From: Allomuricauda sp.
GTDB taxonomy: Bacteria > Bacteroidota > Bacteroidia > Flavobacteriales > Flavobacteriaceae
NCBI RefSeq assembly: GCF_013911645.1
Contig: NZ_JACESV010000003.1
Span: forward strand, 310,001 to 374,000
Length of the DNA: 64,000 bases
Reading direction: 5' to 3'
Position numbers and translations under genes: made by a program. The notes beneath the pieces are model-generated. The model saw nothing but the letters and a program-made list of their open reading frames with translations. It was not told the DNA's origin and did no database searches. Below, piece after piece: positions 1-64,000 of the stretch. The number at the start of each line of letters is the position of its first letter. Within the stretch, counting starts at the first letter, position 1.

Positions 1-1326
1 TTTGATTTTTGGCACTTCCAGTCCAATATCCCCTGCACCAAGAGCAACCAAAACTCCTGATTTACAGTTCTTTACATCTTCCAGCAATGCTGATTTTGAA
101 ATCAGCTTTTTATTGGGGTTCTCTATTTTTTCCAATAACCATTGAGAAGTGACTCCCTCAATCGGTTCTTCCCGTGCCGGGTAAATATCCAGCAGGATGA
201 TTTCATCAAAATCTGAAAGACTCGCTGCAAAATCATCCACAAAATCCTTTGTTCTTGAAAAAAGATGTGGTTGAAAAATAACGGTCACCTTCTCTCCTAC
301 ATGCATTTCCCGTATGGCTTGATGCACCGCACTGATTTCTGTTGGATGATGGGCGTAATCATCGATAAACACAAAGTCTTTTTCTTTTATCTGGTACGAG
401 AACCTACGCTGAACACCTTTAAAACTCCCCAAAGCTTTGGCAAGGCGTTGTGGCGAACAGCCAGTTTGTACCGCCATCGCAAAAGCAGCTAATCCATTGA
501 GTAAATTGTGCCTTCCGGGCTTATTGAACTTTACATTCTTGATTACCTCCGATGGTGTTATTAGATCAAATATGTAGGCGCCGTGTTCAATTTCAATATT
601 TTCTATGCAGTAATCAGCTCCATCTTCAATGCCAAAGGTGGTGCCTTCCAAAGGAAGACCTTTGTGCACGAACAATTTTCCATTGGGCTTGATTCTACCT
701 ACAAACTCCCTAAAAGAGTGTTCCAATTCTTCTTTGGTGCCGTAAATATCCAAGTGATCGGCATCCATGGATGTTACACAAGCCACAGTTGGGGTCAAAC
801 GAAGGAACGAACGATCAAATTCATCAGCCTCCACCACCGAATATTCAGTGCCGTCCAACACAAAATTACTGTTGAAGTCCTCCGAAATCCCACCAAGGAA
901 AGCGGTCAACGGCAATCCACATTCTTTGAGCAGATGTGCCAAAATGCAGGTGGTGGTGGTTTTACCGTGTGTACCCGCAACGGCCAAGCAAAAAGAATCC
1001 TTGGTAATAATCCCCAATACCTCGGAACGTTTTTTTAGATTGAATCCTTGGCTTTTGTAAAATTGAAATTCTGAATGTGAAGACGGTACGGCCGGCGTAT
1101 ACACCACCAAAGTGTTTGGATGTTTGAAAGTGTCCGAAATCAAATCGACATTGTCTTCAAAATGGACCGAAATGCCCTTTTCCATCAACCCATCGGTAAT
1201 GGGTGTCGGGGTTCGGTCGTATCCGGCAACCTCCTTGCCCACAAATTTGAAATAGCGTGCCAGGGCGGACATACCTATGCCTCCTATGCCAATAAAATAA
1301 ACGCTATGTATATCCTTCAAATTCAC
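1..1326 (-). CDS. murC: UDP-N-acetylmuramate--L-alanine ligase (C-terminus cut by window edge)
   Basis: MurC adds L-alanine to UDP-MurNAc with ATP, the first step of the cytoplasmic peptide-stem pathway of peptidoglycan. About 442 codons are visible and the reading frame is still open at base 1, so only roughly the last 10-20 residues are missing. A Rossmann-type GIGGIGMS lies near residues 13-20, and the Mur ligase ATP loop GTHGKTTT is at about 118-125. The start is a GTG at 1326-1324 that overlaps the murG stop (GTGA), giving tight translational coupling. It is the last visible gene of the dcw cluster; ftsQ, ftsA and ftsZ would be expected beyond the edge. Identity is firm. Confidence 0.96.
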
Positions 1327-2411
1327 TTCAACAACTTTACTATTTCGTCCACAATATGCTCCGTTGCCTTGGGCATGGCCATTTTTTTAATGTTCTCTCC
1401 AAGTTTGTCCTGAGCCTCTTTCGAATCCATTAAACCCAGAAACCTTTTTTCAAATTCGGCATCCAACTCAACTTCCCTCAGCATAATGGCCGCATCTTTG
1501 GCCACCAAGGCTTTGGCATTTTGGGTTTGATGGTCCTCCGCCACATTGGGCGACGGGATAAAAATCACAGGTTTGCCCACCAAACAAAGTTCGGAAACCG
1601 AGCCTGCACCTGCCCTTGAGATGATAACATCCGCTGCTGCATAGGCTAGGTCCATCCGATTGACAAAGGCCAATACCTTGACGGTCCCCGATTCAAATTT
1701 TTTGTATTCTTCGTAATACAGTTTACCACACTGCCAAAGCACCTGTAATCCTTGTTCTTCAAAAAAGCCAAGCTCCTTTTCAATCAACTGATTGATTCTT
1801 CTTGCCCCAAGGCTACCCCCCAAAACAAGAACTGTTTTTTTGTTCCCATCTAGTCCAAAAAAGTTGCTCGCTTCTTGCTTGTTTTCTTTTACGTCCACCA
1901 AATCGGTTCGGATGGGGTTTCCTGTTTTTACAATTTTCTCCTTCGGAAAAAAGCGCTCCATTCCATCGTAGGCAACACAGATTTTATCCGCTTTTCCAGC
2001 CAATAGTTTGTTCGTGATGCCCGCAAAGGAATTCTGTTCTTGCAGCACACAGGGAACTCCCAAGCTTTCGGCCATTCGCAACAATGGTCCGCTTGCAAAA
2101 CCTCCAGTGCCAATTGCTACGTGAGGCTTAAATTGTTTCACTATTTTGCGTGCTTCTAACAAACTACTTATCAGTTTAAATGGAAACATGAGATTTTTCA
2201 ATGTCAGTTTCCGTTGTATTCCACTTATCCACAAGCCCTTGATTTCAAATCCGGCTTGCGGCACTTTTTCCATTTCCATTTTATCCTTGGCTCCAACGAA
2301 CAAAAATTCTGCATCAGGAAATCTTTTCTTCAGCTCGTTCGCAATGGCCACCGCAGGATAAATATGTCCTCCCGTTCCTCCTCCAGAAAGTATAAACCTA
2401 TAGCTGTCCAC
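1323..2411 (-). CDS. murG: UDP-GlcNAc:lipid I N-acetylglucosaminyltransferase
   Basis: MurG transfers GlcNAc to lipid I at the inner face of the cytoplasmic membrane, making lipid II. The 362-residue length is normal for the family. The N-terminal glycine-rich [11 protein letters not shown] (about residues 10-20) and the C-terminal donor-site region [17 protein letters not shown] are both present. The start is GTG at 2411. Its first 14 nt overlap the end of ftsW, and its stop overlaps murC by 4 nt, so the gene is embedded in a continuous dcw transcript. Confidence 0.97.
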
Positions 2412-3603
2412 TTAATACTTCTAAAGGGTTCGTTTCATCCATTCCGTGGGATTCCTCCTCCAAATTTTCTTTTCTATTGCTAGCACTTAGCACGATCCCA
2501 ATTGCCATACAGGTCATCCAAATCGAAGTTCCTCCCATACTGATCAAAGGCAACGGCTGCCCGGTAACCGGAAACAACTGTACCACTACCGCCATATTGA
2601 TGAAAGCTTGGAACACAATCGGCAATCCCACGCCTATCACCAATAATTTTGAAAAAACCGTTTTGGACGAGTGTGCCACGACCACAATCCGAAATAATAG
2701 TAACAGATAGAAAAACAATAATGCTCCTCCTCCCAACAACCCATATTCTTCAATAATGATGGCAAAAATGAAATCCGACGTACTTTGGGACAGCATGTTC
2801 TTCATCACACTCTTTCCTGCTCCCTTTCCTACCACCCCACCCTCGGCTACTGCTATTTGCGCCAATGTCAACTGATGTAGATCATCTTTATCCGCTTGCT
2901 CTGGGTGAATAAAAGTTTCTATCCGTGATTTCCATGTTCCCGCCCTATCTGGCAATACCTCGGGGGCCTTGAAGAGTACAAACAGGAACATGCCCGCAAA
3001 TACAATTCCTGTTGCCACCATGGCGAACAAATATTTTAAAGGATATCCGCCCAAAAAACACAACACCAACACCATTAAACCAATAATGGCGGCGGTTGAA
3101 AAGTTTTCGGGCAAAATCAACAGAACCACAAGGGCGACAGGCAACCAAAGTGGTAAAATACTTTCCTTGAACGTGATTTTTGTATCCTTGATCTTGGTCA
3201 GGTACCTGGCAATCCAAATCATCAAGACCACTGCTGCCAAAGTTGATGTTTGAAAGTTTACCCCCACCAAAGGAATTTTTATCCAGCGGTTTGCGGTCAC
3301 TCCACCAATGCGTGTTTCCACGGTCAGTGTGTAAATCAACAGCAATATTACAATGGGCATGGCAATTATGGACAGCCCTTTAAAGTAATGTGTAGGTATC
3401 TTGTGCACGGCATAAATAATGCCGAAGCCCAAGAACAAGAGCACAGCATGTTTTACCAAATGGCCCAAAGTGGTCCCATCGCCATTGACGTAGACCAAAT
3501 TGGTACTGGCACTGTACACTGGCAAAAATGAGAAAAGAGCCAAGAGGGCCACTACGCCCCAAATGGCTTTATCACCTTTCAGATTTTTGAATATTGCCAA
3601 CAC
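2398..3603 (-). CDS. ftsW: SEDS-family division glycosyltransferase FtsW
   Basis: FtsW is a polytopic membrane protein of the SEDS family that polymerises lipid II at the septum together with a class B PBP. Of 401 residues, most form about ten hydrophobic segments. Family landmarks include [10 protein letters not shown] near residue 100 and the C-terminal [16 protein letters not shown]. The start is GTG at 3603, three bases after the murD stop. Its partner PBP is encoded five genes upstream in the same operon. It could in principle be RodA, but its place between murD and murG argues for FtsW. Confidence 0.95.
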
Positions 3604-3606
3604 GTT

Positions 3607-4941
3607 TTACAAATTTTTTATCGCGTTTTTAAATTGATCTCCCCTATCCTCATAATTTTTGAAAAGGTCGAAGCTTGCACAGGCAGGTGACAACAAAACA
3701 GCATCTCCGCGCTCCGCAACTTTATAAGCCACCTTAACGGCTTCTTCCATGGAATAGGTCTCTACCATAAGGTCGATTACGTTTCCAAAGGCATCTATCA
3801 ACTTGGAATTATCCACACCCAAGCAAATAATGGCCTTTACCTTTTCCCGAACCAACGGCATCAACTCGGAATAATCGTTTCCTTTATCGACACCCCCAAC
3901 AATCCAAACAATCGGCTTTTTAATACCATCCAACGCATAATAAGTAGCATTGACATTGGTTGCTTTGGAATCGTTAATGTATTCCACATGGTTGATCTTC
4001 AATACATTTTCCAATCTGTGGGGCACGCCCTGAAAAGATTGGATACTCTGGCGAATCGTCTCCTTTCTGACCTTAACCAGCATGGCTGCCATACTTGCTG
4101 CCATTGTGTTCTTTACGTTGTGCTGCCCTTTTAAGGCCAAAATATCTTCACTCATTTCCAAGGTTTTATGTTCTAATTTTATTTTTATCGTTTTGTCTTC
4201 CAACCAAGCCCCTTCTTCCAGTTTTCTTTTTACAGAAAAAGGAATCAATTTGGATTGAACAGGATGTTTTTTTAACCAATCCCCGATTACTTCATCATCG
4301 GCATCATAAATCAGGTAATCGTTCTTGTTTTGATTCATGGCTATTCTGAATTTGGATGCGATATAATTCTCAAACTTGTCATCATATCTATCCAAATGAT
4401 CTGGCGTTATGTTGGTAATTACAGCGATATGTGGCTTAAAATCCACAATACCATCTAACTGAAAGCTGCTGATCTCCAACACATAATGATCAAAATCTTG
4501 CTCAGCCACCATTTTAGCATAGCTATCACCAATGTTTCCAGCCATGCCCACGTTCACCCCATCATCTTTCAACAAATGGTGCGTTAACATGGTGGTTGTG
4601 GTCTTCCCGTTGCTTCCCGTAATTCCAATTAGAGTGGCATCTGTATGCTTTGATGCAAACTCTATTTCCGAGATTACCGGAACACCTTTTTCCACAAGTC
4701 TTTTTACCAATGGAACCGTATCCGGAATCCCAGGGCTCTTCATCACCAGGTCAGCATTCAGGATTTTAGCTTCGGTATGCTCGCCGGACTCCCATTCAAT
4801 CTCAAAATGTTCAAGAACTTTTTTGTATTTCTCTTTTATGTCGCCCTTGTCCGAAACAAAGACTTCAAATCCTTTTTGTTGCCCCAAAATGGCGGTTCCA
4901 ACACCACTTTCTCCTCCTCCGAGTATCACCAATCGCCCCAT
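3607..4941 (-). CDS. murD: UDP-N-acetylmuramoyl-L-alanine--D-glutamate ligase
   Basis: MurD adds D-glutamate to UDP-MurNAc-L-Ala in the cytoplasm. The 444 residues match the family. There is an N-terminal nucleotide-sugar binding region with GGGESGVG (8-15) and an ATP loop GSNGKTTT (109-116). Further on are the central-domain NITPDHLDRY and the C-terminal YINDSKATN and LLSPACASFDLF signatures. The ATG at 4941 lies directly against the mraY stop with no spacer, in line with co-translation. Confidence 0.97.
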   Translation of the reverse strand: MGRLVILGGGESGVGTAILGQQKGFEVFVSDKGDIKEKYKKVLEHFEIEWESGEHTEAKILNADLVMKSPGIPDTVPLVKRLVEKGVPVISEIEFASKHTDATLIGITGSNGKTTTTMLTHHLLKDDGVNVGMAGNIGDSYAKMVAEQDFDHYVLEISSFQLDGIVDFKPHIAVITNITPDHLDRYDDKFENYIASKFRIAMNQNKNDYLIYDADDEVIGDWLKKHPVQSKLIPFSVKRKLEEGAWLEDKTIKIKLEHKTLEMSEDILALKGQHNVKNTMAASMAAMLVKVRKETIRQSIQSFQGVPHRLENVLKINHVEYINDSKATNVNATYYALDGIKKPIVWIVGGVDKGNDYSELMPLVREKVKAIICLGVDNSKLIDAFGNVIDLMVETYSMEEAVKVAYKVAERGDAVLLSPACASFDLFKNYEDRGDQFKNAIKNL

Positions 4942-6162
4942 CTATCGAATCTTTAGAGTGACTATACTGATGATTGCCAGCATAATTCCAATAATCCAAA
5001 AACGAGTCACTATTTTGCTCTCGTGATACAATTTTTTCTGATAGTGATGATGTAGGGGCGCCATTAAAAATATCCGCTTTCCTTCGCCATATTTCTTCTT
5101 TGTATGCTTAAAATAGCCCACCTGCAACATTACGGACAGCGATTCCGCAAAGAAGATTCCGCATAGAATGGGAATCAACAATTCTTTCCTAACGATAATG
5201 GCAATAACTGCAATAACACCACCAATGGTCAAACTTCCTGTATCTCCCATAAACACTTGGGCCGGATAGGTGTTGTACCATAAAAAACCGACCAGGGCAC
5301 CCGCAAAGGCAGCTATAAAAACAACCAGCTCGCCAACACGCGGCAAATAGAAAATGTCCAAATAGTCCGAGAATTGTATATTGCCCGACACCCAGGCAAA
5401 AATTCCGAGCGTCAGAACAATTATGGCCGACGACCCCGCTGCAAGACCATCAATGCCATCCGTAAGGTTGGCTCCATTGGAAACCGCAGTCACGATCAAA
5501 ATCACCACAGGGATAAAGATGAGCCATGCATAATCTTCGGCTCCGTCACCAATCCATGAGATAAAATCCGCGTAGTCCAGTTCGTTGTTCTTAAAAAAGG
5601 GAACATTGGTACGTACCGCTTTGGTCTCATCGCCAAATACCCTTTCTACTTTAAAATTTTCCGTTATGGTGGTCGAATCTTTTTCCTTAATGGTGACCGC
5701 TGGGTGAAAATAGAGTGTCAATCCAACGATCAAACCCAATCCAACTTGCCCCATAACTTTAAACCTTCCCTTTAAACCTTGCTTATCTTTTTTAAAGGTT
5801 TTGATGTAGTCGTCTACAAATCCGATAATGCCCATCCAAATTGTGGTTACAATCAACAGGATGACATAAATATTTTTGACATCAGCGAACAAAATCACCG
5901 GTAATAAGGTGGACATGATGATGATAAGCCCTCCCATGGTAGGTGTTCCCGCTTTTTGCTTTTGACCCTCCAAACCAAGGTCGCGGATGCTTTCCCCAAT
6001 CTGTTTTTTCTGAAGGAACAAAATGATTCGTTTTCCGTAGACCATGGCGATCAATAGCGATAACAATACGGACAAGGCAGCCCTGAACGTAAGGAACTGA
6101 AAAAGTCCCGCGCCCGGCAGTTGGTATTGTTTCTCTAAAAATTCGAACAAGTAGTATAACAT
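4942..6162 (-). CDS. mraY: phospho-N-acetylmuramoyl-pentapeptide transferase
   Basis: MraY makes lipid I by moving phospho-MurNAc-pentapeptide from UDP to undecaprenyl phosphate in the inner membrane. The catalytic Asp pair sits in GFVDDYIKT (117-118), followed by [10 protein letters not shown] (about 240) and the C-terminal MAPLHHHYQ motif. At 406 residues it is about 45 longer than the common 360-residue form. The extra length is a loop at about residues 155-210 between membrane segments ([14 protein letters not shown] and onward), a feature I associate with Bacteroidota MraY. About 60 nt separate it from murE, the widest gap in the lower half of the cluster. Confidence 0.97.
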
Positions 6163-6166
6163 ATTT

Positions 6167-6198
6167 TAGACGTTAGATATTAGAATCTAGACGTTAGA
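6167..6198. repeat. short direct repeat in the murE-mraY gap
   Basis: TAGACGTTAGA occurs twice (6167-6177 and 6188-6198), with related TTAGA/TAGA words between, inside the only sizeable gap of the mur genes. Purpose unknown. The words are AT-rich and short, so this could be a remnant of a small intergenic repeat. Confidence 0.6.
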
Positions 6199-6225
6199 CT
6201 TTTTCTTTGAATTTTCTATTTCAAT

Positions 6226-7689
6226 TTATTTGCCCAAACTGGACAAAGCTTCTTTTACTTCTTTAAAATCATCAAAATCGACCCGGACACCATTGGTTTC
6301 CTGATAGGTCTCGTGGCCTTTTCCCGCCACTAGGATTATATCGTTGGTCAATGCCAGTTTACATGCCGTTTTTATGGCTTGCTTCCTATTTTCAATGGAT
6401 AGCACTTTTCTTGTGTTCTGGGGTTCTACTCCAGCTTCCATTTCTTCAATTATGACAGCAGGTGATTCCGTTCTGGGGTTATCGGATGTAAAAATGACCT
6501 GATTGCTCATTTCTGAAGCGATATGACCCATAACCGGACGCTTAGACTTGTCACGGTCACCACCACACCCCACTACGGTGATGACGTTTTCATTTCCAGT
6601 CCTCAATGCATTGATTGTAATCAATACATTTTTTAGTGCATCCGGCGTATGGGCATAATCAACAATAGCCGTTATCTTATCTTTTGATATGTAATATTGG
6701 AACCTGCCATCCACATTGTCCAGTTCGCTCATCAGCCTGAGGGTCTCCATCTTTTCGAGCCCCAAAATGTCGGCCGTGGCATATATGGCAAGTAAGTTGT
6801 ACGCATTAAAGTCCCCAATGAGTTTGGACCACAATTCGTTATCGTCCACCTTTAATAATTGACCGTTGAACTGCTTTTCCAAAATCCGCCCCCTGTAGTT
6901 GGCAAAGGATTTTAAGGCATAAGTGTATTTTTTGGCTTTGGTGTTCTGTAGCATCACCAAGCCGTTTTTATCGTCGATATTGACCAAGGCAAATGCGGTT
7001 TTTGGCAAGCCATCGAACAATTTTTTCTTGGTGTCCCTGTAGTCCGCAAACGTTTTGTGGTAATCCAAATGGTCGTGGGACAGATTGGTAAAGATGGCTC
7101 CTTCAAAATAAAGTCCTTCTGCCCTTTTTTGATGAATTCCATGGGAACTCACCTCCATAAAACAGAACTCCACACCCGCTGCATTCATCTTGGACAAATA
7201 ATCGTTGATGGTGAGCACATCGGGGGTCGTATGGGTGGTCTTGTACTCCTTGTCGTCCACCATTACTTTTATGGTAGAAATCAAGCCTACCTTAAAACCT
7301 GCTTTTTTGAACAGATGGTACAAAAGCGTGGTCACGGTGGTCTTTCCATTGGTGCCCGTAACCCCGACCAGTTTTAAATTCTTGGATGGATTATCATAAA
7401 AATTGGAAGCAATAACAGCCAGAGCACTGTTGCAATTGGCCACCTGCAAATAGGTGACCCCATTGACCATGAGTTCAGGAAGCTCTTCGCACACAATGGC
7501 ACGTGCACCCAAATCCACAGCTTTTTGTATGAATTTGTGGCCGTCGGTAAGCGTACCCCGAATGGCCACGAACACATCATCCATTTCCACCTTTCTGGAA
7601 TCAAAATGAACATTGTTCACCATTACATTGGTATCCCCGCTGACCGCAGAAAGGCTTACACCATATAATATGTCCTTCAATAACCTCAT
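6226..7689 (-). CDS. murE: UDP-N-acetylmuramoyl-L-alanyl-D-glutamate--2,6-diaminopimelate ligase
   Basis: MurE adds the third stem residue to UDP-MurNAc-L-Ala-D-Glu. The ATP loop GTNGKTT is at 112-118. The C-terminal domain carries TSDNPRTESP; in this family DNPR marks enzymes that use meso-diaminopimelate and not L-lysine, so a DAP-type wall is inferred. Length (487) is normal. The ATG at 7689 overlaps the ftsI stop by 4 nt (ATGA). Confidence 0.97.
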   Translation of the reverse strand: MRLLKDILYGVSLSAVSGDTNVMVNNVHFDSRKVEMDDVFVAIRGTLTDGHKFIQKAVDLGARAIVCEELPELMVNGVTYLQVANCNSALAVIASNFYDNPSKNLKLVGVTGTNGKTTVTTLLYHLFKKAGFKVGLISTIKVMVDDKEYKTTHTTPDVLTINDYLSKMNAAGVEFCFMEVSSHGIHQKRAEGLYFEGAIFTNLSHDHLDYHKTFADYRDTKKKLFDGLPKTAFALVNIDDKNGLVMLQNTKAKKYTYALKSFANYRGRILEKQFNGQLLKVDDNELWSKLIGDFNAYNLLAIYATADILGLEKMETLRLMSELDNVDGRFQYYISKDKITAIVDYAHTPDALKNVLITINALRTGNENVITVVGCGGDRDKSKRPVMGHIASEMSNQVIFTSDNPRTESPAVIIEEMEAGVEPQNTRKVLSIENRKQAIKTACKLALTNDIILVAGKGHETYQETNGVRVDFDDFKEVKEALSSLGK

Positions 7690-9695
7690 GAAAGTTGCAA
7701 TACTATTTTTTTGACCTGTTTTATATTGGTCCCTTGGTTTACCGACTGATTCTTTACTTTTCCATTGCCGTGCACCTCCACTTCAATTCCCAGGTTTTCC
7801 AACAGGGAAACGGCATCCATACCACTCATGCCCTTTACGTTGGGCACGGTATTGTATTTTTTTTGGACCTGGGCATAGTATTGTTGGTACTGATGCTCCA
7901 AGTCTTTATCCTCAATAACTTTGATGTCCACTTCATCCACCATAGGTGAAATGGCATGTATTTTCTGCGCCATGGATTTGAATACCGGACCGGAAACATC
8001 GGCTCCATAATATCCTTCTTCCTTGTCGGGTTCATGAATTACCACGATGCACGAATATTTTGGATTGTCCGCTGGAAAGTACCCGGCAAACGATGAGATA
8101 TAGGCTAATTTATCCGGGTTCTTTTCCACATAGTTCTTTTGTGTGGTACCCGTTTTTCCCGCCATGGAAAAGTTTTTGGAGTACAGTTTATGACCTGTCC
8201 CATAATCCTTTTCCACTACATCCTTTAATAATTGTTGCGCCCTTTTTACGGTTTCTTTGGAACAGATGGAAGAGTTCAACACTTCCTTGTCAAATCGCTT
8301 CAAAACCTTGTTGCCTTCTCGTACTTCTTGAATCAATCGAGGTTTTACATACTCGCCGTTGTTGGCAATGGCATTGTAGAAAGCCAAGGTCTGAATCGGG
8401 GTCAACGACACTTCGTACCCGTGCGACATCCATCCCAACGAAATTCCAGACCAACCTTTGTCACCGGGGTAACGGATTACCGGGTCGCCCTCACCTATAA
8501 TCGGCAAATCCAATTTTTTATGAAGTCCCATGTTCATCAAGCGATTGACGAATTTCTCGGGCTGTTCCTTATAATTTTCGTTGATGATTTTCGCAAAAGC
8601 CGTGTTGGAAGAAACGGCAAAGGCCTCGGCAACCGAAATCTTTCCGTATCCACCCCATTTTGAATCTTTTACGACTCCATCATAAATCCGATACCTACCT
8701 TTTTCCGTATCGATTACGGTACTGGTATCGATCACTTTATCTTCCAAAGCGGCCACTAGGGACATCAATTTAAAAGTGGAACCTGGCTCATGGGATTCAC
8801 CTACGGCATAGTTCAATTTCTCGTAATATTTGCCCTCGGACGTCCTTCCCAGATTGGAAATGGCCTTGATTTCACCGGTTTTGGTTTCCATCACCACCAC
8901 ACATCCATGATCGGCCTTGTATTTTTCCAATTGCTTCAACAATTCGTGGTGGGCTATATCTTGAATATTGATATCGATGGTCGAGACCACGTCCAGCCCA
9001 TCTTGAGGCTCAACAATATTATCCAATCCAACAGGCTTCCATTGTCCCTTGGCTATTTTTTGCTTTAATCGCTTTCCTTCCTTACCGCGCAAATAGGATT
9101 CGCCAAATGCCCCGTCCAAACCTACACGGGTATAGTATCCGTTTTCGTCCACGCGCTCGTAACCAATGCTTCTTGCAGCCATTTTACCCAATGGGTATTC
9201 ACGAACCACTCGATGGGTCTCAATAAATCCGCCCTTGTACGGTCCAAGGTTGAACAGCGGAAACTGTTTGATGCGCACATAGTCCAGATACCCTACATTT
9301 CGGGCCACCAACTTGTAGCGATTGCCGTTCGCCCTCGCCTTTCGGAACAACTGCCTGTAGTAAGAAGATGGCCTATTGAAGAGTGCGCCCAAGGAATCGG
9401 ACAAGGCGGCCACATTGTTCTGAAAGTTTTCTTGCGAAACGGTTTGGGCGTCAAACCGGATTTCATATTTAGGTACGGATGCGGCCAATAAACTACCATC
9501 TTCGGAATAAAGATTGCCGCGATTGGGCTCAATGGTGAACATCTTCTCGGTTTGACTCAAGGCCAACTCCTTGTATTTTTCACCTTCTACCATCTGAATA
9601 TCCACCAACTTCACCACCACGGCAATGGCCAACACAAAAAGACCTCCCGCTACGAGGTACAATCTGTTCATGATATTTTTTTCGGTAATGGCCAC
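7686..9695 (-). CDS. ftsI: class B penicillin-binding protein with C-terminal PASTA domain (FtsI/PBP3)
   Basis: Septal transpeptidase that cross-links new peptidoglycan with FtsW. Residues about 11-31 form a single membrane anchor. The transpeptidase motifs are all present: STFK (Ser306, Lys309), SSN (362-364) and KTG (514-516). Residues about 605-669 form one PASTA domain starting VPNVKGM, which many proteobacterial FtsI proteins lack. The start is GTG at 9695, sharing a base with the ftsL stop (TAGTG). An ATG at residue 9 is possible, but the MAITEKN beginning resembles relatives. Confidence 0.95.
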   Translation of the reverse strand: MAITEKNIMNRLYLVAGGLFVLAIAVVVKLVDIQMVEGEKYKELALSQTEKMFTIEPNRGNLYSEDGSLLAASVPKYEIRFDAQTVSQENFQNNVAALSDSLGALFNRPSSYYRQLFRKARANGNRYKLVARNVGYLDYVRIKQFPLFNLGPYKGGFIETHRVVREYPLGKMAARSIGYERVDENGYYTRVGLDGAFGESYLRGKEGKRLKQKIAKGQWKPVGLDNIVEPQDGLDVVSTIDINIQDIAHHELLKQLEKYKADHGCVVVMETKTGEIKAISNLGRTSEGKYYEKLNYAVGESHEPGSTFKLMSLVAALEDKVIDTSTVIDTEKGRYRIYDGVVKDSKWGGYGKISVAEAFAVSSNTAFAKIINENYKEQPEKFVNRLMNMGLHKKLDLPIIGEGDPVIRYPGDKGWSGISLGWMSHGYEVSLTPIQTLAFYNAIANNGEYVKPRLIQEVREGNKVLKRFDKEVLNSSICSKETVKRAQQLLKDVVEKDYGTGHKLYSKNFSMAGKTGTTQKNYVEKNPDKLAYISSFAGYFPADNPKYSCIVVIHEPDKEEGYYGADVSGPVFKSMAQKIHAISPMVDEVDIKVIEDKDLEHQYQQYYAQVQKKYNTVPNVKGMSGMDAVSLLENLGIEVEVHGNGKVKNQSVNQGTNIKQVKKIVLQLS

Positions 9696-10012
9696 TATTC
9701 CGCTGATTTAACTTTAATTTTTTGTGGAGGGTTTTCCGACGGCACCAGTCCTTTTTCGGCCACCACCTCCCGCAAGGTTGATTCCAGTTTTAGTTGCTGC
9801 ACACTGGAACGGGCTTCAAAAAACTCGCTTTTAAGTTTTCGCACTTCCTCGTTCAACTCAGCAATCTCCAATACTTTTCTATCGGCATTATGGCTACTGG
9901 AAATCATCAAAGCCGCCAAAAAAGAGGCAAACAATAAAAACATCCAGTTTTTGGGAGCGTCACCGCTTACCAAAAACCTTCCTTTTAATATGTCCAGTAA
10001 TCCTTTTCTCAT
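9695..10012 (-). CDS. ftsL: FtsL-like division protein
   Basis: A small bitopic protein between rsmH and ftsI, the standard place for ftsL. With the ATG at 10012 it has 105 residues: a basic N-terminus, a membrane segment at about 23-40 (MFLLFASFLAALMIS), then a heptad-like region from about 50-80 expected to form a coiled coil. FtsL proteins scaffold the FtsQLB and FtsWI complexes. An upstream in-frame ATG at 10036 would add eight residues, but AAGGA sits just before 10012, so I prefer the shorter form. Assignment rests on context and architecture more than on sequence motifs. Confidence 0.88.
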   Translation of the reverse strand: MRKGLLDILKGRFLVSGDAPKNWMFLLFASFLAALMISSSHNADRKVLEIAELNEEVRKLKSEFFEARSSVQQLKLESTLREVVAEKGLVPSENPPQKIKVKSAE

Positions 10013-10064
10013 TTTGTGTTCCTTTTGCCATCCCATGTATACGGGAATCTATCCACATCCCATC

Positions 10065-10112
10065 TTTCGACTGGCCCTTCGACTGCGCTCAGGGTGACAG
10101 CTCAAGATGACA
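10065..10112. repeat. dispersed intergenic repeat, CTTCGACTGCGCTC family
   Basis: Between ftsL and rsmH lies a GC-richer stretch whose core CTTCGACTGCGCTCAGGG (10077 onward) ends in GTGACA and is followed by a related GCTC...GATGACA. Similar words recur at 26971-27018 and 54155-54204. This looks like a dispersed extragenic repeat of Flavobacteriaceae genomes, here inside an essential operon without splitting any gene. Confidence 0.75.
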
Positions 10113-10126
10113 TTTCAACCTCACCT

Positions 10127-11029
10127 TTATATTTTTTCCGCAATGCGGAGCTTTGCACTTCTTGCCCTATTGTTATTGGCTATTTCTTCTGCTGATGGCG
10201 TAATCAACTTCCCAACTTTTTTTAATGGAACATTTATGTTCCCATAAAAATCCTTCTCCGGTTCGCCGTCGAACTTTCCTGCACGGATAAAGCGCTTTGC
10301 CAATCTATCTTCCAAGGAATGGTAACTGATCAAGCTCAACCTACCCCCTTTGTTCAACATCTCCGGCACTTGCTCCAAAAACTCCTTGAGCACGGCTATT
10401 TCTTGGTTTACCTCTATCCTAATAGCTTGATAGATTTGAGCCAAAATTTTGTTCTCCTTCATTTTTGGCAAAAACCTGCTCAAAACCTTTTTCAAATCAT
10501 CTGTTGTTTTGATGGGCTCATCAGACCGTGCCGAAACAATGGTCTTGGCCATGGCATTTGCATTTCGCAACTCGCCATACTGAAAAAGTACCGACGCTAA
10601 ATCTTCTTGGGAATAGGTGTTCACCACCCGAAAGGCCGTCAATTGATTGTTCCTGTCCATTCGCATATCCAAATCTGCATTGAACCGAATGGAGAAACCG
10701 CGGTCAGCCTCATCGAACTGATGGGAAGAAACCCCGAAATCCGCCAAGATTCCATCAACTTTCCGAATGCCATAGAACTTTAAATACTGTTTGAGGTAGC
10801 GAAAGTTTTGGCTGATCAATTGGAACCTGTCATCATCCAATACATTTTGCAGGGCATCCTCATCTTGATCAAACGCGAACAACTTTCCACCATCACCCAA
10901 TCTTTTCAAAATTTCCTTGGAGTGTCCACCACCACCAAAGGTGACATCCACATACACCCCATTTTCCTTTATGTCCAATCCATCCACCGACTCCTTCAAC
11001 AACACTGGATTGTGGTACGCACTACTCAT
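10127..11029 (-). CDS. rsmH: 16S rRNA (cytosine(1402)-N(4))-methyltransferase
   Basis: RsmH (MraW) uses SAM to methylate N4 of C1402 in 16S rRNA near the decoding centre. The protein starts MSSAYHNPVLLKESV, and the SAM-binding region has DVTFGGGGHSKEIL and FAFDQDEDA. The C-terminal SYHSLEDRLAKRF and NNRARSAKLR are typical. The frame stays open upstream to 11137, but that stretch overlaps mraZ and is basic, low-similarity sequence. The ATG at 11029 gives the normal 300-residue length and overlaps the mraZ stop by 8 nt. Confidence 0.95.
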   Translation of the reverse strand: MSSAYHNPVLLKESVDGLDIKENGVYVDVTFGGGGHSKEILKRLGDGGKLFAFDQDEDALQNVLDDDRFQLISQNFRYLKQYLKFYGIRKVDGILADFGVSSHQFDEADRGFSIRFNADLDMRMDRNNQLTAFRVVNTYSQEDLASVLFQYGELRNANAMAKTIVSARSDEPIKTTDDLKKVLSRFLPKMKENKILAQIYQAIRIEVNQEIAVLKEFLEQVPEMLNKGGRLSLISYHSLEDRLAKRFIRAGKFDGEPEKDFYGNINVPLKKVGKLITPSAEEIANNNRARSAKLRIAEKI

Positions 11030-11477
11030 CGTCGTCAAAAATCTCCTCGGCCAGATCGGCATAATCCTTCTCGCCTTCTGCCAAGACTTTCTCGTACATA
11101 TCCTTGTTCCAAATCTCGATTTTATCAAAAACCGCATTCAAAACCACCTCTTTCTCAATTCCAGCGAACTCCACTAAGTTTTTTGGAATCTGCAATCTTC
11201 CGGAATCCCCATCAATGCTCACTTCCTTCATACCGGCCACAAAGTTTCTCACGAAAGCATCGTACTTTCGGTTGATTTTGCTTTTCTTCATGACTTTCTG
11301 CATGAGGACATCGAACTCTTGCTTAGGGTACAACTCCAAACATTGCTGAAAAACCGACCGCTTGATAACAAACCCTTCCTTTAAAACAGGCAACAACTGA
11401 TTTTTCAAAGAAATGGGCAGCAATACCCTTCCCTTGGAATCAGCTTTACAATCATGTTGTCCTATGATATGGGTCAC
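11022..11477 (-). CDS. mraZ: division/cell-wall cluster transcriptional repressor MraZ
   Basis: MraZ is an AbrB-fold DNA-binding protein that controls the dcw operon. Two SpoVT-AbrB half domains can be seen: IGQHDCKADSKGRVLLP at the N-terminus and VSIDGDSGRLQIPKNLVEFAGI in the second half. Length (151) is normal; the tail is acidic (EEIFDDDE). The start is GTG at 11477. It is the first gene of the cluster, and a set of GTGG direct repeats lies about 50 bp upstream, consistent with self-control. Confidence 0.94.
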   Translation of the reverse strand: MTHIIGQHDCKADSKGRVLLPISLKNQLLPVLKEGFVIKRSVFQQCLELYPKQEFDVLMQKVMKKSKINRKYDAFVRNFVAGMKEVSIDGDSGRLQIPKNLVEFAGIEKEVVLNAVFDKIEIWNKDMYEKVLAEGEKDYADLAEEIFDDDE

Positions 11478-11506
11478 TAGAAATCAATTGGTTACTTAAT
11501 ACAACT

Positions 11507-11571
11507 CAAATATATAGATTTTATTTCCACATTTCTCCACATAACACCACTTTTGTTAATAAATTATCCAC
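11507..11571 (-). promoter_or_regulatory. mraZ (dcw) promoter with candidate MraZ operator
   Basis: Read on the minus strand, GTGG occurs at 11550-11547, 11540-11537 and 11530-11527, an exact 10-bp period, with a fourth copy at 11571-11568, 21 bp further upstream. A good Bacteroidota -7 box TATATTTG follows at 11514-11507, so the repeats cover the -33 region. E. coli MraZ binds TGGG direct repeats with a 10-bp period before its own gene; the spacing here is the same. The promoter box is seen directly; the protein contact is inferred. Confidence 0.7.
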
Positions 11572-11741
11572 TTTTCGATGAAAAACTCCTGATTCGACCC
11601 TAAATCAAACTTGAGATCGACAAACTCATTCGAGAATAGAATTGACCGGATTAAAAAACTTATCGCAGTTCTGTTTAAAACCTAAAATCTTTGTGATATG
11701 AAATTCCTATATTTGCGCCTCTTACTACCAACTAACTATAG

Positions 11742-12506
11742 ATGGAAGAGCATTTAATCGAGGATGGCAAGTACCGATATATAGAAAAGGGAGAAGGGAC
11801 TCCCATGATTATATTGCACGGTTTGATGGGAGGTTTGAGCAACTTCCAGGGTGTATCCGAATATTTCCCCTCTAAAGGATATCAGGTGCTTATTCCCGAG
11901 CTGCCCATTTACGATATGCCGCTCCTAAAAACCACGGTAAAGAACTTTGCTACATTTTTGGAAGGGTTTATTGAGCACAAAGGATTGAAGGATGTGATTT
12001 TGCTGGGAAATTCCCTAGGTGGACATATAGGACTATTGCACACCAAAATGTTCCCGGAAATGGTAAAAGCATTGGTTATTACAGGTAGTTCCGGACTTTA
12101 TGAGAGTGCCATGGGTGATGGATACCCCAAACGCGGCGACTACGAGTTCATAAAAAAGAAGGCCGAGGACGTATTTTACGACCCAAAAGTGGCCACTAAA
12201 GAAATTGTGGACGAGGTTTTTGCCACGGTAAACGACAGAATGAAACTGGTAAAGACATTGGCCATTGCCAAAAGTGCCATTCGCCACAACATGTCCAAGG
12301 ATTTGCCCCACATGAAGACGCCAACCTGTATTATTTGGGGAGAAAATGATACGGTGACACCACCGAACGTGGCCAAGGAATTCCATGAACTGTTGCCCGA
12401 TTCCGATTTGTATTGGATAGAAAAATGCGGCCATGCCCCTATGATGGAGCACCCCAACGATTTTAACCATATTCTGGAAGCTTGGCTGAAAAAGCGTAAC
12501 TTCTAG
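11742..12506 (+). CDS. alpha/beta-fold hydrolase
   Basis: A 254-residue alpha/beta hydrolase, probably cytoplasmic since no signal peptide is visible. The oxyanion-side LHGLMGG is near residue 25, the nucleophile elbow GNSLGG near 90, the acid region WGENDTVTP near 200 and the catalytic-histidine region CGHAPMMEHP near 230. The triad is complete. Substrate cannot be told from sequence; homologues are annotated as esterases, haloperoxidase-like enzymes or C-C hydrolases. It is followed two bases later by engB on the same strand, so the two are likely co-transcribed from the divergent region shared with mraZ. Confidence 0.88.
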   Translation: MEEHLIEDGKYRYIEKGEGTPMIILHGLMGGLSNFQGVSEYFPSKGYQVLIPELPIYDMPLLKTTVKNFATFLEGFIEHKGLKDVILLGNSLGGHIGLLHTKMFPEMVKALVITGSSGLYESAMGDGYPKRGDYEFIKKKAEDVFYDPKVATKEIVDEVFATVNDRMKLVKTLAIAKSAIRHNMSKDLPHMKTPTCIIWGENDTVTPPNVAKEFHELLPDSDLYWIEKCGHAPMMEHPNDFNHILEAWLKKRNF

Positions 12507-12508
12507 AC

Positions 12509-13123
12509 ATGAAAATTACCTCAGCAGAATTTGTAATAAGCAACTCCAATGTTGCCAAATGCCCCAACGAACCTTTACCTGAATATGCCTTTATTGGCAG
12601 GTCCAATGTAGGGAAGTCATCTTTAATCAATATGTTGGTGGAACGCAAAGCATTGGCCAAAACATCGGGTCGACCTGGGAAAACACAGCTCATCAACCAT
12701 TTTAAGATCAACAACAATTGGTTTTTGGTAGATTTGCCCGGTTACGGCTACGCCAAGGTTTCCAAAAAGGACAAAAGAACATTTCAGAAATATATCACGG
12801 AGTATTTTCAAAAAAGAAAGCAACTTGTCTGTGGTTTTGTTTTGGTGGATATCCGACACGAGCCTCAACCTGTGGATCTGGAATTTATGGAATGGTTGGG
12901 CACCAACCAGATTCCTTTTGCCATTATTTTTACCAAAGCGGACAAACTAAAACCTGCCGTTATTGAAAAGCAGGCCAATGCCTACCTTCAAAAATTATTG
13001 GAAGGTGCTTGGGAAGAAGTTCCTCCACATTTTACCACTTCGTCCACAAACCGTATGGGCAGGGAAGAGCTTTTGGAATTTATTGATGGCATCAACCAAG
13101 AGTTTTTCCAGAGCAACAAATAG
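12509..13123 (+). CDS. engB: ribosome biogenesis GTP-binding protein YsxC/EngB
   Basis: An essential small GTPase for assembly of the large ribosomal subunit. G1 is GRSNVGKSSLIN (about residues 30-41), G3 is DLPGYGYAK (about 75) and G4 is TKADK (about 145). The 204-residue length is normal. It starts with ATG just after the hydrolase stop codon. Confidence 0.96.
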   Translation: MKITSAEFVISNSNVAKCPNEPLPEYAFIGRSNVGKSSLINMLVERKALAKTSGRPGKTQLINHFKINNNWFLVDLPGYGYAKVSKKDKRTFQKYITEYFQKRKQLVCGFVLVDIRHEPQPVDLEFMEWLGTNQIPFAIIFTKADKLKPAVIEKQANAYLQKLLEGAWEEVPPHFTTSSTNRMGREELLEFIDGINQEFFQSNK

Positions 13124-13228
13124 TTTATAAGTTTTATTCCCAGGATCCATAGAGCGGTAAGATAATGCTGTGTTTTACGACTTACCCTATATCTGAAAAC
13201 AGCTATTTTTAAATAAAAGATTGATACT

Positions 13229-13957
13229 ATGAAATCTGTATTGCACAAAGCAACAACTCGCGGCCATGCTGATCATGGCTGGCTGAACTCTCATCATACT
13301 TTTAGTTTTGCAGGCTACAACGACCCTGAGCGTATGCATTTTGGCGTTTTACGTGTCCTTAATGATGATCAGGTAGCGCCAGGCAGGGGTTTTGGAACAC
13401 ATCCGCACGATAATATGGAAATTATCTCCATTCCTTTGGAAGGCGATTTGGAACACAAGGACAGCATGGGCAACACCACCACGATAAAGGAAGGTGATGT
13501 CCAGGTGATGAGTGCCGGTACTGGCATTCAGCATAGTGAGTACAACAAAAACACCGACCAAGAGGTTAAGTTTTTACAGATATGGGTTTTTCCGAACAAA
13601 AGAAACGTGGAACCCCGGTACGACCAGATTTCGATAAGGGATATTGAAAAGAAAAATGCCTTTTACCAAGTACTTTCCCCCAACCCAGATGATGAAGGTG
13701 TATGGGTTCATCAGGATGCTTGGTTCCACTTGGGAAAATTTGAAGCAGGCGCTACAGACACCTATCAAATAAATAAGGAAGGAAACGGGGTATATGCCTT
13801 TATATTGGAGGGCGAAGTTGAGATCAATGGGCAAAAACTTGAAAAAAGGGATGGATTTGGTCTTTGGGAAACAGATTCCTTTGACTTTAAATCAAATACC
13901 GACAGTAGGGTATTGCTCATGGAAGTTCCGATGAGTCTTTCTCAAATTGGTCGTTAA
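13229..13957 (+). CDS. pirin family protein
   Basis: A 242-residue bicupin of the pirin/YhaK family. The N-terminal cupin carries the metal-binding histidines in HPHDNMEI (about residues 67-74) and TGIQHSEYN (about 110). Some relatives oxidise quercetin, others respond to stress; the substrate here is unknown. A 105-nt gap from engB and 113 nt to the next gene suggest it is transcribed alone. Confidence 0.92.
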   Translation: MKSVLHKATTRGHADHGWLNSHHTFSFAGYNDPERMHFGVLRVLNDDQVAPGRGFGTHPHDNMEIISIPLEGDLEHKDSMGNTTTIKEGDVQVMSAGTGIQHSEYNKNTDQEVKFLQIWVFPNKRNVEPRYDQISIRDIEKKNAFYQVLSPNPDDEGVWVHQDAWFHLGKFEAGATDTYQINKEGNGVYAFILEGEVEINGQKLEKRDGFGLWETDSFDFKSNTDSRVLLMEVPMSLSQIGR

Positions 13958-14070
13958 AAACTTTGACCCAACATAAATTGTTGAATATCCGCAATCAGTA
14001 AAAAAACATCCATCAAAATAATTTTTTATGGGAATATTGGTATTTTAGAATCGCTAAACACCTACTTACC

Positions 14071-14568
14071 ATGAAGAATACAATCAATAATTATACCCCT
14101 GGAGGCTTCTTAAAAACCATGTCCATTTTACATCTGGGAATTGCAGCAGCCCCTGTGGTACTTGGCGTCTTTTTTTATGTTAAAACTGAGGACGCCAAGT
14201 TAAATCTTTCCAACTCCAACGACATATTTTTGGCCATAGTACCCGTTGTTGCAATAGCCAGTATTTTTTTGGGAGACCTTATCTTCAAGAAAACCCTAAA
14301 GTCTTTGCCCGAAAACGCAACATTAAAGGATAAATTGGCGAAATTCCAAACCGCTTCCATTATAAAATATGGACTAATGGAGGGTGGCGTTCTTTTTTGC
14401 ATCGTTGTTTTTGCCAACACCCAAAACCTCACCTATCTAATTATAGGTGTATTTCTAATATGCTATTTGTTCCTTCAACGGCCCACAAAACAAAAAATTG
14501 AAAGTGTGTTGAACCTTAAGGGAGCAGATAAGGCAAAATTTGACCGTACAAACGACCCTTTGGATTAG
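14071..14568 (+). CDS. hypothetical integral membrane protein
   Basis: A 165-residue protein with four predicted membrane segments: about residues 15-32, 50-70, 100-118 and 120-137. A polar basic loop follows the second, and a cytoplasmic-type tail with TKQKIESVLNL closes it. I recognise no domain. It converges on gldC with two bases between the stop codons. No link to gliding is shown by sequence. Confidence 0.8.
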   Translation: MKNTINNYTPGGFLKTMSILHLGIAAAPVVLGVFFYVKTEDAKLNLSNSNDIFLAIVPVVAIASIFLGDLIFKKTLKSLPENATLKDKLAKFQTASIIKYGLMEGGVLFCIVVFANTQNLTYLIIGVFLICYLFLQRPTKQKIESVLNLKGADKAKFDRTNDPLD

Positions 14569-14570
14569 GT

Positions 14571-14906
14571 CTATTTTTTCAATTCCAGCTTTTCTGCAAA
14601 ATAATCACAGAAATCCTTCATGGTAGCCGTCATTTTTTCATCTTGGGTGGCCTTGAAAAAGGTATCGGCCATAGTCACCAAGGTTTGATGGAAAAATACC
14701 TTCATTTCGTCCACTGGCATATCCTTGGTCCAAAGGTCGATTTTTAAGGATTCCTGATTTTTGCTATCCCACACGGACAGCATCATGGCCTTGGCCTCTT
14801 CCTCATTAATCCCACCATCTTGTGCCGACCATTTCAATTCCTCGGGCACTCGGTTCTCATCCAATCCAACTGTCAAGGTTATCTCCGAAGTATGTTCTAC
14901 TGCCAT
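14571..14906 (-). CDS. gldC: gliding motility protein GldC
   Basis: A 111-residue soluble, acidic protein matching GldC of Flavobacterium: it begins AVEHTSEITLTVGLDENRVPE and contains IDLWTKDMPVDEMK. GldC is thought to work with GldB in the gliding/type IX secretion system, probably associated with the membrane on the cytoplasmic or periplasmic face; its biochemical role is unsettled. It directly follows gldB with no gap, as in other gliding Bacteroidota. Confidence 0.92.
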   Translation of the reverse strand: MAVEHTSEITLTVGLDENRVPEELKWSAQDGGINEEEAKAMMLSVWDSKNQESLKIDLWTKDMPVDEMKVFFHQTLVTMADTFFKATQDEKMTATMKDFCDYFAEKLELKK

Positions 14907-15896
14907 TTATTTTTTTGGTTTGTAATTCGATTCTTTTAAAATTTCATCCGCTGGCAAATGCAACATTTGCTTTAAGTCTGTGTCTGTTTTCTCCATAAAG
15001 GCCCTTACAATTTGCCATCCCATATATCGTCCCAAGCGTGGGGGCGATTCATTGTCCAGCTCCAACCCAAATTTAGTGAAGGGGGCCGGGTCCAAGAATT
15101 TTCTATCCAATCCCGTATCGGTACTATACAGCAGTTCGCGCTCCACAAAATACTTCCACATTTGTTCTTCATTGGCTTTTGCCCATTCCATTTCCTTTTC
15201 GGAATATCCAATTTTTTGGGCATCGGTGGCCAAGGGTATCAATTTATCTTTTAGATAAAGCTCTTTACCATAATATACCATACGGGAAAGCAGGGTCCGG
15301 TTTCTTGGGTAAGCCAGTACTTTTTTGGAGAAAGCACTTGCCACATCGGAGGTTAAGAACTTTTTGTCCAAAGATGCTGCGATATACCTTTGAATCCCCT
15401 CATAAAAATGATGATCCTCCCCCAAATAGTTATCAAGACCGATCAACAAAAGGGAATCTGCCAAAATAACCCGACTATCGTATCTAACATCCGAAGTAAG
15501 TGTTACCACATGGGGCGTTTCGGTTTCCGGAAAATAATACTCGATATGTTTAAAAAGCGATTCCAAATCCTTGGATTCCTGTTCAAAATTGCCAAAAGCC
15601 TTGGCAACCTCTTCTGAAAGTTCGACTTGAAGGGTATCCGTTAGTTTGGCCACCCAAACGCTATCCGGGAACTGCTCCGGGAACAAATAAGGGTATTTGG
15701 CCTTTAATTTGGGAATATCGTTCGCAGTTGCCTTGGCAAATTCTTGATCAAACCTTGAAATCTGTAAATCAATGGCAACTTTGTCAATTTCTTCCTCGGT
15801 CTTGTCCATTTCCCCACATGATGAAAAAAGTAAAACCACCACCAAAACAAAACTTCTAAATACTGGAATCGTAAAGTATTTTAACAACCACTTCAT
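14907..15896 (-). CDS. gldB: gliding motility lipoprotein GldB
   Basis: Starting at the ATG at 15896 gives 329 residues with a lipoprotein signal: a hydrophobic stretch and the lipobox LLFSSC (Cys at about residue 27). The rest is a soluble domain with GLDNYLGEDHHFYEGIQRY and GRYMGWQIVRAFMEK, characteristic of GldB. GldB is needed for gliding and surface protein secretion in Flavobacterium. An open frame continues 31 codons upstream, but that would bury the signal peptide, so it is rejected. It faces away from nadE. Confidence 0.92.
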   Translation of the reverse strand: MKWLLKYFTIPVFRSFVLVVVLLFSSCGEMDKTEEEIDKVAIDLQISRFDQEFAKATANDIPKLKAKYPYLFPEQFPDSVWVAKLTDTLQVELSEEVAKAFGNFEQESKDLESLFKHIEYYFPETETPHVVTLTSDVRYDSRVILADSLLLIGLDNYLGEDHHFYEGIQRYIAASLDKKFLTSDVASAFSKKVLAYPRNRTLLSRMVYYGKELYLKDKLIPLATDAQKIGYSEKEMEWAKANEEQMWKYFVERELLYSTDTGLDRKFLDPAPFTKFGLELDNESPPRLGRYMGWQIVRAFMEKTDTDLKQMLHLPADEILKESNYKPKK

Positions 15897-15962
15897 TTTT
15901 AAGGGTACAGGGTTTAAATTTACAGGGCACAAAGGTAATTTATTGAATCTAAATAGTAAGAT

Positions 15963-16751
15963 ATGCAAACAGAAAAGGTTATAACCCATATTGTTGATTG
16001 GCTAAAAGAGTATGCCGAAAACGCAAAATGCAAAGGTTTTGTAATTGGAGTCTCTGGCGGAATTGATTCCGCAGTAACCTCAACACTCTGTGCCAAAACA
16101 GGATTGGACCTTTTATGTTTGGAAATGCCAATTCACCAAGGCGAAAATCAAGTTACCCGTGCTGACAGGCATATAGATTGGTTAATTGAAAACTTCCCCA
16201 ATGTTTCCCGTCAACCCGTTGACCTGACACCTGTATTCGATACGTTGGTAGATGCCTTTCCCAAGGTGGACAACGAGGAAGACCGATTCATGTCCCTAGC
16301 GAATACCCGTGCAAGACTTCGTATGACTACACTCTACTATTTTGCAGCCCTCGAAGGGTATTTAGTTGCCGGTACCGGAAACAAAGTGGAAGATTTCGGC
16401 GTCGGTTTCTACACTAAATATGGTGATGGCGGTGTTGACCTTAGCCCAATTGCCGACTTGGTCAAAACAGAGGTTTACGAACTTGGAAGGGTGCTCGGTG
16501 TAAACCAAGATATTATGGAAGCTGCACCAACCGATGGACTTTGGGGCGATAGCCGAACCGATGAAGACCAAATCGGGGCTTCTTACCCGGAACTGGAATG
16601 GGCCATGCAAATGGATGACCAAGGTAAAACTGCCAATGATTTTTCAGGTAGGGAAAAAGAAGTGTTTACTATCTATAAAAAGTACAATACCGCCAACAAA
16701 CACAAGATGGTTCCCATACCTATTTGTGAGATTCCCAGTGAGTTAAAATGA
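15963..16751 (+). CDS. nadE: NAD+ synthase (ammonia-dependent type)
   Basis: NadE amidates nicotinate adenine dinucleotide to NAD+ with ATP. The PP-loop GVSGGIDSAVTS (about residues 30-40) and the later GTGNKVEDFGVGFYTKYGDGGVD are signatures. At 262 residues it lacks the N-terminal glutaminase domain found in the 540-680-residue form, so it should use free ammonia. It is divergent from gldB and its ATG lies 66 bp from that gene's start. Confidence 0.95.
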   Translation: MQTEKVITHIVDWLKEYAENAKCKGFVIGVSGGIDSAVTSTLCAKTGLDLLCLEMPIHQGENQVTRADRHIDWLIENFPNVSRQPVDLTPVFDTLVDAFPKVDNEEDRFMSLANTRARLRMTTLYYFAALEGYLVAGTGNKVEDFGVGFYTKYGDGGVDLSPIADLVKTEVYELGRVLGVNQDIMEAAPTDGLWGDSRTDEDQIGASYPELEWAMQMDDQGKTANDFSGREKEVFTIYKKYNTANKHKMVPIPICEIPSELK

Positions 16752-16909
16752 CTGTTCACCCATAAAACCCCAGTTAAAAACGAAAAAACCCCAAAAAAAC
16801 TATGGTTTTAAGAAAAAAAGTACAATTTTACATTATTAAATTCTTATCTTGCTCGCTATGTATTGTAAGTATTTAGCCACTAACCATTTATTAAATTAAA
16901 CCTAAAAAA

Positions 16910-17539
16910 ATGATAAAAGTATTGATAGCTGACAACCATCCTATTGTTAGGCTTGGTATTAGACAGGTACTTGAATCAAGTTCAGACATTGAAGTTATTG
17001 CTGATGTTTCAACTACCAAAGAGCTTTTTAATACATTGAAAACCATAACCCCCGATGTAGTTATTTTAGAGATGGACATTCCAGAAATCAATGGAATTGC
17101 TACCCTTAGAAAAATGAAAGTGGACTTTCCGGACATTAAAACTTTAATGTACAGTGGACAGTCAGAAGATGTTTATGCGCTCAGCACCATTCGTGCAGGT
17201 GCATTTGGTTACTTATCCAAAACCGCTGATTTGGAATACATTATTTCCGCAGTTAAAAAGGTCAGCGAAGGAAACATGTTTATTACAAACGAGCTTGCAC
17301 AACGCCTTGCTTTTGACGAAGGCACCCAAAAACCTAGAAGATTCTTCAGAAAACTCTCTTCCAGAGAGGTCGAGGTACTCAAACTATTGGCCAGTGGAAA
17401 AAGGAACAAAGAAGTTGCCGAAGGATTAAACTTGAACGAAAAAACAGTAAGTACATACAAAGCCCGATTAATGAAGAAGTTGAACGTGGATAATTTGGTG
17501 GACTTGCTACAACAGGCAAAAGCCTTGGAACTATATTAG
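16910..17539 (+). CDS. NarL/FixJ-type response regulator with altered phosphorylation site
   Basis: A 209-residue two-domain regulator: receiver (about 1-120) and LuxR-type helix-turn-helix (about 145-205, LSSREVEVLKLLASGKRNKEVAEGLNLNEKTVS in part). The receiver is unusual. The expected phospho-acceptor Asp in the VILDxxxP-like motif is Glu54 (codon GAG at 17069-17071), and the acidic pair is Asp8-Asn9 where Asp-Asp is usual. Ser82 and Lys104 are kept. Glu at this site often mimics the phosphorylated state, so it may act without a kinase; none is encoded nearby. It stands between nadE and the convergent dnaG. Confidence 0.9.
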   Translation: MIKVLIADNHPIVRLGIRQVLESSSDIEVIADVSTTKELFNTLKTITPDVVILEMDIPEINGIATLRKMKVDFPDIKTLMYSGQSEDVYALSTIRAGAFGYLSKTADLEYIISAVKKVSEGNMFITNELAQRLAFDEGTQKPRRFFRKLSSREVEVLKLLASGKRNKEVAEGLNLNEKTVSTYKARLMKKLNVDNLVDLLQQAKALELY

Positions 17540-17568
17540 GAATACCCAACCAAACCAACTATTGTGGA

Positions 17569-17602
17569 AACCCCTTTCAATTTAAATTGAAGGGGGTTTT
17601 AT
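17569..17602. terminator. bidirectional intrinsic terminator between response regulator and dnaG
   Basis: AACCCCTTTCAATTT at 17569-17583 pairs with AAATTGAAGGGGGTT at 17584-17598 over 15 bp with one G-U pair, followed by T-rich sequence on the plus strand. It lies between two convergent stop codons. Confidence 0.85.
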
Positions 17603-17606
17603 ATTT

Positions 17607-19580
17607 TTAGGAAAGTACGCGGTTTAATTTGGCGTTGAGCAATTTGTTGAGTTGAAGATAATTCATTATCTCTTCTAAAACCTCCGTATTGTCGCCCTGG
17701 TTGTCCTGGGTTCTCTCCTTGAGTTTTTCGATTCGGTTTTTTATCAAATTGCAGCGTAGGGTAAGAATGGTCTCGCCCACCAATTGGGCCACACCTATTT
17801 TTTTCTCTTTCGGGTATATATCCCTCCGTTCCCAATCATGCAACACATACTGCTCTTCTTCCATCAAAATTGAAGATACTTGCGAGACGGTTTCTTGGTC
17901 CAGATCGGATAAAAATGTACTTATCGAAAAATCAGCATCTTCGTTAAGTTTTTCAATCAACTTATAATAAATGGTTTTGAATTGCTCATTGGTCAGTTCA
18001 ATTTCATCATCCTGAAGATCCAAATATACCTTTTCATACACCTTCGCCTCCACAACCTCAGGTTCGAGCACCAATTCCCCTTCATCGTTTTCTTTGAGCA
18101 CCAAATCCTCAAATTCTTGTTTTTGGTCCCCATATAACAAAAGAACTTCGATAATCTTGCGCTCCAACTCATACTGAACATCTACCTTTTCCACCACGGC
18201 ATCGTTCTTGACAACTTCGAAGGCCTTTTGTTCTTTCTTTACTTTTTTAGAGGCTTCCGTCTGATGTTTTTTATCAATCTGAGCCAAGGTATTGTAGAGT
18301 ACATCTTCAGAAATCTGCATAATCTTTGCACATTCCTGAACATATATTTCTTGACGGATACGATCGGGAATCTTACTGATGCTATTTACGATATCCCTGA
18401 CCGTATCAGCCCTTTTTATGGGGTCATTGGCCGCCTCTTTAGCCAACAAAGAAGTCTTGAACTGGATAAAGTCTTTGGAATTCTCTTGAAGATAAAGCAC
18501 TACATCCTCGTAGGTATTGTTTTTGGCAAAACTGTCCGGGTCTTCACCTTCGGGAAAGGTACATACCTTCACATTCATGCCCTGTTCCAAAATGAGGTCG
18601 ATACCGCGGAGCGATGCACGCAATCCGGCCGCATCCCCATCGAACAAGACCGTAATATTTTTGGTGAGCCTATTGATTAAACGAATCTGCTCAGGAGTCA
18701 ATGCCGTTCCACTGGATGACACTACATTTTCCACTCCCCGCTGGTACATCTGAATAACATCGGTGTAACCTTCCACCAAAAAACAATTGTCCTCCTTGGC
18801 AATGGCCTGCTTGGCATAATAGATACCATAAAGCACCTTGCTCTTATGGTAAATCTCGCTTTCGGGGGAGTTTAAATATTTGGCCGCCTTTTTGTCGTTC
18901 GTCAATATTCGTCCACCAAATCCAAGTACACGCCCACTCATGGAATGTATGGGAAACATAACCCTTCCCTTAAATCTATCGAACGTTCGGTTTTCTCCTC
19001 CACCTTTGTCCTTAACAATGGTAAGACCGGTTTTCTCCAAAAACTCCAATTTATAACCTTTGCCCAAAGCCTCTTTGGTAAAGGCCTCCCACTCGTCCAA
19101 ACAATACCCCAGTCCAAATCGTTTTATGGTCTCATTGGTAAATCCACGTTCCTTAAAATAGGTAAGACCAATGGCTTTGCCAGGTTCACTGTTCCATAGT
19201 GTTTCCGTAAAATACTTTTGGGCGTATTCAGAGACCAAATACATGCTTTCCCGCTCATTGGCCTGCTCTTTTTGCTCATCTGTCTGTTCGGTCTCTTCTA
19301 CCTCAATGTTGTACTTTTTAGCCAAGTATTTAATGGCCTCAGGATAGGTAAAGTGCTCATGTTCCATTAAAAAAGCCACCACATTGCCCCCTTTTCCGCT
19401 ACTAAAATCCTTCCAGATTTGCTTAACGGGCGAAACCATAAAGCTGGGGGTACGCTCATCGGTAAATGGGCTAAGCCCCTTAAAATTGGAACCCGATTTC
19501 TTCAATTGTACAAAATCGCCGATCACCTCCTCCAAACGGGCGGTTTCATATACTTGGTCTATGGTAGTTTTTGAAATCAA
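17607..19580 (-). CDS. dnaG: DNA primase lacking the canonical zinc ligands
   Basis: DnaG makes RNA primers for replication. Architecture is N-terminal zinc-ribbon-like domain (1-100), TOPRIM catalytic core (about 255-350, with VEGYTDVIQ and FDGDAAG), and a C-terminal helicase-interaction region. The zinc site is striking: where E. coli has Cys40, His43, Cys61 and Cys64, this protein has Ser37, Thr40, Asp58 and Ser61 at identical spacing, within SPFTDERTPSF and KDFSSGKGGN. The fold residues around them are kept. Length (657) is normal and the TOPRIM motifs are intact, so it is probably functional. The start is TTG at 19580, giving the MISKTTID beginning I associate with flavobacterial primases. 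Confidence 0.95.
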   Translation of the reverse strand: MISKTTIDQVYETARLEEVIGDFVQLKKSGSNFKGLSPFTDERTPSFMVSPVKQIWKDFSSGKGGNVVAFLMEHEHFTYPEAIKYLAKKYNIEVEETEQTDEQKEQANERESMYLVSEYAQKYFTETLWNSEPGKAIGLTYFKERGFTNETIKRFGLGYCLDEWEAFTKEALGKGYKLEFLEKTGLTIVKDKGGGENRTFDRFKGRVMFPIHSMSGRVLGFGGRILTNDKKAAKYLNSPESEIYHKSKVLYGIYYAKQAIAKEDNCFLVEGYTDVIQMYQRGVENVVSSSGTALTPEQIRLINRLTKNITVLFDGDAAGLRASLRGIDLILEQGMNVKVCTFPEGEDPDSFAKNNTYEDVVLYLQENSKDFIQFKTSLLAKEAANDPIKRADTVRDIVNSISKIPDRIRQEIYVQECAKIMQISEDVLYNTLAQIDKKHQTEASKKVKKEQKAFEVVKNDAVVEKVDVQYELERKIIEVLLLYGDQKQEFEDLVLKENDEGELVLEPEVVEAKVYEKVYLDLQDDEIELTNEQFKTIYYKLIEKLNEDADFSISTFLSDLDQETVSQVSSILMEEEQYVLHDWERRDIYPKEKKIGVAQLVGETILTLRCNLIKNRIEKLKERTQDNQGDNTEVLEEIMNYLQLNKLLNAKLNRVLS

Positions 19581-19798
19581 GGCGTTCTATTAAAATAGCT
19601 GTTAAAGATAATAAACCACTACTGATTTAAAATCCATAGTTTTTGATAAAGTACAATTTCTTGCCACTCACTCCTTACCTTTAATTGGATAATAAAAACA
19701 AAGTTTAGGTGAATCGGAAATTCAAATCCCTATTTAAGATTTATTATCTTAGAAGCACATTCCACAATAACAGGGAATATTTTTAAAACAAGGATTGT

Positions 19799-21622
19799 AT
19801 GATGAAAAGAGTATCACGTAAAATTTGGATACTGAGCGTATTTTTAATGGCCTTTATGCTGGTCGCCCAAGGTCAAATAGCAAAAAAAGCATCCCCTATT
19901 TTTGAAAACGGAGAGGCCCAAGTAGTAGAAGCTTTTTCCGACCCAAGTACATGGATACGTCATGATCTTTGGGTAGAAACGTCTTTTGATTCGGATGGTG
20001 ACGGTAAACTAGATCGTATGCATGTGGATGTGACACGCCCGGAACAAACGGACTCCGAGAACCTGAAACTCCCTGTTATTTACGAATCCAGCCCGTACTA
20101 TGCAGGAACCGCTGGTATGGATAAAGGAATTTTTTGGGATGTGAAGCATGAACTCGGTGAATCTGGGGAGCCTCGTAAGCACCCGAGCGTAACACGTATA
20201 GGAGAGCGTCCCATAATTTCGAACTCCCAAGTAAGGACATGGGTACCAAGAGGCTATATTGTTGTCCACTCCTCTTCTCCGGGCACCGGGCTTTCCGATG
20301 GAGCGCCGACCGTGGGGGGCGACAACGAATCCTTGGCCCCCAAAGCAGTGATAGATTGGCTCAATGGACGAGCCAAAGGCTATACCGAGCGGGATGGCGG
20401 TAAAGAAGTAAAGGCCTATTGGTCCACGGGAAAAGTGGGCATGACGGGAACCTCTTACAACGGAACCATCCCCCTAGCAGCGGCCACAACCGGGGTTGAA
20501 GGTCTGGAAGCCATTATCCCCATTGCGCCCAATACTTCATATTATCATTATTACCGCTCCAATGGATTGGTACGTTCTCCCGGTGGTTATCTAGGTGAGG
20601 ACATTGATGTGCTATACGATTTTATCCATAGCGGTGATGAGTCCAAAAGAGCAAGAAACAACAAAGTGATACGCGATACCGAAATGAAAAATGGACAGGA
20701 CCGCATTACGGGAGATTACAACGAATTTTGGGCCGAACGTGACTATTTGAACGACATGAAACCCATGAAAGCAGCGCTTTTGATGTCACATGGATTCAAC
20801 GATTGGAACGTAATGCCAGAGCATAGCTACCGAATCTATAAGAAAGCCAAAGAAATGGGATTGCCCGTTCAGATTTATTACCACCAAAACGGGCACGGCG
20901 GGCCACCTCCAATTTCCATGATGAACCGATGGTTCACACGTTACCTGTATGGCATTGAAAATGGTGTGGAAAAGGAACCCAAGGCATGGATCGTTCGCGA
21001 AAATGATAAAAAAGATAACCCGACACCTTACAAGGATTATCCCAATCCAGAGGCCAAGGACATACAATTGTTCTTGACCAAAGGAGCCCCTGAAAAAGGA
21101 CAGCTAACCACCAGTAAACCCAAAAAGCAAGGAACTGAAACTTTGGTTGACAATTACTCCTTTTCCGGTTCCAGTTTGGCGCAAGCGGAAACCACAAAGC
21201 ATAGATTACTGTATGTTACCGCACCTTTAACGGAGGATGTACATATTTCCGGAGTGCCTAAAATCAAGATTAAATTGGCCAGCAACAAACCCGCCGCCAA
21301 TTTATCGGTCTGGTTGGTATCCTTGCCTTGGAACGATGGCTTCAACACCAAAATTACGGACAACATTATTACACGGGGATGGGCCGACCCTCAAAACCAT
21401 AGTTCATTAACGAAAAGCAAGCCTTTGGTTCCCGATACATTTTACGAAATGGAATTTGAATTGATGCCGGATGACCAAATCATTCCCAAAGGCCAACAAA
21501 TTGGGTTGATGATTTTTTCAAGTGATAAAGAGTTCACGCTTTGGCCCGAACCGGGAACAGAGCTCACAGTGGATTTGGATGGTACTGAACTTACATTGCC
21601 TGTAGTGGGAGGTAAATTATGA
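19799..21622 (+). CDS. secreted Xaa-Pro dipeptidyl-peptidase-like S15 family hydrolase
   Basis: A 607-residue exported serine peptidase. Residues 1-27 form a signal peptide (basic MMKRVSRK, hydrophobic IWILSVFLMAFMLVAQG). The catalytic serine is in MTGTSYNG (about residue 222), the acid is likely in the SHGFNDWNVMPEHS region (about 330) and the histidine in YHQNGHGG (about 363). The C-terminal third (about 420-607) is a jelly-roll domain typical of PepX/CocE enzymes. These cut X-Pro dipeptides from peptide N-termini, though some relatives are esterases. Two consecutive ATG codons at 19799 and 19802 are possible starts. Confidence 0.88.
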   Translation: MMKRVSRKIWILSVFLMAFMLVAQGQIAKKASPIFENGEAQVVEAFSDPSTWIRHDLWVETSFDSDGDGKLDRMHVDVTRPEQTDSENLKLPVIYESSPYYAGTAGMDKGIFWDVKHELGESGEPRKHPSVTRIGERPIISNSQVRTWVPRGYIVVHSSSPGTGLSDGAPTVGGDNESLAPKAVIDWLNGRAKGYTERDGGKEVKAYWSTGKVGMTGTSYNGTIPLAAATTGVEGLEAIIPIAPNTSYYHYYRSNGLVRSPGGYLGEDIDVLYDFIHSGDESKRARNNKVIRDTEMKNGQDRITGDYNEFWAERDYLNDMKPMKAALLMSHGFNDWNVMPEHSYRIYKKAKEMGLPVQIYYHQNGHGGPPPISMMNRWFTRYLYGIENGVEKEPKAWIVRENDKKDNPTPYKDYPNPEAKDIQLFLTKGAPEKGQLTTSKPKKQGTETLVDNYSFSGSSLAQAETTKHRLLYVTAPLTEDVHISGVPKIKIKLASNKPAANLSVWLVSLPWNDGFNTKITDNIITRGWADPQNHSSLTKSKPLVPDTFYEMEFELMPDDQIIPKGQQIGLMIFSSDKEFTLWPEPGTELTVDLDGTELTLPVVGGKL

Positions 21623-21703
21623 TTCAAAATCGGGTATAATTGACCAAAATTATGTAGTTTATCATATATATTATGAATAGGATAGTATAACATTCATCCT
21701 GAA

Positions 21704-21730
21704 GACATAAAAATTATGATAATTTATGTC
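21704..21730. repeat. 27-bp palindrome in the gap after the S15 peptidase gene
   Basis: GACATAAA at 21704-21711 is mirrored by TTTATGTC at 21723-21730, with a nested TTAT/ATAA pair between. No T-run follows, so it is not an obvious terminator. It lies about 36 bp before a possible tiny gene and could be an operator; nothing else supports this. Confidence 0.5.
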
Positions 21731-21765
21731 ACCATAGAATACCAGACCCGAAAATATCGAGGTTT

Positions 21766-21894
21766 ATGGAAAATGTCCTTCAAACAGAAAACCATCAAAT
21801 GGTTATTGCAAATAGTGTTGAAGACTCTCCATCTACGAAGAATTTTGAGATTGTATCTATTGATAGCACATCCATATCAGCAAATACAATATGA
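21766..21894 (+). CDS. possible 42-residue peptide (uncertain)
   Basis: An ATG at 21766 opens 42 codons ending in TGA at 21892-21894. The product is polar and mildly acidic (MENVLQTENHQ at the start, SIDSTSISANTI at the end) with no signal peptide or membrane segment. It lies in the 309-bp gap between the S15 peptidase and the 102-residue gene downstream, and its amino-acid composition looks more protein-like than the other frames there. I recognise nothing in it, and chance cannot be excluded. Confidence 0.25.
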   Translation: MENVLQTENHQMVIANSVEDSPSTKNFEIVSIDSTSISANTI

Positions 21895-21931
21895 CAAAAA
21901 CAATTAAACGTTTAAAACATAATCTACACAC

Positions 21932-22240
21932 ATGAACAAACATAGTTTCGACACGCTTTCCGAGGCGGTAAACACATTGACCCAAGAAGGGTACAAAGAA
22001 GATTTTGAAGCAAAAGAAAATTTTATTAAAGCATTATATTCCAAAAAGGAATACCAACCTGACGATTTGAAAATCATCGATTCTTACCGCTTCGAAGGCA
22101 TAACGAATCCAGGGGACCAATCCACTGTATTTACCATTGAGGCCAACGACGGCACAAAAGGGACCATGGTAATGTCCTATAGTGCTTCGTCGGGGCAAAA
22201 TGATGAACTTATTAAACAGATTCCGTACAAAAAGGATTGA
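21932..22240 (+). CDS. small conserved hypothetical protein of flavobacteria
   Basis: A 102-residue soluble protein starting MNKHSFDTLSEAVNTLTQEGYKED, followed by a helix and a beta-rich half (IIDSYRFEGITNPGDQSTVFTIEAND, in which the Tyr-Arg-Phe and Asn-Pro-Gly are notable). Proteins of this kind are sometimes labelled phosphoribosylpyrophosphate synthetase. It is far too short and has no PRPP-binding or ATP motif, so that name should not be used. It ends exactly where the convergent oxygenase gene ends. Confidence 0.82.
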   Translation: MNKHSFDTLSEAVNTLTQEGYKEDFEAKENFIKALYSKKEYQPDDLKIIDSYRFEGITNPGDQSTVFTIEANDGTKGTMVMSYSASSGQNDELIKQIPYKKD

Positions 22241-22870
22241 TCAGCCCAATAGTTTTCCCACGGATCTAGGCTGGTACAATAACCAACCCGTTAAACTGAA
22301 GCGGTTTTTATGGGCTTGGAGGACTGCATGCGGAACTTCGGCACTTTTAAATAGCACACAACGGGCAGCCAAGGGCTCTACCAAGAAACTTGTTCCATCT
22401 TTTTCAAAAATTTCCAATTCGCCACCATCGCCAGGTTTCCAATCATCATTTAAATAAATGATCATGGAAATCATACGGTTGTTCCTGTTCTCGAACTGAT
22501 CTAAATGTTTATCGTAATGGCCGCCCGATGGATAATGGGCCAAATGGAATTCATATCCCGACAAACTGAGATAGCAATACCGGTTAAAGATATGCATGGT
22601 CTCATCCAATAGATTCCAATACGTTTGCAATTGGGCATCTCTTTCCCTGTCCAACCAGTACGTAAAATCTCCACGTATTCTGGCATCAATTTGATTATCG
22701 GAATGGGCACCTATACCCGCTTCCTTGAAATTGGGGAGCTTACCAAGAAAAAAAGATTTGATCTCGGCATACAATTCGTCCTTCAAAAAATGGTCGATAA
22801 TCACATAATCCTTACTGGAGATGTCATCCATCCAGGACAACCAATCCTCCAAGTCGTGGTAGGCGTTCAA
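22241..22870 (-). CDS. 2-oxoglutarate/Fe(II)-dependent oxygenase, prolyl 4-hydroxylase type
   Basis: A 209-residue cytoplasmic dioxygenase. The iron facial triad is visible as HLD in HYDKHLDQF (about residue 124) and a distal His in EVPHAVLQAH (about 184), with Arg in KNRFSLTGWLL (about 193) for 2-oxoglutarate. Relatives hydroxylate proline in proteins or small peptides; the target is unknown. The longest start is TTG at 22870; an ATG at 22831 would give 196 residues beginning MDDISSKDY and is a real alternative. No ATG exists further upstream before an in-frame stop. Confidence 0.87.
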   Translation of the reverse strand: MNAYHDLEDWLSWMDDISSKDYVIIDHFLKDELYAEIKSFFLGKLPNFKEAGIGAHSDNQIDARIRGDFTYWLDRERDAQLQTYWNLLDETMHIFNRYCYLSLSGYEFHLAHYPSGGHYDKHLDQFENRNNRMISMIIYLNDDWKPGDGGELEIFEKDGTSFLVEPLAARCVLFKSAEVPHAVLQAHKNRFSLTGWLLYQPRSVGKLLG

Positions 22871-22977
22871 TGTTTTATAAATGTGGTCGAATGTAGAAAA
22901 TATTTAAAAACGAAAATCATTTTTATTCATTCCTATTGGAAAGTTCTAACTTTGAATACGATTAACACAAGTTTTAA

Positions 22978-23220
22978 ATGATACTTTTTTTCGGAACAAG
23001 ACCAGGCAAAAAGGAAACCAAAGTGCTTCCAAACGTTAGCTGTCCTTATTGTCACCAAACCGGAACTTTAACAGTAGTGGCCCAACCCAACTATGCACAT
23101 TTATTCTGGATTCCGCTCTTTACCATCAACAATGTGAGATACGCGGAATGTTCGCATTGCAGAAAAGTGTACTACAAAGAGGAGTTTACCCCAGAAATGG
23201 AACGGGCGTTATCCAAATAA
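22978..23220 (+). CDS. zinc-ribbon domain protein
   Basis: An 80-residue protein with two CxxC knuckles: CPYC at about 22-25 and CSHC at about 58-61. This is the pattern of a zinc ribbon. A hydrophobic stretch between them (AHLFWIPLFTI) could touch a membrane. Function unknown. It is divergent from the oxygenase gene. Confidence 0.82.
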   Translation: MILFFGTRPGKKETKVLPNVSCPYCHQTGTLTVVAQPNYAHLFWIPLFTINNVRYAECSHCRKVYYKEEFTPEMERALSK

Positions 23221-23255
23221 AAAAACGGCCAGAAAAATCCTGACCGCATTTCTTG
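23221..23255. terminator. weak bidirectional terminator
   Basis: CGGCCAG (23226-23232) and CTGACCG (23240-23246) can pair with one mismatch around an A-rich loop, directly after the zinc-ribbon stop and before the convergent barrel gene's stop. An A-run precedes it, giving a T-run on the minus strand. Confidence 0.5.
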
Positions 23256-23269
23256 AAGATTCAAAATGG

Positions 23270-24340
23270 TTAAATATCGAACCGAAGGCCTAATGATATA
23301 TTGTTCTGCTTTATATCCGCATCTTTAAAAATCGGATTCAGGTCATATTTTAAATAAAGTAGTACCCCATCAAATCCCATATATCCACTCACACCATAAA
23401 TTAGGTCACTGCTGTTGTAATCCCTTTTAAGTTTGTCCTTGACATTTTCACCGTCTCTATTGTATTTTAATTTTTGACGGGTACCCAGGCTAAATCCGCC
23501 ATACCCACCAAAACCAAGCCTAAACTGATCACGTATGGAGTAGCGGATAGTGCGTTCCGATTTCTTGAAACGGGATGGACCTACCTCAAAATGTACTGGA
23601 AATACAAGGTTGTCCATTCTAAATTTAGATTTATCCAAATCGTATTCAAACTCTTCCAAAACAGTTTGGTCACCCTCTTGTACAAAGATTCGATTCCCAT
23701 CTGGTTTTAAACCATTAAACTGGAATGAAAATCCGTAATTAAAACGTAACCAATTGGAATTTTTAAAAACTCTGGTCCGCCATTGCCAACCCATTTCAAA
23801 AAAACGGCTTCCCCCAATTTTATAGGGCGAGTCATTCAACGATTGCCCCTCGATCAATGCATTGTTCAAACCAATGGCCATCACAAAATCAGAGTAGGTG
23901 CGTCTGTCATATTTTATTTCTTTTTTCCATCTTTTGGAATTAAAGGTAACGGCAGGCTTACCATCAATAAGCAGTCCTATACGCACTCTGTCTCCCTCTA
24001 GGGTATCCAACTCGGTCAACATGAGCACTTCGCCCTCATTGCGTTCCAACCAAGCAATCTTGTTCTCGATAATGGCAACTCGGTTCTCAATATTTAAAGC
24101 TCGCCGTTTGGCAGCTTCCTCTTTTAAGGTTTTGGCCTCGCTTTCAGAAATATCGCCATCCTCCAATCGTTGATTGATATCCTTAACCTCGAACTTAAGG
24201 GCGTCTTTCTCCTGTTCTATGATACGCTGCTTTTCAATTTTCAATGCCTCAATTTTCTTTTGATAGTCCTCCTGCCCAAAAGCGAAATGAGAAACTAAGA
24301 ACAAGAATAGTACGGCTGAATAAAATGTAATTGTTTTCAT
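23270..24340 (-). CDS. outer-membrane beta-barrel protein with N-terminal coiled coil
   Basis: A 356-residue exported protein. Signal peptide residues 1-22 end in SHFAFGQ. Residues about 25-105 are charged and helical (KIEALKIEKQRIIEQEKDALK and on), expected to form a coiled coil. From about 120 on, alternating aromatic and polar strands end in NNISLGLRFDI, with a terminal aromatic-hydrophobic-Ile as in outer-membrane barrels. It follows an ECF sigma factor and a single-pass membrane protein on the same strand, so the three probably form one unit. Function unknown. Confidence 0.85.
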   Translation of the reverse strand: MKTITFYSAVLFLFLVSHFAFGQEDYQKKIEALKIEKQRIIEQEKDALKFEVKDINQRLEDGDISESEAKTLKEEAAKRRALNIENRVAIIENKIAWLERNEGEVLMLTELDTLEGDRVRIGLLIDGKPAVTFNSKRWKKEIKYDRRTYSDFVMAIGLNNALIEGQSLNDSPYKIGGSRFFEMGWQWRTRVFKNSNWLRFNYGFSFQFNGLKPDGNRIFVQEGDQTVLEEFEYDLDKSKFRMDNLVFPVHFEVGPSRFKKSERTIRYSIRDQFRLGFGGYGGFSLGTRQKLKYNRDGENVKDKLKRDYNSSDLIYGVSGYMGFDGVLLYLKYDLNPIFKDADIKQNNISLGLRFDI

Positions 24341-24368
24341 GATTGTTTTTGGATTATAAACCTCCCTC

Positions 24369-24393
24369 CTTCCCGCCCGCTTTGGGCAGGAAG
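24369..24393. repeat. GC-rich inverted repeat
   Basis: CTTCCCGCCC (24369-24378) and GGGCAGGAAG (24384-24393) pair over 10 bp with one mismatch and a 5-nt loop, between the membrane protein gene and the barrel gene. The base composition is unlike its surroundings. There is no T-run next to it, so it may be a mobile extragenic repeat or an mRNA-processing hairpin. Confidence 0.65.
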
Positions 24394-24426
24394 TTGTAGA
24401 AGGTTTGTTTTGATTGATGAATAACT

Positions 24427-25152
24427 TTATTGATTTCGGTCTGCCACCGCGGTACGTAGTTTTAGGTAACCTGATTTTAACGCATCAAAGATTTGGTCCC
24501 GGAACGATTCGTCCAGTTCATCCTCCACCTCGGCCAACAGGGACATGGCATCCACAGAACCACTTTCGGAAAATAACTTATCGGTCAAAATCTGTCGCTG
24601 GGCCGCTCGCAAAAGTGAATCCACTTCCGCATCGGAAACATCTCGCTGTGCGGTTTCCATAAGCTCTACTTGTGCCACTACTTCCTCTACCTTTTGCGCA
24701 ATTAATTTATTTGAGTTTATTGTAACCTCGTCTTGCAATGGCTGTTTTACTTCCTGTTCGGCAACTGCTGCTTTGGAAATCGACTCTTTTGGACTGAATT
24801 CCTCCGTTTTTTCTGGTGTAACCGATTCAAGCCCTGTCTCCACAACCTCAGTTTGTTCCTCCTGTACAAATTCTTTGACAACTTTATGCTCTGGTTCGAT
24901 TTCTTTGGCCGTTTTGGTATCGGTTTCCACTACCTGTATTTGTTCCGCCTCAGGATTATCCTTGGCAAAAAAGAAGATTGATACGAATACAATGCCCACA
25001 ACACTTGCAGCAATGGCGTACGGGAACCAAGTATTCTTTTTTCTTGGTGATGGCTCCTTAACTTGCGAAGCGATTTTGTCCCAAGCATTCGCTGATGGGG
25101 CAATGGTTCGCTCCTCCAACTTCTCCTTGATATGTTTTTCCAACTTATCCAT
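24427..25152 (-). CDS. hypothetical single-pass membrane protein, candidate anti-sigma factor
   Basis: A 241-residue protein: cytoplasmic head (1-40, MDKLEKHIKEKLEERTIAPS and on), one membrane segment at about 44-62 (YAIAASVVGIVFVSIFFFA), then a long Glu/Gln/Val-rich periplasmic part. It begins five bases after the ECF sigma factor gene ends. That arrangement, with the topology, suggests it holds the sigma factor at the membrane, though I see no zinc-binding anti-sigma motif and no FecR domain. Function is inferred from context only. Confidence 0.8.
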   Translation of the reverse strand: MDKLEKHIKEKLEERTIAPSANAWDKIASQVKEPSPRKKNTWFPYAIAASVVGIVFVSIFFFAKDNPEAEQIQVVETDTKTAKEIEPEHKVVKEFVQEEQTEVVETGLESVTPEKTEEFSPKESISKAAVAEQEVKQPLQDEVTINSNKLIAQKVEEVVAQVELMETAQRDVSDAEVDSLLRAAQRQILTDKLFSESGSVDAMSLLAEVEDELDESFRDQIFDALKSGYLKLRTAVADRNQ

Positions 25153-25157
25153 ACCCG

Positions 25158-25733
25158 CTACTTTTTACTCGCCGATTTTGATTTGGGCGACATTCCGTTT
25201 AAACTTAAATTCTCTTGAAGCATCTTTCTGGCCTTGAACAATTGCGATTTTGAAGTTCCTTCGGATATTTCCAATAGCTCCGCAATCTCCTTGTGCCCGT
25301 AGCCCTCTATGGCGTAAAGCAAGAACACTGCCTTGTAGCCTTCTGGCAATTCATCAATAAGGTATTGCACATATTCCACATCCAAGAGATCATCGTTTCC
25401 GGATGAAACATCTCCGTTCGCTTCCACAGCATCATCATCATAAACCACAAATTGTCTTTTGCGCAGATAAGAAATGCTTTCCCTTACCATTATGGTTCTG
25501 ATCCAACCCTCAAAGCTTCCTTTGTTTTTAAAGGAACTTAGGTGATTAAAAACCTTTACAAATCCATTGACCATCACATCCTCAGCAAAATGAAGGTCCT
25601 TGATGTATTGCCTGCAAACACCCAACATTTTGGGCGAAAACTTATCGTACAGCAACTTTTGAGCCTGTTGGTCTCCTTTGATTGATTTTTTGATCAATTG
25701 TTTTTCGTTGCTATGTAACGCGATGATCTTCAA
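25158..25733 (-). CDS. RNA polymerase sigma factor, ECF subfamily
   Basis: A 191-residue ECF sigma factor. Region 2 spans about 25-95 (LLYDKFSPKMLGVCRQYI, DLHFAEDVMVNGFVKVF, SFEGWIRTIMVRESISYLRK). Region 4 is at about 125-175, with YKAVFLLYAIEGYGHKEIAELLEISEGTSKSQLFKARK containing the helix-turn-helix. The basic tail is KSKSASKK. The start is TTG at 25733. It is the first gene of a three-gene unit with a single-pass membrane protein and an outer-membrane barrel, which suggests envelope-related control. Confidence 0.93.
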   Translation of the reverse strand: MKIIALHSNEKQLIKKSIKGDQQAQKLLYDKFSPKMLGVCRQYIKDLHFAEDVMVNGFVKVFNHLSSFKNKGSFEGWIRTIMVRESISYLRKRQFVVYDDDAVEANGDVSSGNDDLLDVEYVQYLIDELPEGYKAVFLLYAIEGYGHKEIAELLEISEGTSKSQLFKARKMLQENLSLNGMSPKSKSASKK

Positions 25734-25842
25734 AGTTTGGTTTATAAAAGTGCTTCTATTTTAATAGACGGGATAAATTCACGAAGGGTTGCCTGAAAAT
25801 AAAAATTTTCAGTATTTGTTTGATTTTCAGGTTTTTAAATTT

Positions 25843-26817
25843 TTATTTTTTTCGGTCCACCACGTAATTGACCATAAGTGTGAGGGCACTTTTGTATTCT
25901 GAATCGGGATAATTGTCCAAAATAGCCAAAGCTTCATCCTTAAACTCCAACATTTTGACCACGGCATAATCCAGTCCACCCCTCTCTTTGACGTACTCGA
26001 TTACTTCCTTAACCCGTTTTTTATTCTTGTTGTGCTTTTTAATGGAGTTGATCAACCACTTCTTCTTTTCCTTATCGCTATTGTTCAAGGCATAAATCAA
26101 GGGAAGGGTCATTTTTTGTTCTTTGATGTCGATTCCCGTAGGCTTACCGATTTTTTCGGCACCATAATCAAAAAGGTCGTCTTTAATTTGGAATGCCATT
26201 CCGCAAAGCTCACCAAATTTTCTGAAGGTTTCCACTTCCTCTGAATCAGGTCGCACGGAACAGGCACCCATACTGCAGCAAGCCGCAATCAAGGTCGCTG
26301 TTTTTTGACGAATGATATCGTAGTAAACATCCTCCGTAATATCTAAAAGTCGCGCTTTCTCTATCTGTAACAATTCCCCCTCGCTCATATCCCTAACGGC
26401 ATTGGAAATAATATGGAGCAGGTCGTAATCCTTATTTTCCAAGGAAACCAACAGTCCTTTGGAGAAAAGAAAATCACCTACCAAAACGGCAATTTTGTTC
26501 TTCCACAATGCATTGATGGAGAAAAACCCCCTGCGTTTGTTACTATCGTCCACCACATCGTCGTGCACCAAGCTCGCCGTATGTATCAACTCAATAATGG
26601 AGGCTCCGGTGTAGGTACGCTCGTTGACCTCGCCGTTCAATAATTTGGCGGTCAAAAAAACAAACATAGGGCGCATCTGTTTGCCCTTTCTATTTACTAT
26701 GTAGTAGGTAATCCTATTGAACAGTGCTACCTTGGAAGACATGGATTTGAGGAATTTTTCCTCAAAAAGCTGCATCTCATTTTCTATAGGTTCCCTTATC
26801 TGCGAAACGATTTTCAA
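25843..26817 (-). CDS. polyprenyl synthetase (trans-isoprenyl diphosphate synthase)
   Basis: A 324-residue prenyltransferase that extends isoprenyl diphosphates. The first Asp-rich motif is DDVVDDSNKRRG (about residue 90) and the second is DDLFDYG (about 217); both are complete. This position after rlmN is common in Flavobacteriaceae, and the product probably makes the octaprenyl-type chain of menaquinone, but chain length cannot be read off safely. The start is TTG at 26817, yielding MKIVSQIREP. Confidence 0.92.
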   Translation of the reverse strand: MKIVSQIREPIENEMQLFEEKFLKSMSSKVALFNRITYYIVNRKGKQMRPMFVFLTAKLLNGEVNERTYTGASIIELIHTASLVHDDVVDDSNKRRGFFSINALWKNKIAVLVGDFLFSKGLLVSLENKDYDLLHIISNAVRDMSEGELLQIEKARLLDITEDVYYDIIRQKTATLIAACCSMGACSVRPDSEEVETFRKFGELCGMAFQIKDDLFDYGAEKIGKPTGIDIKEQKMTLPLIYALNNSDKEKKKWLINSIKKHNKNKKRVKEVIEYVKERGGLDYAVVKMLEFKDEALAILDNYPDSEYKSALTLMVNYVVDRKK

Positions 26818-26970
26818 CGTAACAGGTGTGGTGTTTGGTTTTGAATGCCTAAAAGTAGGGAAAATGCAAGAGTTGTTGGAATGAAATCGAAGTTTTAAGA
26901 TACAGCTCTAAAAGTATCGGTGATTTACAGGGTTTGGGGTTAATTGAACTTGAACTTAGCCAACCAAGAG

Positions 26971-27018
26971 TTCTCGACTGCTCCTTCGGCTCCGCTCTGG
27001 ATGACAGCTCGAACTGAC
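26971..27018. repeat. dispersed intergenic repeat, second copy
   Basis: Contains TTCTCGACTGC, CTTCGGCTCCGCTCTGG and GATGACAGCTCGAACTGAC, words shared with the copy at 10065-10112. It lies in the 218-bp gap between rlmN and the polyprenyl synthetase gene. Nothing else was seen in that gap. Confidence 0.7.
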
Positions 27019-27035
27019 TTCCGACTTCTTAAATT

Positions 27036-28079
27036 CTAACTTTTATTCGCGAGCTGCCCACAGGCGGCATCAATATCTTTACCGCGGGATCTACGCACCG
27101 TGACCGTAATGCCATTTCGCTCCAATGTGTTTTGGTACATTTCTACCGCTTTGCTGGATGCTTGCTGAAATTCACCATCATCAATGGGGTTGTATTCGAT
27201 AATATTGACTTTGGAAGGTGCAAATTTGCAAAACTTTACCAAGGCATCCACGGCCTCTTGGGTATCGTTTATTCCTTTCCAAACCACATATTCGTAGGTA
27301 ATCCTGTTTTTGGTCTTGCTGTACCAATATTCCAATGCTTCCCTTAAATCTTTTAATGGGAATGTGGTATTGAAGGGCATTATAGACGTACGTACTTCAT
27401 CAATAGCGGAATGAAGTGAAACCGCCAAGCCGAACTTCACCTCTTCGTCTGCCATTTTCTTAATGATCTTGGGCACCCCAGAGGTAGAAACCACAATCCG
27501 CTTGGGTGACATGCCCAATCCTTCGGGCGAGGTTATCTTATCAATGGCTTTCAATACATTGTTATAGTTCATCAAAGGTTCGCCCATGCCCATAAAAACA
27601 ATATTGCTCAAAGGTCGGTCAAAATACAAACGGCTTTCATTGTCAATGGCCACCACTTGATCATAAATCTCATCGGGATTTAGGTTTCGCATACGCTTCA
27701 ATCGGGCGGTGGCGCAAAACCTACAGTCCAAACTACAGCCAACCTGACTGGAAACACAGGCTGTGGTACGGGTTTCTGTTGGAATCAAAACGGATTCGAC
27801 AATCAACCCATCATGCAAGCGAACGGCATTTTTAATGGTACCATCCGAACTACGTTGCATTTGATCAACACGGATATGATTGATGACAAAGTTATCTTCC
27901 AACATTTTTCGGGTTTCCTTGGAAATATTGGTCATGGCATCAAAATCGTGAGCAGATTTCTGCCATAACCATTCATATACCTGGTTGCCACGAAACGCCT
28001 TATCGCCCTGATCCACAAAAAACTGTCGGAGCTGTTCCTTTGTCAATGCTCGTATGTCCTTTTTTTTGATTTCCACCAC
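27036..28079 (-). CDS. rlmN: 23S rRNA (adenine(2503)-C(2))/tRNA methyltransferase, radical SAM
   Basis: RlmN methylates C2 of A2503 in 23S rRNA and A37 of some tRNAs. The radical-SAM cluster motif is in GCSLDCRFCATA (three Cys, about residues 110-117). The accessory catalytic Cys is in DAACGQL near the C-terminus (about 340), and MGMGEPL is also present. Length (347) is normal. The start is GTG at 28079; a second GTG follows immediately. Confidence 0.96.
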   Translation of the reverse strand: MVEIKKKDIRALTKEQLRQFFVDQGDKAFRGNQVYEWLWQKSAHDFDAMTNISKETRKMLEDNFVINHIRVDQMQRSSDGTIKNAVRLHDGLIVESVLIPTETRTTACVSSQVGCSLDCRFCATARLKRMRNLNPDEIYDQVVAIDNESRLYFDRPLSNIVFMGMGEPLMNYNNVLKAIDKITSPEGLGMSPKRIVVSTSGVPKIIKKMADEEVKFGLAVSLHSAIDEVRTSIMPFNTTFPLKDLREALEYWYSKTKNRITYEYVVWKGINDTQEAVDALVKFCKFAPSKVNIIEYNPIDDGEFQQASSKAVEMYQNTLERNGITVTVRRSRGKDIDAACGQLANKS

Positions 28080-28098
28080 TTAAAGATAAACAAGAAAA

Positions 28099-28128
28099 AA
28101 TCCCGCTGGCCATAAAGCGAACGGGATT
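28099..28128 (-). terminator. intrinsic terminator after queA
   Basis: On the minus strand AATCCCG and CGCT pair with AGCGGGATT around an 8-nt loop, with a small bulge, followed by TTTTTTC. It separates queA from rlmN. Confidence 0.75.
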
Positions 28129-28150
28129 TCTCTTTTATGAAATTTTGTTT

Positions 28151-29200
28151 TTATAAAATCAACATGGCATCCCCGTAGGAATAAAAGCGGTAACCCTCCA
28201 AAATGGCCTGTTTGTACGCTTTTTTGATCAGGTCATGACCTGCGAATGCAGAAACCATCATCAATAATGTTGATTTAGGCAAGTGAAAGTTTGTGATCAT
28301 ACAGTTTGCTATGCTGAATTCGTATGGAGGAAAGATGAACTTGTTGGTCCAACCCTCGAACGTATTCAAGGTATGCTCGGATGATACTGCGCTTTCCAAT
28401 CCTCGCATTACCGTAGTACCCACCGCACAAACCTTTCTTTTGTTCGTTTTGGCGTTGTTTACTATTTCTGTTGCTTTTTCATCGATTACCAACTCTTCGC
28501 TATCCATTTTGTGCTTGGACAAATCCTCTACTTCTACAGGGTTAAAGGTTCCCAAACCAACGTGCAGCGTCACCTCGGCAAATTCGATTCCTTTGATTTC
28601 CAAACGCTTCAACAAGTGCTTGGAGAAGTGCAAACCTGCAGTTGGGGCGGCCACGGCACCTTCATGCTTTGCATAAATGGTCTGATAACGTTCTTCATCA
28701 TCCGCAGTAACCTCTCTTTTTATATATTTTGGAAGTGGTGTTTCTCCCAATTCCCTAAGCTTTCTTCTAAAATCGGTGTACGAACCATCGTAAAGGAAAC
28801 GCAATGTTCTCCCTCTGGAGGTAGTGTTGTCGATAACCTCGGCCACCAAGCTCTCATCTTCGCCAAAATAAAGTTTGTTCCCGATACGTATTTTTCTTGC
28901 TGGATCTACCAATACGTCCCAAAGGCGTTGCTCTTGGTTTAGCTCCCGCAACAAGAAAACTTCGATTCTGGCCCCGGTTTTTTCCTTGTTCCCAAAAAGT
29001 CTAGCAGGAAATACCTTGGTATTGTTCAAGACCATTACATCGTCTTCATCAAAATAATCAACTAGATCTTTGAACATTTTATGTTCAATTTTTCCTGTAT
29101 CCCTATGAACCACCATTAGTTTGGATTCGTCCCTGTGTTCCGCGGGATATTCTGCCAATAGTTCCTTAGGCAATTCAAAATTGAAGTTTGATAATTTCAT
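28151..29200 (-). CDS. queA: tRNA preQ1(34) S-adenosylmethionine ribosyltransferase-isomerase
   Basis: QueA transfers and rearranges the ribosyl part of SAM onto preQ1 in tRNA, making epoxyqueuosine. The protein starts [19 protein letters not shown], and [35 protein letters not shown] and [16 protein letters not shown] are family signatures. The ATG at 29200 gives 349 residues; an 11-codon upstream extension is rejected. About 85 nt separate it from aroA. Confidence 0.96.
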
Positions 29201-29285
29201 GTGGACTTTTTTTCGATTTTTTAAAGACGGCAAATATACAACCTCACAATAGCGGATGTCAAGTAATTTGATGATTAAATGTGGT

Positions 29286-30542
29286 TTACATCTCCGCGAT
29301 GCGAAATCCCAGTGTTTTTAGGTCGTTCCAAAAATCGGGATAGGATTTGGAAACCACCTCTGCATCATTCACAACAAAATCTGCTTTAAGTGACAAGGGG
29401 CCAAAGGCCATTGCCATTCGGTGGTCGTTGTAGGTGTCGACTGCCACTTCGCTTTTTAGGTTGGATTGCGGTTGCAAGGTCAAACTTTCGGAATCTATAT
29501 CCACCGTGGCTCCAAACTTGCCAAGTTCGGCCTGTAATGCTGCCAAACGGTCTGTTTCCTTGATCGGTAAAGTGTGCAGGCCTGTAAGATGGCAGCCAAT
29601 GCCCAAACCAAGACAAGTTACAGCAATGGTCTGTGCAATATCAGGGGCATTGGAAAGGTTATACTCCAAATGATTTGACTTGACGTCCGATGTTTTTTTA
29701 AGAAGGATGGCGTTGTTCGAAAACGTAGTTTCAACTCCAAAATCTTTATAAATTTCCGCCAAAACACTATCGCCCTGCAAAGAGCTTTGTTTATAAGAGG
29801 ACAATTGAATCTCTGTGCCCACTTCGCACATGGCCGTAATGCTATAAAAGTAACTGGCCGAGCTCCAATCGGATTCCACGACCAGGGTGGTATCCGCTAC
29901 ATTTTCTTTTGGATACACCTTAATTATGTTCCCTTCAAAAGCGGTCTGTACCCCGATTTGCCCTAAAAGCGCCAAAGTCATTTTTATATAGGGCACCGAA
30001 GTTATTTTGCCCATCAGTTCGAGTTCCAAACCATTTTCCAGACTGGGCGCTATCAACAACAAGGCCGAAATATATTGGCTGCTGATGTTGGCCGGAAGGG
30101 AAACTTGGCTCCTTTTTAGTTTTTTGCCAGTAATTTTAAGGGGCGGGTATCCCGCTGATTTTTCATATTGAATATCCGCTCCGAGTGATTGAAGCGCCTC
30201 CACCAAAACTTTTATGGGACGTTCCTGCATACGCTGAGAACCCGTAAGTACCACTTGTTTTCCTTCTTGTGAAGAAAAATAGGCGGTTAAAAACCGCATT
30301 GCAGTACCAGCGTGGTGAATATCCACTTCGCCTGTTGATTTGGCCAATCCTTTTTGCATGACCGCTCCATCGTCGGAATTGGAAAGATTCTCTATTTTGA
30401 TATTTGGAAAAAGGGCCTGCAACAATAAAGACCGATTCGTCTCACTCTTGGAACCGGTTATTGCGATGGCTTTTTGAATTTTTCTCTCGTCGGGTGCAGA
30501 AAGTTGGAGTCTCAATTCGTTAGGGTTTGAATGAATTGTCAA
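29286..30542 (-). CDS. aroA: 3-phosphoshikimate 1-carboxyvinyltransferase (EPSP synthase)
   Basis: AroA joins phosphoshikimate and phosphoenolpyruvate in the shikimate pathway, feeding the aromatic operon at 37842-41769. [17 protein letters not shown] (about residues 28-44), [13 protein letters not shown] (about 97-109) and [10 protein letters not shown] (about 370) carry the substrate-binding residues. Length is 418. The start is TTG at 30542, as no ATG lies nearby upstream. Confidence 0.94.
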
Positions 30543-30584
30543 AACTAGAAAAAACAGCCCTAATGTCCCTTTAAGCAGGCAACT

Positions 30585-30911
30585 TTATTTGAGCTTTTTG
30601 TTATTTTGATGACGGTCATGGTCCCGTTTGGCCTTAAGGTCCAGTTTTTTGTCAAAGGCTTCCTGCAAGTCTATTCCCGTTTGATTAGCTAAACAGAGTA
30701 CCACAAAAACCACATCGGCCAGTTCCTCGCCCAAATCCTTGGCCTTATCGGATTCTTTTTCGCTCTGTTCCCCATAACGCCGTGCAATAATTCGCGCCAC
30801 CTCGCCTACCTCTTCGGTAAGTTGGGCCATATTGGTTAGCTCGTTAAAATAGCGTACCCCATGGCTTTTAATCCAATCATCAACGGCTTTTTGTGCATTT
30901 TCTATGTTCAC
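30585..30911 (-). CDS. MazG-like nucleotide pyrophosphohydrolase
   Basis: A 108-residue all-alpha NTP-PPase of the MazG-like family. EEVGEVARII (about 32-41) and LGEELADVVFVVLCLAN (about 62-78) form the two metal-binding helices, with acidic residues in the ExxE...ExxD pattern. It hydrolyses (d)NTPs to NMP and pyrophosphate, likely a clean-up role; exact substrate unknown. The start is GTG at 30911. Confidence 0.9.
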   Translation of the reverse strand: MNIENAQKAVDDWIKSHGVRYFNELTNMAQLTEEVGEVARIIARRYGEQSEKESDKAKDLGEELADVVFVVLCLANQTGIDLQEAFDKKLDLKAKRDHDRHQNNKKLK

Positions 30912-30957
30912 CTGAAACCAATTTTGAAGTTGGCACTAAGGTAACAACAATACCTGA

Positions 30958-32919
30958 TTACTCCTTTTCAAACACCAAATAACTTTGGTTGATACTAGTT
31001 ACAGCCTGTTCAAATAACTCCTTTACAAAGGCATAGCCCTCACTTTTGTATTGTGTTGACCTTAATTGAAGATTAAAAAACACTATAATATTATCCTGGG
31101 ATGTGGAACAATTGAACCGGAGCACCCCACTGCCCCCCGGAAGTGCAATGTTGTTGTTTTCCGGAAGATCCTTTATTCGATAACCTTCGGGAATTTTAAT
31201 GTTGGCCATGTACTTGTAATTTCGCCAGTACCCAAAATCGACGGGATAATTTCGTTCCGAGCTTTTAAATGGGTTGGTTTGGAAAAAGCGAATCAAAAAA
31301 GGGTTGAAGTAGATGTTTTTAGAGGTATTCAGGTTTTCGAGCTCGAAGGTAAAATGCTCCATCAACATATTCTCATTGGATTTATCCTCGTCAATGTTGT
31401 ACTCATTAATATAAAAATCGCCATTGGTACTGTTCTCCACCTCGTCCAAATATTCCTGATTGGAAATACTTGCCAAATGGTTATTTTTAAAATAGGCCTC
31501 ATAACCTCTTGAAATCTCATCAAAGTTTCCTTTGGCAGTACCTTCCTCAAAGTTCAGATTTAGCCGTAACATTACTTCTTTGCTATTGCCCTTGGGAGCT
31601 TCAATGTCGAACCAATAGCTCTCCCCATCCAGGTCCATTACCCTACCGTAATAGTTTAGGCATCGATACGGCAGCATTCCAAAGGGCAACTGTTTTTCCG
31701 TTGCATCCAACAGGTAGGTGGTACCATCAATATCCAATTTGGCAACCACATAATTAAAGTCGGACATTACCGGATGGCTTTTTTTGGGCAGACCATGGGC
31801 CCGAGTGGACAATAGCATCAAATCTGCATCCATTCCTGCCGCATTGAGCAGGTTGATAAGGGTAATATTGATTTCAGCAACATTTCCCACACCTTCATCA
31901 AATGCTTTTTTAACCTTGTTGTCCCTAAAAATACCGAACTTTCCGTTCCATGAATAATGGGATTTAACAAAGTTGTAGAGGTTTTTGGCCTTGGTGAGGT
32001 CTTCTTCCTTTCCTGCAAGGATATCGAGGGGCAGGTTTCGTTCAAAGTAATTTTTCTTCCTAAGCTGACCACCGATGTCCCCATCTGTTCTAAATTCCTT
32101 GTCCACATCTTTCCATGATTTGGTGTATCGCTCCTTAACGCCCCTAAAGCTCTGGTATTCGGAAAGTTCAAATTCCAATCTGGATTTATAATTGGAAGGA
32201 GCCAACATATATTCCTCGTCACTTTTAAAAGCTGGAACATCCTCCATCACATACCTGAGCACCTCACAATCTGCTTGTTGACTTGTTCCTGGAATACTGA
32301 AACAACTTTTTTTAATGGTGGCTTCGTTCACATCTAAGGGGAAGTTGCCCAACAATGACCTGTTGTATATATAATTCCCCGGAATCTTCGCATTATATTC
32401 TGTGTGAATTTTAGGAATATCATCCTGAAAATCCCATCCATTCAAATTATAAAAAAATGGGGATTGGATTTCGTAGGTATATTCCAAAATGGAACCGTTT
32501 TGCACATTCGAAAAAGTAAATCTTTTCTCCGACCAATGCTCGCTCACCTCAACATCGAATACATTATGAGCCATTACATTGTGCTTTGCCCCATTGGTAT
32601 GGGTTATGGCCCTAATGTCGTTAACTCTTTCGGTACCATTGTCCGAGTGATAATAGGGGATACTTATTTCCGCTTCCGAGAAACCCTGCTTATCTAAAAT
32701 TTTAATTTTGGCGTGGTATTTTTTTATCAACCAGACATAATCTCTCCTTACCTCAAAATAGTTTTCGCCTTTCTCGTATAGATAAACTGCATGGGCGGTC
32801 GTATCTTTTTCATAGCTTCTGAATCCGGACTCGAAATCTGTTAGCTCACCGAATTCGGGTTCTTGTCCAAATATCACCAAACTATTGAGCAAAATAAGGA
32901 ATACAAATACTTTTTTCAT
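30958..32919 (-). CDS. secreted DUF3857/transglutaminase-like protein (first of a tandem pair)
   Basis: A 653-residue exported protein with signal peptide 1-18 (MKKVFVFLILLNSLVIFG). The N-terminal DUF3857 domain (about 60-230) is followed by a transglutaminase-like fold at about 290-400. The papain-like Cys is not obvious: AINLINLLNAAGMDADLMLLSTRAHG replaces the usual C-region, so catalysis is doubtful. The C-terminal third (about 480-653) is beta-rich. It starts nine bases after its longer-diverged paralogue, suggesting an old duplication. Role unknown; probably periplasmic or at the outer membrane. Confidence 0.85.
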   Translation of the reverse strand: MKKVFVFLILLNSLVIFGQEPEFGELTDFESGFRSYEKDTTAHAVYLYEKGENYFEVRRDYVWLIKKYHAKIKILDKQGFSEAEISIPYYHSDNGTERVNDIRAITHTNGAKHNVMAHNVFDVEVSEHWSEKRFTFSNVQNGSILEYTYEIQSPFFYNLNGWDFQDDIPKIHTEYNAKIPGNYIYNRSLLGNFPLDVNEATIKKSCFSIPGTSQQADCEVLRYVMEDVPAFKSDEEYMLAPSNYKSRLEFELSEYQSFRGVKERYTKSWKDVDKEFRTDGDIGGQLRKKNYFERNLPLDILAGKEEDLTKAKNLYNFVKSHYSWNGKFGIFRDNKVKKAFDEGVGNVAEINITLINLLNAAGMDADLMLLSTRAHGLPKKSHPVMSDFNYVVAKLDIDGTTYLLDATEKQLPFGMLPYRCLNYYGRVMDLDGESYWFDIEAPKGNSKEVMLRLNLNFEEGTAKGNFDEISRGYEAYFKNNHLASISNQEYLDEVENSTNGDFYINEYNIDEDKSNENMLMEHFTFELENLNTSKNIYFNPFLIRFFQTNPFKSSERNYPVDFGYWRNYKYMANIKIPEGYRIKDLPENNNIALPGGSGVLRFNCSTSQDNIIVFFNLQLRSTQYKSEGYAFVKELFEQAVTSINQSYLVFEKE

Positions 32920-32928
32920 TCTTATTTT

Positions 32929-34830
32929 CTATAATTCCTTTTTGGTTAAAATGATTTTTCCGTTGTCATATCCAGCAACCTTCTTTCTAAAATCTCGATA
33001 CAGTTTGTAATCTTCTTTTAGGTACTCTCCCGATTTTATAAGCAGTCGCCTTTTGTAAACAAGTACACCGGGTTCTTTGGGTTCCACCGATACAGAATAG
33101 GAACCGAACTTGGTTTCTTCATTTACGGGGAGCAGCAAGGTTTCTGGAACATAGCCTTCCGGTAAATGGATGGTGAACTCATCCTCATCCAGATAGCCCC
33201 GGGAAATGACCAGCGGCATCTTTCTATTTCTTACCCTATCTGGAACACCTAAATTTCTGTTCGATATATTTGGTGCGAACAAGAGTTTGTCCCCAGCACT
33301 AGAAAGGTAATTGTCGGCCTTGAACTCTACGGTTTCCACAAACTCGATTTCATCTTCATTATTTTGATAGGCAACCTCGCCCAACTTTAGGTTTTGAACA
33401 TAATTCCAGTAGGTTTTATAGAATTCCTCTTGCTCCGACCGAGTATTTGTGGTTCTCCAATATTTTTGATCGTACTGGGATCCCCTCGAAAATATTTTTA
33501 CTTGACCGATTACGTTCTTTTCATCCCTCAATTGAAAATTGGCTTGGGTAAACTGGTAATTTTCTTCATCAAGATTCTCTTTGGTCCTGACCAATTCACC
33601 ACCTTGGGGAGTGACTTTAAGCACATTTCGATTGTCGGTAAATGTTCCCAAATGGTTAATGGGTGTTGTTTGACTGGTGCACTCCAACCAAACTTCCTCA
33701 TTCTCTAGGGGTACATTCAAAAAAACGTGATTTCCCTGCATGGAAGGAAAATTCTTATCCAAATGCCTTATCTGGGGGCCGGCGTGCACAACGGTATAGT
33801 ACGACTCCACCCCAACGGCCTTTAGCAATGCTTTGGTATAATTGGTAAGCCCTTTACAATCTCCATATTTTACACGGTCTACATCCGATGCACTAATGGG
33901 CATCCATCCGCCTATTCCCAATTGAACACTGATATATCTGGTGTTCTCCTGTACATAATCGTATACTTTTTTTGTTTTCTCCAATGGGTCGGATATTCCA
34001 CCAACCAGGTTTTTAATATATGAGATCGTGGATTCGGACAATGCATCCCTGCCCTCCAGAAGCTCATCGTGCATCCATTTACCCAATTCTTGCCATGTTG
34101 TCGCCCTGCCATTAATGCCCTCTAAATGAAATTCGTTCATTGCAATTTTTATATGAGGTGCAAAATCGCTAAACGCAGGGGATAAGGGTTCACGCTCCAA
34201 GGGTCTTAAGTTTTTGGCTTTGTAGGTTATACCATTCGCAGTCTCAATGGTTTCAATCTGGTATGCTTCTATATTTTCTTCCTTATGTCTAAACGGTATG
34301 CCACATTCTACGGTAAAAGAGAACTCGCTCTTTTCGGTTCCGACCCGATAATCATCCAAAAAGGACCAATTGGGAGCAAATGCGGTGTTAGGGGTTGAAT
34401 ACTCTTTGGTAAACTCAACGGTATAGGGGTATTGCGAGGGTGTATATTGCATGACCAAAACCCGTGATTCAGAATAAAGCGTTCCTCCACCAATGGCACT
34501 TTGGTCTAAAAAGTCCCTTTTTTTGATTTTTTTGATTTCCTCGCCCCGTGTATCATAAATAATAGCTTCCAGTTTGGAGACCTTATCGTTTTTTTCGTAA
34601 AAGGCATAGGCATGGATATGCGCGTTCCCTTTTTCGTTCAATACCGTGACCACCCTTTTACTGGTAACAGTCATTTTGTCCAAGGCTTCGACCACAACGT
34701 CCATTTTATCCAAGCGTACAACTGCATCGGCGCTTTGGCGCAACTCTTTTGGTATGGAGCCTACATTATAGGCTTGAGAAAACGAAAAATGAAAAAGTAA
34801 GCTAAATAAGGAGAAGAAAAAGAATCGCAT
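32929..34830 (-). CDS. secreted DUF3857/transglutaminase-like protein (second of a tandem pair)
   Basis: A 633-residue exported protein with signal peptide 1-18 (MRFFFFSLFSLLFHFSFS). DUF3857 spans about 50-230. The transglutaminase-like core includes YVQENTRYISVQLGIGGWMPISA (about 293-315), then VKYGDCKGLTNYTKALLKAVGVESYYTVVHAG with a Cys in the GDCKG motif at about 323, and NHVFLNVPL (about 365), giving a plausible Cys-His-Asp arrangement. Unlike its neighbour, it keeps the catalytic Cys. Substrate unknown. Confidence 0.87.
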   Translation of the reverse strand: MRFFFFSLFSLLFHFSFSQAYNVGSIPKELRQSADAVVRLDKMDVVVEALDKMTVTSKRVVTVLNEKGNAHIHAYAFYEKNDKVSKLEAIIYDTRGEEIKKIKKRDFLDQSAIGGGTLYSESRVLVMQYTPSQYPYTVEFTKEYSTPNTAFAPNWSFLDDYRVGTEKSEFSFTVECGIPFRHKEENIEAYQIETIETANGITYKAKNLRPLEREPLSPAFSDFAPHIKIAMNEFHLEGINGRATTWQELGKWMHDELLEGRDALSESTISYIKNLVGGISDPLEKTKKVYDYVQENTRYISVQLGIGGWMPISASDVDRVKYGDCKGLTNYTKALLKAVGVESYYTVVHAGPQIRHLDKNFPSMQGNHVFLNVPLENEEVWLECTSQTTPINHLGTFTDNRNVLKVTPQGGELVRTKENLDEENYQFTQANFQLRDEKNVIGQVKIFSRGSQYDQKYWRTTNTRSEQEEFYKTYWNYVQNLKLGEVAYQNNEDEIEFVETVEFKADNYLSSAGDKLLFAPNISNRNLGVPDRVRNRKMPLVISRGYLDEDEFTIHLPEGYVPETLLLPVNEETKFGSYSVSVEPKEPGVLVYKRRLLIKSGEYLKEDYKLYRDFRKKVAGYDNGKIILTKKEL

Positions 34831-34913
34831 TCGTTTATTAGGAAATGGTTAGTTAGGTAACGGCAAAGTGATCAATTTCCTACAAGAAAGATATTTTTTT
34901 CGACAAAAAGTAA

Positions 34914-35366
34914 TTATTCCTTGTTTTTTGTATCTATAAAAATGGTCACAGGGCCATCATTAAGAAGCTCAACTTTCATGTCGGCGCCAAAAATTCCCGT
35001 ACCCACTTTTTTTTCCAGTTTCTGCTCCAAAACCTGAACAAATTTCTCGTACATGGGTATAGCAACATCTGGTTTCGCAGCCTTTATGTAAGATGGACGG
35101 TTCCCTTTTTTTGTTTGGGCATGAAGTGTAAACTGGCTAACTACGATAATTTCCCCGTCAATATCAACAACCGAACGATTCATTACATCGTTATCATCAT
35201 TAAAAATACGGAGGTTCACAATTTTATTGGTCAGCCAATCAATATCCTCTTGGCCATCGGCATCCTCGATGCCCAATAACACTAAAAGTCCTTTTTGAAT
35301 AGATGAAACCACCTTTCCATCGACTGTAACACTCGCTTTAGAAACTCGTTGTAATACTGTTCTCAT
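34914..35366 (-). CDS. dtd: D-aminoacyl-tRNA deacylase
   Basis: DTD removes D-amino acids and glycine wrongly attached to tRNAs. The N-terminus MRTVLQRVSKASVTVDG, the SQFTLHAQTKKGNRPS motif (about 77-91) and the Gly-Pro-containing LLNDGPVTIFIDT near the end are diagnostic. At 150 residues it is full-length. The ATG follows the rsgA stop with no spacer. Confidence 0.96.
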   Translation of the reverse strand: MRTVLQRVSKASVTVDGKVVSSIQKGLLVLLGIEDADGQEDIDWLTNKIVNLRIFNDDNDVMNRSVVDIDGEIIVVSQFTLHAQTKKGNRPSYIKAAKPDVAIPMYEKFVQVLEQKLEKKVGTGIFGADMKVELLNDGPVTIFIDTKNKE

Positions 35367-36305
35367 TTATCTTTCCCTATACGGATTGTCTTCATCCCCC
35401 ATTAGCATTTGAACATAGCTACGGTAACGGCTTGCGGAAATCCCATCATTTTCCAAAGCTTCTTTTACTGCACATTTAGGTTCGTCCAAATGGAGGCAAT
35501 TATTAAACTTACATTCTGATTTCAAAGCAAAGAACTCTGGAAAATAATCCCCTATTTCATGCTTTTCCATATCCACAATGCCAAAACCTTTAATTCCTGG
35601 GGTATCAATAATACGTGCATCAAAAGACAAATCGTACATCTCTGCAAAAGTTGTGGTGTGCTGTCCCTGCAAATGCTGCTCGGAAATTTCGGCAGTCTTT
35701 AATTGCATCCCAGGTTCCAGTGCGTTGACCAAAGTGGACTTTCCCACACCGGAGTGACCAGCAAACATACTTGTCTTGCCCACCATCAGTTCCTTTACCT
35801 TATCCACGTTCTTAGCTGTTTTTGCTTCAATTTGTATGCAAGGGTAGCCAATTTTGGTGTAAAGGTCAATTAGATAAGCAACCTCACCCTTCTCCTCTGG
35901 ACCGTACACATCCATTTTATTGAAAAGAAGCACTACGGGAATATCGTATGCTTCTGCCGTAACCAAAAACCGATCTATAAAACTGGTAAAGGTGGGCGGG
36001 TTGTTCAGGGTGATCAACAAAAAAACCTGATCAAGGTTGGAAGCAATAATATGGGTCTGTTTGGAAAGTTTTACCGACTTGCGAACGATATAGTTTTTGC
36101 GTTCACCTATCTTATGGATAACACCAAGCGTCTCATCTCCAATATTTTCCAGCTCAAACTCCACATGATCTCCAACAGCTACCGGATTGGTGCTTTTAAT
36201 TCCCTGTGTTCGGAACTTTCCCTTAATACGGCATTCGTAAAACACCCCTTCCGAGGATTTTACGGTATACCAGCTTCCCGTTGATTTATAAACAGTTCCG
36301 TCCAC
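35367..36305 (-). CDS. rsgA: small ribosomal subunit biogenesis GTPase RsgA
   Basis: A circularly permuted GTPase that tests late 30S subunits. It has an N-terminal OB-fold (about 1-70). The G motifs come in permuted order: FNKMD (about 132), then GHSGVGKSTLVNAL (about 183-196) and DTPGIKGFG (about 233). A C-terminal zinc knuckle follows (CKFNNCLHLDEPKCAV, about 262-277). Length (312) is normal. The start is GTG at 36305. It heads the run that continues through dtd to aroA. Confidence 0.96.
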   Translation of the reverse strand: MDGTVYKSTGSWYTVKSSEGVFYECRIKGKFRTQGIKSTNPVAVGDHVEFELENIGDETLGVIHKIGERKNYIVRKSVKLSKQTHIIASNLDQVFLLITLNNPPTFTSFIDRFLVTAEAYDIPVVLLFNKMDVYGPEEKGEVAYLIDLYTKIGYPCIQIEAKTAKNVDKVKELMVGKTSMFAGHSGVGKSTLVNALEPGMQLKTAEISEQHLQGQHTTTFAEMYDLSFDARIIDTPGIKGFGIVDMEKHEIGDYFPEFFALKSECKFNNCLHLDEPKCAVKEALENDGISASRYRSYVQMLMGDEDNPYRER

Positions 36306-36406
36306 TATTTGTTCACATTTTGATTACAAAGAAACAATATTCCTGCTTTTTCGTCGTATATCTTTATTAAGAGTTTTAACAATCATTAACATTTTTATTT
36401 TTAATT

Positions 36407-36847
36407 ATGAAAAAAATCATTTTGGCTGCAGTGGTACTATTTACAGCAACTTTTACCATGAGCGCTCAACAGTACCACGTAGTTACCAGCGTTGAATCCA
36501 TAGTACCCAACGGTTTGGGACGGTCTAGGATTATAAACGCCTTGGAAGATAAGGATTACAAAGAGTTTACAAGTGTCCAAACCGAGGATGACAATACCCG
36601 TAACAAATCCAAAAGAAACGAAATCCGCGTAAAGAATTTTGAGGAAACCAAGCTATTGAACTTCTACAATATAGGTGGTATCCGTTTTCAGAACATTGCG
36701 GCCAACGATGCCCTTATCACTTCCATGATAAACGATATGGTTTCCAATGGATGGGAGCTGGCCTTTGTAGTAAGTGGTGTGGAAAGTGAAGGTGGAAAAG
36801 GAGACGGACAAGGTATTTTTATAACCCGTTACATCTTTAAAAAATAA
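36407..36847 (+). CDS. exported hypothetical protein
   Basis: A 146-residue protein with signal peptide 1-21 (MKKIILAAVVLFTATFTMSAQ). The mature part alternates charged and hydrophobic stretches; INDMVSNGWELAFVVSGVES near residue 110 resembles the DUF4177-type pattern of a C-terminal strand-helix, but I cannot assign it. It is divergent from rsgA and followed by a strong terminator, so it is transcribed alone. Confidence 0.82.
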   Translation: MKKIILAAVVLFTATFTMSAQQYHVVTSVESIVPNGLGRSRIINALEDKDYKEFTSVQTEDDNTRNKSKRNEIRVKNFEETKLLNFYNIGGIRFQNIAANDALITSMINDMVSNGWELAFVVSGVESEGGKGDGQGIFITRYIFKK

Positions 36848-36870
36848 ATATGGGCGATCACCGAAAAGAA

Positions 36871-36900
36871 AAAAAGCCCTCCAAAATCGGAGGGCTTTTT
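36871..36900. terminator. bidirectional intrinsic terminator
   Basis: AAAAAGCCCTCC (36871-36882) pairs perfectly with GGAGGGCTTTTT (36889-36900) around a 6-nt loop, giving T-runs on both strands between convergent genes. Confidence 0.92.
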
Positions 36901-36917
36901 GTTGGCAACAAGTTTCA

Positions 36918-37592
36918 TTAATCCTTAATGTAAACCCTTCCACCAACAAAGGTTTTTTTATGGACTGTTTGCGGATTCCCGTATACGTAAACATCACCAC
37001 CGGCCTTTACATTGATGTCGACCATTTCAGAAGCAAATACATCGGCTTCGCCACCAGCCGAAATCTTTACATCAGTGGTGCTGGTCCGTAGTTCTCTACC
37101 TTCAAAAATACCGCCAGTGTTGAGTACAACCGTTTGGTTTTTTGCCAAGCCAGAGGCTTGAACAATACCTCCCGTCACCGCTCGTATGTCGGCATAATCC
37201 ACATCCATTCCAATACGAATGGTTGCCCCTTCTTGAGCCCGCAGTTCAATTTTGCTTTTCTGTACCATTTCGTTGCACGTAATCTGGGCCCCTTCGTTAC
37301 CATCGATTACATCCAAATTGGTATAGTAGACTTCGATCATGGTGTCCTCACCCTGAAATTTTTTGTCCAACTGCATTCTGAGTTTCAAGGTTCCATTTTT
37401 GTTGGTCCATTTAATGTCATCAACGTTCCAACCTTTGATCATGATTTTGTTCTCATCGGATTGGATCAAGTTGACTTCGATCAAGTCAAAAACCTTGATT
37501 TTGTTGAATTCACCAACTTCCTTATCAATGATTCGTTGCGAGAACATGGCCAAGGGAAGTAAAAGAAGACTAAGTGTGTACATTTTTTTCAT
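36918..37592 (-). CDS. exported GIN-domain (DUF2807) protein
   Basis: A 224-residue protein with signal peptide 1-18 (MKKMYTLSLLLLPLAMFS). The rest is a right-handed beta-helix-like head GIN domain: repeating short strands with VDINVKAGGDVYVYGNP near the C-terminus. Such proteins are common in Bacteroidota envelopes and their role is unknown. A second, diverged GIN protein is at 46082-46885. Confidence 0.85.
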   Translation of the reverse strand: MKKMYTLSLLLLPLAMFSQRIIDKEVGEFNKIKVFDLIEVNLIQSDENKIMIKGWNVDDIKWTNKNGTLKLRMQLDKKFQGEDTMIEVYYTNLDVIDGNEGAQITCNEMVQKSKIELRAQEGATIRIGMDVDYADIRAVTGGIVQASGLAKNQTVVLNTGGIFEGRELRTSTTDVKISAGGEADVFASEMVDINVKAGGDVYVYGNPQTVHKKTFVGGRVYIKD

Positions 37593-37632
37593 GATAGCGT
37601 GTTTTTACTCGATAATCGATATTTGAATGTTC

Positions 37633-37716
37633 CGAGGCTTGCCTCGAAATGAAAACTTCCTTTCTTATAAATGCCTCGTGGGCTTGCCTTTGTCAGCAGA
37701 CAGGCTTGCCCCGAGG
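37633..37716. repeat. GC-rich hairpins between GIN-domain gene and aroG terminator
   Basis: CGAGGC TT GCCTCG forms a perfect hairpin at 37633-37646. A second, longer one spans 37673-37716: GCCTCGTGGGCTTGCC at the left and GGCTTGCCCCGAGG at the right can pair imperfectly. Both share the words GCTTGCC and CGAGG, so they look like one repeat family. Nothing else was seen in the 249-bp gap apart from the terminator. Confidence 0.65.
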
Positions 37717-37767
37717 TAGTTTACTCCTGAAAGATGATGCTTTTGTGGAATTGTTACAGTTTGAAAC

Positions 37768-37816
37768 AAAAAAACTATTTGCAACCCCAAAATTTATCGA
37801 AGCTACAAATAGTTTT
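37768..37816 (-). terminator. intrinsic terminator of the Phe/Tyr operon
   Basis: On the minus strand AAAACTATTTG (37816-37806) pairs with CAAATAGTTTT (37781-37771) over 11 bp with a 24-nt loop, followed by a T-run (37774-37768). It lies just after the last gene of the operon. The long loop makes it weaker than the others. Confidence 0.65.
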
Positions 37817-37841
37817 CTAAACTAACTTATTAAAAATCAGC

Positions 37842-38924
37842 CTATGCGTTGATGATTTTTTCTTGGTGGTTGATGGATTCCTGGTGAATTGCCTTGAACA
37901 TCTTCAAAACAAATTCCTCACTCAATCCGCGTTGTTCACCTTCCAAGATCATATTGCCCAAAATGGCGTTCCAACGATTGCTTTGAAGTACGGCAACGTT
38001 CTTTTGCTTTTTCAGCTCGCCGATACCATCGGAAACCTTCATTCTTTTACCTAGCAAATCAATCAATTGATTGTCCAACACATCAATTTGTGCCCTAAGG
38101 TTGGTCAACTTGCTATTGTACTCAGCTTCTTCATCGGTTTCCTTTCTAATTCGAAGATCCTTCATAATCTGAACCAATGTTTTTGGGGTTACTTGCTGTG
38201 CAGCATCACTCCAAGCATTGTCCGGATCATAATGTGTTTCGATCATCAAACCATCAAAGTTCAGGTCCAATGCGGTTTGCGATACATCAAAGATCATATC
38301 GCGCTTACCGGTAATGTGGCTAGGATCGTTTATGATAGGCAAATCAGGAAACTTTGTTTGTAACTCAATGGCCAATTGCCATTCTGGAATGTTTCTGTAC
38401 TTCGTTTTTTCATAGGTGGAGAATCCTCTGTGGATCACGCCCAATTTTTCAATATTGGCGGAGTGCAAACGTTCCACGGCACCCAACCAAAGGGATAAAT
38501 CGGGATTTACGGGATTTTTCACCAAAACAATTTTATCGGTTCCTTCCAAAGCATCGGCAATTTCTTGGATAATGAAAGGGCTTACGGTGGAACGCGCTCC
38601 TATCCACAATAGATCCACATCATACTCCAATGCCAAATCCACATGTGCCCTATTGGCTACCTCGGTAGCGGTTTTTAAACCGGTTTCTTCCTTAACTTTT
38701 TGCAACCACTTCAATCCAATGGCTCCAACTCCCTCAAAATTTCCAGGACGAGTTCTTGGTTTCCAGATTCCAGCACGGTAATAATTCACGTCTGTATCTT
38801 TAAGCTCATGTGCTATCTTAAGCACCTGATCTTCGGTTTCGGCACTACATGGACCTGCAATTACCAGGGGATGACCCAAATTCATGTCATCCAACCATTT
38901 CCTCATTTCCTTTTTGTTTTCCAT
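37842..38924 (-). CDS. bifunctional DAHP synthase / chorismate mutase
   Basis: A 360-residue fusion. Residues about 1-260 form a type I-beta DAHP synthase (VIAGPCSAETEDQ near 21-33, IWKPRTRPGNFEG near 54-66, NDPSHITGKRDM near 199), catalysing entry into the shikimate pathway. Residues about 270-355 form an AroQ-type chorismate mutase (LRAQIDVLDNQLIDLLGKRM). Joining the mutase to DAHP synthase is often a way to give feedback sensitivity to prephenate or chorismate. It is the last gene of the pheA operon, 8 bp after tyrA. Related Bacteroidota genes are variously named aroG, aroF or aroA, so I give no symbol. Confidence 0.94.
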   Translation of the reverse strand: MENKKEMRKWLDDMNLGHPLVIAGPCSAETEDQVLKIAHELKDTDVNYYRAGIWKPRTRPGNFEGVGAIGLKWLQKVKEETGLKTATEVANRAHVDLALEYDVDLLWIGARSTVSPFIIQEIADALEGTDKIVLVKNPVNPDLSLWLGAVERLHSANIEKLGVIHRGFSTYEKTKYRNIPEWQLAIELQTKFPDLPIINDPSHITGKRDMIFDVSQTALDLNFDGLMIETHYDPDNAWSDAAQQVTPKTLVQIMKDLRIRKETDEEAEYNSKLTNLRAQIDVLDNQLIDLLGKRMKVSDGIGELKKQKNVAVLQSNRWNAILGNMILEGEQRGLSEEFVLKMFKAIHQESINHQEKIINA

Positions 38925-38932
38925 AATACGCT

Positions 38933-39793
38933 CTATTTTTTAGTAAGTGGTATTCCTTTTAGTATTTGTTTTATTTTATTGGTATTACTCATTTCTTGGT
39001 GGACATTTTCGAAATCGTTGTCCAAGATCAGTTGTTTGAACCTTGTTAGATTATCGATATACTCTTCGAGTGTCTCGACAACGTTGTCCTTGTTCTGCTC
39101 AAAAATCGGCGTCCACATATCGGGTGAACTTTTTGCCAAGCGAACAGTGCTTTCAAAACCACTCCCTGCCATGTCAAAAATATCACGCTCATTTTTTTCT
39201 TTCTCAATAACCGTCTTTCCCAACATAAAAGAGCTAATGTGTGATAAATGGGATACGTAGGCGATGTGCTTGTCATGAGCTTCGGGGTTCATGTACCGAA
39301 TCCGCATACCTATATCTTGAAAAATGGTCAACGCTTTTTCCTGAAGCTTGAAGGCTGTTTTTTCCACTTCGCAAATAATCATGGTCTTGCCGGTATACAA
39401 ACCTTCGAATGCCGCTGCCGGACCTGAAAATTCGGTACCCGCAATGGGGTGGCAGGCCATAAAATTCCTTCGTTTGGGATGATCTTCAACCTGCTCGCAG
39501 ATCAAACGTTTGGTGGAACCTGCATCCATTACCACAGTTTCATCTCCTGATGCATCCAGAATTTTGGGCAATTCGGTGACTAGAACATTCACTGGGATAC
39601 CCACGTAGACCATATCTGCCGTTTCCAGATCAGTGTAATCTCCTTTTTTATCAATAATTTGAAGTTGGAGTGCCTCATCCAAGTGGGCTTCGCTTTTGTC
39701 CACACCAATAATTTCCGCTTCGGGATGAAGCTTTTTTACATCTTTGGCAAAAGAACCCCCAATCAACCCAACTCCTATGATTACTACTTTCAT
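38933..39793 (-). CDS. tyrA: prephenate dehydrogenase
   Basis: Oxidatively decarboxylates prephenate to 4-hydroxyphenylpyruvate for tyrosine. The N-terminal Rossmann motif is GVGLIGGSFAKD (about 7-18). CHPIAGTEFSGP (about 114-125) is the substrate region and HLSHISSFML (about 186) holds the conserved catalytic-domain histidines. Length is 286; there is no C-terminal ACT domain and no fused mutase, since the mutase is on the neighbouring DAHP synthase. It lies three bases after the aminotransferase stop. Confidence 0.93.
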   Translation of the reverse strand: MKVVIIGVGLIGGSFAKDVKKLHPEAEIIGVDKSEAHLDEALQLQIIDKKGDYTDLETADMVYVGIPVNVLVTELPKILDASGDETVVMDAGSTKRLICEQVEDHPKRRNFMACHPIAGTEFSGPAAAFEGLYTGKTMIICEVEKTAFKLQEKALTIFQDIGMRIRYMNPEAHDKHIAYVSHLSHISSFMLGKTVIEKEKNERDIFDMAGSGFESTVRLAKSSPDMWTPIFEQNKDNVVETLEEYIDNLTRFKQLILDNDFENVHQEMSNTNKIKQILKGIPLTKK

Positions 39794-39796
39794 AAT

Positions 39797-40939
39797 CTAA
39801 AATCTTTCTATGGCTTCTTTGATTTTTTCTTCGCTCACGCAAAGTGAAAAACGAATATAGCCTTCGCCATTGCTTCCAAAAATGGTTCCCGGGGCAATAA
39901 AAATATCTTTATCGTACAATACCTCATCTATAAATTCTTCGGATGGCCCAGCTCCTTCGGGCAATTTGCACCAAACAAACATCCCAACTGCATTTTTATC
40001 GTAAGTACATCCCAATTTGTCAGCCAACTTAAACATCGATTCACGTCTTTTGGTGTACACCTCGCCCAATGCTTCAAACCATTCTGGACCACTTTGCAAA
40101 GCTGCAATCGCCCCTTTTTGGATTCCGTAGAACATCCCGGAGTCCATATTGCTCTTCACTTTCAACACAGCATTGATGTGTTCCGAACTTCCAAGAACCA
40201 TCCCCACACGCCAACCTGCCATATTAAAAGTCTTGCTCAAACTGTTCAGCTCCAAGGTGCAAATTTTTGCCCCAGCTATGGATAAGATACTGGTTGGATT
40301 GCTGGACAATACAAAACTGTAGGGGTTGTCGTTCACCAAAAGAATCCCGTTGGCTTTTGCAAAATTGACCAATGACTCCAGTTGTTCCTTAGTCGCAGTC
40401 GCACCCGTGGGCATGTGCGGATAACTGATCCACATGAGTTTCACCTTGGACAAATCCTTTTTGGAGAGCTCCTCCAAATCGGGGAACCAACCGTTTTCTG
40501 CTTTTAAGTCGTAATTGACCGCTTTTCCACCCACCAAATTGGTGACCGATGCATAGGTGGGATAGCCCGGGTTCGGCAACAGCACTTCATCTCCTTCATT
40601 TAAAAAGGCCATACTAATGTGCATAATTCCTTCCTTGGAACCCATCAAGGGCAAAATTTCGGTGCTGGGGTCTACCGATACAGCAAACTTTTGCTGATAG
40701 AAATCCGCAATGGCCTCCCTTAATTGTGGCAATCCTTGGTAGCTTTGGTATTGATGCGCTCCCGCCTCGATAATGGAATCCCGAAGGGTTTCCAATACCT
40801 GTGGTGACGGTGCCAAATCCGGACTACCAATCCCCATATTTATGATGGGTTTGCCCTGGGCAATCAACCCCCTTACCTCTCTTAATTTTTTGGAAAAGTA
40901 GTATTCCTGTACGCTATTTAGCCTATCTGCTGTTACCAT
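39797..40939 (-). CDS. class I/II aminotransferase, probably aromatic or prephenate-type
   Basis: A 380-residue PLP aminotransferase of fold type I. GIGSPDLAPSP (about 37-47), NPGYPTYAS and the PLP-lysine region NSLSKTFNMAGWRVG (Lys near 235) are seen, as is the substrate-carboxylate Arg in IRFSLCV (about 365). It lies between pheA and tyrA, so it likely transaminates phenylpyruvate and 4-hydroxyphenylpyruvate. Similar genes are often called LL-diaminopimelate or aspartate aminotransferase; context favours the aromatic role. The start ATG overlaps the pheA stop by one base. Confidence 0.88.
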   Translation of the reverse strand: MVTADRLNSVQEYYFSKKLREVRGLIAQGKPIINMGIGSPDLAPSPQVLETLRDSIIEAGAHQYQSYQGLPQLREAIADFYQQKFAVSVDPSTEILPLMGSKEGIMHISMAFLNEGDEVLLPNPGYPTYASVTNLVGGKAVNYDLKAENGWFPDLEELSKKDLSKVKLMWISYPHMPTGATATKEQLESLVNFAKANGILLVNDNPYSFVLSSNPTSILSIAGAKICTLELNSLSKTFNMAGWRVGMVLGSSEHINAVLKVKSNMDSGMFYGIQKGAIAALQSGPEWFEALGEVYTKRRESMFKLADKLGCTYDKNAVGMFVWCKLPEGAGPSEEFIDEVLYDKDIFIAPGTIFGSNGEGYIRFSLCVSEEKIKEAIERF

Positions 40940-41769
40940 TACAACAATGCATTTTTATATTCCCCCAAAACCTTGAAATCTTCGGCCATGATCTGCATCA
41001 AAGATTTGGTTTTGGCAAAGTGCTCATATTTATCAAAAGTTACATCCACAAAAAAGGCATACTTCCATGGGGTCTCGATCACGGGCAAGGATTGTATTTT
41101 GGTCATGTTCATATTGCAATCACTCATCACGTTCAATACGGTTGCCAAACTGCCCCTTTTGTGATCGGTTATAAATCGCAACGATGCCTTGTTGATTTCC
41201 TCTTCTGGAAGTACTTTGTTTTGCTTTTTAAGAATGATGAACCGCGTGGAATTGTTCACAATGGTCTGTATGTTGTCCGCAATTATTTCCAAATCATACA
41301 GATCGGCAGCCATTTTGGGGGCTATTGCCGCGATGTGTTCCAAGTTTTCATCTTTGATTCTTTTGGCCGTTTCCGCTGTATCCACACTTTCCACCAGTTT
41401 GATCTGGGGATGTGCCTTAAAAAATTCCTTGCACTGCAACAATGCCATGGGGTGCGAATGTACTTCTTGGATGTCATCAAAAGATTTCCCCTTCATCACC
41501 ATTAGATTATGGTGGATGTTCAGATAATGCTCCCCGATTACATGAATGTTGTTGTGGTAGACCAAGTTGTAATTGGGTATAATGGAACCGGCGATGGAGT
41601 TTTCAATCGCCATTATACCTTTATCGGCGGTACCGATCAACAAATTGTCCACGACTGCATCAAAAGAGTTGCACTCTAGCAACTCAATATCATCTCCAAA
41701 AAAATCCGTAGCAACCTGATGGTGGTTGGACCCCTTTATTCCTTGTATGGCGACTTTTATTAATTCCAT
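40939..41769 (-). CDS. pheA: prephenate dehydratase
   Basis: Converts prephenate to phenylpyruvate. Residues about 1-180 form the periplasmic-binding-like catalytic domain (AIENSIAGSIIPNYNLV near 55-71, NNSTRFIIL near 167, the conserved Thr-Arg-Phe). A C-terminal ACT domain (about 195-265, RGSLATVLNVMSDCNMNMTKIQSLP) probably senses phenylalanine. At 276 residues it has no fused chorismate mutase; that activity is on the last gene of the operon. It is the first structural gene after the attenuator at 41773-41901. Confidence 0.94.
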   Translation of the reverse strand: MELIKVAIQGIKGSNHHQVATDFFGDDIELLECNSFDAVVDNLLIGTADKGIMAIENSIAGSIIPNYNLVYHNNIHVIGEHYLNIHHNLMVMKGKSFDDIQEVHSHPMALLQCKEFFKAHPQIKLVESVDTAETAKRIKDENLEHIAAIAPKMAADLYDLEIIADNIQTIVNNSTRFIILKKQNKVLPEEEINKASLRFITDHKRGSLATVLNVMSDCNMNMTKIQSLPVIETPWKYAFFVDVTFDKYEHFAKTKSLMQIMAEDFKVLGEYKNALL

Positions 41770-41772
41770 TGC

Positions 41773-41803
41773 AAAAAAAAAGCCCCGATTGTATCGGGAC
41801 TTT
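41773..41803 (-). terminator. attenuator terminator in front of pheA
   Basis: On the minus strand AAAGTCCCGAT (41803-41793) pairs with ATCGGGGCTTT (41789-41779) over 11 bp with one G-U pair and a 3-nt loop, followed by nine T (41781-41773). It ends only three bases before the pheA ATG, so it can stop transcription before the operon begins and would also hide the initiation region. Confidence 0.9.
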
Positions 41804-41829
41804 ATAAATTGGTTATACTTTAAACGTAT

Positions 41830-41901
41830 CTACAATAGTCCCGTTCCTCTTTGAAAAAAGAAGTAAAAATAAAAACGGTTCCAGAAATACGTGTTTGTCA
41901 T
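41830..41901 (-). CDS. aromatic-rich leader peptide of the pheA attenuator
   Basis: A 23-residue peptide starting ATG at 41901 and ending TAG at 41832-41830. Residues 5-16 read YFWNRFYFYFFF, and ten of 23 residues are Phe (6), Tyr (3) or Trp (1). Such density is not expected by chance and is the hallmark of leader peptides for aromatic biosynthesis operons (compare E. coli pheA). The frame stops 60 nt before the pheA start. A strong Shine-Dalgarno sequence is not seen; Bacteroidota often lack one. Confidence 0.88.
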   Translation of the reverse strand: MTNTYFWNRFYFYFFFQRGTGLL

Positions 41902-42137
41902 CTCGTTGTTAATTGTCGGCTAATTTAGGTATTCAATTTGAAACACACAGACATTCCCAAATTTTTTTTGATTTTTTTCAAAAAAGAGATTTTCACTGCA
42001 CATTATTTGACAGAAACCATGCTTTTTTAAGAATTCCTATTTTCACGACTGTTCCCGAGCAATTCTAAACCAGATTTTAAAACCCAAGGATTAAAGCATC
42101 TAAAAGTGTATTTTTGATTTGACTCTAAGCCTTCACA
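41902..42137. other. divergent intergenic region, no gene seen
   Basis: AT-rich stretch with long T and A runs (41961-41990). A -7-like TATTTTTG at 42109-42116 reads towards the gene at 42138. It must also contain the promoter of the pheA attenuator on the other strand, but I could not place it with confidence. Confidence 0.5.
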
Positions 42138-42482
42138 ATGAAAAATGGAACGTATACTTTAAGGGAAAAGCCAAAATTTGAAATTGATTTGTCCGATAAT
42201 TCCATTAAAATAGTTAATAAAAGCAAGGTTCAGTCAAGCTCATCATTTATACTTGATAAGATTGAAACATTTGAAATAAAAGAAAGAAGAACCAATTGGT
42301 TGATTACTATCCTTAGTTTTGTTGTGGAAATCTTTTCGAGTATTTCTGTTCCCGGAAAATATTCAGAAGGCTCACAATTGCTTATGGAATATGAAGGAAA
42401 TACATTTAAATATTATCTGAATGATTGTGACCTGAAACTTCTGAGTGAAATTCAAAACAAACTACAAAACATAACCCAATAA
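42138..42482 (+). CDS. hypothetical protein upstream of gldA
   Basis: A 114-residue protein. It begins MKNGTYTLREKPKFEIDLSDN, has strand-like segments, one hydrophobic stretch (LITILSFVVEIFSSISV, about 54-70) and a helical end. I recognise no family. Its stop codon is immediately followed by the gldA ATG, so the two are likely translated from one message. It may be an accessory or simply a co-transcribed gene. Composition is more AT-rich than its neighbours. Confidence 0.72.
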   Translation: MKNGTYTLREKPKFEIDLSDNSIKIVNKSKVQSSSSFILDKIETFEIKERRTNWLITILSFVVEIFSSISVPGKYSEGSQLLMEYEGNTFKYYLNDCDLKLLSEIQNKLQNITQ

Positions 42483-43376
42483 ATGTCCATCACTGTACAG
42501 AACATCACAAAAACCTTTGGTTCGCAAAAAGCATTGAACAATGTTTCGTTTACCATCAACAAAGGAGAAGTCGTAGGTTTTTTAGGCCCAAACGGTGCCG
42601 GAAAATCCACCATGATGCGAATTTTGACCACTTTTTATAAAGCGGACAATGGTGAAGCAGCTGTAAATGGTTTTGATGTGTTGGAGGCTGAAAAAGACGT
42701 TCAAAAAAGTATTGGGTACCTGCCAGAGCACAATCCGCTGTACTTGGAAATGTATGTAAAAGAGTACTTGGCCTTTAATGCGGATGTCTACAAAGTGAAC
42801 AAATCCAAAATAAATGAGGTGATAGCGCAAACAGGACTCTCTCCCGAGGCCCACAAAAAAATCGGACAGCTATCCAAAGGATACCGTCAGCGTGTAGGCC
42901 TAGCCGCTGCGTTGCTTCACGATCCCGAAGTTTTGATCTTGGATGAACCCACCACGGGACTCGACCCCAACCAATTGATCGAGATCCGAAAACTGATCCG
43001 GGAGATTGGCAAAGAGAAAACCATTTTACTTTCCACACATATTATGAAAGAAGTTGAGGCCGTTTGCGACCGCGTCATCATCATAAACAAAGGGGAACTG
43101 GTGGCCGATAAAAAATTAGAAGAACTCCGTGAAGCCGAGGAACAGATTATTGAAGTGGAGTTTGATTATCGCGTGGAAGAACAATTGCTACAACAAATGC
43201 CAAATGTTTCCAAAGTGAAAAATACGGGCGGTTTTGTTTATGAAATTACCTTCACCACCTCAAAGGATATGCGACCCGTTGTTTTCGATTTTGCGCACGA
43301 CAATAAACTAAAAACACTTCAACTCAGCAGAAAGAACAAAAATTTGGAGAGCCTGTTCACCGAACTGACTTCCTAA
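42483..43376 (+). CDS. gldA: gliding motility ABC transporter ATP-binding protein GldA
   Basis: A 297-residue ABC ATPase. Walker A is GPNGAGKSTMM (about 34-44), the signature motif is LSKGYRQRVGLA (about 134-145) and Walker B is VLILDEPTTGLDP (about 154-166), with the switch His in LLSTHIM. The strong match to GldA is the C-terminal part (QLSRKNKNLESLFTELTS). GldA with GldF and GldG forms a transporter linked to gliding in Flavobacterium, but gldF and gldG are not in this window. It could be another ABC-2 type ATPase. Confidence 0.85.
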   Translation: MSITVQNITKTFGSQKALNNVSFTINKGEVVGFLGPNGAGKSTMMRILTTFYKADNGEAAVNGFDVLEAEKDVQKSIGYLPEHNPLYLEMYVKEYLAFNADVYKVNKSKINEVIAQTGLSPEAHKKIGQLSKGYRQRVGLAAALLHDPEVLILDEPTTGLDPNQLIEIRKLIREIGKEKTILLSTHIMKEVEAVCDRVIIINKGELVADKKLEELREAEEQIIEVEFDYRVEEQLLQQMPNVSKVKNTGGFVYEITFTTSKDMRPVVFDFAHDNKLKTLQLSRKNKNLESLFTELTS

Positions 43377-43472
43377 CTTTCTTTTTATCCAAATTGATTG
43401 GACAACCATCCAAAATCAGATGGAAAACCGTTCTAAATATGGTACTTTTGCGGTTCAGAAGAAAACGGACCT

Positions 43473-44924
43473 ATGAAGAAGAACAACGCCAGATTGGAAC
43501 TTTCCAAAGAAGAAATGAAAAACTATGGCTATCAGATCGTGGATGCCATTGTGGAACATCACGCTACACAAGATCAAAAATTGCCCGTAGCCCTTGGCTC
43601 ACGTGAAGAAATGGATTCTTTGTTCCTCGAAGAGGCTCCCGAAAAAGGTTCCGACCCATCGCAGGTACTTAATTTTGTCCTGGAAAAAGTAATGACCAAT
43701 AGTGCCAATATGGCGCACCCAAGGTCTTTTTCTTTTGTTCCCGGCCCAAGTAATTATGTAAGCGTTATGGCCGATACGCTGGCAACGGGCTACAACATCT
43801 TCTCTGGAGGATGGGCCGCCAGTCCTGCTGCAGCTGAACTGGAAATTGTTACCATTCAATGGCTGTTGAAGATTTTTGGTTTTCCAAAGAAAAAGGGAGG
43901 CGGTATTTTCACTAGCGGTGGCTCCATGGCCAACCTTACCGCGGTAGTTACTGCTCGAAGAATAAAATGTGGTGATGATTTCTCCAAAGCCGTGATTTAT
44001 CTTTCCGACCAAGCGCACTCATCCAATATTAAGGCCATTCGGGTGTTAGGATTCAAAAAAGAACAGATTAGAATCATCCCTACGGATAATGAATTAAAAT
44101 TTTCTGTAAATAAATTGAAGAACTGTATTGCCAAAGATAGGTTGGAAGGTCTTTATCCCTTCTGTTTGATAGCCACTGCGGGAACCACCAATACTGGAAC
44201 GGTTGATCCATTGGTGGAGTTGGGCAATATCTGTAAAAAAGAAGATATCTGGTTCCATATTGATGGTGCCTATGGCGGTGCGGCCATCTTGTCCAAAAAG
44301 GGCAAACAGGCTATGAAAGGAATCGAGAAAGCCGATTCCTTGACCGTGGATCCCCACAAATGGTTTTTTCAGCCTTATGAAATGGGTTGCCTTTTGGTGC
44401 GAAACCACAAAAACCTGAGCCATACCTTCACCGAAAAACCTGAATATTTAAGGGATATTGAAGGGAATACTTCTGAAATCAATTTTTATGACCACGGCAT
44501 TCAATTGACCCGTAGGTTCAGGGCCCTAAAATTTTATATGTCCCTAAAAACCTTTGGTTTAAAGGAATTCCGAGATGCCATTACCTATAATATTGATTTG
44601 GCTGAAGAAGTGGAAACGATGTTACGGGGCAGTAAAAGTTGGGAGGTGGTTTTCCCTGCAACCTTGGCCGTCATCAACTTTAGGTACAATCCCATAAGCA
44701 AAAATTATTCGGAGAAGGAATTGGACAAAATCAACCAGTACATTTCTGAAAAAGTAGTGGAATCACGTAAAGCATTGTTGGTCACCACTATTTTGAATGG
44801 ACAGATTGTACTTCGGATGTGTCTCATCAACCCAAGAACAACCATGAAAGATGTTACAGACACCTTTGATCTTTGCAAAAAGTATGCTTTGGACATTGAA
44901 GAGGCATTGGCAAGTAAAGTCTAA
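43473..44924 (+). CDS. group II PLP-dependent amino-acid decarboxylase
   Basis: A 483-residue pyridoxal-phosphate enzyme. GGIFTSGGSMANLTAV (about 145-160) and ATAGTTNTGTVDP (about 231-243) bind the phosphate and the cofactor ring, and the Schiff-base lysine is in TVDPHKWFFQPYEMG (Lys near 293). This is the aromatic L-amino-acid/glutamate-decarboxylase family; which amino acid is used cannot be read from sequence. It converges with the serine hydrolase gene, with stop codons that overlap (44921-44924). Confidence 0.9.
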   Translation: MKKNNARLELSKEEMKNYGYQIVDAIVEHHATQDQKLPVALGSREEMDSLFLEEAPEKGSDPSQVLNFVLEKVMTNSANMAHPRSFSFVPGPSNYVSVMADTLATGYNIFSGGWAASPAAAELEIVTIQWLLKIFGFPKKKGGGIFTSGGSMANLTAVVTARRIKCGDDFSKAVIYLSDQAHSSNIKAIRVLGFKKEQIRIIPTDNELKFSVNKLKNCIAKDRLEGLYPFCLIATAGTTNTGTVDPLVELGNICKKEDIWFHIDGAYGGAAILSKKGKQAMKGIEKADSLTVDPHKWFFQPYEMGCLLVRNHKNLSHTFTEKPEYLRDIEGNTSEINFYDHGIQLTRRFRALKFYMSLKTFGLKEFRDAITYNIDLAEEVETMLRGSKSWEVVFPATLAVINFRYNPISKNYSEKELDKINQYISEKVVESRKALLVTTILNGQIVLRMCLINPRTTMKDVTDTFDLCKKYALDIEEALASKV

Positions 44925-46006
44925 GCTCGGATTTCGAAAACAGCATCAATGGCTAGGTCCAATTCTTTTTGCACCTTTGGATCGGTACAATTGATCAATA
45001 TTGAAATTACTTTTTGCTCTCTGGGATACACAAAAAGATTGGTGTATGCACCAACACTGTTTCCCACATGGCCAAAAAACGGCCTTCCCTTTGCATCTTG
45101 ACTCACTTGAAACCCGAGGCCGTAGTAGGCAGGTTTTCCATTTACCACTTGAGAGGTCAATAACTGATTATATGTCTCTTTTTGGAGCAACTGGCGATCT
45201 GAAATAGCCTGTCCCAGTTTAGCGATATCCTCACAGGTGGACAAATACCCGCCTCCAGCCAATTTATAAGCATTGTTCACCTCAGCGGCTTCAGTAAAGC
45301 AGATTGCCCGTTTAGTATAGAATTGGGTTTTGTTCTCGACTGCACCCGAATCGATATCCATTTCGTTCGGAGAAAAGGTATGTTTCAATCCCAAGGGCAT
45401 CAAAATATTTTCCTTCACATAATCTTGAAAAGGTACCCCACTCGCTTCTTGCATGGCCAAGGACAGCAATACAAAATCGAAACTGTTGTAGAGATAGTCA
45501 CTTCCGGGCTCAAAAAGCAAAGGGTCATTTTTAAAAACTGCTATACTATCTTTGATGGAATAAGCTTGGTTCAAAGCAAACTCTTTGCCCTTGTATCCCC
45601 TAATGCCAGCGGTATGACTTGCCAATTGCCGCAGTGTAAAATCGTATTTCTTTTTTGGATAGTAGGGTACGTAGGTGTAAAAGGATTCATCCAAACCCAC
45701 AATTCCATCCTCCACCATTTTGCCCAAAGCCAATCCCGTGATGCATTTAGAAATGCTCGCGATGCGGAAAACCGTACGTTTAGGGTCGACCTTATCCCTG
45801 TTTTCCAAATCGGCAAAACCATATCCTTTTTGAAGTACCCTCTCGCCATTATCCAGAGTGGTAACGGCCAAACCTGGCACTTTTTTCTCCGCTACCAGAT
45901 TATGGAAAAGGGCGTTGGCTTTTTCCAGCCCGTGCAATCCTTCCAATGGTTTTACTTTAGGAAATGTTGAAAACAGATTTTTGATATGCGTGAAAAGATG
46001 TCCCAA
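44921..46006 (-). CDS. beta-lactamase-family serine hydrolase
   Basis: A 361-residue penicillin-binding/class C beta-lactamase-like protein. The nucleophile motif SISK lies in RIASISKCITG (about 82-92), the second motif is YNS (about 168) and the third is HVG in FGHVGNSVGAY (about 325). The N-terminus (MGHLFTHIKNLF) shows no clear signal peptide. The longest frame starts with TTG at 46006, so the true start is uncertain. Substrate unknown; relatives include esterases, D-aminopeptidases and PBP4-like enzymes. Confidence 0.87.
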   Translation of the reverse strand: MGHLFTHIKNLFSTFPKVKPLEGLHGLEKANALFHNLVAEKKVPGLAVTTLDNGERVLQKGYGFADLENRDKVDPKRTVFRIASISKCITGLALGKMVEDGIVGLDESFYTYVPYYPKKKYDFTLRQLASHTAGIRGYKGKEFALNQAYSIKDSIAVFKNDPLLFEPGSDYLYNSFDFVLLSLAMQEASGVPFQDYVKENILMPLGLKHTFSPNEMDIDSGAVENKTQFYTKRAICFTEAAEVNNAYKLAGGGYLSTCEDIAKLGQAISDRQLLQKETYNQLLTSQVVNGKPAYYGLGFQVSQDAKGRPFFGHVGNSVGAYTNLFVYPREQKVISILINCTDPKVQKELDLAIDAVFEIRA

Positions 46007-46081
46007 AAATTTGGTTTGAATATAGAAAATAAAGAGAAATATTTAAGTTGCTGAAAACTAATATTATTGTTTGAAGCTACA

Positions 46082-46885
46082 TCAATCTTGGAAAATCAAC
46101 TTCCCATTGTAGAGTTCCTCCACTTCTACTTCTGGTGGACGGTTAACGCTTATCACATCGCCTGTCCCTCGAATAACACCGCCTAACCGTTGCTGAGGGT
46201 TAACATAGACATCATTGGAACCCCTGTGGCTAACACCAATTTTATCAGCTATCAAGGCCTCTGCCTCAATTCTGGAATCACCTGCGGCCACAGTAACATT
46301 AAAATTTTCTGTATTTCCCCTAAGCTTAAAATAAGCTATCCCATTCACCACAATTCTTACCGTGGTCGAGTTAAGGCTCAAATCAAAAGAGCCATCCGTT
46401 GTTTCGGTTTCAGGATTGCTAAAACTCTCGCAAATCAAGGACAAGTTGGGATAATCCAAAATACCATCACTGGAAACTAAAAGCCCTGTGCTACTGCGAA
46501 CTTCTGTGATGTTTGGCGATGTAACATAAACGGTGGTCAGTCCATAATCGCGTACGTAGTTGCAGCTATTCTCGTTTCGAAGGACAAGTCGGTTATCCTC
46601 TACCTCCGCGAAAACATCATTTATAAGATATTCCCCCGTTTCTATCTCCACCTTTTGTTCCTCGCCCTGTTTCAATACCACATTTAGGTTTTCAAAAACA
46701 GTAATGGTGCTAAATTCAGGAACATCTACCGTATGGCGTACCAAATCGCCTGCGTTTTGAAAACAATCGGGTACATTATCACCGTTGCAAGAGGCAAACA
46801 AAAAAGAAACCAGCATCAAAAACACCCCTAAAGCGCCCTCAAGGGGACACTTTTCATTTTGAATTTTGTACTTCCACATTTTCAT
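46082..46885 (-). CDS. GIN-domain (DUF2807) lipoprotein
   Basis: A 267-residue lipoprotein: the hydrophobic [14 protein letters not shown] (Cys at about 33) is a lipobox, preceded by a long basic N-region, so an internal start is possible. The mature part is a head GIN domain of repeating strands (residues about 50-240). It is diverged from the exported GIN protein at 36918-37592. The ATG overlaps the stop of the PagL-like gene by 4 nt, so the two envelope proteins are coupled. Confidence 0.85.
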
Positions 46886-47982
46886 AACCTGATTCCTATT
46901 CCAAATTCGATCGCTTCTGCTTTGGCCCCATGTGATTTTAATGTGATGGCACCAAAAATTTTGCTTCCAAAATACCTTTTCATCCCAATTCTGTTGTACA
47001 TCCTTCCTTCAAAATCAAAAGGGTAATATACATAGTATCCCAACTGGGCCACAACACTCATTTTGTTTACGAAGAGTTCATGACCAAGAAAAAGTCCCAC
47101 TCTTTTATAATCGGTATCCGCATCAACATCCAATTCTGGGAATGCAATAGACTGATACCTGATCAACTCCTTTATAAAGTTAGAAAAGAAAATATCCGTT
47201 CCCAATTGAACAGCGTTTCGTTTGCCCAAACGTTTATCGGCGTAAGCAGATATAGTCGCAAAGCCGTAACGCCCCATATTGATCACATCACTTTCGTTGG
47301 CTCCGCCGCGAAGTACCAAGTTATAACGGACAGGCTCTGTTATTATCCCTTTCGGCTCCGGTACTAGGTATTCATAATTGGTTTCCTCATCAAGATTATA
47401 GGTCAATCCAAAATTTATGGCGAATGTATTGGTCGATGTATTGGGTGCCTTAAAATTTGCGTTGGAATAATGAATGAACGAAAGTCCAGCATTGACACCC
47501 AATCCTGCAAAAAGATTTTCCTTATGATAATTCAGCATTAATAAAGTACTGCTCAAAATATGGCTTCCGTAGGCATTGTTTCTAAAATTTTCATCCTTGT
47601 CATAAGGATTGTTAGTGTATGCCAATCCTTGCGCCACTCGTAACTGAACGTTTCTTTTAAAGAAATAGAAATTATAGTGCCCGTACACCCCAAAATGTTC
47701 CCCAAGCGTTGGATTATTGGTGTTTTGATAGACAAATGTGTAACCCGTATCTGGATACCCAAAATCTGCCTCCCACTCCTTGTGCCCGTAAGTTTTTCTA
47801 CTGACACCCAAAATTACCCCTCCTGGATGGCTGGTGATCAAATGTGAAATATCTGGATTGTGCAGAAGAATGGAACCATAAAATTGGTTCGCATCCAATA
47901 CAAAATGCTTTGGAACATCATCCGTTTGGCACAACCCAAAAAATGAAGTCAAAAATACGAATAGGCTAAGTAGGCACCTCAT
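46882..47982 (-). CDS. acyloxyacyl hydrolase / PagL-like lipid A deacylase
   Basis: A 366-residue outer-membrane protein with signal peptide 1-18 ([18 protein letters not shown]). The motif [17 protein letters not shown] (about residues 180-196) has the His-Ser-Asn-Ala pattern of the PagL family, where His and Ser carry out 3-O-deacylation of lipid A. The strands before and after fit an eight-stranded barrel, with an extra C-terminal barrel-like part (about 215-366) not found in the short proteobacterial PagL. The next gene is coupled to it by an ATGA overlap. Confidence 0.87.
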
Positions 47983-48105
47983 GGGGCGCTAAAGTAGGAA
48001 AATAAAAAAACACCTATGTCCATAAGAAAAGAAAACTAAGAAAAAAACAAACCTTCCTTTTACAGATTGGATTGTTCCGCTGCCATGCACCCTTAACATC
48101 AACTT

Positions 48106-49059
48106 TTAAAAAAGTTCCTTTGCTATGGCCTTGATATTATCCGATTTTCCCATGGAGTAATAATGTAACACGGGCACACCTGCTTCCCTCAATTCTTTGG
48201 ATTGCTGAATGGCCCATTCCACCCCAACTTGACGCACTTCTTTATTGTTATTGCAAGCTTCAACGGCATCAATCAAATCTTGTGGCAGATCTATACTGAA
48301 AACATGGGGCAATAATTGCAAGTGACGTTTAACGGCTATTGGCTTGATTCCCGGAATAATCGGAACATCAATGCCCATTTCACGTGCAGCCTTAACAAAG
48401 GCAAAAAACTTTTGATTGTCAAAAAACATCTGGGTCACCACATAATCCGCTCCCAAATCCACTTTTTCCTTCAAGCGTTTTAAATCAGATTGAAGGGAAG
48501 GTGCTTCCATGTGTTTTTCGGGATAGCCTGCCACCCCGATACAAAAACTGTTCAAATCGCTTGATTCGATGGTATCGTGCAAGTAATTACCCTCGTTAAT
48601 ATCCTGAATTTGCTTTACCAATTCTGTGGCATACTGGTGACCGCCTTCTGTGGGAGTAAAATATTTTTCCTCTTTTCTGGCATCACCACGGAGTGCCATT
48701 ACATTTTCTATCTCCAAATACTGACAGTCCACCAATAGGTATTCGGTTTCCTCTTTGGTAAAACCTCCGCATAGCACATGAGGAACGGTATCCACATTGT
48801 ATTTATGCTTCAAAGATGCACAGATGCCCAAAGTTCCAGGACGTGTACGCGTAAGTTTTTTATCCAACAGACCATCTTTCTCCTTATAAATGTATTCTTC
48901 CCTAGAGGTGGTCACATCAATAAAAGGGGGCTTGAACTCCATCAAAGGGTCAATATTTTTGTAGAGCTCTTGAATGCTTTTTCCTTTTACGGGTGGCACA
49001 ATCTCAAAACTGAAAAGGGTTTTGCCATTCGCCTTTTTTATGTGATCGGTAATTTTCAT
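48106..49059 (-). CDS. metF: 5,10-methylenetetrahydrofolate reductase
   Basis: MetF makes 5-methyltetrahydrofolate with NAD(P)H and FAD; the two metH products then use it. The protein begins MKITDHIKKANGKTLFSFEIVPP, and MALRGDARK (about 117-125) and FFVDN-like QMFFDNQKFFAF (about 207-218) are typical of the TIM-barrel. Length is 317. It begins three bases after the metH C-terminal gene ends, at the end of the SAM-controlled operon. Confidence 0.95.
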   Translation of the reverse strand: MKITDHIKKANGKTLFSFEIVPPVKGKSIQELYKNIDPLMEFKPPFIDVTTSREEYIYKEKDGLLDKKLTRTRPGTLGICASLKHKYNVDTVPHVLCGGFTKEETEYLLVDCQYLEIENVMALRGDARKEEKYFTPTEGGHQYATELVKQIQDINEGNYLHDTIESSDLNSFCIGVAGYPEKHMEAPSLQSDLKRLKEKVDLGADYVVTQMFFDNQKFFAFVKAAREMGIDVPIIPGIKPIAVKRHLQLLPHVFSIDLPQDLIDAVEACNNNKEVRQVGVEWAIQQSKELREAGVPVLHYYSMGKSDNIKAIAKELF

Positions 49060-49062
49060 TGG

Positions 49063-51741
49063 TTATTCGTCAACTATGTTGGGAGCAAGCCATTTTTGGG
49101 CTTCCTCTAGTTTCATATTTTTTCGCTCAGCAAAATCCTGAACTTGGTCTTGCTTTATTTTTCCCAATCCAAAATATTTGGCCTGTGGATGTCCAAAATA
49201 GTAGCCGCTAACACTTGCCGCGGGCCACATGGCCAGACTATCGGTCAGTTTTACCCCTATTTTTTCTTCCACATCCATCATCTCCCAAATAGTGAGTTTC
49301 TCTAAGTGGTCGGGACAGGCAGGGTAACCGGGTGCGGGTCGGATACCTCGATATTTTTCTTTGATCAGCTCCGTATTGTCCAAATTTTCATCTACTGCAT
49401 AGCCCCAATATTTGGTCCGGACTTCTTTGTGAAGATATTCTGCAAAAGCCTCTGCGAATCTATCCGCCAAAGCTTTGATCATAATGGAATTGTAATCATC
49501 GTGATTTTTTTCAAACTGAGCGGCCAATTCTTGGGTACCGAAACCTGCACTCACGCAAAAACAACCTATGTAATCTTGAATTCCAGAAGCTTTCGGGGCA
49601 ATAAAATCTGCCAATGCGATATTAGGGACTCCTTCGCGCTTTTTTAATTGTTGACGAAGGGTTCTAAAAATGAAGGTTTCTTCTTCCTTTTCTACTTCTA
49701 TATCATCTTCGTTGATTTGATTGGCAGGAAACAACCCGAAGATAGCCTTGGCCTTCAATAGTTTTTCATCCAACACTTGGTTCAAAAGCTCTTTGGCATC
49801 TTTAAAGAGTTCTTTGGCCTGTTCTCCAACAACCTCATCGGTCAAAATATCGGGATATTTACCGTGCAAGTCCCAACTTCGGAAGAACGGAGACCAATCA
49901 ATGTATTCTTTCAACTTGGTCAAATCAAAATCTTCCCAAACTTGAATGCCCAACTGGTTTGGTTTTTTAATGTCTGATGGATCCCACTCGATTTCAAGTT
50001 TGTTCTTCCTTGCTTGCTCCAAAGTCAAATATTCCTTCTGCTTTCCTCGCTTTAAAAACTTCTCCCTAAAGCTTTCATAATCCAGTTTGATGGATTTTTT
50101 ATAACCCGCAGAAGTCTCATCCTGAAGCAAATCCCCCACTACCGTTACCGCTCTCGATGCATCGTTTACGTGCACTACAGCCTGACTGTATTGAGGGTCA
50201 ATCTTCACTGCTGTATGGGCTTTGCTCGTGGTAGCACCGCCAATCAGAAGTGGAACCTCAAAGTTTTGACGCTCCATTTCTTTGGCCAAAAACACCATTT
50301 CGTCCAAGGATGGGGTGATCAATCCGCTCAAACCGATAATATCAACCTGTTTTTCCTTGGCCTCGTTTATAATTTTTTCCGGTGGCACCATCACTCCAAG
50401 ATCCACGATTTCGTAATTGTTGCAGGCAAGCACTACGCTCACTATATTTTTTCCAATATCGTGCACATCGCCCTTAACGGTGGCCATCAGTATTTTTCCG
50501 GCAGCCTTGGCATTTTTGTCTTTGGATGCTTCAATATATGGCGTCAAATACGCTACGGCCTTCTTCATCACCCTGGCGGATTTCACCACCTGTGGCAGAA
50601 ACATTTTGCCGCTCCCAAAGAGATCGCCCACCACGTTCATTCCGGTCATTAAATTACCTTCTATAACGTGCAAAGGTTTGGCAGCCTGTTGGCGGGCCTC
50701 TTCCACATCTTCAATAATATATTGATCTATTCCCTTGACCAAGGCACGGGTAATACGGTCTTGTAGCGGTTCTTCTCTCCACGAAAGGTCTACTTTGCTT
50801 TCCTTTGCGGTACCCACAACGGTTTCCGCAAATTCCAATAGGCGTTCGGTGGCATCGTCCCGCCTATCCAATAGTACATCCTCCACATGTTCGAGCAAGT
50901 CTTTGGGTATATCATCATAGACCTCCAACATGGTAGGGTTTACAATCCCAATGTTCATTCCAGCTTTAATGGCATGGAACAAAAAGGCTGAATTTATGGC
51001 CTCCCGTACTGGATTGTTTCCCCTAAACGAGAACGAAACGTTACTCACTCCCCCACTAACACTGCAATAGGGAAGGTTTTCCTTAACCCAACGGGTTGCC
51101 TCTATAAAATCTACGGCGTTGCGCCTGTGCTCCTCCATTCCCGTAGCTACGGGAAAAATGTTCAGGTCGAAAATAATGTCCTCTGGAGGGAATTTTACCT
51201 TATTGACCAGCACATCATAAGATCGTTTGGCAATTTCAATACGACGTTCCAAGTTATCGGCTTGCCCAACTTCATCAAAGGCCATAACAATAACTGCGGC
51301 ACCATATCGCTTGATCAATTTGGCATGTCGGATAAATTCTTCTTCTCCTTCTTTGAGACTGATGGAATTTACCACGCATTTACCTTGTACCACCTGAAGT
51401 CCAGCTTCGATGATTTCCCATTTGGAACTATCGATCATAATGGGCACCCGGGCAATATCGGGCTCGGAAACGATCAGGTTCAAGAACTTGACCATGGCTT
51501 TTTTACCATCTATCAAGCCATCATCCATGTTCACATCAATGATCTGGGCACCACCCTCCACTTGATTGCGGGCAATATCCAGGGCCTCATCAAATTTTTC
51601 TTCTTTAATGAGCCTTAAAAACCGTTTGGAACCCGCCACATTGGTACGTTCCCCTACGTTAATGAAATTGCTTTCCGGGGTAATGATCAAGGGTTCGAGT
51701 CCGCTCAGCTTCAAATATCGTTGTTCGTTGTTCGTTGCCAT
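49063..51741 (-). CDS. metH: methionine synthase, C-terminal part (pterin, cobalamin and reactivation domains)
   Basis: An 892-residue cobalamin-dependent protein lacking the homocysteine domain. Order: pterin-binding domain (about 1-300, [18 protein letters not shown] at 26-43), helical cap and Rossmann B12-binding domain with the [10 protein letters not shown] cobalamin-binding motif (about 430), and C-terminal reactivation domain (about 570-890) with [15 protein letters not shown] (about 800). The homocysteine domain is in the next gene, so this is a split MetH, which is common in Bacteroidota. Its ATG lies three bases after that gene's stop. Confidence 0.95.
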
Positions 51742-51744
51742 AAA

Positions 51745-52746
51745 CTATGCTGGAGTCAGAAGTTTTCTCGGTTTATAATCTTTTACCACATCGGCAATAG
51801 CTTTGATATGTTTAGGGGTGGTACCGCAACATCCGCCAACGATATTCACCAGTCCTTTTTCTGCATATTCCTTAATCTGCACGGCCATTTGTTCGGGTGT
51901 TTCGTCATATTCGCCAAAGGCATTGGGCAATCCGGCATTGGGGTGGGCGGAGGTGGCAAATTCTGATTTTGCCGAAATCACCTCCAAATGGGGCACCAAT
52001 TGTTTGGCTCCCAAGGCACAATTGAATCCAACGGATAAAATGGGAATATGGGAAACTGAAATTAGAAATGCTTCTGCCGTTTGCCCAGATAAGGTTCTCC
52101 CTGATGCATCGGTGATGGTGCCGCTGACCATCACGGGCACTTCTATATTGCGTTCGTCCTTTACTTCTTCAATGGCAAAAAGGGCTGCTTTGGCGTTGAG
52201 GGTATCAAAAATGGTCTCCACCAACAATATATCGGACCCACCATCCAGCAGGGCTTCTACTTGTTGTTTGTAGGCTATTCGCAGTTCATCAAAAGAGACG
52301 GCACGATAGCCCGGGTCGTTCACATCTGGGGACATACTGGCCGTTTTGTTGGTCGGACCTATGCTCCCTGCCACAAATCGGGGTTTGTCCGGGTTCCTTT
52401 TGGTAAATTCCTCCGCTACTTGCTTTGCAAGTTTGGCGGATTCATAATTCAGTTCATACACCAATTTTTCCATACCGTAATCGGCCATGGCTATGGTTGT
52501 ACCCGAAAATGTATTGGTTTCAATGATGTCCGCTCCTGCTTCCAAAAACATTCGATGGATATCTTTGACGGCTTCAGGTTGAGTCAAGGACAACAAATCG
52601 TTGTTTCCCTGCAAATCACTGGGCCAATCCTTGAACCGTTCTCCCCTAAAATCTTCCTCCTCGAATTTATAGCGCTGCAACATGGTGCCCATGGCCCCGT
52701 CCAACACCAAAATCCGTTTCTTCAATATATCTTCAATTTTTTCCAT
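51745..52746 (-). CDS. methionine synthase, N-terminal homocysteine-binding part
   Basis: A 333-residue homocysteine S-methyltransferase domain. It begins [24 protein letters not shown]. The zinc-binding residues are the Cys in GFNCALGAK (about 240) and the Cys-Cys in [10 protein letters not shown] (about 309). With the following gene it makes a two-subunit MetH. The ATG at 52746 is chosen because homologues start here; the frame is open 22 codons further to another ATG at 52812, inside the riboswitch's downstream part. First structural gene behind the SAM riboswitch. Confidence 0.94.
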
Positions 52747-52823
52747 AATACATTCTTCCTTCAAAAAAGGTTGTAATGGTATCAAGAAAAGTGCGGTAAA
52801 TACTTTGATCATGTATTTTTTCG

Positions 52824-52960
52824 TTATCCTTCCCCAATGGCAGGATGTTGCTCCGTACTTTCCCGAGAATCGTTCAGGACAAGGGTAGAATGTAGCACCT
52901 TCTCGAAGTCGAGGGTTGCTAAGGCTTCAACGGGTCCAATCCCTCCACCTTTCTTGATAA
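52824..52960 (-). ncRNA. SAM-I (S-box) riboswitch
   Basis: Read on the minus strand, the conserved S-box elements appear in order: TTATCAAGA, GGTGGAGGGA, TGGACCC, TGAAGCC, GCAACC, then GGTGCTACATTCTACC, ending with GATAAC. GTTATC at the start pairs with GATAAC at the end to close P1. SAM-I riboswitches lower expression of methionine genes when SAM is high. No clear intrinsic terminator was found between P1 and the metH start codon, so the expression platform is unresolved. Confidence 0.93.
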
Positions 52961-52966
52961 CACTTT

Positions 52967-52993
52967 CAACTTATAAATGAACTGAACTGCAAA
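52967..52993 (-). promoter_or_regulatory. promoter of the SAM riboswitch-metH-metF operon
   Basis: TTTG at 52993-52990 and TAAGTTG at 52973-52967 on the minus strand are a good match to Bacteroidota -33 and -7 elements with usual spacing. The predicted start of transcription falls just before the first riboswitch bases at 52960. Confidence 0.65.
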
Positions 52994-53018
52994 GAAACGG
53001 TACTCCCCAGTGAAAAGC

Positions 53019-53049
53019 AAAAAAACCTTCCAAAATCGCTTTTGGAAGG
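53019..53049 (-). terminator. terminator of the cys operon
   Basis: CCTTCCAAAA (53026-53035) and TTTTGGAAGG (53040-53049) form a perfect 10-bp stem with loop TCGC. On the minus strand a run of seven T (53025-53019) follows. It ends the ferredoxin reductase transcript before the metH promoter. Confidence 0.92.
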
Positions 53050-53073
53050 CATTTTCGCTTCTAAAACAAATAA

Positions 53074-54135
53074 TTAATTGATACTCTGCACTACTTCTTT
53101 TTTGGCCTCTTTTTTGGAACCATCAAATCCTTGCACACCGCCAACGGTGGTATATTTCATTACAAACCGCTTATCTGGATTGATGATTTGATAGGCAAAT
53201 TGACACATCACGGCCGCTTCGTGGAATCCGGATAGAATCAGCTTCAGCTTCCCTGGATAGGTGTTGACATCGCCAATGGCAAACACTCCTGGAAGATTGG
53301 TCTGATAATCCTTGGCATTGTTAACTTTGATGGCATTTTTCTCAATTTCCAATCCCCAATTGCCCAATGGGCCCAATTTTGGAGATAATCCAAACAATGG
53401 GATAAAGAAATCGGTTTCCACGTAGGTCGATTCCTTTTCTTCATCGTTGTACTTGATCACTACGGCATGCAGGTCGTCCTTACCATGGATTTCCTTTACC
53501 TCGGCCTTGGTGTACAATTGAATTTTGCCCAATTTGGCCAATTCCCTTGCTTTTTCAACAGAGTCCAGTGCACCACGGAATTCGTTTCTACGGTGTACCA
53601 AGGAAACTTCGGAAGCCACATCGGCCAAAAAGATGGCCCAATCCAATGCAGAGTCACCCCCACCGGATATCACCACTTTTTTATCGCGAAACTGCTCTGG
53701 ATCCTTTACCATATATTCCACTCCCTTACTTTCAAAGAGCCCAATATTTGGAATCATAGGTTTTCTGGGTTCAAAAGACCCCAATCCACCAGCAATTACA
53801 ACAACCGGGGCATGATGTTGCGTTCCCTTGTTTGTGGTAACGATATAGGAACCATCTTCTTGCTTATCCAAGGTTTCCGCGCGTTCTCCCAAAGTAAAAC
53901 CTGGTTCAAACGGTTTGATTTGCTCCATAAGATTGTCCACCAAAGTACCCGCTAAAATTTCTGGGTAGGCCGGAATGTCGTAAATGGGTTTCTTCGGATA
54001 GATTTCCGAACATTGCCCTCCTGGTTGTGCCAAAGCATCGATTAAATGACATTTTAGTTTAAGCAATCCTGCTTCAAATACGGTAAACAATCCTGTTGGC
54101 CCTGCTCCGATTATAACAATATCTGTTTTGATCAT
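53074..54135 (-). CDS. ferredoxin--NADP+ reductase, thioredoxin reductase-like
   Basis: A 353-residue flavoprotein. FAD motif GAGPTGLFTVFEAGL (about 10-24) and NADPH motif GGGDSALDWAIFLAD (about 160-174) are seen; the redox CxxC of true thioredoxin reductases is missing, as in the YumC type FNR. It lies at the end of the sulfate-reduction operon, so a likely role is supplying reduced ferredoxin to the sulfite reductase (inference). The start is the ATG at 54135; the 23-codon upstream extension is a translation of the repeat at 54155-54204. Confidence 0.93.
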   Translation of the reverse strand: MIKTDIVIIGAGPTGLFTVFEAGLLKLKCHLIDALAQPGGQCSEIYPKKPIYDIPAYPEILAGTLVDNLMEQIKPFEPGFTLGERAETLDKQEDGSYIVTTNKGTQHHAPVVVIAGGLGSFEPRKPMIPNIGLFESKGVEYMVKDPEQFRDKKVVISGGGDSALDWAIFLADVASEVSLVHRRNEFRGALDSVEKARELAKLGKIQLYTKAEVKEIHGKDDLHAVVIKYNDEEKESTYVETDFFIPLFGLSPKLGPLGNWGLEIEKNAIKVNNAKDYQTNLPGVFAIGDVNTYPGKLKLILSGFHEAAVMCQFAYQIINPDKRFVMKYTTVGGVQGFDGSKKEAKKEVVQSIN

Positions 54136-54154
54136 AATTCTCCTTTTAAATGCT

Positions 54155-54204
54155 CTTGAAGTCCCCTTTGGCTGCGCTCGGGGTGACATTCTTCGAGCTG
54201 ACAC
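54155..54204. repeat. dispersed intergenic repeat, third copy
   Basis: CTTGAAGTCCCCTTTGGCTG and CGCTCGGGGTGACATT, followed by CTTCGAGCTGACA, match the family seen at 10065-10112 and 26971-27018. It sits between cobA and the ferredoxin reductase gene, so the operon mRNA would carry it. Confidence 0.7.
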
Positions 54205-54209
54205 TTGAT

Positions 54210-54986
54210 TTAAATTTTCTCTAGCAATTTTTTTCCCTGGTGTTGATATTTATTTTGAATATCCAATACTGTTTGACGGTGATTGACCACTTCGCCGATA
54301 ACTATGATGGCCGGATTGGACAACTGCTGCTCCTTTGCCTTGTGCTCAATTGAAGCAACAGTGCCAATACCGATTTTTTCGTTTTCCGTAGTTCCATTCT
54401 GAATAATGGCGACTGGAATCTCTCTTTTTCCTTCTTCTTTGAAGAGTTGCATGATTTCCCCTAATTTGGACATTCCCATAAGGATAATTATCGTTGCATT
54501 GGATTTTGCCGCCAAGCTTACATCGCTGGACAACTTGTGTTCCTTAGTAGTTCCGGTTATCACCCAAAAACTTTCGGCAGCACCCCTTTTGGTTACAGGA
54601 ATGTTTTGTGATGCCGGTACGGATACCGAGGATGAAATTCCCGGCACTACGGCCACTTCTACCCCAAATTTTGATGCATGTTCCATTTCTTCGGCTCCCC
54701 TGCCAAACACAAAGGGGTCTCCTCCTTTCAATCGTACTACGTGCAATCCTTGGGTTGCCCGTTCCACGATCAAATCGTTGATTTGTTTTTGTTGATAGGC
54801 ATAGCAACCTTTGCGCTTGCCCACAAATATTTTCTCCGCATGTGGGGCGTGCTCCAACAATCTGGAATCGACCAAGGCATCGTATAGAACCACATCTGCA
54901 CTTTGCAGGGCCCTAACCCCTTTTAGGGTAATCAATTCCACATCTCCCGGGCCTGCGCCCACTACTGTCAACTTTCCGCTATGCAT
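54210..54986 (-). CDS. cobA: uroporphyrinogen-III C-methyltransferase
   Basis: Adds two SAM-derived methyl groups to uroporphyrinogen III, making precorrin-2, the route to siroheme. The SAM-binding VGAGPGDVELITLKG (about 9-23) and RLKGGDPFVFGRGAEE (about 84-99) are signature segments. At 258 residues it lacks the CysG dehydrogenase/ferrochelatase part, which must be encoded elsewhere. Its ATG overlaps the sulfite reductase stop by 8 nt, in line with serving that enzyme's siroheme. Confidence 0.95.
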   Translation of the reverse strand: MHSGKLTVVGAGPGDVELITLKGVRALQSADVVLYDALVDSRLLEHAPHAEKIFVGKRKGCYAYQQKQINDLIVERATQGLHVVRLKGGDPFVFGRGAEEMEHASKFGVEVAVVPGISSSVSVPASQNIPVTKRGAAESFWVITGTTKEHKLSSDVSLAAKSNATIIILMGMSKLGEIMQLFKEEGKREIPVAIIQNGTTENEKIGIGTVASIEHKAKEQQLSNPAIIVIGEVVNHRQTVLDIQNKYQHQGKKLLEKI

Positions 54987-57069
54987 GTTCCAACTCTAAT
55001 TTTCTGTATGCTTCCAACCGATCCAAAACATTTTTCGCATCTTCTAAATAGCTTTTTGCAAAGGCTTCGGATGGTTTGTTCTTGTTTAATTGAAGGGCTA
55101 TTTTATCAAACCCGCCCTCAAAACCAATTTTTCCTGTTTCCACATACAGCTTATCAAAATCCCTAATGATACTTGCATGGGTATTGACCTTAACTTTCTC
55201 TGCTGTCAACAATGCTTTGGCAGAGTTTACAATAGATTGATAGGAGTAGTAGATACTTGCCGCCCATTTTCCATCATTGATGGCTTCTTCGGCATTTTCT
55301 ATTTTTTCTTGGCTCTCAAAGAAAAGTGTGGCCACTAGATCTACGATGACTCCGGCACATTCTCCAATTCCTATCTCTTTTTTATATTTTTCCTCGTTGC
55401 CCCAATCGATAAAATCTTCTTGGGTAAGATTGTCCACATCGGTAAGTGGTTTTAGGAAATCGTAGAAATAATGTTGTCCTTTTTCCTCGTAATAATCGGT
55501 AAAGGATGCTCCGTTTCCATTGGCCTCAAAATCATCCAAAATAAGACGCAATGCCTGTGGCCCTCGCTTACTTGGAATTTTGGCCACTTTATCGGCAAAT
55601 CTTGCATTGCCATCGCCAAAATTTCCTCCTCCCAACAAAACCTGAAGTGCTGGTGCCACCAATTTATCCTTGGTACGCACGGACATTCCCTGAAACCCGA
55701 TATGGGCCATATTGTGCTGTCCACAAGCGTTCATACAACCACTGATCTTGATAACGACATCCGGATTTTTGATGTACTGTGGGTATTCTGCCTTGATTAC
55801 ACGCTCCAGCTCATCGGCAATACCGGTACTACTGGCAATTCCAAGGTTACAAGTGTCTGTTCCAGGGCAAGCTGTAATGTCCAAAGCTTTATTGTAACCT
55901 GCTTCGGCAAAGCCCAATTTCTTCAGCTCTTGGTAAAAGAAAGGAACCAATTCCTCTTTTACGTAGGGAATCAGTATATTTTGTCTGAGGGATAAACGAA
56001 TCTCCCCAGCTGCATAGTCCTGTACCAATTTTGCCAGCTCACGGGCTTTATCGGTATAAAAATCGCCCAAAAGCACTTTTATACCAATGGCTACATAGCC
56101 TTCTTGTTTTTGAGGGACCAAGTTGGTGGATTTCCACTCTTCAAAAGCCTCTTGATCCTCAATGGCAACATCTGGAGTTTCAACCTCAGCAACTTTTACT
56201 TTGGGGTAATCCTCAAAGTTAATGGGATAGGTCTTGTGCGGGATGGCCAACTGTTCTTCATCGAGCAATTTTTTGAAACCATCCAGACCAATGTCCTTCA
56301 ACAAGAATTTCATACGGGCTTTTGCCCTACTCTTACGTTCTCCGTATCTATCAAATACACGGATTACGCCTTCCATCAATGGAATTATTTTATCCGTGGG
56401 CAAAAAGCTGTACAATTCATCGGCATGGCGTGGTTGTGACCCCAATCCACCAGCCAACATTACTTTAAAGCCTCTTTCGCCATCTTTTTCTTTGGCAATA
56501 AAGCCAAGATCGTGCATGTAGGACAAGCCGGTATCTTCATCGCTGGCGGAAAAGGAGACTTTGAATTTTCTTCCCATTTCCTGCCCAATGGGATTTCTTA
56601 GGAAATACTCGAACACGGCATGGGCATAAGGCGAAACATCGAAAGGCTCGTTTACATCGATACCTGCCGTTTCACTTGCAGTAACGTTACGAACAGTATT
56701 CCCACAGGCTTCCCGAATGGTTACTTCATCTCTTTCCAATTGGGCCCAAAGCTCAGGGGTCCGTTCCAAATCCACGTAGTGAATCTGAATATCTTGACGG
56801 GTGGTGATATGCAATCGCCCCCGTGAATATTCATCGGAAACATCAGAAATTCGAAGCAATTGATTGGAAGTGACTTTACCATAAGGCAGTTTTATCCGAA
56901 CCATTTGCACCCCTGGTTGACGCTGACCATATATTCCACGGGCCAAACGAAGACTTCGGAACTTTTCCTCATCTGTATTTCCTCCTTTGAACTCTCGAAT
57001 TTTTTTCTCCAATTCAATGATGTCCTTTTGTACAACTGGGTTTTCTATTTCTGTTCTAAAGCTTTGCAT
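54979..57069 (-). CDS. siroheme sulfite reductase with C-terminal HEPN-like domain
   Basis: A 696-residue assimilatory sulfite (or nitrite) reductase. The siroheme/4Fe-4S ligands are ACPGTDTCNLG and SGCMNACGQH (Cys-x5-Cys and Cys-x3-Cys, about residues 405-455). The ferredoxin-type fold is repeated twice. After about residue 560 there is an extra helical region of roughly 135 residues (SIYYSYQSIVNSAKALL and so on) resembling a HEPN domain, which plain sulfite reductases of about 560 residues do not have. It is encoded 71 bp after cysN, and a 6-bp hairpin (57121-57137) lies between. Confidence 0.93.
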   Translation of the reverse strand: MQSFRTEIENPVVQKDIIELEKKIREFKGGNTDEEKFRSLRLARGIYGQRQPGVQMVRIKLPYGKVTSNQLLRISDVSDEYSRGRLHITTRQDIQIHYVDLERTPELWAQLERDEVTIREACGNTVRNVTASETAGIDVNEPFDVSPYAHAVFEYFLRNPIGQEMGRKFKVSFSASDEDTGLSYMHDLGFIAKEKDGERGFKVMLAGGLGSQPRHADELYSFLPTDKIIPLMEGVIRVFDRYGERKSRAKARMKFLLKDIGLDGFKKLLDEEQLAIPHKTYPINFEDYPKVKVAEVETPDVAIEDQEAFEEWKSTNLVPQKQEGYVAIGIKVLLGDFYTDKARELAKLVQDYAAGEIRLSLRQNILIPYVKEELVPFFYQELKKLGFAEAGYNKALDITACPGTDTCNLGIASSTGIADELERVIKAEYPQYIKNPDVVIKISGCMNACGQHNMAHIGFQGMSVRTKDKLVAPALQVLLGGGNFGDGNARFADKVAKIPSKRGPQALRLILDDFEANGNGASFTDYYEEKGQHYFYDFLKPLTDVDNLTQEDFIDWGNEEKYKKEIGIGECAGVIVDLVATLFFESQEKIENAEEAINDGKWAASIYYSYQSIVNSAKALLTAEKVKVNTHASIIRDFDKLYVETGKIGFEGGFDKIALQLNKNKPSEAFAKSYLEDAKNVLDRLEAYRKLELEHA

Positions 57070-57140
57070 AATCTATTTTTCCTATCTATTTTATAGAGTT
57101 ATTTCAAAAAACTCCCTTATCTTCCAATTAATGGAAGAAA

Positions 57141-58388
57141 TTATTCAATAAATCCTACGCCTGCGGTGTTGTTTGTTCGACTATCAATAATGATAAAGGA
57201 ACCGTTTGTACGATGGTCCTTGAACCTATCATAAAAAATAGGCTTGTTCAATTTTAAGCGCACTTTTGCGATGTCGTTCATTTGAAGTGAAGTTACATTC
57301 TCTTCAATTCCTGAATAATCTGGATGAATCTTATGTTCAATGGCATCGACCTTGGCCAGTACTTTATTTACCCCATGCTGAAGCACATACTTTCCTCCTG
57401 GGGTAAAGTTGTCACTGTCCATCCAAGATACGGTAGCGGTCAATTGTTTGTCCACAGTAGGCAAATCACCGGCTTTTACCAACATATCCCCACGGCTTAC
57501 ATTCACCTCGTCTTCCAAAGTAATGGTAACCGAGGATCGTCTTGGTGCTGTTTGGTATTCCTTATCATAAAAATAAATGGTCTTTATTTTGGATCGGGTC
57601 ATCGATGGCAATACCACTACTTCATCGCCTACTCTTAGCTCTCCACCATACACTTTCCCTGCGAATCCACGGAAATCATGGAAGTCTTCGGTTTTTGGTC
57701 GAATTACATACTGTACTGGAAAACGTGGTGTTCCTGTATTGTAGATGTCTTTTTGATCGAGTTCTTCCAAGTGTTCCAATAAGGTTTGCCCTTGATACCA
57801 AGGTGTATGCTCGGAACGGTTCACTACGTTGTCCCCTTTTAAGGCACTAACGGGTATAAAGGTTATGTTTTGATCTTGATAATCTCTTTTCCCCATCAAT
57901 TCTGAAAAATCGGCCTTGATTTTGTTATAGGTTTCTTCCGAAAAATCCACCAAGTCCATTTTATTGATGGCCACGATAACATCTTTCACCCTCAACAGGT
58001 TGTTGATGAAAAAGTGGCGGTGGGTCTGCTCGATTACTCCTTTTCGAGCATCGATCAAAATAATGGATGCCTGCGATGTAGAGGCTCCGGTAACCATATT
58101 TCGAGTATACTCCACATGGCCAGGGGTATCGGCAATAATGTAACTTTTGGATGGGGTTGAAAAGTAGATATGGGCCACATCAATAGTGATGCCCTGCTCT
58201 CTTTCGGCCACCAATCCATCGGTTGCTAATGAAAAATCGAGATAATCGTATCCTTTTTGTTTGCTGGTCCTTTCAATGGCCTCCAATTTATCGTCGGTCA
58301 TTGATTTTGTATCGTACAGCAATCTTCCGATCAAGGTACTTTTACCGTCATCTACACTTCCTGCTGTTGCTATTTTTAAAACTTCCAT
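57141..58388 (-). CDS. cysN: sulfate adenylyltransferase large subunit
   Basis: The GTPase subunit of ATP sulfurylase, driving formation of APS from sulfate and ATP. The P-loop is AGSVDDGKSTLIG (about 9-21), followed by DTPGHVEYTRNM and NKMDLVD. The 415 residues hold only the EF-Tu-like part with no fused APS kinase. The ATG at 58388 is preceded by GAAGAAG; the TTG at 58400, adjoining the cysD stop, is the alternative. Confidence 0.95.
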   Translation of the reverse strand: MEVLKIATAGSVDDGKSTLIGRLLYDTKSMTDDKLEAIERTSKQKGYDYLDFSLATDGLVAEREQGITIDVAHIYFSTPSKSYIIADTPGHVEYTRNMVTGASTSQASIILIDARKGVIEQTHRHFFINNLLRVKDVIVAINKMDLVDFSEETYNKIKADFSELMGKRDYQDQNITFIPVSALKGDNVVNRSEHTPWYQGQTLLEHLEELDQKDIYNTGTPRFPVQYVIRPKTEDFHDFRGFAGKVYGGELRVGDEVVVLPSMTRSKIKTIYFYDKEYQTAPRRSSVTITLEDEVNVSRGDMLVKAGDLPTVDKQLTATVSWMDSDNFTPGGKYVLQHGVNKVLAKVDAIEHKIHPDYSGIEENVTSLQMNDIAKVRLKLNKPIFYDRFKDHRTNGSFIIIDSRTNNTAGVGFIE

Positions 58389-58400
58389 TTCTTCTTCCAA

Positions 58401-59348
58401 TTAAAAGTAACCTTGTTGTTTCCGTTTTTCCATTGCGGCTTCGGAACGTTTGTCATCAATCCGTGCGCCTCTTTCCGAAATTCTGGAATCCCTGATTTCG
58501 GCCACTACCTTATCTATGGTATCGGCATGGGATTCAACCGCTGCGGTACAGCTCATATCTCCCACAGTTCTAAAACGCACCATTCTTTCTTCCACTTGCT
58601 CATCGTCTGCCCTAAAAACCACATCATCTTCAGCGGACCAAATCAAGCCATCCCGCAGGAAGGTACTCCTTTTGTGTGCAAAGTAAATGGATGGAATTTC
58701 TATGTTTTCTTTTTGGATATAGCTCCAAACATCCAATTCGGTCCAATTACTTATGGGGAATACCCGCACATTTTGTCCTATCTCGATTTCACCGTTGAGC
58801 ATATCGAACAATTCGGGTCGTTGGTTCTTTTCGTCCCATTGTCCAAAATCGTCACGCACTGAAAAAATACGCTCTTTGGCCCTTGCCTTTTCCTCATCTC
58901 TTCGGGCTCCACCGATACAGGCGTCGAATTTAAATTCTTCGATGGCATCCAACAGGGTTGTGGTCTGCAACATATTCCTGCTGGCATATTTACCGGTCTC
59001 TTCAACCACTTTTCCCTCATCAATGGAGTCCTGAACGTTCCGCACAATCAGTTCCACACCTAGTTCTTCGACCAATCTGTCCCTAAACTCAATGGTTTCG
59101 GGAAAGTTATGTCCCGTATCAATATGCATTAAGGGAAATGGTATTTTGGCGGGCCAAAATGCTTTTTGGGCCAAACGTACCAATGTAATGGAATCTTTTC
59201 CTCCGGAAAATAACAGTACAGGTTTTTCAAACTGTGCCGCCACTTCGCGAATAATATAAATTGCTTCATGTTCCAGAGCATTTGCGTTTGGTCTTTCAAC
59301 TCCGTTCAAGGTCTCTGGCTTTTTTATTTCTTCTGTAAGTGTACTCAA
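58401..59348 (-). CDS. cysD: sulfate adenylyltransferase small subunit
   Basis: The adenylyltransferase subunit of ATP sulfurylase. The PP-loop is LLFSGGKDSITLVRLA (about 45-60), followed by HIDTGHNFPETIEFRD and GGARRDEEKARAKERIFSVRD. Length is 315. The start is TTG at 59348; an in-frame stop lies just upstream and no earlier start exists, while the next ATG is deep in the domain. Confidence 0.95.
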   Translation of the reverse strand: MSTLTEEIKKPETLNGVERPNANALEHEAIYIIREVAAQFEKPVLLFSGGKDSITLVRLAQKAFWPAKIPFPLMHIDTGHNFPETIEFRDRLVEELGVELIVRNVQDSIDEGKVVEETGKYASRNMLQTTTLLDAIEEFKFDACIGGARRDEEKARAKERIFSVRDDFGQWDEKNQRPELFDMLNGEIEIGQNVRVFPISNWTELDVWSYIQKENIEIPSIYFAHKRSTFLRDGLIWSAEDDVVFRADDEQVEERMVRFRTVGDMSCTAAVESHADTIDKVVAEIRDSRISERGARIDDKRSEAAMEKRKQQGYF

Positions 59349-59403
59349 AGTTCAATTTTGTTTTTACCTCGTGCTTACGCTCAAGGGGACAATTACTATT
59401 TTA

Positions 59404-60033
59404 TTAGGTATGCAAACCACATTCGCGGTTCGCCAATACTTTGGTCGGATCAAAATATTTGTGTTCGTTCGGCAACCCTTGTGCTTTTAAATAAGCGTCC
59501 AACTGGGTGTCGCTCCAATGGTAAAATGGGCTCACTTTAAGTACGCCGTCTTTGCTCAAACTCAAAACATCCAAGGAATCTCTGTGGGCGGTTTGGCCTT
59601 TGCGTAGATTTGTGAACCAAACATCTGGTTTGTGCTCGGCCATTGCCCTACGGAAAGGTTCCAACTTCACCTGTTCCGTAAACTCTTTGTGCAAGGGATC
59701 ATCTATTTGTGGAATCCCCATAACTGCATCGCGGTGGGAACTTGTTTGTTTTGGTACATACAATTTTATGTTGAGTCCCAATCTTGAAATCAACTCTTCG
59801 GCATGTTTATAGGTTTGAGGTGTATTGTAGCCCGTATCGCACCAAATTACCGGAATGCTTTTATCCACTTCGGTAACTGCATGGAGGATGGCCACCTCGT
59901 ATGGTCTAAAATTAGTGGTGACCACGGATTTTTTACCATGACCTATTGCCCATGATATGATTTCCTCTGGTGGAATGCCCTTAAACTGGCGGTTCAAATT
60001 CTGTATTTCTTCTTGCGTCAATGCCATTGCCAT
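59404..60033 (-). CDS. cysH: phosphoadenylyl-sulfate reductase (CysH family)
   Basis: Reduces activated sulfate to sulfite with thioredoxin or glutaredoxin. The catalytic Cys is in the C-terminal ECGLHT; WCDTGYNTPQTYKHAEEL (about 64-81) and the YHWSDTQLDAYLKAQGLP segment (about 170) are typical. The 209-residue protein lacks the Cys-Cys and CxxC ligands of a 4Fe-4S cluster, so by family rules it should use PAPS and not APS. No APS kinase is encoded in this window. Confidence 0.93.
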   Translation of the reverse strand: MAMALTQEEIQNLNRQFKGIPPEEIISWAIGHGKKSVVTTNFRPYEVAILHAVTEVDKSIPVIWCDTGYNTPQTYKHAEELISRLGLNIKLYVPKQTSSHRDAVMGIPQIDDPLHKEFTEQVKLEPFRRAMAEHKPDVWFTNLRKGQTAHRDSLDVLSLSKDGVLKVSPFYHWSDTQLDAYLKAQGLPNEHKYFDPTKVLANRECGLHT

Positions 60034-60038
60034 TAATT

Positions 60039-60302
60039 TTATTTACCCCATTTAATGGAGTTCCATATTCTCTCGTGAAAAAAATAAAGCACCATTTTGG
60101 TGACCAGTTCCACCAATCCAATTGAAAAAGCCATACTTAAGGTCCCTGTTACAACCCAAGATATCAATATAGTATCCAGAGTACCCACAATTCTCCAACT
60201 TATGGATTTTACGACACTTCTTTTGGGGCTTTCCGAAGTGCTGTCCTTTGTATAAGTACTTTGCTCCTTGTCGCTTTTTATTATCAACTGATCAGTAATC
60301 AT
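60039..60302 (-). CDS. DUF2061 membrane protein of the cys operon
   Basis: An 87-residue protein with a polar N-terminus (1-28), then two hydrophobic segments (about 42-57 and 58-75) with the DUF2061 landmarks SISWRIVGTLDT and FFHERIWNSIKWG. It is the first gene of the DUF2061-cysH-cysD-cysN-sir-cobA run. In some relatives a DUF2061 part is attached to sulfate-assimilation proteins. Its function is unknown; a sulfate-related membrane role is inferred from context. Confidence 0.88.
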   Translation of the reverse strand: MITDQLIIKSDKEQSTYTKDSTSESPKRSVVKSISWRIVGTLDTILISWVVTGTLSMAFSIGLVELVTKMVLYFFHERIWNSIKWGK

Positions 60303-60318
60303 TTTTAAACTTTTATTA

Positions 60319-60337
60319 CCCTACTCAATTGGTAGGG
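60319..60337. promoter_or_regulatory. candidate operator before the cys operon
   Basis: CCCTAC and GTAGGG form a perfect 6-bp inverted repeat with a 7-bp spacer, 17 bp before the DUF2061 ATG. A TTTTG at about -33 spacing lies upstream on the minus strand, so a bound protein would block or shape the promoter. A weaker partial match (CCCTA...TTAGTAG) is at about 60399-60415. The nearby rrf2 gene is the natural candidate to bind it. Confidence 0.5.
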
Positions 60338-60479
60338 ATTTCAAAAGTAAAATTATTTTTCTGAAGAAAAAGCAAAATGAATCATAAATTTACTTTTACC
60401 CTATAGTTTTAGTAGATTATCGATAATTAATAGGGAATTTTGAGAATTTTTAAGCTAAAAATAACCGTGAAGCATTGAT

Positions 60480-60887
60480 TTAGAGCAAATCGGCCAGCGT
60501 ATTATTTCGGTAAACATCGAGTGCACTGTCCCTTACCTGAAGCATTAGTTTGTGGACCGAGCATTCCTCCTCATCCGGACAGTCATCACATTTTTCGTAG
60601 AAATTGAGGCTTACACAAGGTACCATGGCAATCGGTCCTTCCAAAACCCGCATTACGGTGGTCATGTGGATATCCTTTGGTTCCTTGATCAAATAATACC
60701 CCCCTCCCTTACCTTTTTTAGAGCCCAAAAGTCCATTTCTGCGGAGCATGAGCAAAATACTTTCCAAAAACTTTTGGGAAATATTTTCGTGTTTAGCAAT
60801 CTCTGCAATTTGAATGGGCTCTCTACCCTCTACTTTAGCAAGGTAGGTAAGTGCTTTGAGTCCGTATTTTGTTTTCTTGGAGAGCAT
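60480..60887 (-). CDS. Rrf2-family transcriptional regulator
   Basis: A 135-residue winged-helix protein. MLSKKTKYGLKALTYLAK starts the recognition domain; QIAEIAKHENISQKFLESILLMLRRNGLL holds the helix-turn-helix (about 22-50) and GKGGGYYLIK the wing. The dimerisation part contains CDDCPDEEECSVH (about 102-114), a Cys/His pattern like the Fe-S ligands of IscR, so it may sense iron-sulfur or sulfur status. It lies between metZ and the cys operon on the same strand. Confidence 0.92.
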   Translation of the reverse strand: MLSKKTKYGLKALTYLAKVEGREPIQIAEIAKHENISQKFLESILLMLRRNGLLGSKKGKGGGYYLIKEPKDIHMTTVMRVLEGPIAMVPCVSLNFYEKCDDCPDEEECSVHKLMLQVRDSALDVYRNNTLADLL

Positions 60888-60942
60888 CGCACGAATATAG
60901 GGAAAATTAACAATCTACCTCTAAAACCAATTTTCAGAAAGA

Positions 60943-62109
60943 TTACCCTAAAGCCTGCTCAATATCGGCAATAATATCATCAATATGCTCTAGGCCCACG
61001 GACACCCGAACCATTCCATCGGAGATTCCCACAGCCTCACGTTCTTCTGTTGTGAGTTTACTGTGGGTAGTGGATGCGGGATGGGTGACAATGCTTCGGG
61101 CATCACCCAAATTGGCAGATAAGGATAATAGTTGAATGCTATCAAAAAATTCCCTGCCTGCTTCCAGACCTCCTTTTACTTCAAATGCCACCACACAGCC
61201 TCCTGCTTTCATTTGTTTTTTGGCAATTTCGTGCTTGGGATGTGATTTTAAGAAAGGATATTTTACCCACTCGATTTTATTATGACCTTCCAAATAAGTG
61301 GCCAGTTTCAAGGCGTTTTCACAATGCCTATCTACCCGAACAGCTAAGGTTTCCAAACTTCGGGACAATACCCACGCGTTGAACGGTGACAATGCAGGGC
61401 CAGTGATACGGGAAAAACGATATACTTTATCCATCAATTCACCGCTACCTACCGTGATTCCGGCCAGCACCCTTCCTTGACCGTCCATTAACTTGGTTCC
61501 GGAGTGAATCACTAAATCGGCACCAAATTTTATGGGTTGTTGTAAGTATGGGGTTGCAAAGCAGTTATCAATTATAAAAATGAGGTCATGCTTTTTGGCA
61601 ATCTTGGCCAACACTTCCAAATCCAACACATCTACTCCCGGGTTGGTAGGTGTTTCCGCATAAAGTATCTTGGTATTGGGTTTGATCAATCCCTCAATCT
61701 CCGATAAATCATTGGCATCAAAATAACTACTTTCGATGTTCCAATTAGGAAAAAACTGAGTGAACAGAGTATGTGTGGAACCAAAAATACTTTTGGATGA
61801 TATTACATGATCGCCGGCATCCAGCAAGGCCGCCAAGGTGGAAAAAACTGCCGACATGCCCGAAGCATAGGCAAAACCACTCTCGGCACCTTCCATCTTG
61901 CATACTTTTTCGATGAGTTCGTTCGAATTTGGGTTGGAATATCTGGAATAAATATTCCGGTCCTTTTCCTCCGCAAAGGATGCGCGCATATCCTCCGCAT
62001 CTTCAAAAACAAAGCTCGATGTCATGTAAATTGGACTGGAATGTTCCAAATTTTGACTGCGCTCCATTTGCGTTCTTATCGCTTCTGTTTCGAATTGTTT
62101 GCTTTTCAT
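60943..62109 (-). CDS. metZ: O-acyl-L-homoserine sulfhydrylase (MetZ type)
   Basis: A 388-residue Cys/Met-metabolism PLP enzyme: YSRYSNPNSNELIEKVCKMEG (about 55-75) binds the cofactor phosphate partner, and the Schiff-base lysine is in VIHSGTKLMDGQGRVLAG (Lys near 206). MetZ-type enzymes condense sulfide with acylhomoserine to homocysteine. A cystathionine gamma-synthase activity is possible. The ATG at 62109 is preferred to the GTG at 62112. It lies 17 bp from the left repeat of the GIY-YIG cassette. Confidence 0.9.
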   Translation of the reverse strand: MKSKQFETEAIRTQMERSQNLEHSSPIYMTSSFVFEDAEDMRASFAEEKDRNIYSRYSNPNSNELIEKVCKMEGAESGFAYASGMSAVFSTLAALLDAGDHVISSKSIFGSTHTLFTQFFPNWNIESSYFDANDLSEIEGLIKPNTKILYAETPTNPGVDVLDLEVLAKIAKKHDLIFIIDNCFATPYLQQPIKFGADLVIHSGTKLMDGQGRVLAGITVGSGELMDKVYRFSRITGPALSPFNAWVLSRSLETLAVRVDRHCENALKLATYLEGHNKIEWVKYPFLKSHPKHEIAKKQMKAGGCVVAFEVKGGLEAGREFFDSIQLLSLSANLGDARSIVTHPASTTHSKLTTEEREAVGISDGMVRVSVGLEHIDDIIADIEQALG

Positions 62110-62125
62110 CACGTTCTTTTTATTT

Positions 62126-62150
62126 GGTGGCTGAGCGTAGTCGAAGCCAC
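62126..62150 (+). repeat. inverted repeat, left end of GIY-YIG cassette
   Basis: GGTGGCTGAGCG, then TAGTCGAAGCCAC. The T at position 13 is the only difference from the right copy. Confidence 0.85.
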
Positions 62151-62151
62151 T

Positions 62152-62466
62152 TTATTTTTTCACCTTATAATATTTAAAATTCGTCTGGTTCTTGCACTCA
62201 GCCAATTCTGGAAGATCATCCAATTTTCCTCCTACCAATGCCTCTTTTTTCGCCCTTGACCAACCTTGGATTTGCTTTTCACGTTCAAAAGCTGTTGCAA
62301 TACTCAGGTACTCTTCAACATATAACAGCTCTACAGGCAACCTCTTTTTGGTATGATTGGCTCCCCGACCATCTTGATGTTCCTTTAACCGTTTATCCAG
62401 ATCTATCGTACTTCCAGTGTAATAACTGCCATCGGAGCATTCCAATATGTACACATAACCTTTCAT
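62152..62466 (-). CDS. GIY-YIG nuclease superfamily protein (URI-type)
   Basis: A 104-residue single-domain protein. GYVYILECSDGSYYTGSTID holds the YV/YI...YYTG form of the GIY-YIG motif (about 3-22) and RLKEHQDGRGANHT the conserved Arg/His region (about 26-39); a catalytic Glu lies in AFEREKQIQGWSR (about 60-72). Such small proteins are frequent and of unknown function in Flavobacteriaceae. The ATG at 62466 begins MKGYVYILEC. The frame runs on to 62502 within the right inverted repeat, where it would read MAERSRSHNSQR. Confidence 0.9.
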   Translation of the reverse strand: MKGYVYILECSDGSYYTGSTIDLDKRLKEHQDGRGANHTKKRLPVELLYVEEYLSIATAFEREKQIQGWSRAKKEALVGGKLDDLPELAECKNQTNFKYYKVKK

Positions 62467-62478
62467 CCGTTGACTATT

Positions 62479-62503
62479 GTGGCTTCGACTCCGCTCAGCC
62501 ACC
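62479..62503 (-). repeat. inverted repeat, right end of GIY-YIG cassette
   Basis: Minus-strand copy of GGTGGCTGAGCG plus 13 more bases, 24/25 identical to the left copy. Confidence 0.85.
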
Positions 62504-62527
62504 GTTACGATTTTTTTAACTAGCTAT

Positions 62528-62547
62528 TTCGACTCCGCTCAGCCACC
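62528..62547 (-). repeat. third copy of the cassette repeat
   Basis: TTCGACTCCGCTCAGCCACC on the plus strand repeats 20 bases of the right end, 24 bp further out, in the gap before thrA. Confidence 0.8.
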
Positions 62548-62582
62548 AGAACTCAAAACACGGTAACTAAGCGAGGCCGAAG

Positions 62583-64000
62583 CTATATCTTCTCTGCTAT
62601 TCTTAATATGTCACCAAATACGCCTCTTGCCGTTACGGCCGCTCCAGCTCCAGCTCCTTGAATCACCAAGGGGTGTTCCCCGTAGGACTCCGTATAAATC
62701 TCAATAATGGAATCGGAACCTTTTACCTGCCCTAATGCACTTTCTTTGGGCGCAGAAATCAATTTCACCTCCAAAACACCCTTATCTTGTTGCAAATCGC
62801 CATGTAAGTCCCCCACATAACGTAACACATGGCCTGCTGATTGGTTCTGTTTGATTTCTTTATAAATTTCATCCATTTCCCCGATGCGTTCCATAAATTT
62901 TTCAAAATCCAAGGTTTGCAGCTCTTCGGGAATCAGGTTTTGTACATCAATATCGGAAAACTCATTTTGAAGATCTAGCTCCCTGGCCAGAATCAACAGC
63001 TTCCGACCTACATCGTTCCCGGACAAATCTTCCCTTGGGTCGGGTTCGGTGAACCCACTTTCCATAGCTTCCCTTACAATTTCCGAAAAGGAAACATCTT
63101 TCTCCGAAAAAGTATTGAAAATATAACTCAACGACCCAGAGAACACCCCTTTGATCCGCGTAATGTTCTCTCCGGAAAGGTGTAACAATTTAATGGTATC
63201 AATTAGGGGCAATCCTGCCCCTACATTGGTCTCGTAGAGATATTGTTTTTGATTTTTATCCAAACACTTCCTAATGGATTTATATTTCTCAAAACCCAGC
63301 GTATTTGCTATTTTGTTTGATGAAACCAAATCGAAGCCATGTGCTATTAAGGGTTCGTACTGCTCCACAAACGTTTTGCTCGCCGTATTGTCAACCGCTA
63401 TCAGGTTCTCTAAATGATGCTGTTTGGCAAAGGCCATTATATCACCAATCTGATAGGGTTGCCCCTCTTTTTCCAAACGTTCTTTCCAATCGGCACCAAC
63501 CCCTGAAGCATCCAAAAGCACTTTTTTGGAATTTGCTACGGCAAACACTTTTAAGTCAATGCTTTTTCTTTCCTCAATACTGTTTTTGGAATCCAAAATC
63601 TGACTGATCAGCGTGCCCCCTACATTGCCATGTCCAAACAATGCCAGATTGATTTTCTTGGCAATCCCGAAGATTTGCCCATGAATCACATTGATGGCCT
63701 TGTTCAAATCGGATTTCCTCACCACCATACTCACATTCTTCCCGGTAACCGTATTGTTGAAAAGCAAGGGCGTGATTTGGTTTTTGGCCAATGCATTGAA
63801 CGGCTTGTGGAAGCTGCTCAAATCCATCCCAACAATGGAGATGACGGAGACATCCTTCACCACCGAAATCTGGTTGATGTCCTGGGAAGAATAATCCGTC
63901 TCGAATTCTTGGTCCAGCACTTTTTTGGCCTTATCGGCTTTGGATTCGTCCACAACAAGGCCAATGCCCCGTTCCGATGACCCTTGGGAAACAATCCCGA
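62583..64000 (-). CDS. thrA: bifunctional aspartokinase/homoserine dehydrogenase (N-terminus cut by window edge)
   Basis: The frame is open to the window's right edge. The visible 472 residues start inside the ACT regulatory region (GIVSQGSSERGIGLVV) and then give the complete homoserine dehydrogenase: the NAD(P) motif ALFGHGNVGGTLISQIL, SSNKIANT, and YETNVGAGLPLIDTIKLLH with GVFSGSLSYIFNTF. It makes homoserine, the acceptor for MetZ. The kinase part of about 330 residues lies beyond base 64000. In E. coli the same fusion is called ThrA or MetL, so the symbol is by convention. Confidence 0.93.
   Translation of the reverse strand, partial: GIVSQGSSERGIGLVVDESKADKAKKVLDQEFETDYSSQDINQISVVKDVSVISIVGMDLSSFHKPFNALAKNQITPLLFNNTVTGKNVSMVVRKSDLNKAINVIHGQIFGIAKKINLALFGHGNVGGTLISQILDSKNSIEERKSIDLKVFAVANSKKVLLDASGVGADWKERLEKEGQPYQIGDIMAFAKQHHLENLIAVDNTASKTFVEQYEPLIAHGFDLVSSNKIANTLGFEKYKSIRKCLDKNQKQYLYETNVGAGLPLIDTIKLLHLSGENITRIKGVFSGSLSYIFNTFSEKDVSFSEIVREAMESGFTEPDPREDLSGNDVGRKLLILARELDLQNEFSDIDVQNLIPEELQTLDFEKFMERIGEMDEIYKEIKQNQSAGHVLRYVGDLHGDLQQDKGVLEVKLISAPKESALGQVKGSDSIIEIYTESYGEHPLVIQGAGAGAAVTARGVFGDILRIAEKI

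Follow-up and report, generated by a model that had tools for sequence, protein, structure and literature searches.

Comparative analysis predicts a four-segment Phe/Tyr leader-peptide attenuator upstream of the pheA operon in Allomuricauda sp. and other Flavobacteriaceae

Ribosome-mediated attenuation requires a ribosome on the nascent RNA right behind the RNA polymerase. We take the Rfam family RF01859 (Phe_leader) to be the pheL/pheA attenuator of gammaproteobacteria; attenuators in Bacteroidetes were reportedly described by Vitreschak 2004 and Lopatovskaya 2010. According to the accessible text of PMC1183508, the trp and his attenuators of E. coli comprise regions I–IV, which form the mutually exclusive hairpins I:II, II:III and III:IV, with the regulatory codons located in region I. 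Another leader-peptide attenuator RNA, RF01692 (Bacteroid-trp; Weinberg 2010, PMC2864571, accessible part), comes from the same phylum as the locus analyzed here and differs from it in being a Trp leader with a WWW run. In the same phylum, some long 5′ UTRs of Bacteroides thetaiotaomicron contain short ORFs that the authors considered to be reminiscent of attenuation-mediating leader peptides, and the accessible text mentions neither pheA nor phenylalanine (PMC7366714). For the same gene and the same family, a 5′ element of pheA has been named in Flavobacterium psychrophilum (PMC9723704, 2021). The accessible part of that paper indicates that structured 5′ regions, including those of pheA and hisG, are conserved in other Flavobacteriaceae genera and that leader-peptide attenuation is strongly suggested for amino-acid operons, so the suggestion of the initial annotation that such a leader may be undescribed in Flavobacteriaceae does not hold. 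The same part of the paper contains no leader sequence, four-segment model, or codon or pairing test. No further detailed study of the pheA leader was found in the literature searched, which included few subscription papers and no supplements. Precedent thus exists for the kind of element, the phylum and the gene; what is added here, as far as our searches reached, is a four-segment model for pheA together with comparative evidence at the family and class levels.

The window, that is, the whole 64,000-nt stretch of Allomuricauda sp. DNA analyzed, contains four genes packed almost gap-free, with pheA as the first of them (Table 1). Their content indicates that the operon supplies both Phe and Tyr, starting from chorismate, and also feeds the common pathway. 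The order pheA–aminotransferase–tyrA–DAHPS/CM was found unchanged in 30 of 32 loci, and the contigs of the remaining two end earlier. The PheA protein of the window is identical to that of Muricauda sp. TY007, the nearest named record among the matches listed.

Table 1. Features of the pheA leader and operon, with positions in the window
Feature	Position	Strand	Basis or remark
Promoter-like -7 box TAAATTAG	41920..41927	-	1 mismatch to Bacteroidota consensus TAnnTTTG
Leader peptide ORF MTNTYFWNRFYFYFFFQRGTGLL	41830..41901	-	translation; control codons Y5-F16
Segment 1:2, leader-internal hairpin (putative protector)	41824..41892	-	-17.0 kcal/mol in window
Segment 2 core CGGGACT, antiterminator 5′ strand	41837..41843	-	pairing analysis
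Segment 3 core AGTCCCG, common to antiterminator and terminator	41795..41801	-	pairing analysis
Intrinsic terminator, segments 3:4 and T9 tail	41773..41803	-	hairpin AAAGTCCCGATACAATCGGGGCTTT at 41803-41779
pheA, prephenate dehydratase	40939..41769	-	PF00800, 196.6 bits
Class I/II aminotransferase	39797..40939	-	PF00155
tyrA, prephenate dehydrogenase	38933..39793	-	NF006307, 391.6 bits (cut-off 295)
DAHP synthase/chorismate mutase fusion	37842..38924	-	PF00793, PF01817

The Phe/Tyr leader element runs along the minus strand from 41901 to 41773. Translation of the ORF bore out the 23-residue leader with ten aromatic residues (F/Y/W) reported in the initial annotation; the leader is thus rich in codons for the amino acids that the operon supplies. 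The T9-tailed terminator placed there three bases before pheA was likewise found: the T's at 41781–41773 are followed by GCA and by the pheA ATG at 41769, so that an intrinsic terminator separates the leader from the first gene. The exact complementarity of CGGGACT, which lies within ACG GGA CTA of leader codons 20–22, to AGTCCCG also proved correct. All three attenuator parts listed in that annotation are present, but their count has to be changed, since the conserved 1:2 hairpin makes four segments. This hairpin had been missed, as had the -7 box. The 141-nt stretch 41765–41905 of the minus strand folds at -33.4 kcal/mol (z -3.13), beating 200 of 200 dinucleotide shuffles, and the plus-strand fold of the leader region is at the shuffle level (z -0.14).

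Flavobacteriaceae were sampled with 149 genomes, one for each genus; PheA was detected at E ≤ 0.001 in 130 of them, and all 130 upstream regions were scanned. The formal test called for an ORF that starts with ATG, has 14–45 codons and contains at least five aromatic residues amounting to at least 25%, together with a hairpin of ≤ -8 kcal/mol with a T tail located 5–80 nt past the stop codon. This leader-plus-terminator test was passed by 125 of the 130 family loci; the five failures are L055, L063, L085, L096 and L121. In L055, the locus is cut by the contig end, and the leader end and terminator are still visible; in the other four, no leader was found upstream of pheA. Where the leader would be expected in L063 and L121, visual inspection showed repeated hairpin-like or short repeat sequences, which might have displaced the attenuator.

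Outside the family, 25 of 40 pheA loci from the same class or order passed the formal test, namely, 9 of 12 (L171–L185 minus L175, L179 and L183) and 16 of 28 (L198–L225), as did two of the seven loci labelled as the same phylum only (L179, L183, L186–L190). Two loci that fail the test, L172 and L199, appear positive by eye, and the short leader of L172 starts with GTG. The predicted pheA leader extends beyond the genus and the family. The wider sampling comprised 30 loci (28 new identifiers, three from genomes already sampled) of 102 genomes matching PheA, and the weaker PheA matches from those 102 genomes were represented only by two order members; no PheA match was found in 108 of 149 class genomes. 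In the class family f41, none of the five loci read (L201, L202, L206, L208 and L211) has an aromatic leader that passes the formal test, despite the presence of PheA, and these loci would offer a natural loss for comparison. A universal leader in all relatives was rejected, being absent in four family loci and the five f41 loci.

The derived analyses were performed with 121 of the 130 family loci, which came from a first-pass search and were picked at ≥ 7 aromatic residues. The loci left out were L015, L055, L063, L079, L085, L096, L101, L116 and L121, of which L015, L079, L101 and L116 do have the leader and pass the formal test. Since 121 of 130 were retained, selection by aromatic count explains little of what follows. 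The start codon is ATG in 121 of 121 leaders (the search favoured ATG). A Shine-Dalgarno-like tetramer precedes just one of the 121, which sets these leaders apart from RF01859 and, being SD-less, from the trp and his attenuators of E. coli. An A is found at -3 of the leader start in 76% of them; adenine at this position favours initiation in F. johnsoniae, according to the accessible part of PMC6847099.

Of the 121 leaders, 113 have a -7 box of the form TAnnTT[TAG]G no more than 70 nt upstream, at a median of 25 nt before the leader ATG; in 200 mononucleotide shuffles, the same box was found on average in 14.9 and at most in 25 of 121. The Bacteroidota consensus TAnnTTTG used for the window is that given in the accessible text of PMC9723704. 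By eye, no clear -33 element was seen upstream of the window leader. Given the position of its -7 box and the spacing of 4–5 nt between this box and the start site stated in the available part of PMC6847099, transcription probably starts near 41915, which would leave a 5′ UTR of about 14 nt.

A strongly hydrophobic, aromatic peptide recurs across much of the class, as might be expected if the peptide itself arrested the ribosome (nascent-chain sensing) or worked in trans as a small protein. The sequences of the leaders make this highly improbable. All 121 are distinct as DNA and 120 distinct peptides are encoded, with Phe and Tyr swapping freely. In addition, the C-terminal residues track the pairing arm, as expected if the RNA and not the peptide is selected: the codon register of segment 2 differs by group, with TGLL accompanying CGGGACT and NETLYV accompanying CGAGACT, and this shift points to RNA pairing over peptide sequence.

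The pairing itself was assessed by swapping arms among the 121 leaders. The 2:3 duplex energy was -10.84 kcal/mol with own arms vs. -8.11 kcal/mol with swapped arms, the best of 2000 permutation means being -8.84 kcal/mol. Exact complementary runs between segments 2 and 3 had a mean length of 6.06 (permutation maximum 5.11 in 5000), and exact Watson-Crick runs of at least 6 were present in 79 of 121 leaders and in at most 48 across the 5000 permutations. When the left arms were sorted into 12 types, six of which are single loci, segment 2 fitted its own type strictly best in eight rows and tied in one; own type was not the best for GTTCCG (3 loci), GGCTCG (1) and ATCCCG (4), the last being beaten by the near-identical AATTCCCGATTC. 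This own-versus-swapped pairing supports, computationally, an antiterminator 2:3 that excludes the terminator.

The initial annotation had proposed a family alignment as a check, and its two parts came out differently: the aromatic codon runs are conserved, but compensatory changes did not emerge in a fixed register, with 56.1% of 2:3 cells paired in the MAFFT alignment vs. a shuffle mean of 55.7% and maximum of 57.0%. This failure of fixed columns arises because many of the leaders are misplaced by one base in the alignment. Shifting the partner by one raised the share of paired cells to 72.3% (shuffle maximum 69.3%); for the terminator pairs, the value was 98.0% vs. a shuffle maximum of 94.5%. 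The duplex-energy swap preceded the fixed-column result, and the exact-run test followed it. When RNAalifold was run on the 121 leaders, its consensus recovered the terminator alone.

The leader-internal 1:2 hairpin was compared with codon-shuffled control regions and gave a mean z of -2.59, with 88% of the 121 leaders below -1. It overlaps the control codons and may act as the protector or as a pause site for RNA polymerase; it is a conserved fourth segment and corresponds to the 1:2 hairpin of the textbook model (PMC1183508). In the folds of L030, L035, L039 and L050, the final codons pair with early aromatic codons, and L097 has a weak 1:2 hairpin (-5.1 kcal/mol).

The gap between the last aromatic codon and segment 2 was measured in 98 of 121 leaders, the 23 with exact runs under 5 being left out; its median is 11 nt (IQR 9–11, range -1 to 29). 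A ribosome covers about 11 nt past its A-site codon, and this was assumed in a ribosome-walk model in which the ribosome was masked, the transcript ended where segment 4 begins, and the score was one sixth of the expected number of 2:3 pairs. The mean score of the 121 leaders was 1.2–1.3 over the twelve codons preceding the last aromatic codon, 0.96 at that codon, 0.21 one codon on, 0.06 two codons past it and 0.06 at the stop codon. For the window leader, the score fell from 1.31 at F16 to 0.67, 0.22 and 0.02 over the following three codons. With the median gap of 11 nt, the modelled ribosome therefore flips the fold no further than about one codon from the last aromatic codon; footprints of 8 or 14 nt instead shift the step by one codon (40 of 121 leaders). 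On the complete transcript at equilibrium, the terminator is still favoured with a stalled ribosome (family mean at least 0.80), so antitermination there must be kinetic. For the window leader, the terminator on the complete transcript drops to 0.17–0.36 for codons 6–11. If the ribosome is omitted altogether, the shortened transcript continues to form 2:3 (score 1.48 in the window and 0.88 in the family mean).

The region is AT-rich and poly-T is read as FFF, so that an aromatic ORF could arise by chance in a T-rich tract, and a terminator merely insulating pheA from upstream transcription would by itself account for the hairpin. A loose scan of both strands of the window (≥ 5 aromatics, ≥ 25%, followed by a T-tailed hairpin) returned the pheA leader and two other matches with 6 and 8 aromatics, whose hairpins of -8.0 and -8.3 kcal/mol lie at the cut-off of -8. 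Such a coincidence is extremely improbable at pheA in view of codon usage: codons 2–18 of the 121 leaders contain, in frame, 1012 TTY/TAY vs. 21 TTR/TAR codons (98% pyrimidine), whereas the purity in the other two frames is 65% and 51%, which indicates that the leader frame is under codon-level selection. Moreover, the spacing is conserved and segment 2 pairs with its own arm. There is also no apparent incoming transcript to be insulated from, since the closest upstream ORF of at least 80 codons (42138–42482) lies on the opposite strand and is transcribed away from pheA.

According to the Rfam search, no family reaches its cut-off on the window pheA leader. The Phe_leader model aligns over all its 125 positions at 41896–41773 of the minus strand with 33.6 bits (gathering score 55); elsewhere, it gave 29.7 bits in L122 and matched 3 of 20 further loci at E ≤ 1 (best 30.7 bits), and no Phe_leader match was found in L030 at E ≤ 1. 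Judging from these sub-cut-off scores, the element stands outside the Rfam family as curated, although it is predicted to act like a Phe leader. It shares with RF01859 the position before pheA, the leader hairpin and the terminator. Leaders of the window type differ in mixing Phe and Tyr (means of 5.3 and 3.5 per leader), usually with one Trp (Trp in 84 of 121, exactly one in 83 of those), and in preceding a joint Phe and Tyr operon. The pheA leader provides a well-defined RNA family lying below every current Rfam cut-off. A metabolite riboswitch or T-box sensing Phe or tRNA directly, without translation, would also place alternative structures ahead of an amino-acid operon, but it is hardly credible here, as the leader has no match at the gathering score (the only such match in the window is a SAM riboswitch elsewhere), its best Rfam match is a leader-peptide family and the RNAalifold consensus has no aptamer-like core.

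The pheA leader is thus predicted, with little doubt, to be a classic four-segment ribosome-mediated transcription attenuator of a Phe/Tyr operon. This reading, already given as a Phe/Tyr leader-peptide attenuator in the initial annotation, gains support from the conservation in 125 of 130 loci, the codon-level constraint, the own-versus-swapped pairing and the ribosome geometry. What was established computationally is the anatomy of the element, its conservation, the constraint on its codons and its pairing; leader translation, for which the 98% in-frame TTY/TAY purity and the A at -3 are comparative signs, stalling and the Phe/Tyr response would run as set out below. Transcription would begin about 14 nt ahead of the leader AUG, and a ribosome would start translating the leader with no Shine-Dalgarno sequence to guide it. 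Under a shortage of charged tRNA-Phe or tRNA-Tyr, the ribosome would stall in the aromatic run (codons 5–16) and melt segment 1, leaving segment 2 free; 2:3 would then pair before segment 4 exists, no terminator would form and pheA-AT-tyrA-DAHPS/CM would be transcribed. With Phe and Tyr ample, the ribosome would reach the stop codon and cover segment 2, so that 3:4 would form and transcription would end after about 140 nt. Such an attenuator would explain the control of aromatic amino-acid synthesis in Flavobacteriaceae.

Leaders of the same kind were found at other operons. In family hisG, a His-run leader with a terminator was present in 29 of 30 loci examined (42 genomes with hisG), and in family trpE a Trp-run leader with a terminator was present in 29 of 30 loci examined (45 genomes with a match); the background of 252 window stretches contained two His-run and five Trp-run matches, the trpE scan covering 900 nt upstream and the background 500 nt. 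These counts support the view that the family uses attenuation habitually. More tentatively, SD-less attenuation may be general for amino-acid operons in Bacteroidota, with the pheA leader as a multi-input version in which a single switch ahead of a shared chorismate-branch operon reads Phe, Tyr and, by way of the usual lone Trp codon, perhaps Trp, a proposal that we consider possible and somewhat doubtful. If true, it would mean tight transcription-translation coupling on RNAs with a 5′ UTR of only about 14 nt. The Phe/Tyr, His, Trp and Ile/Val leaders of an SD-less phylum would offer a natural assay of coupling and of SD-less initiation.

In the genome of the window itself, hisG is preceded by the His leader MRNKNTHHHFYTCPQAR and a terminator (L191:1197–1304), for which no Rfam match was found at E ≤ 1. 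The Trp leader MINGTVNIWWWTNLRRMS and a terminator precede trpE (L192:412–517), with 59.1 bits to RF01692 (gathering score 49). By eye, the trpE terminator GGCTTGTC...GACAAGCC is almost invariant across the 29 leader-bearing trpE loci of the 30. Between the trp attenuator and trpE lies an ORF (L192:580–864) that resembles a GIY-YIG nuclease, and the attenuator would therefore control it too. At ilvD, the Ile/Val leader MKINNQVIVEVIIISEME is followed by a terminator (L197, minus strand, ~2861–2754), and Rfam Thr_leader matched this locus with 37.6 bits, short of the required 55. For the two homoserine dehydrogenase loci of this genome, no leader/terminator pair was reported. Elsewhere in the window, the SAM riboswitch (56.2 bits) is located at 52855–52963 of the minus strand, and the genes downstream of it are presumably of the methionine type, resembling metF (48106–49059) and metH (49063–51741).
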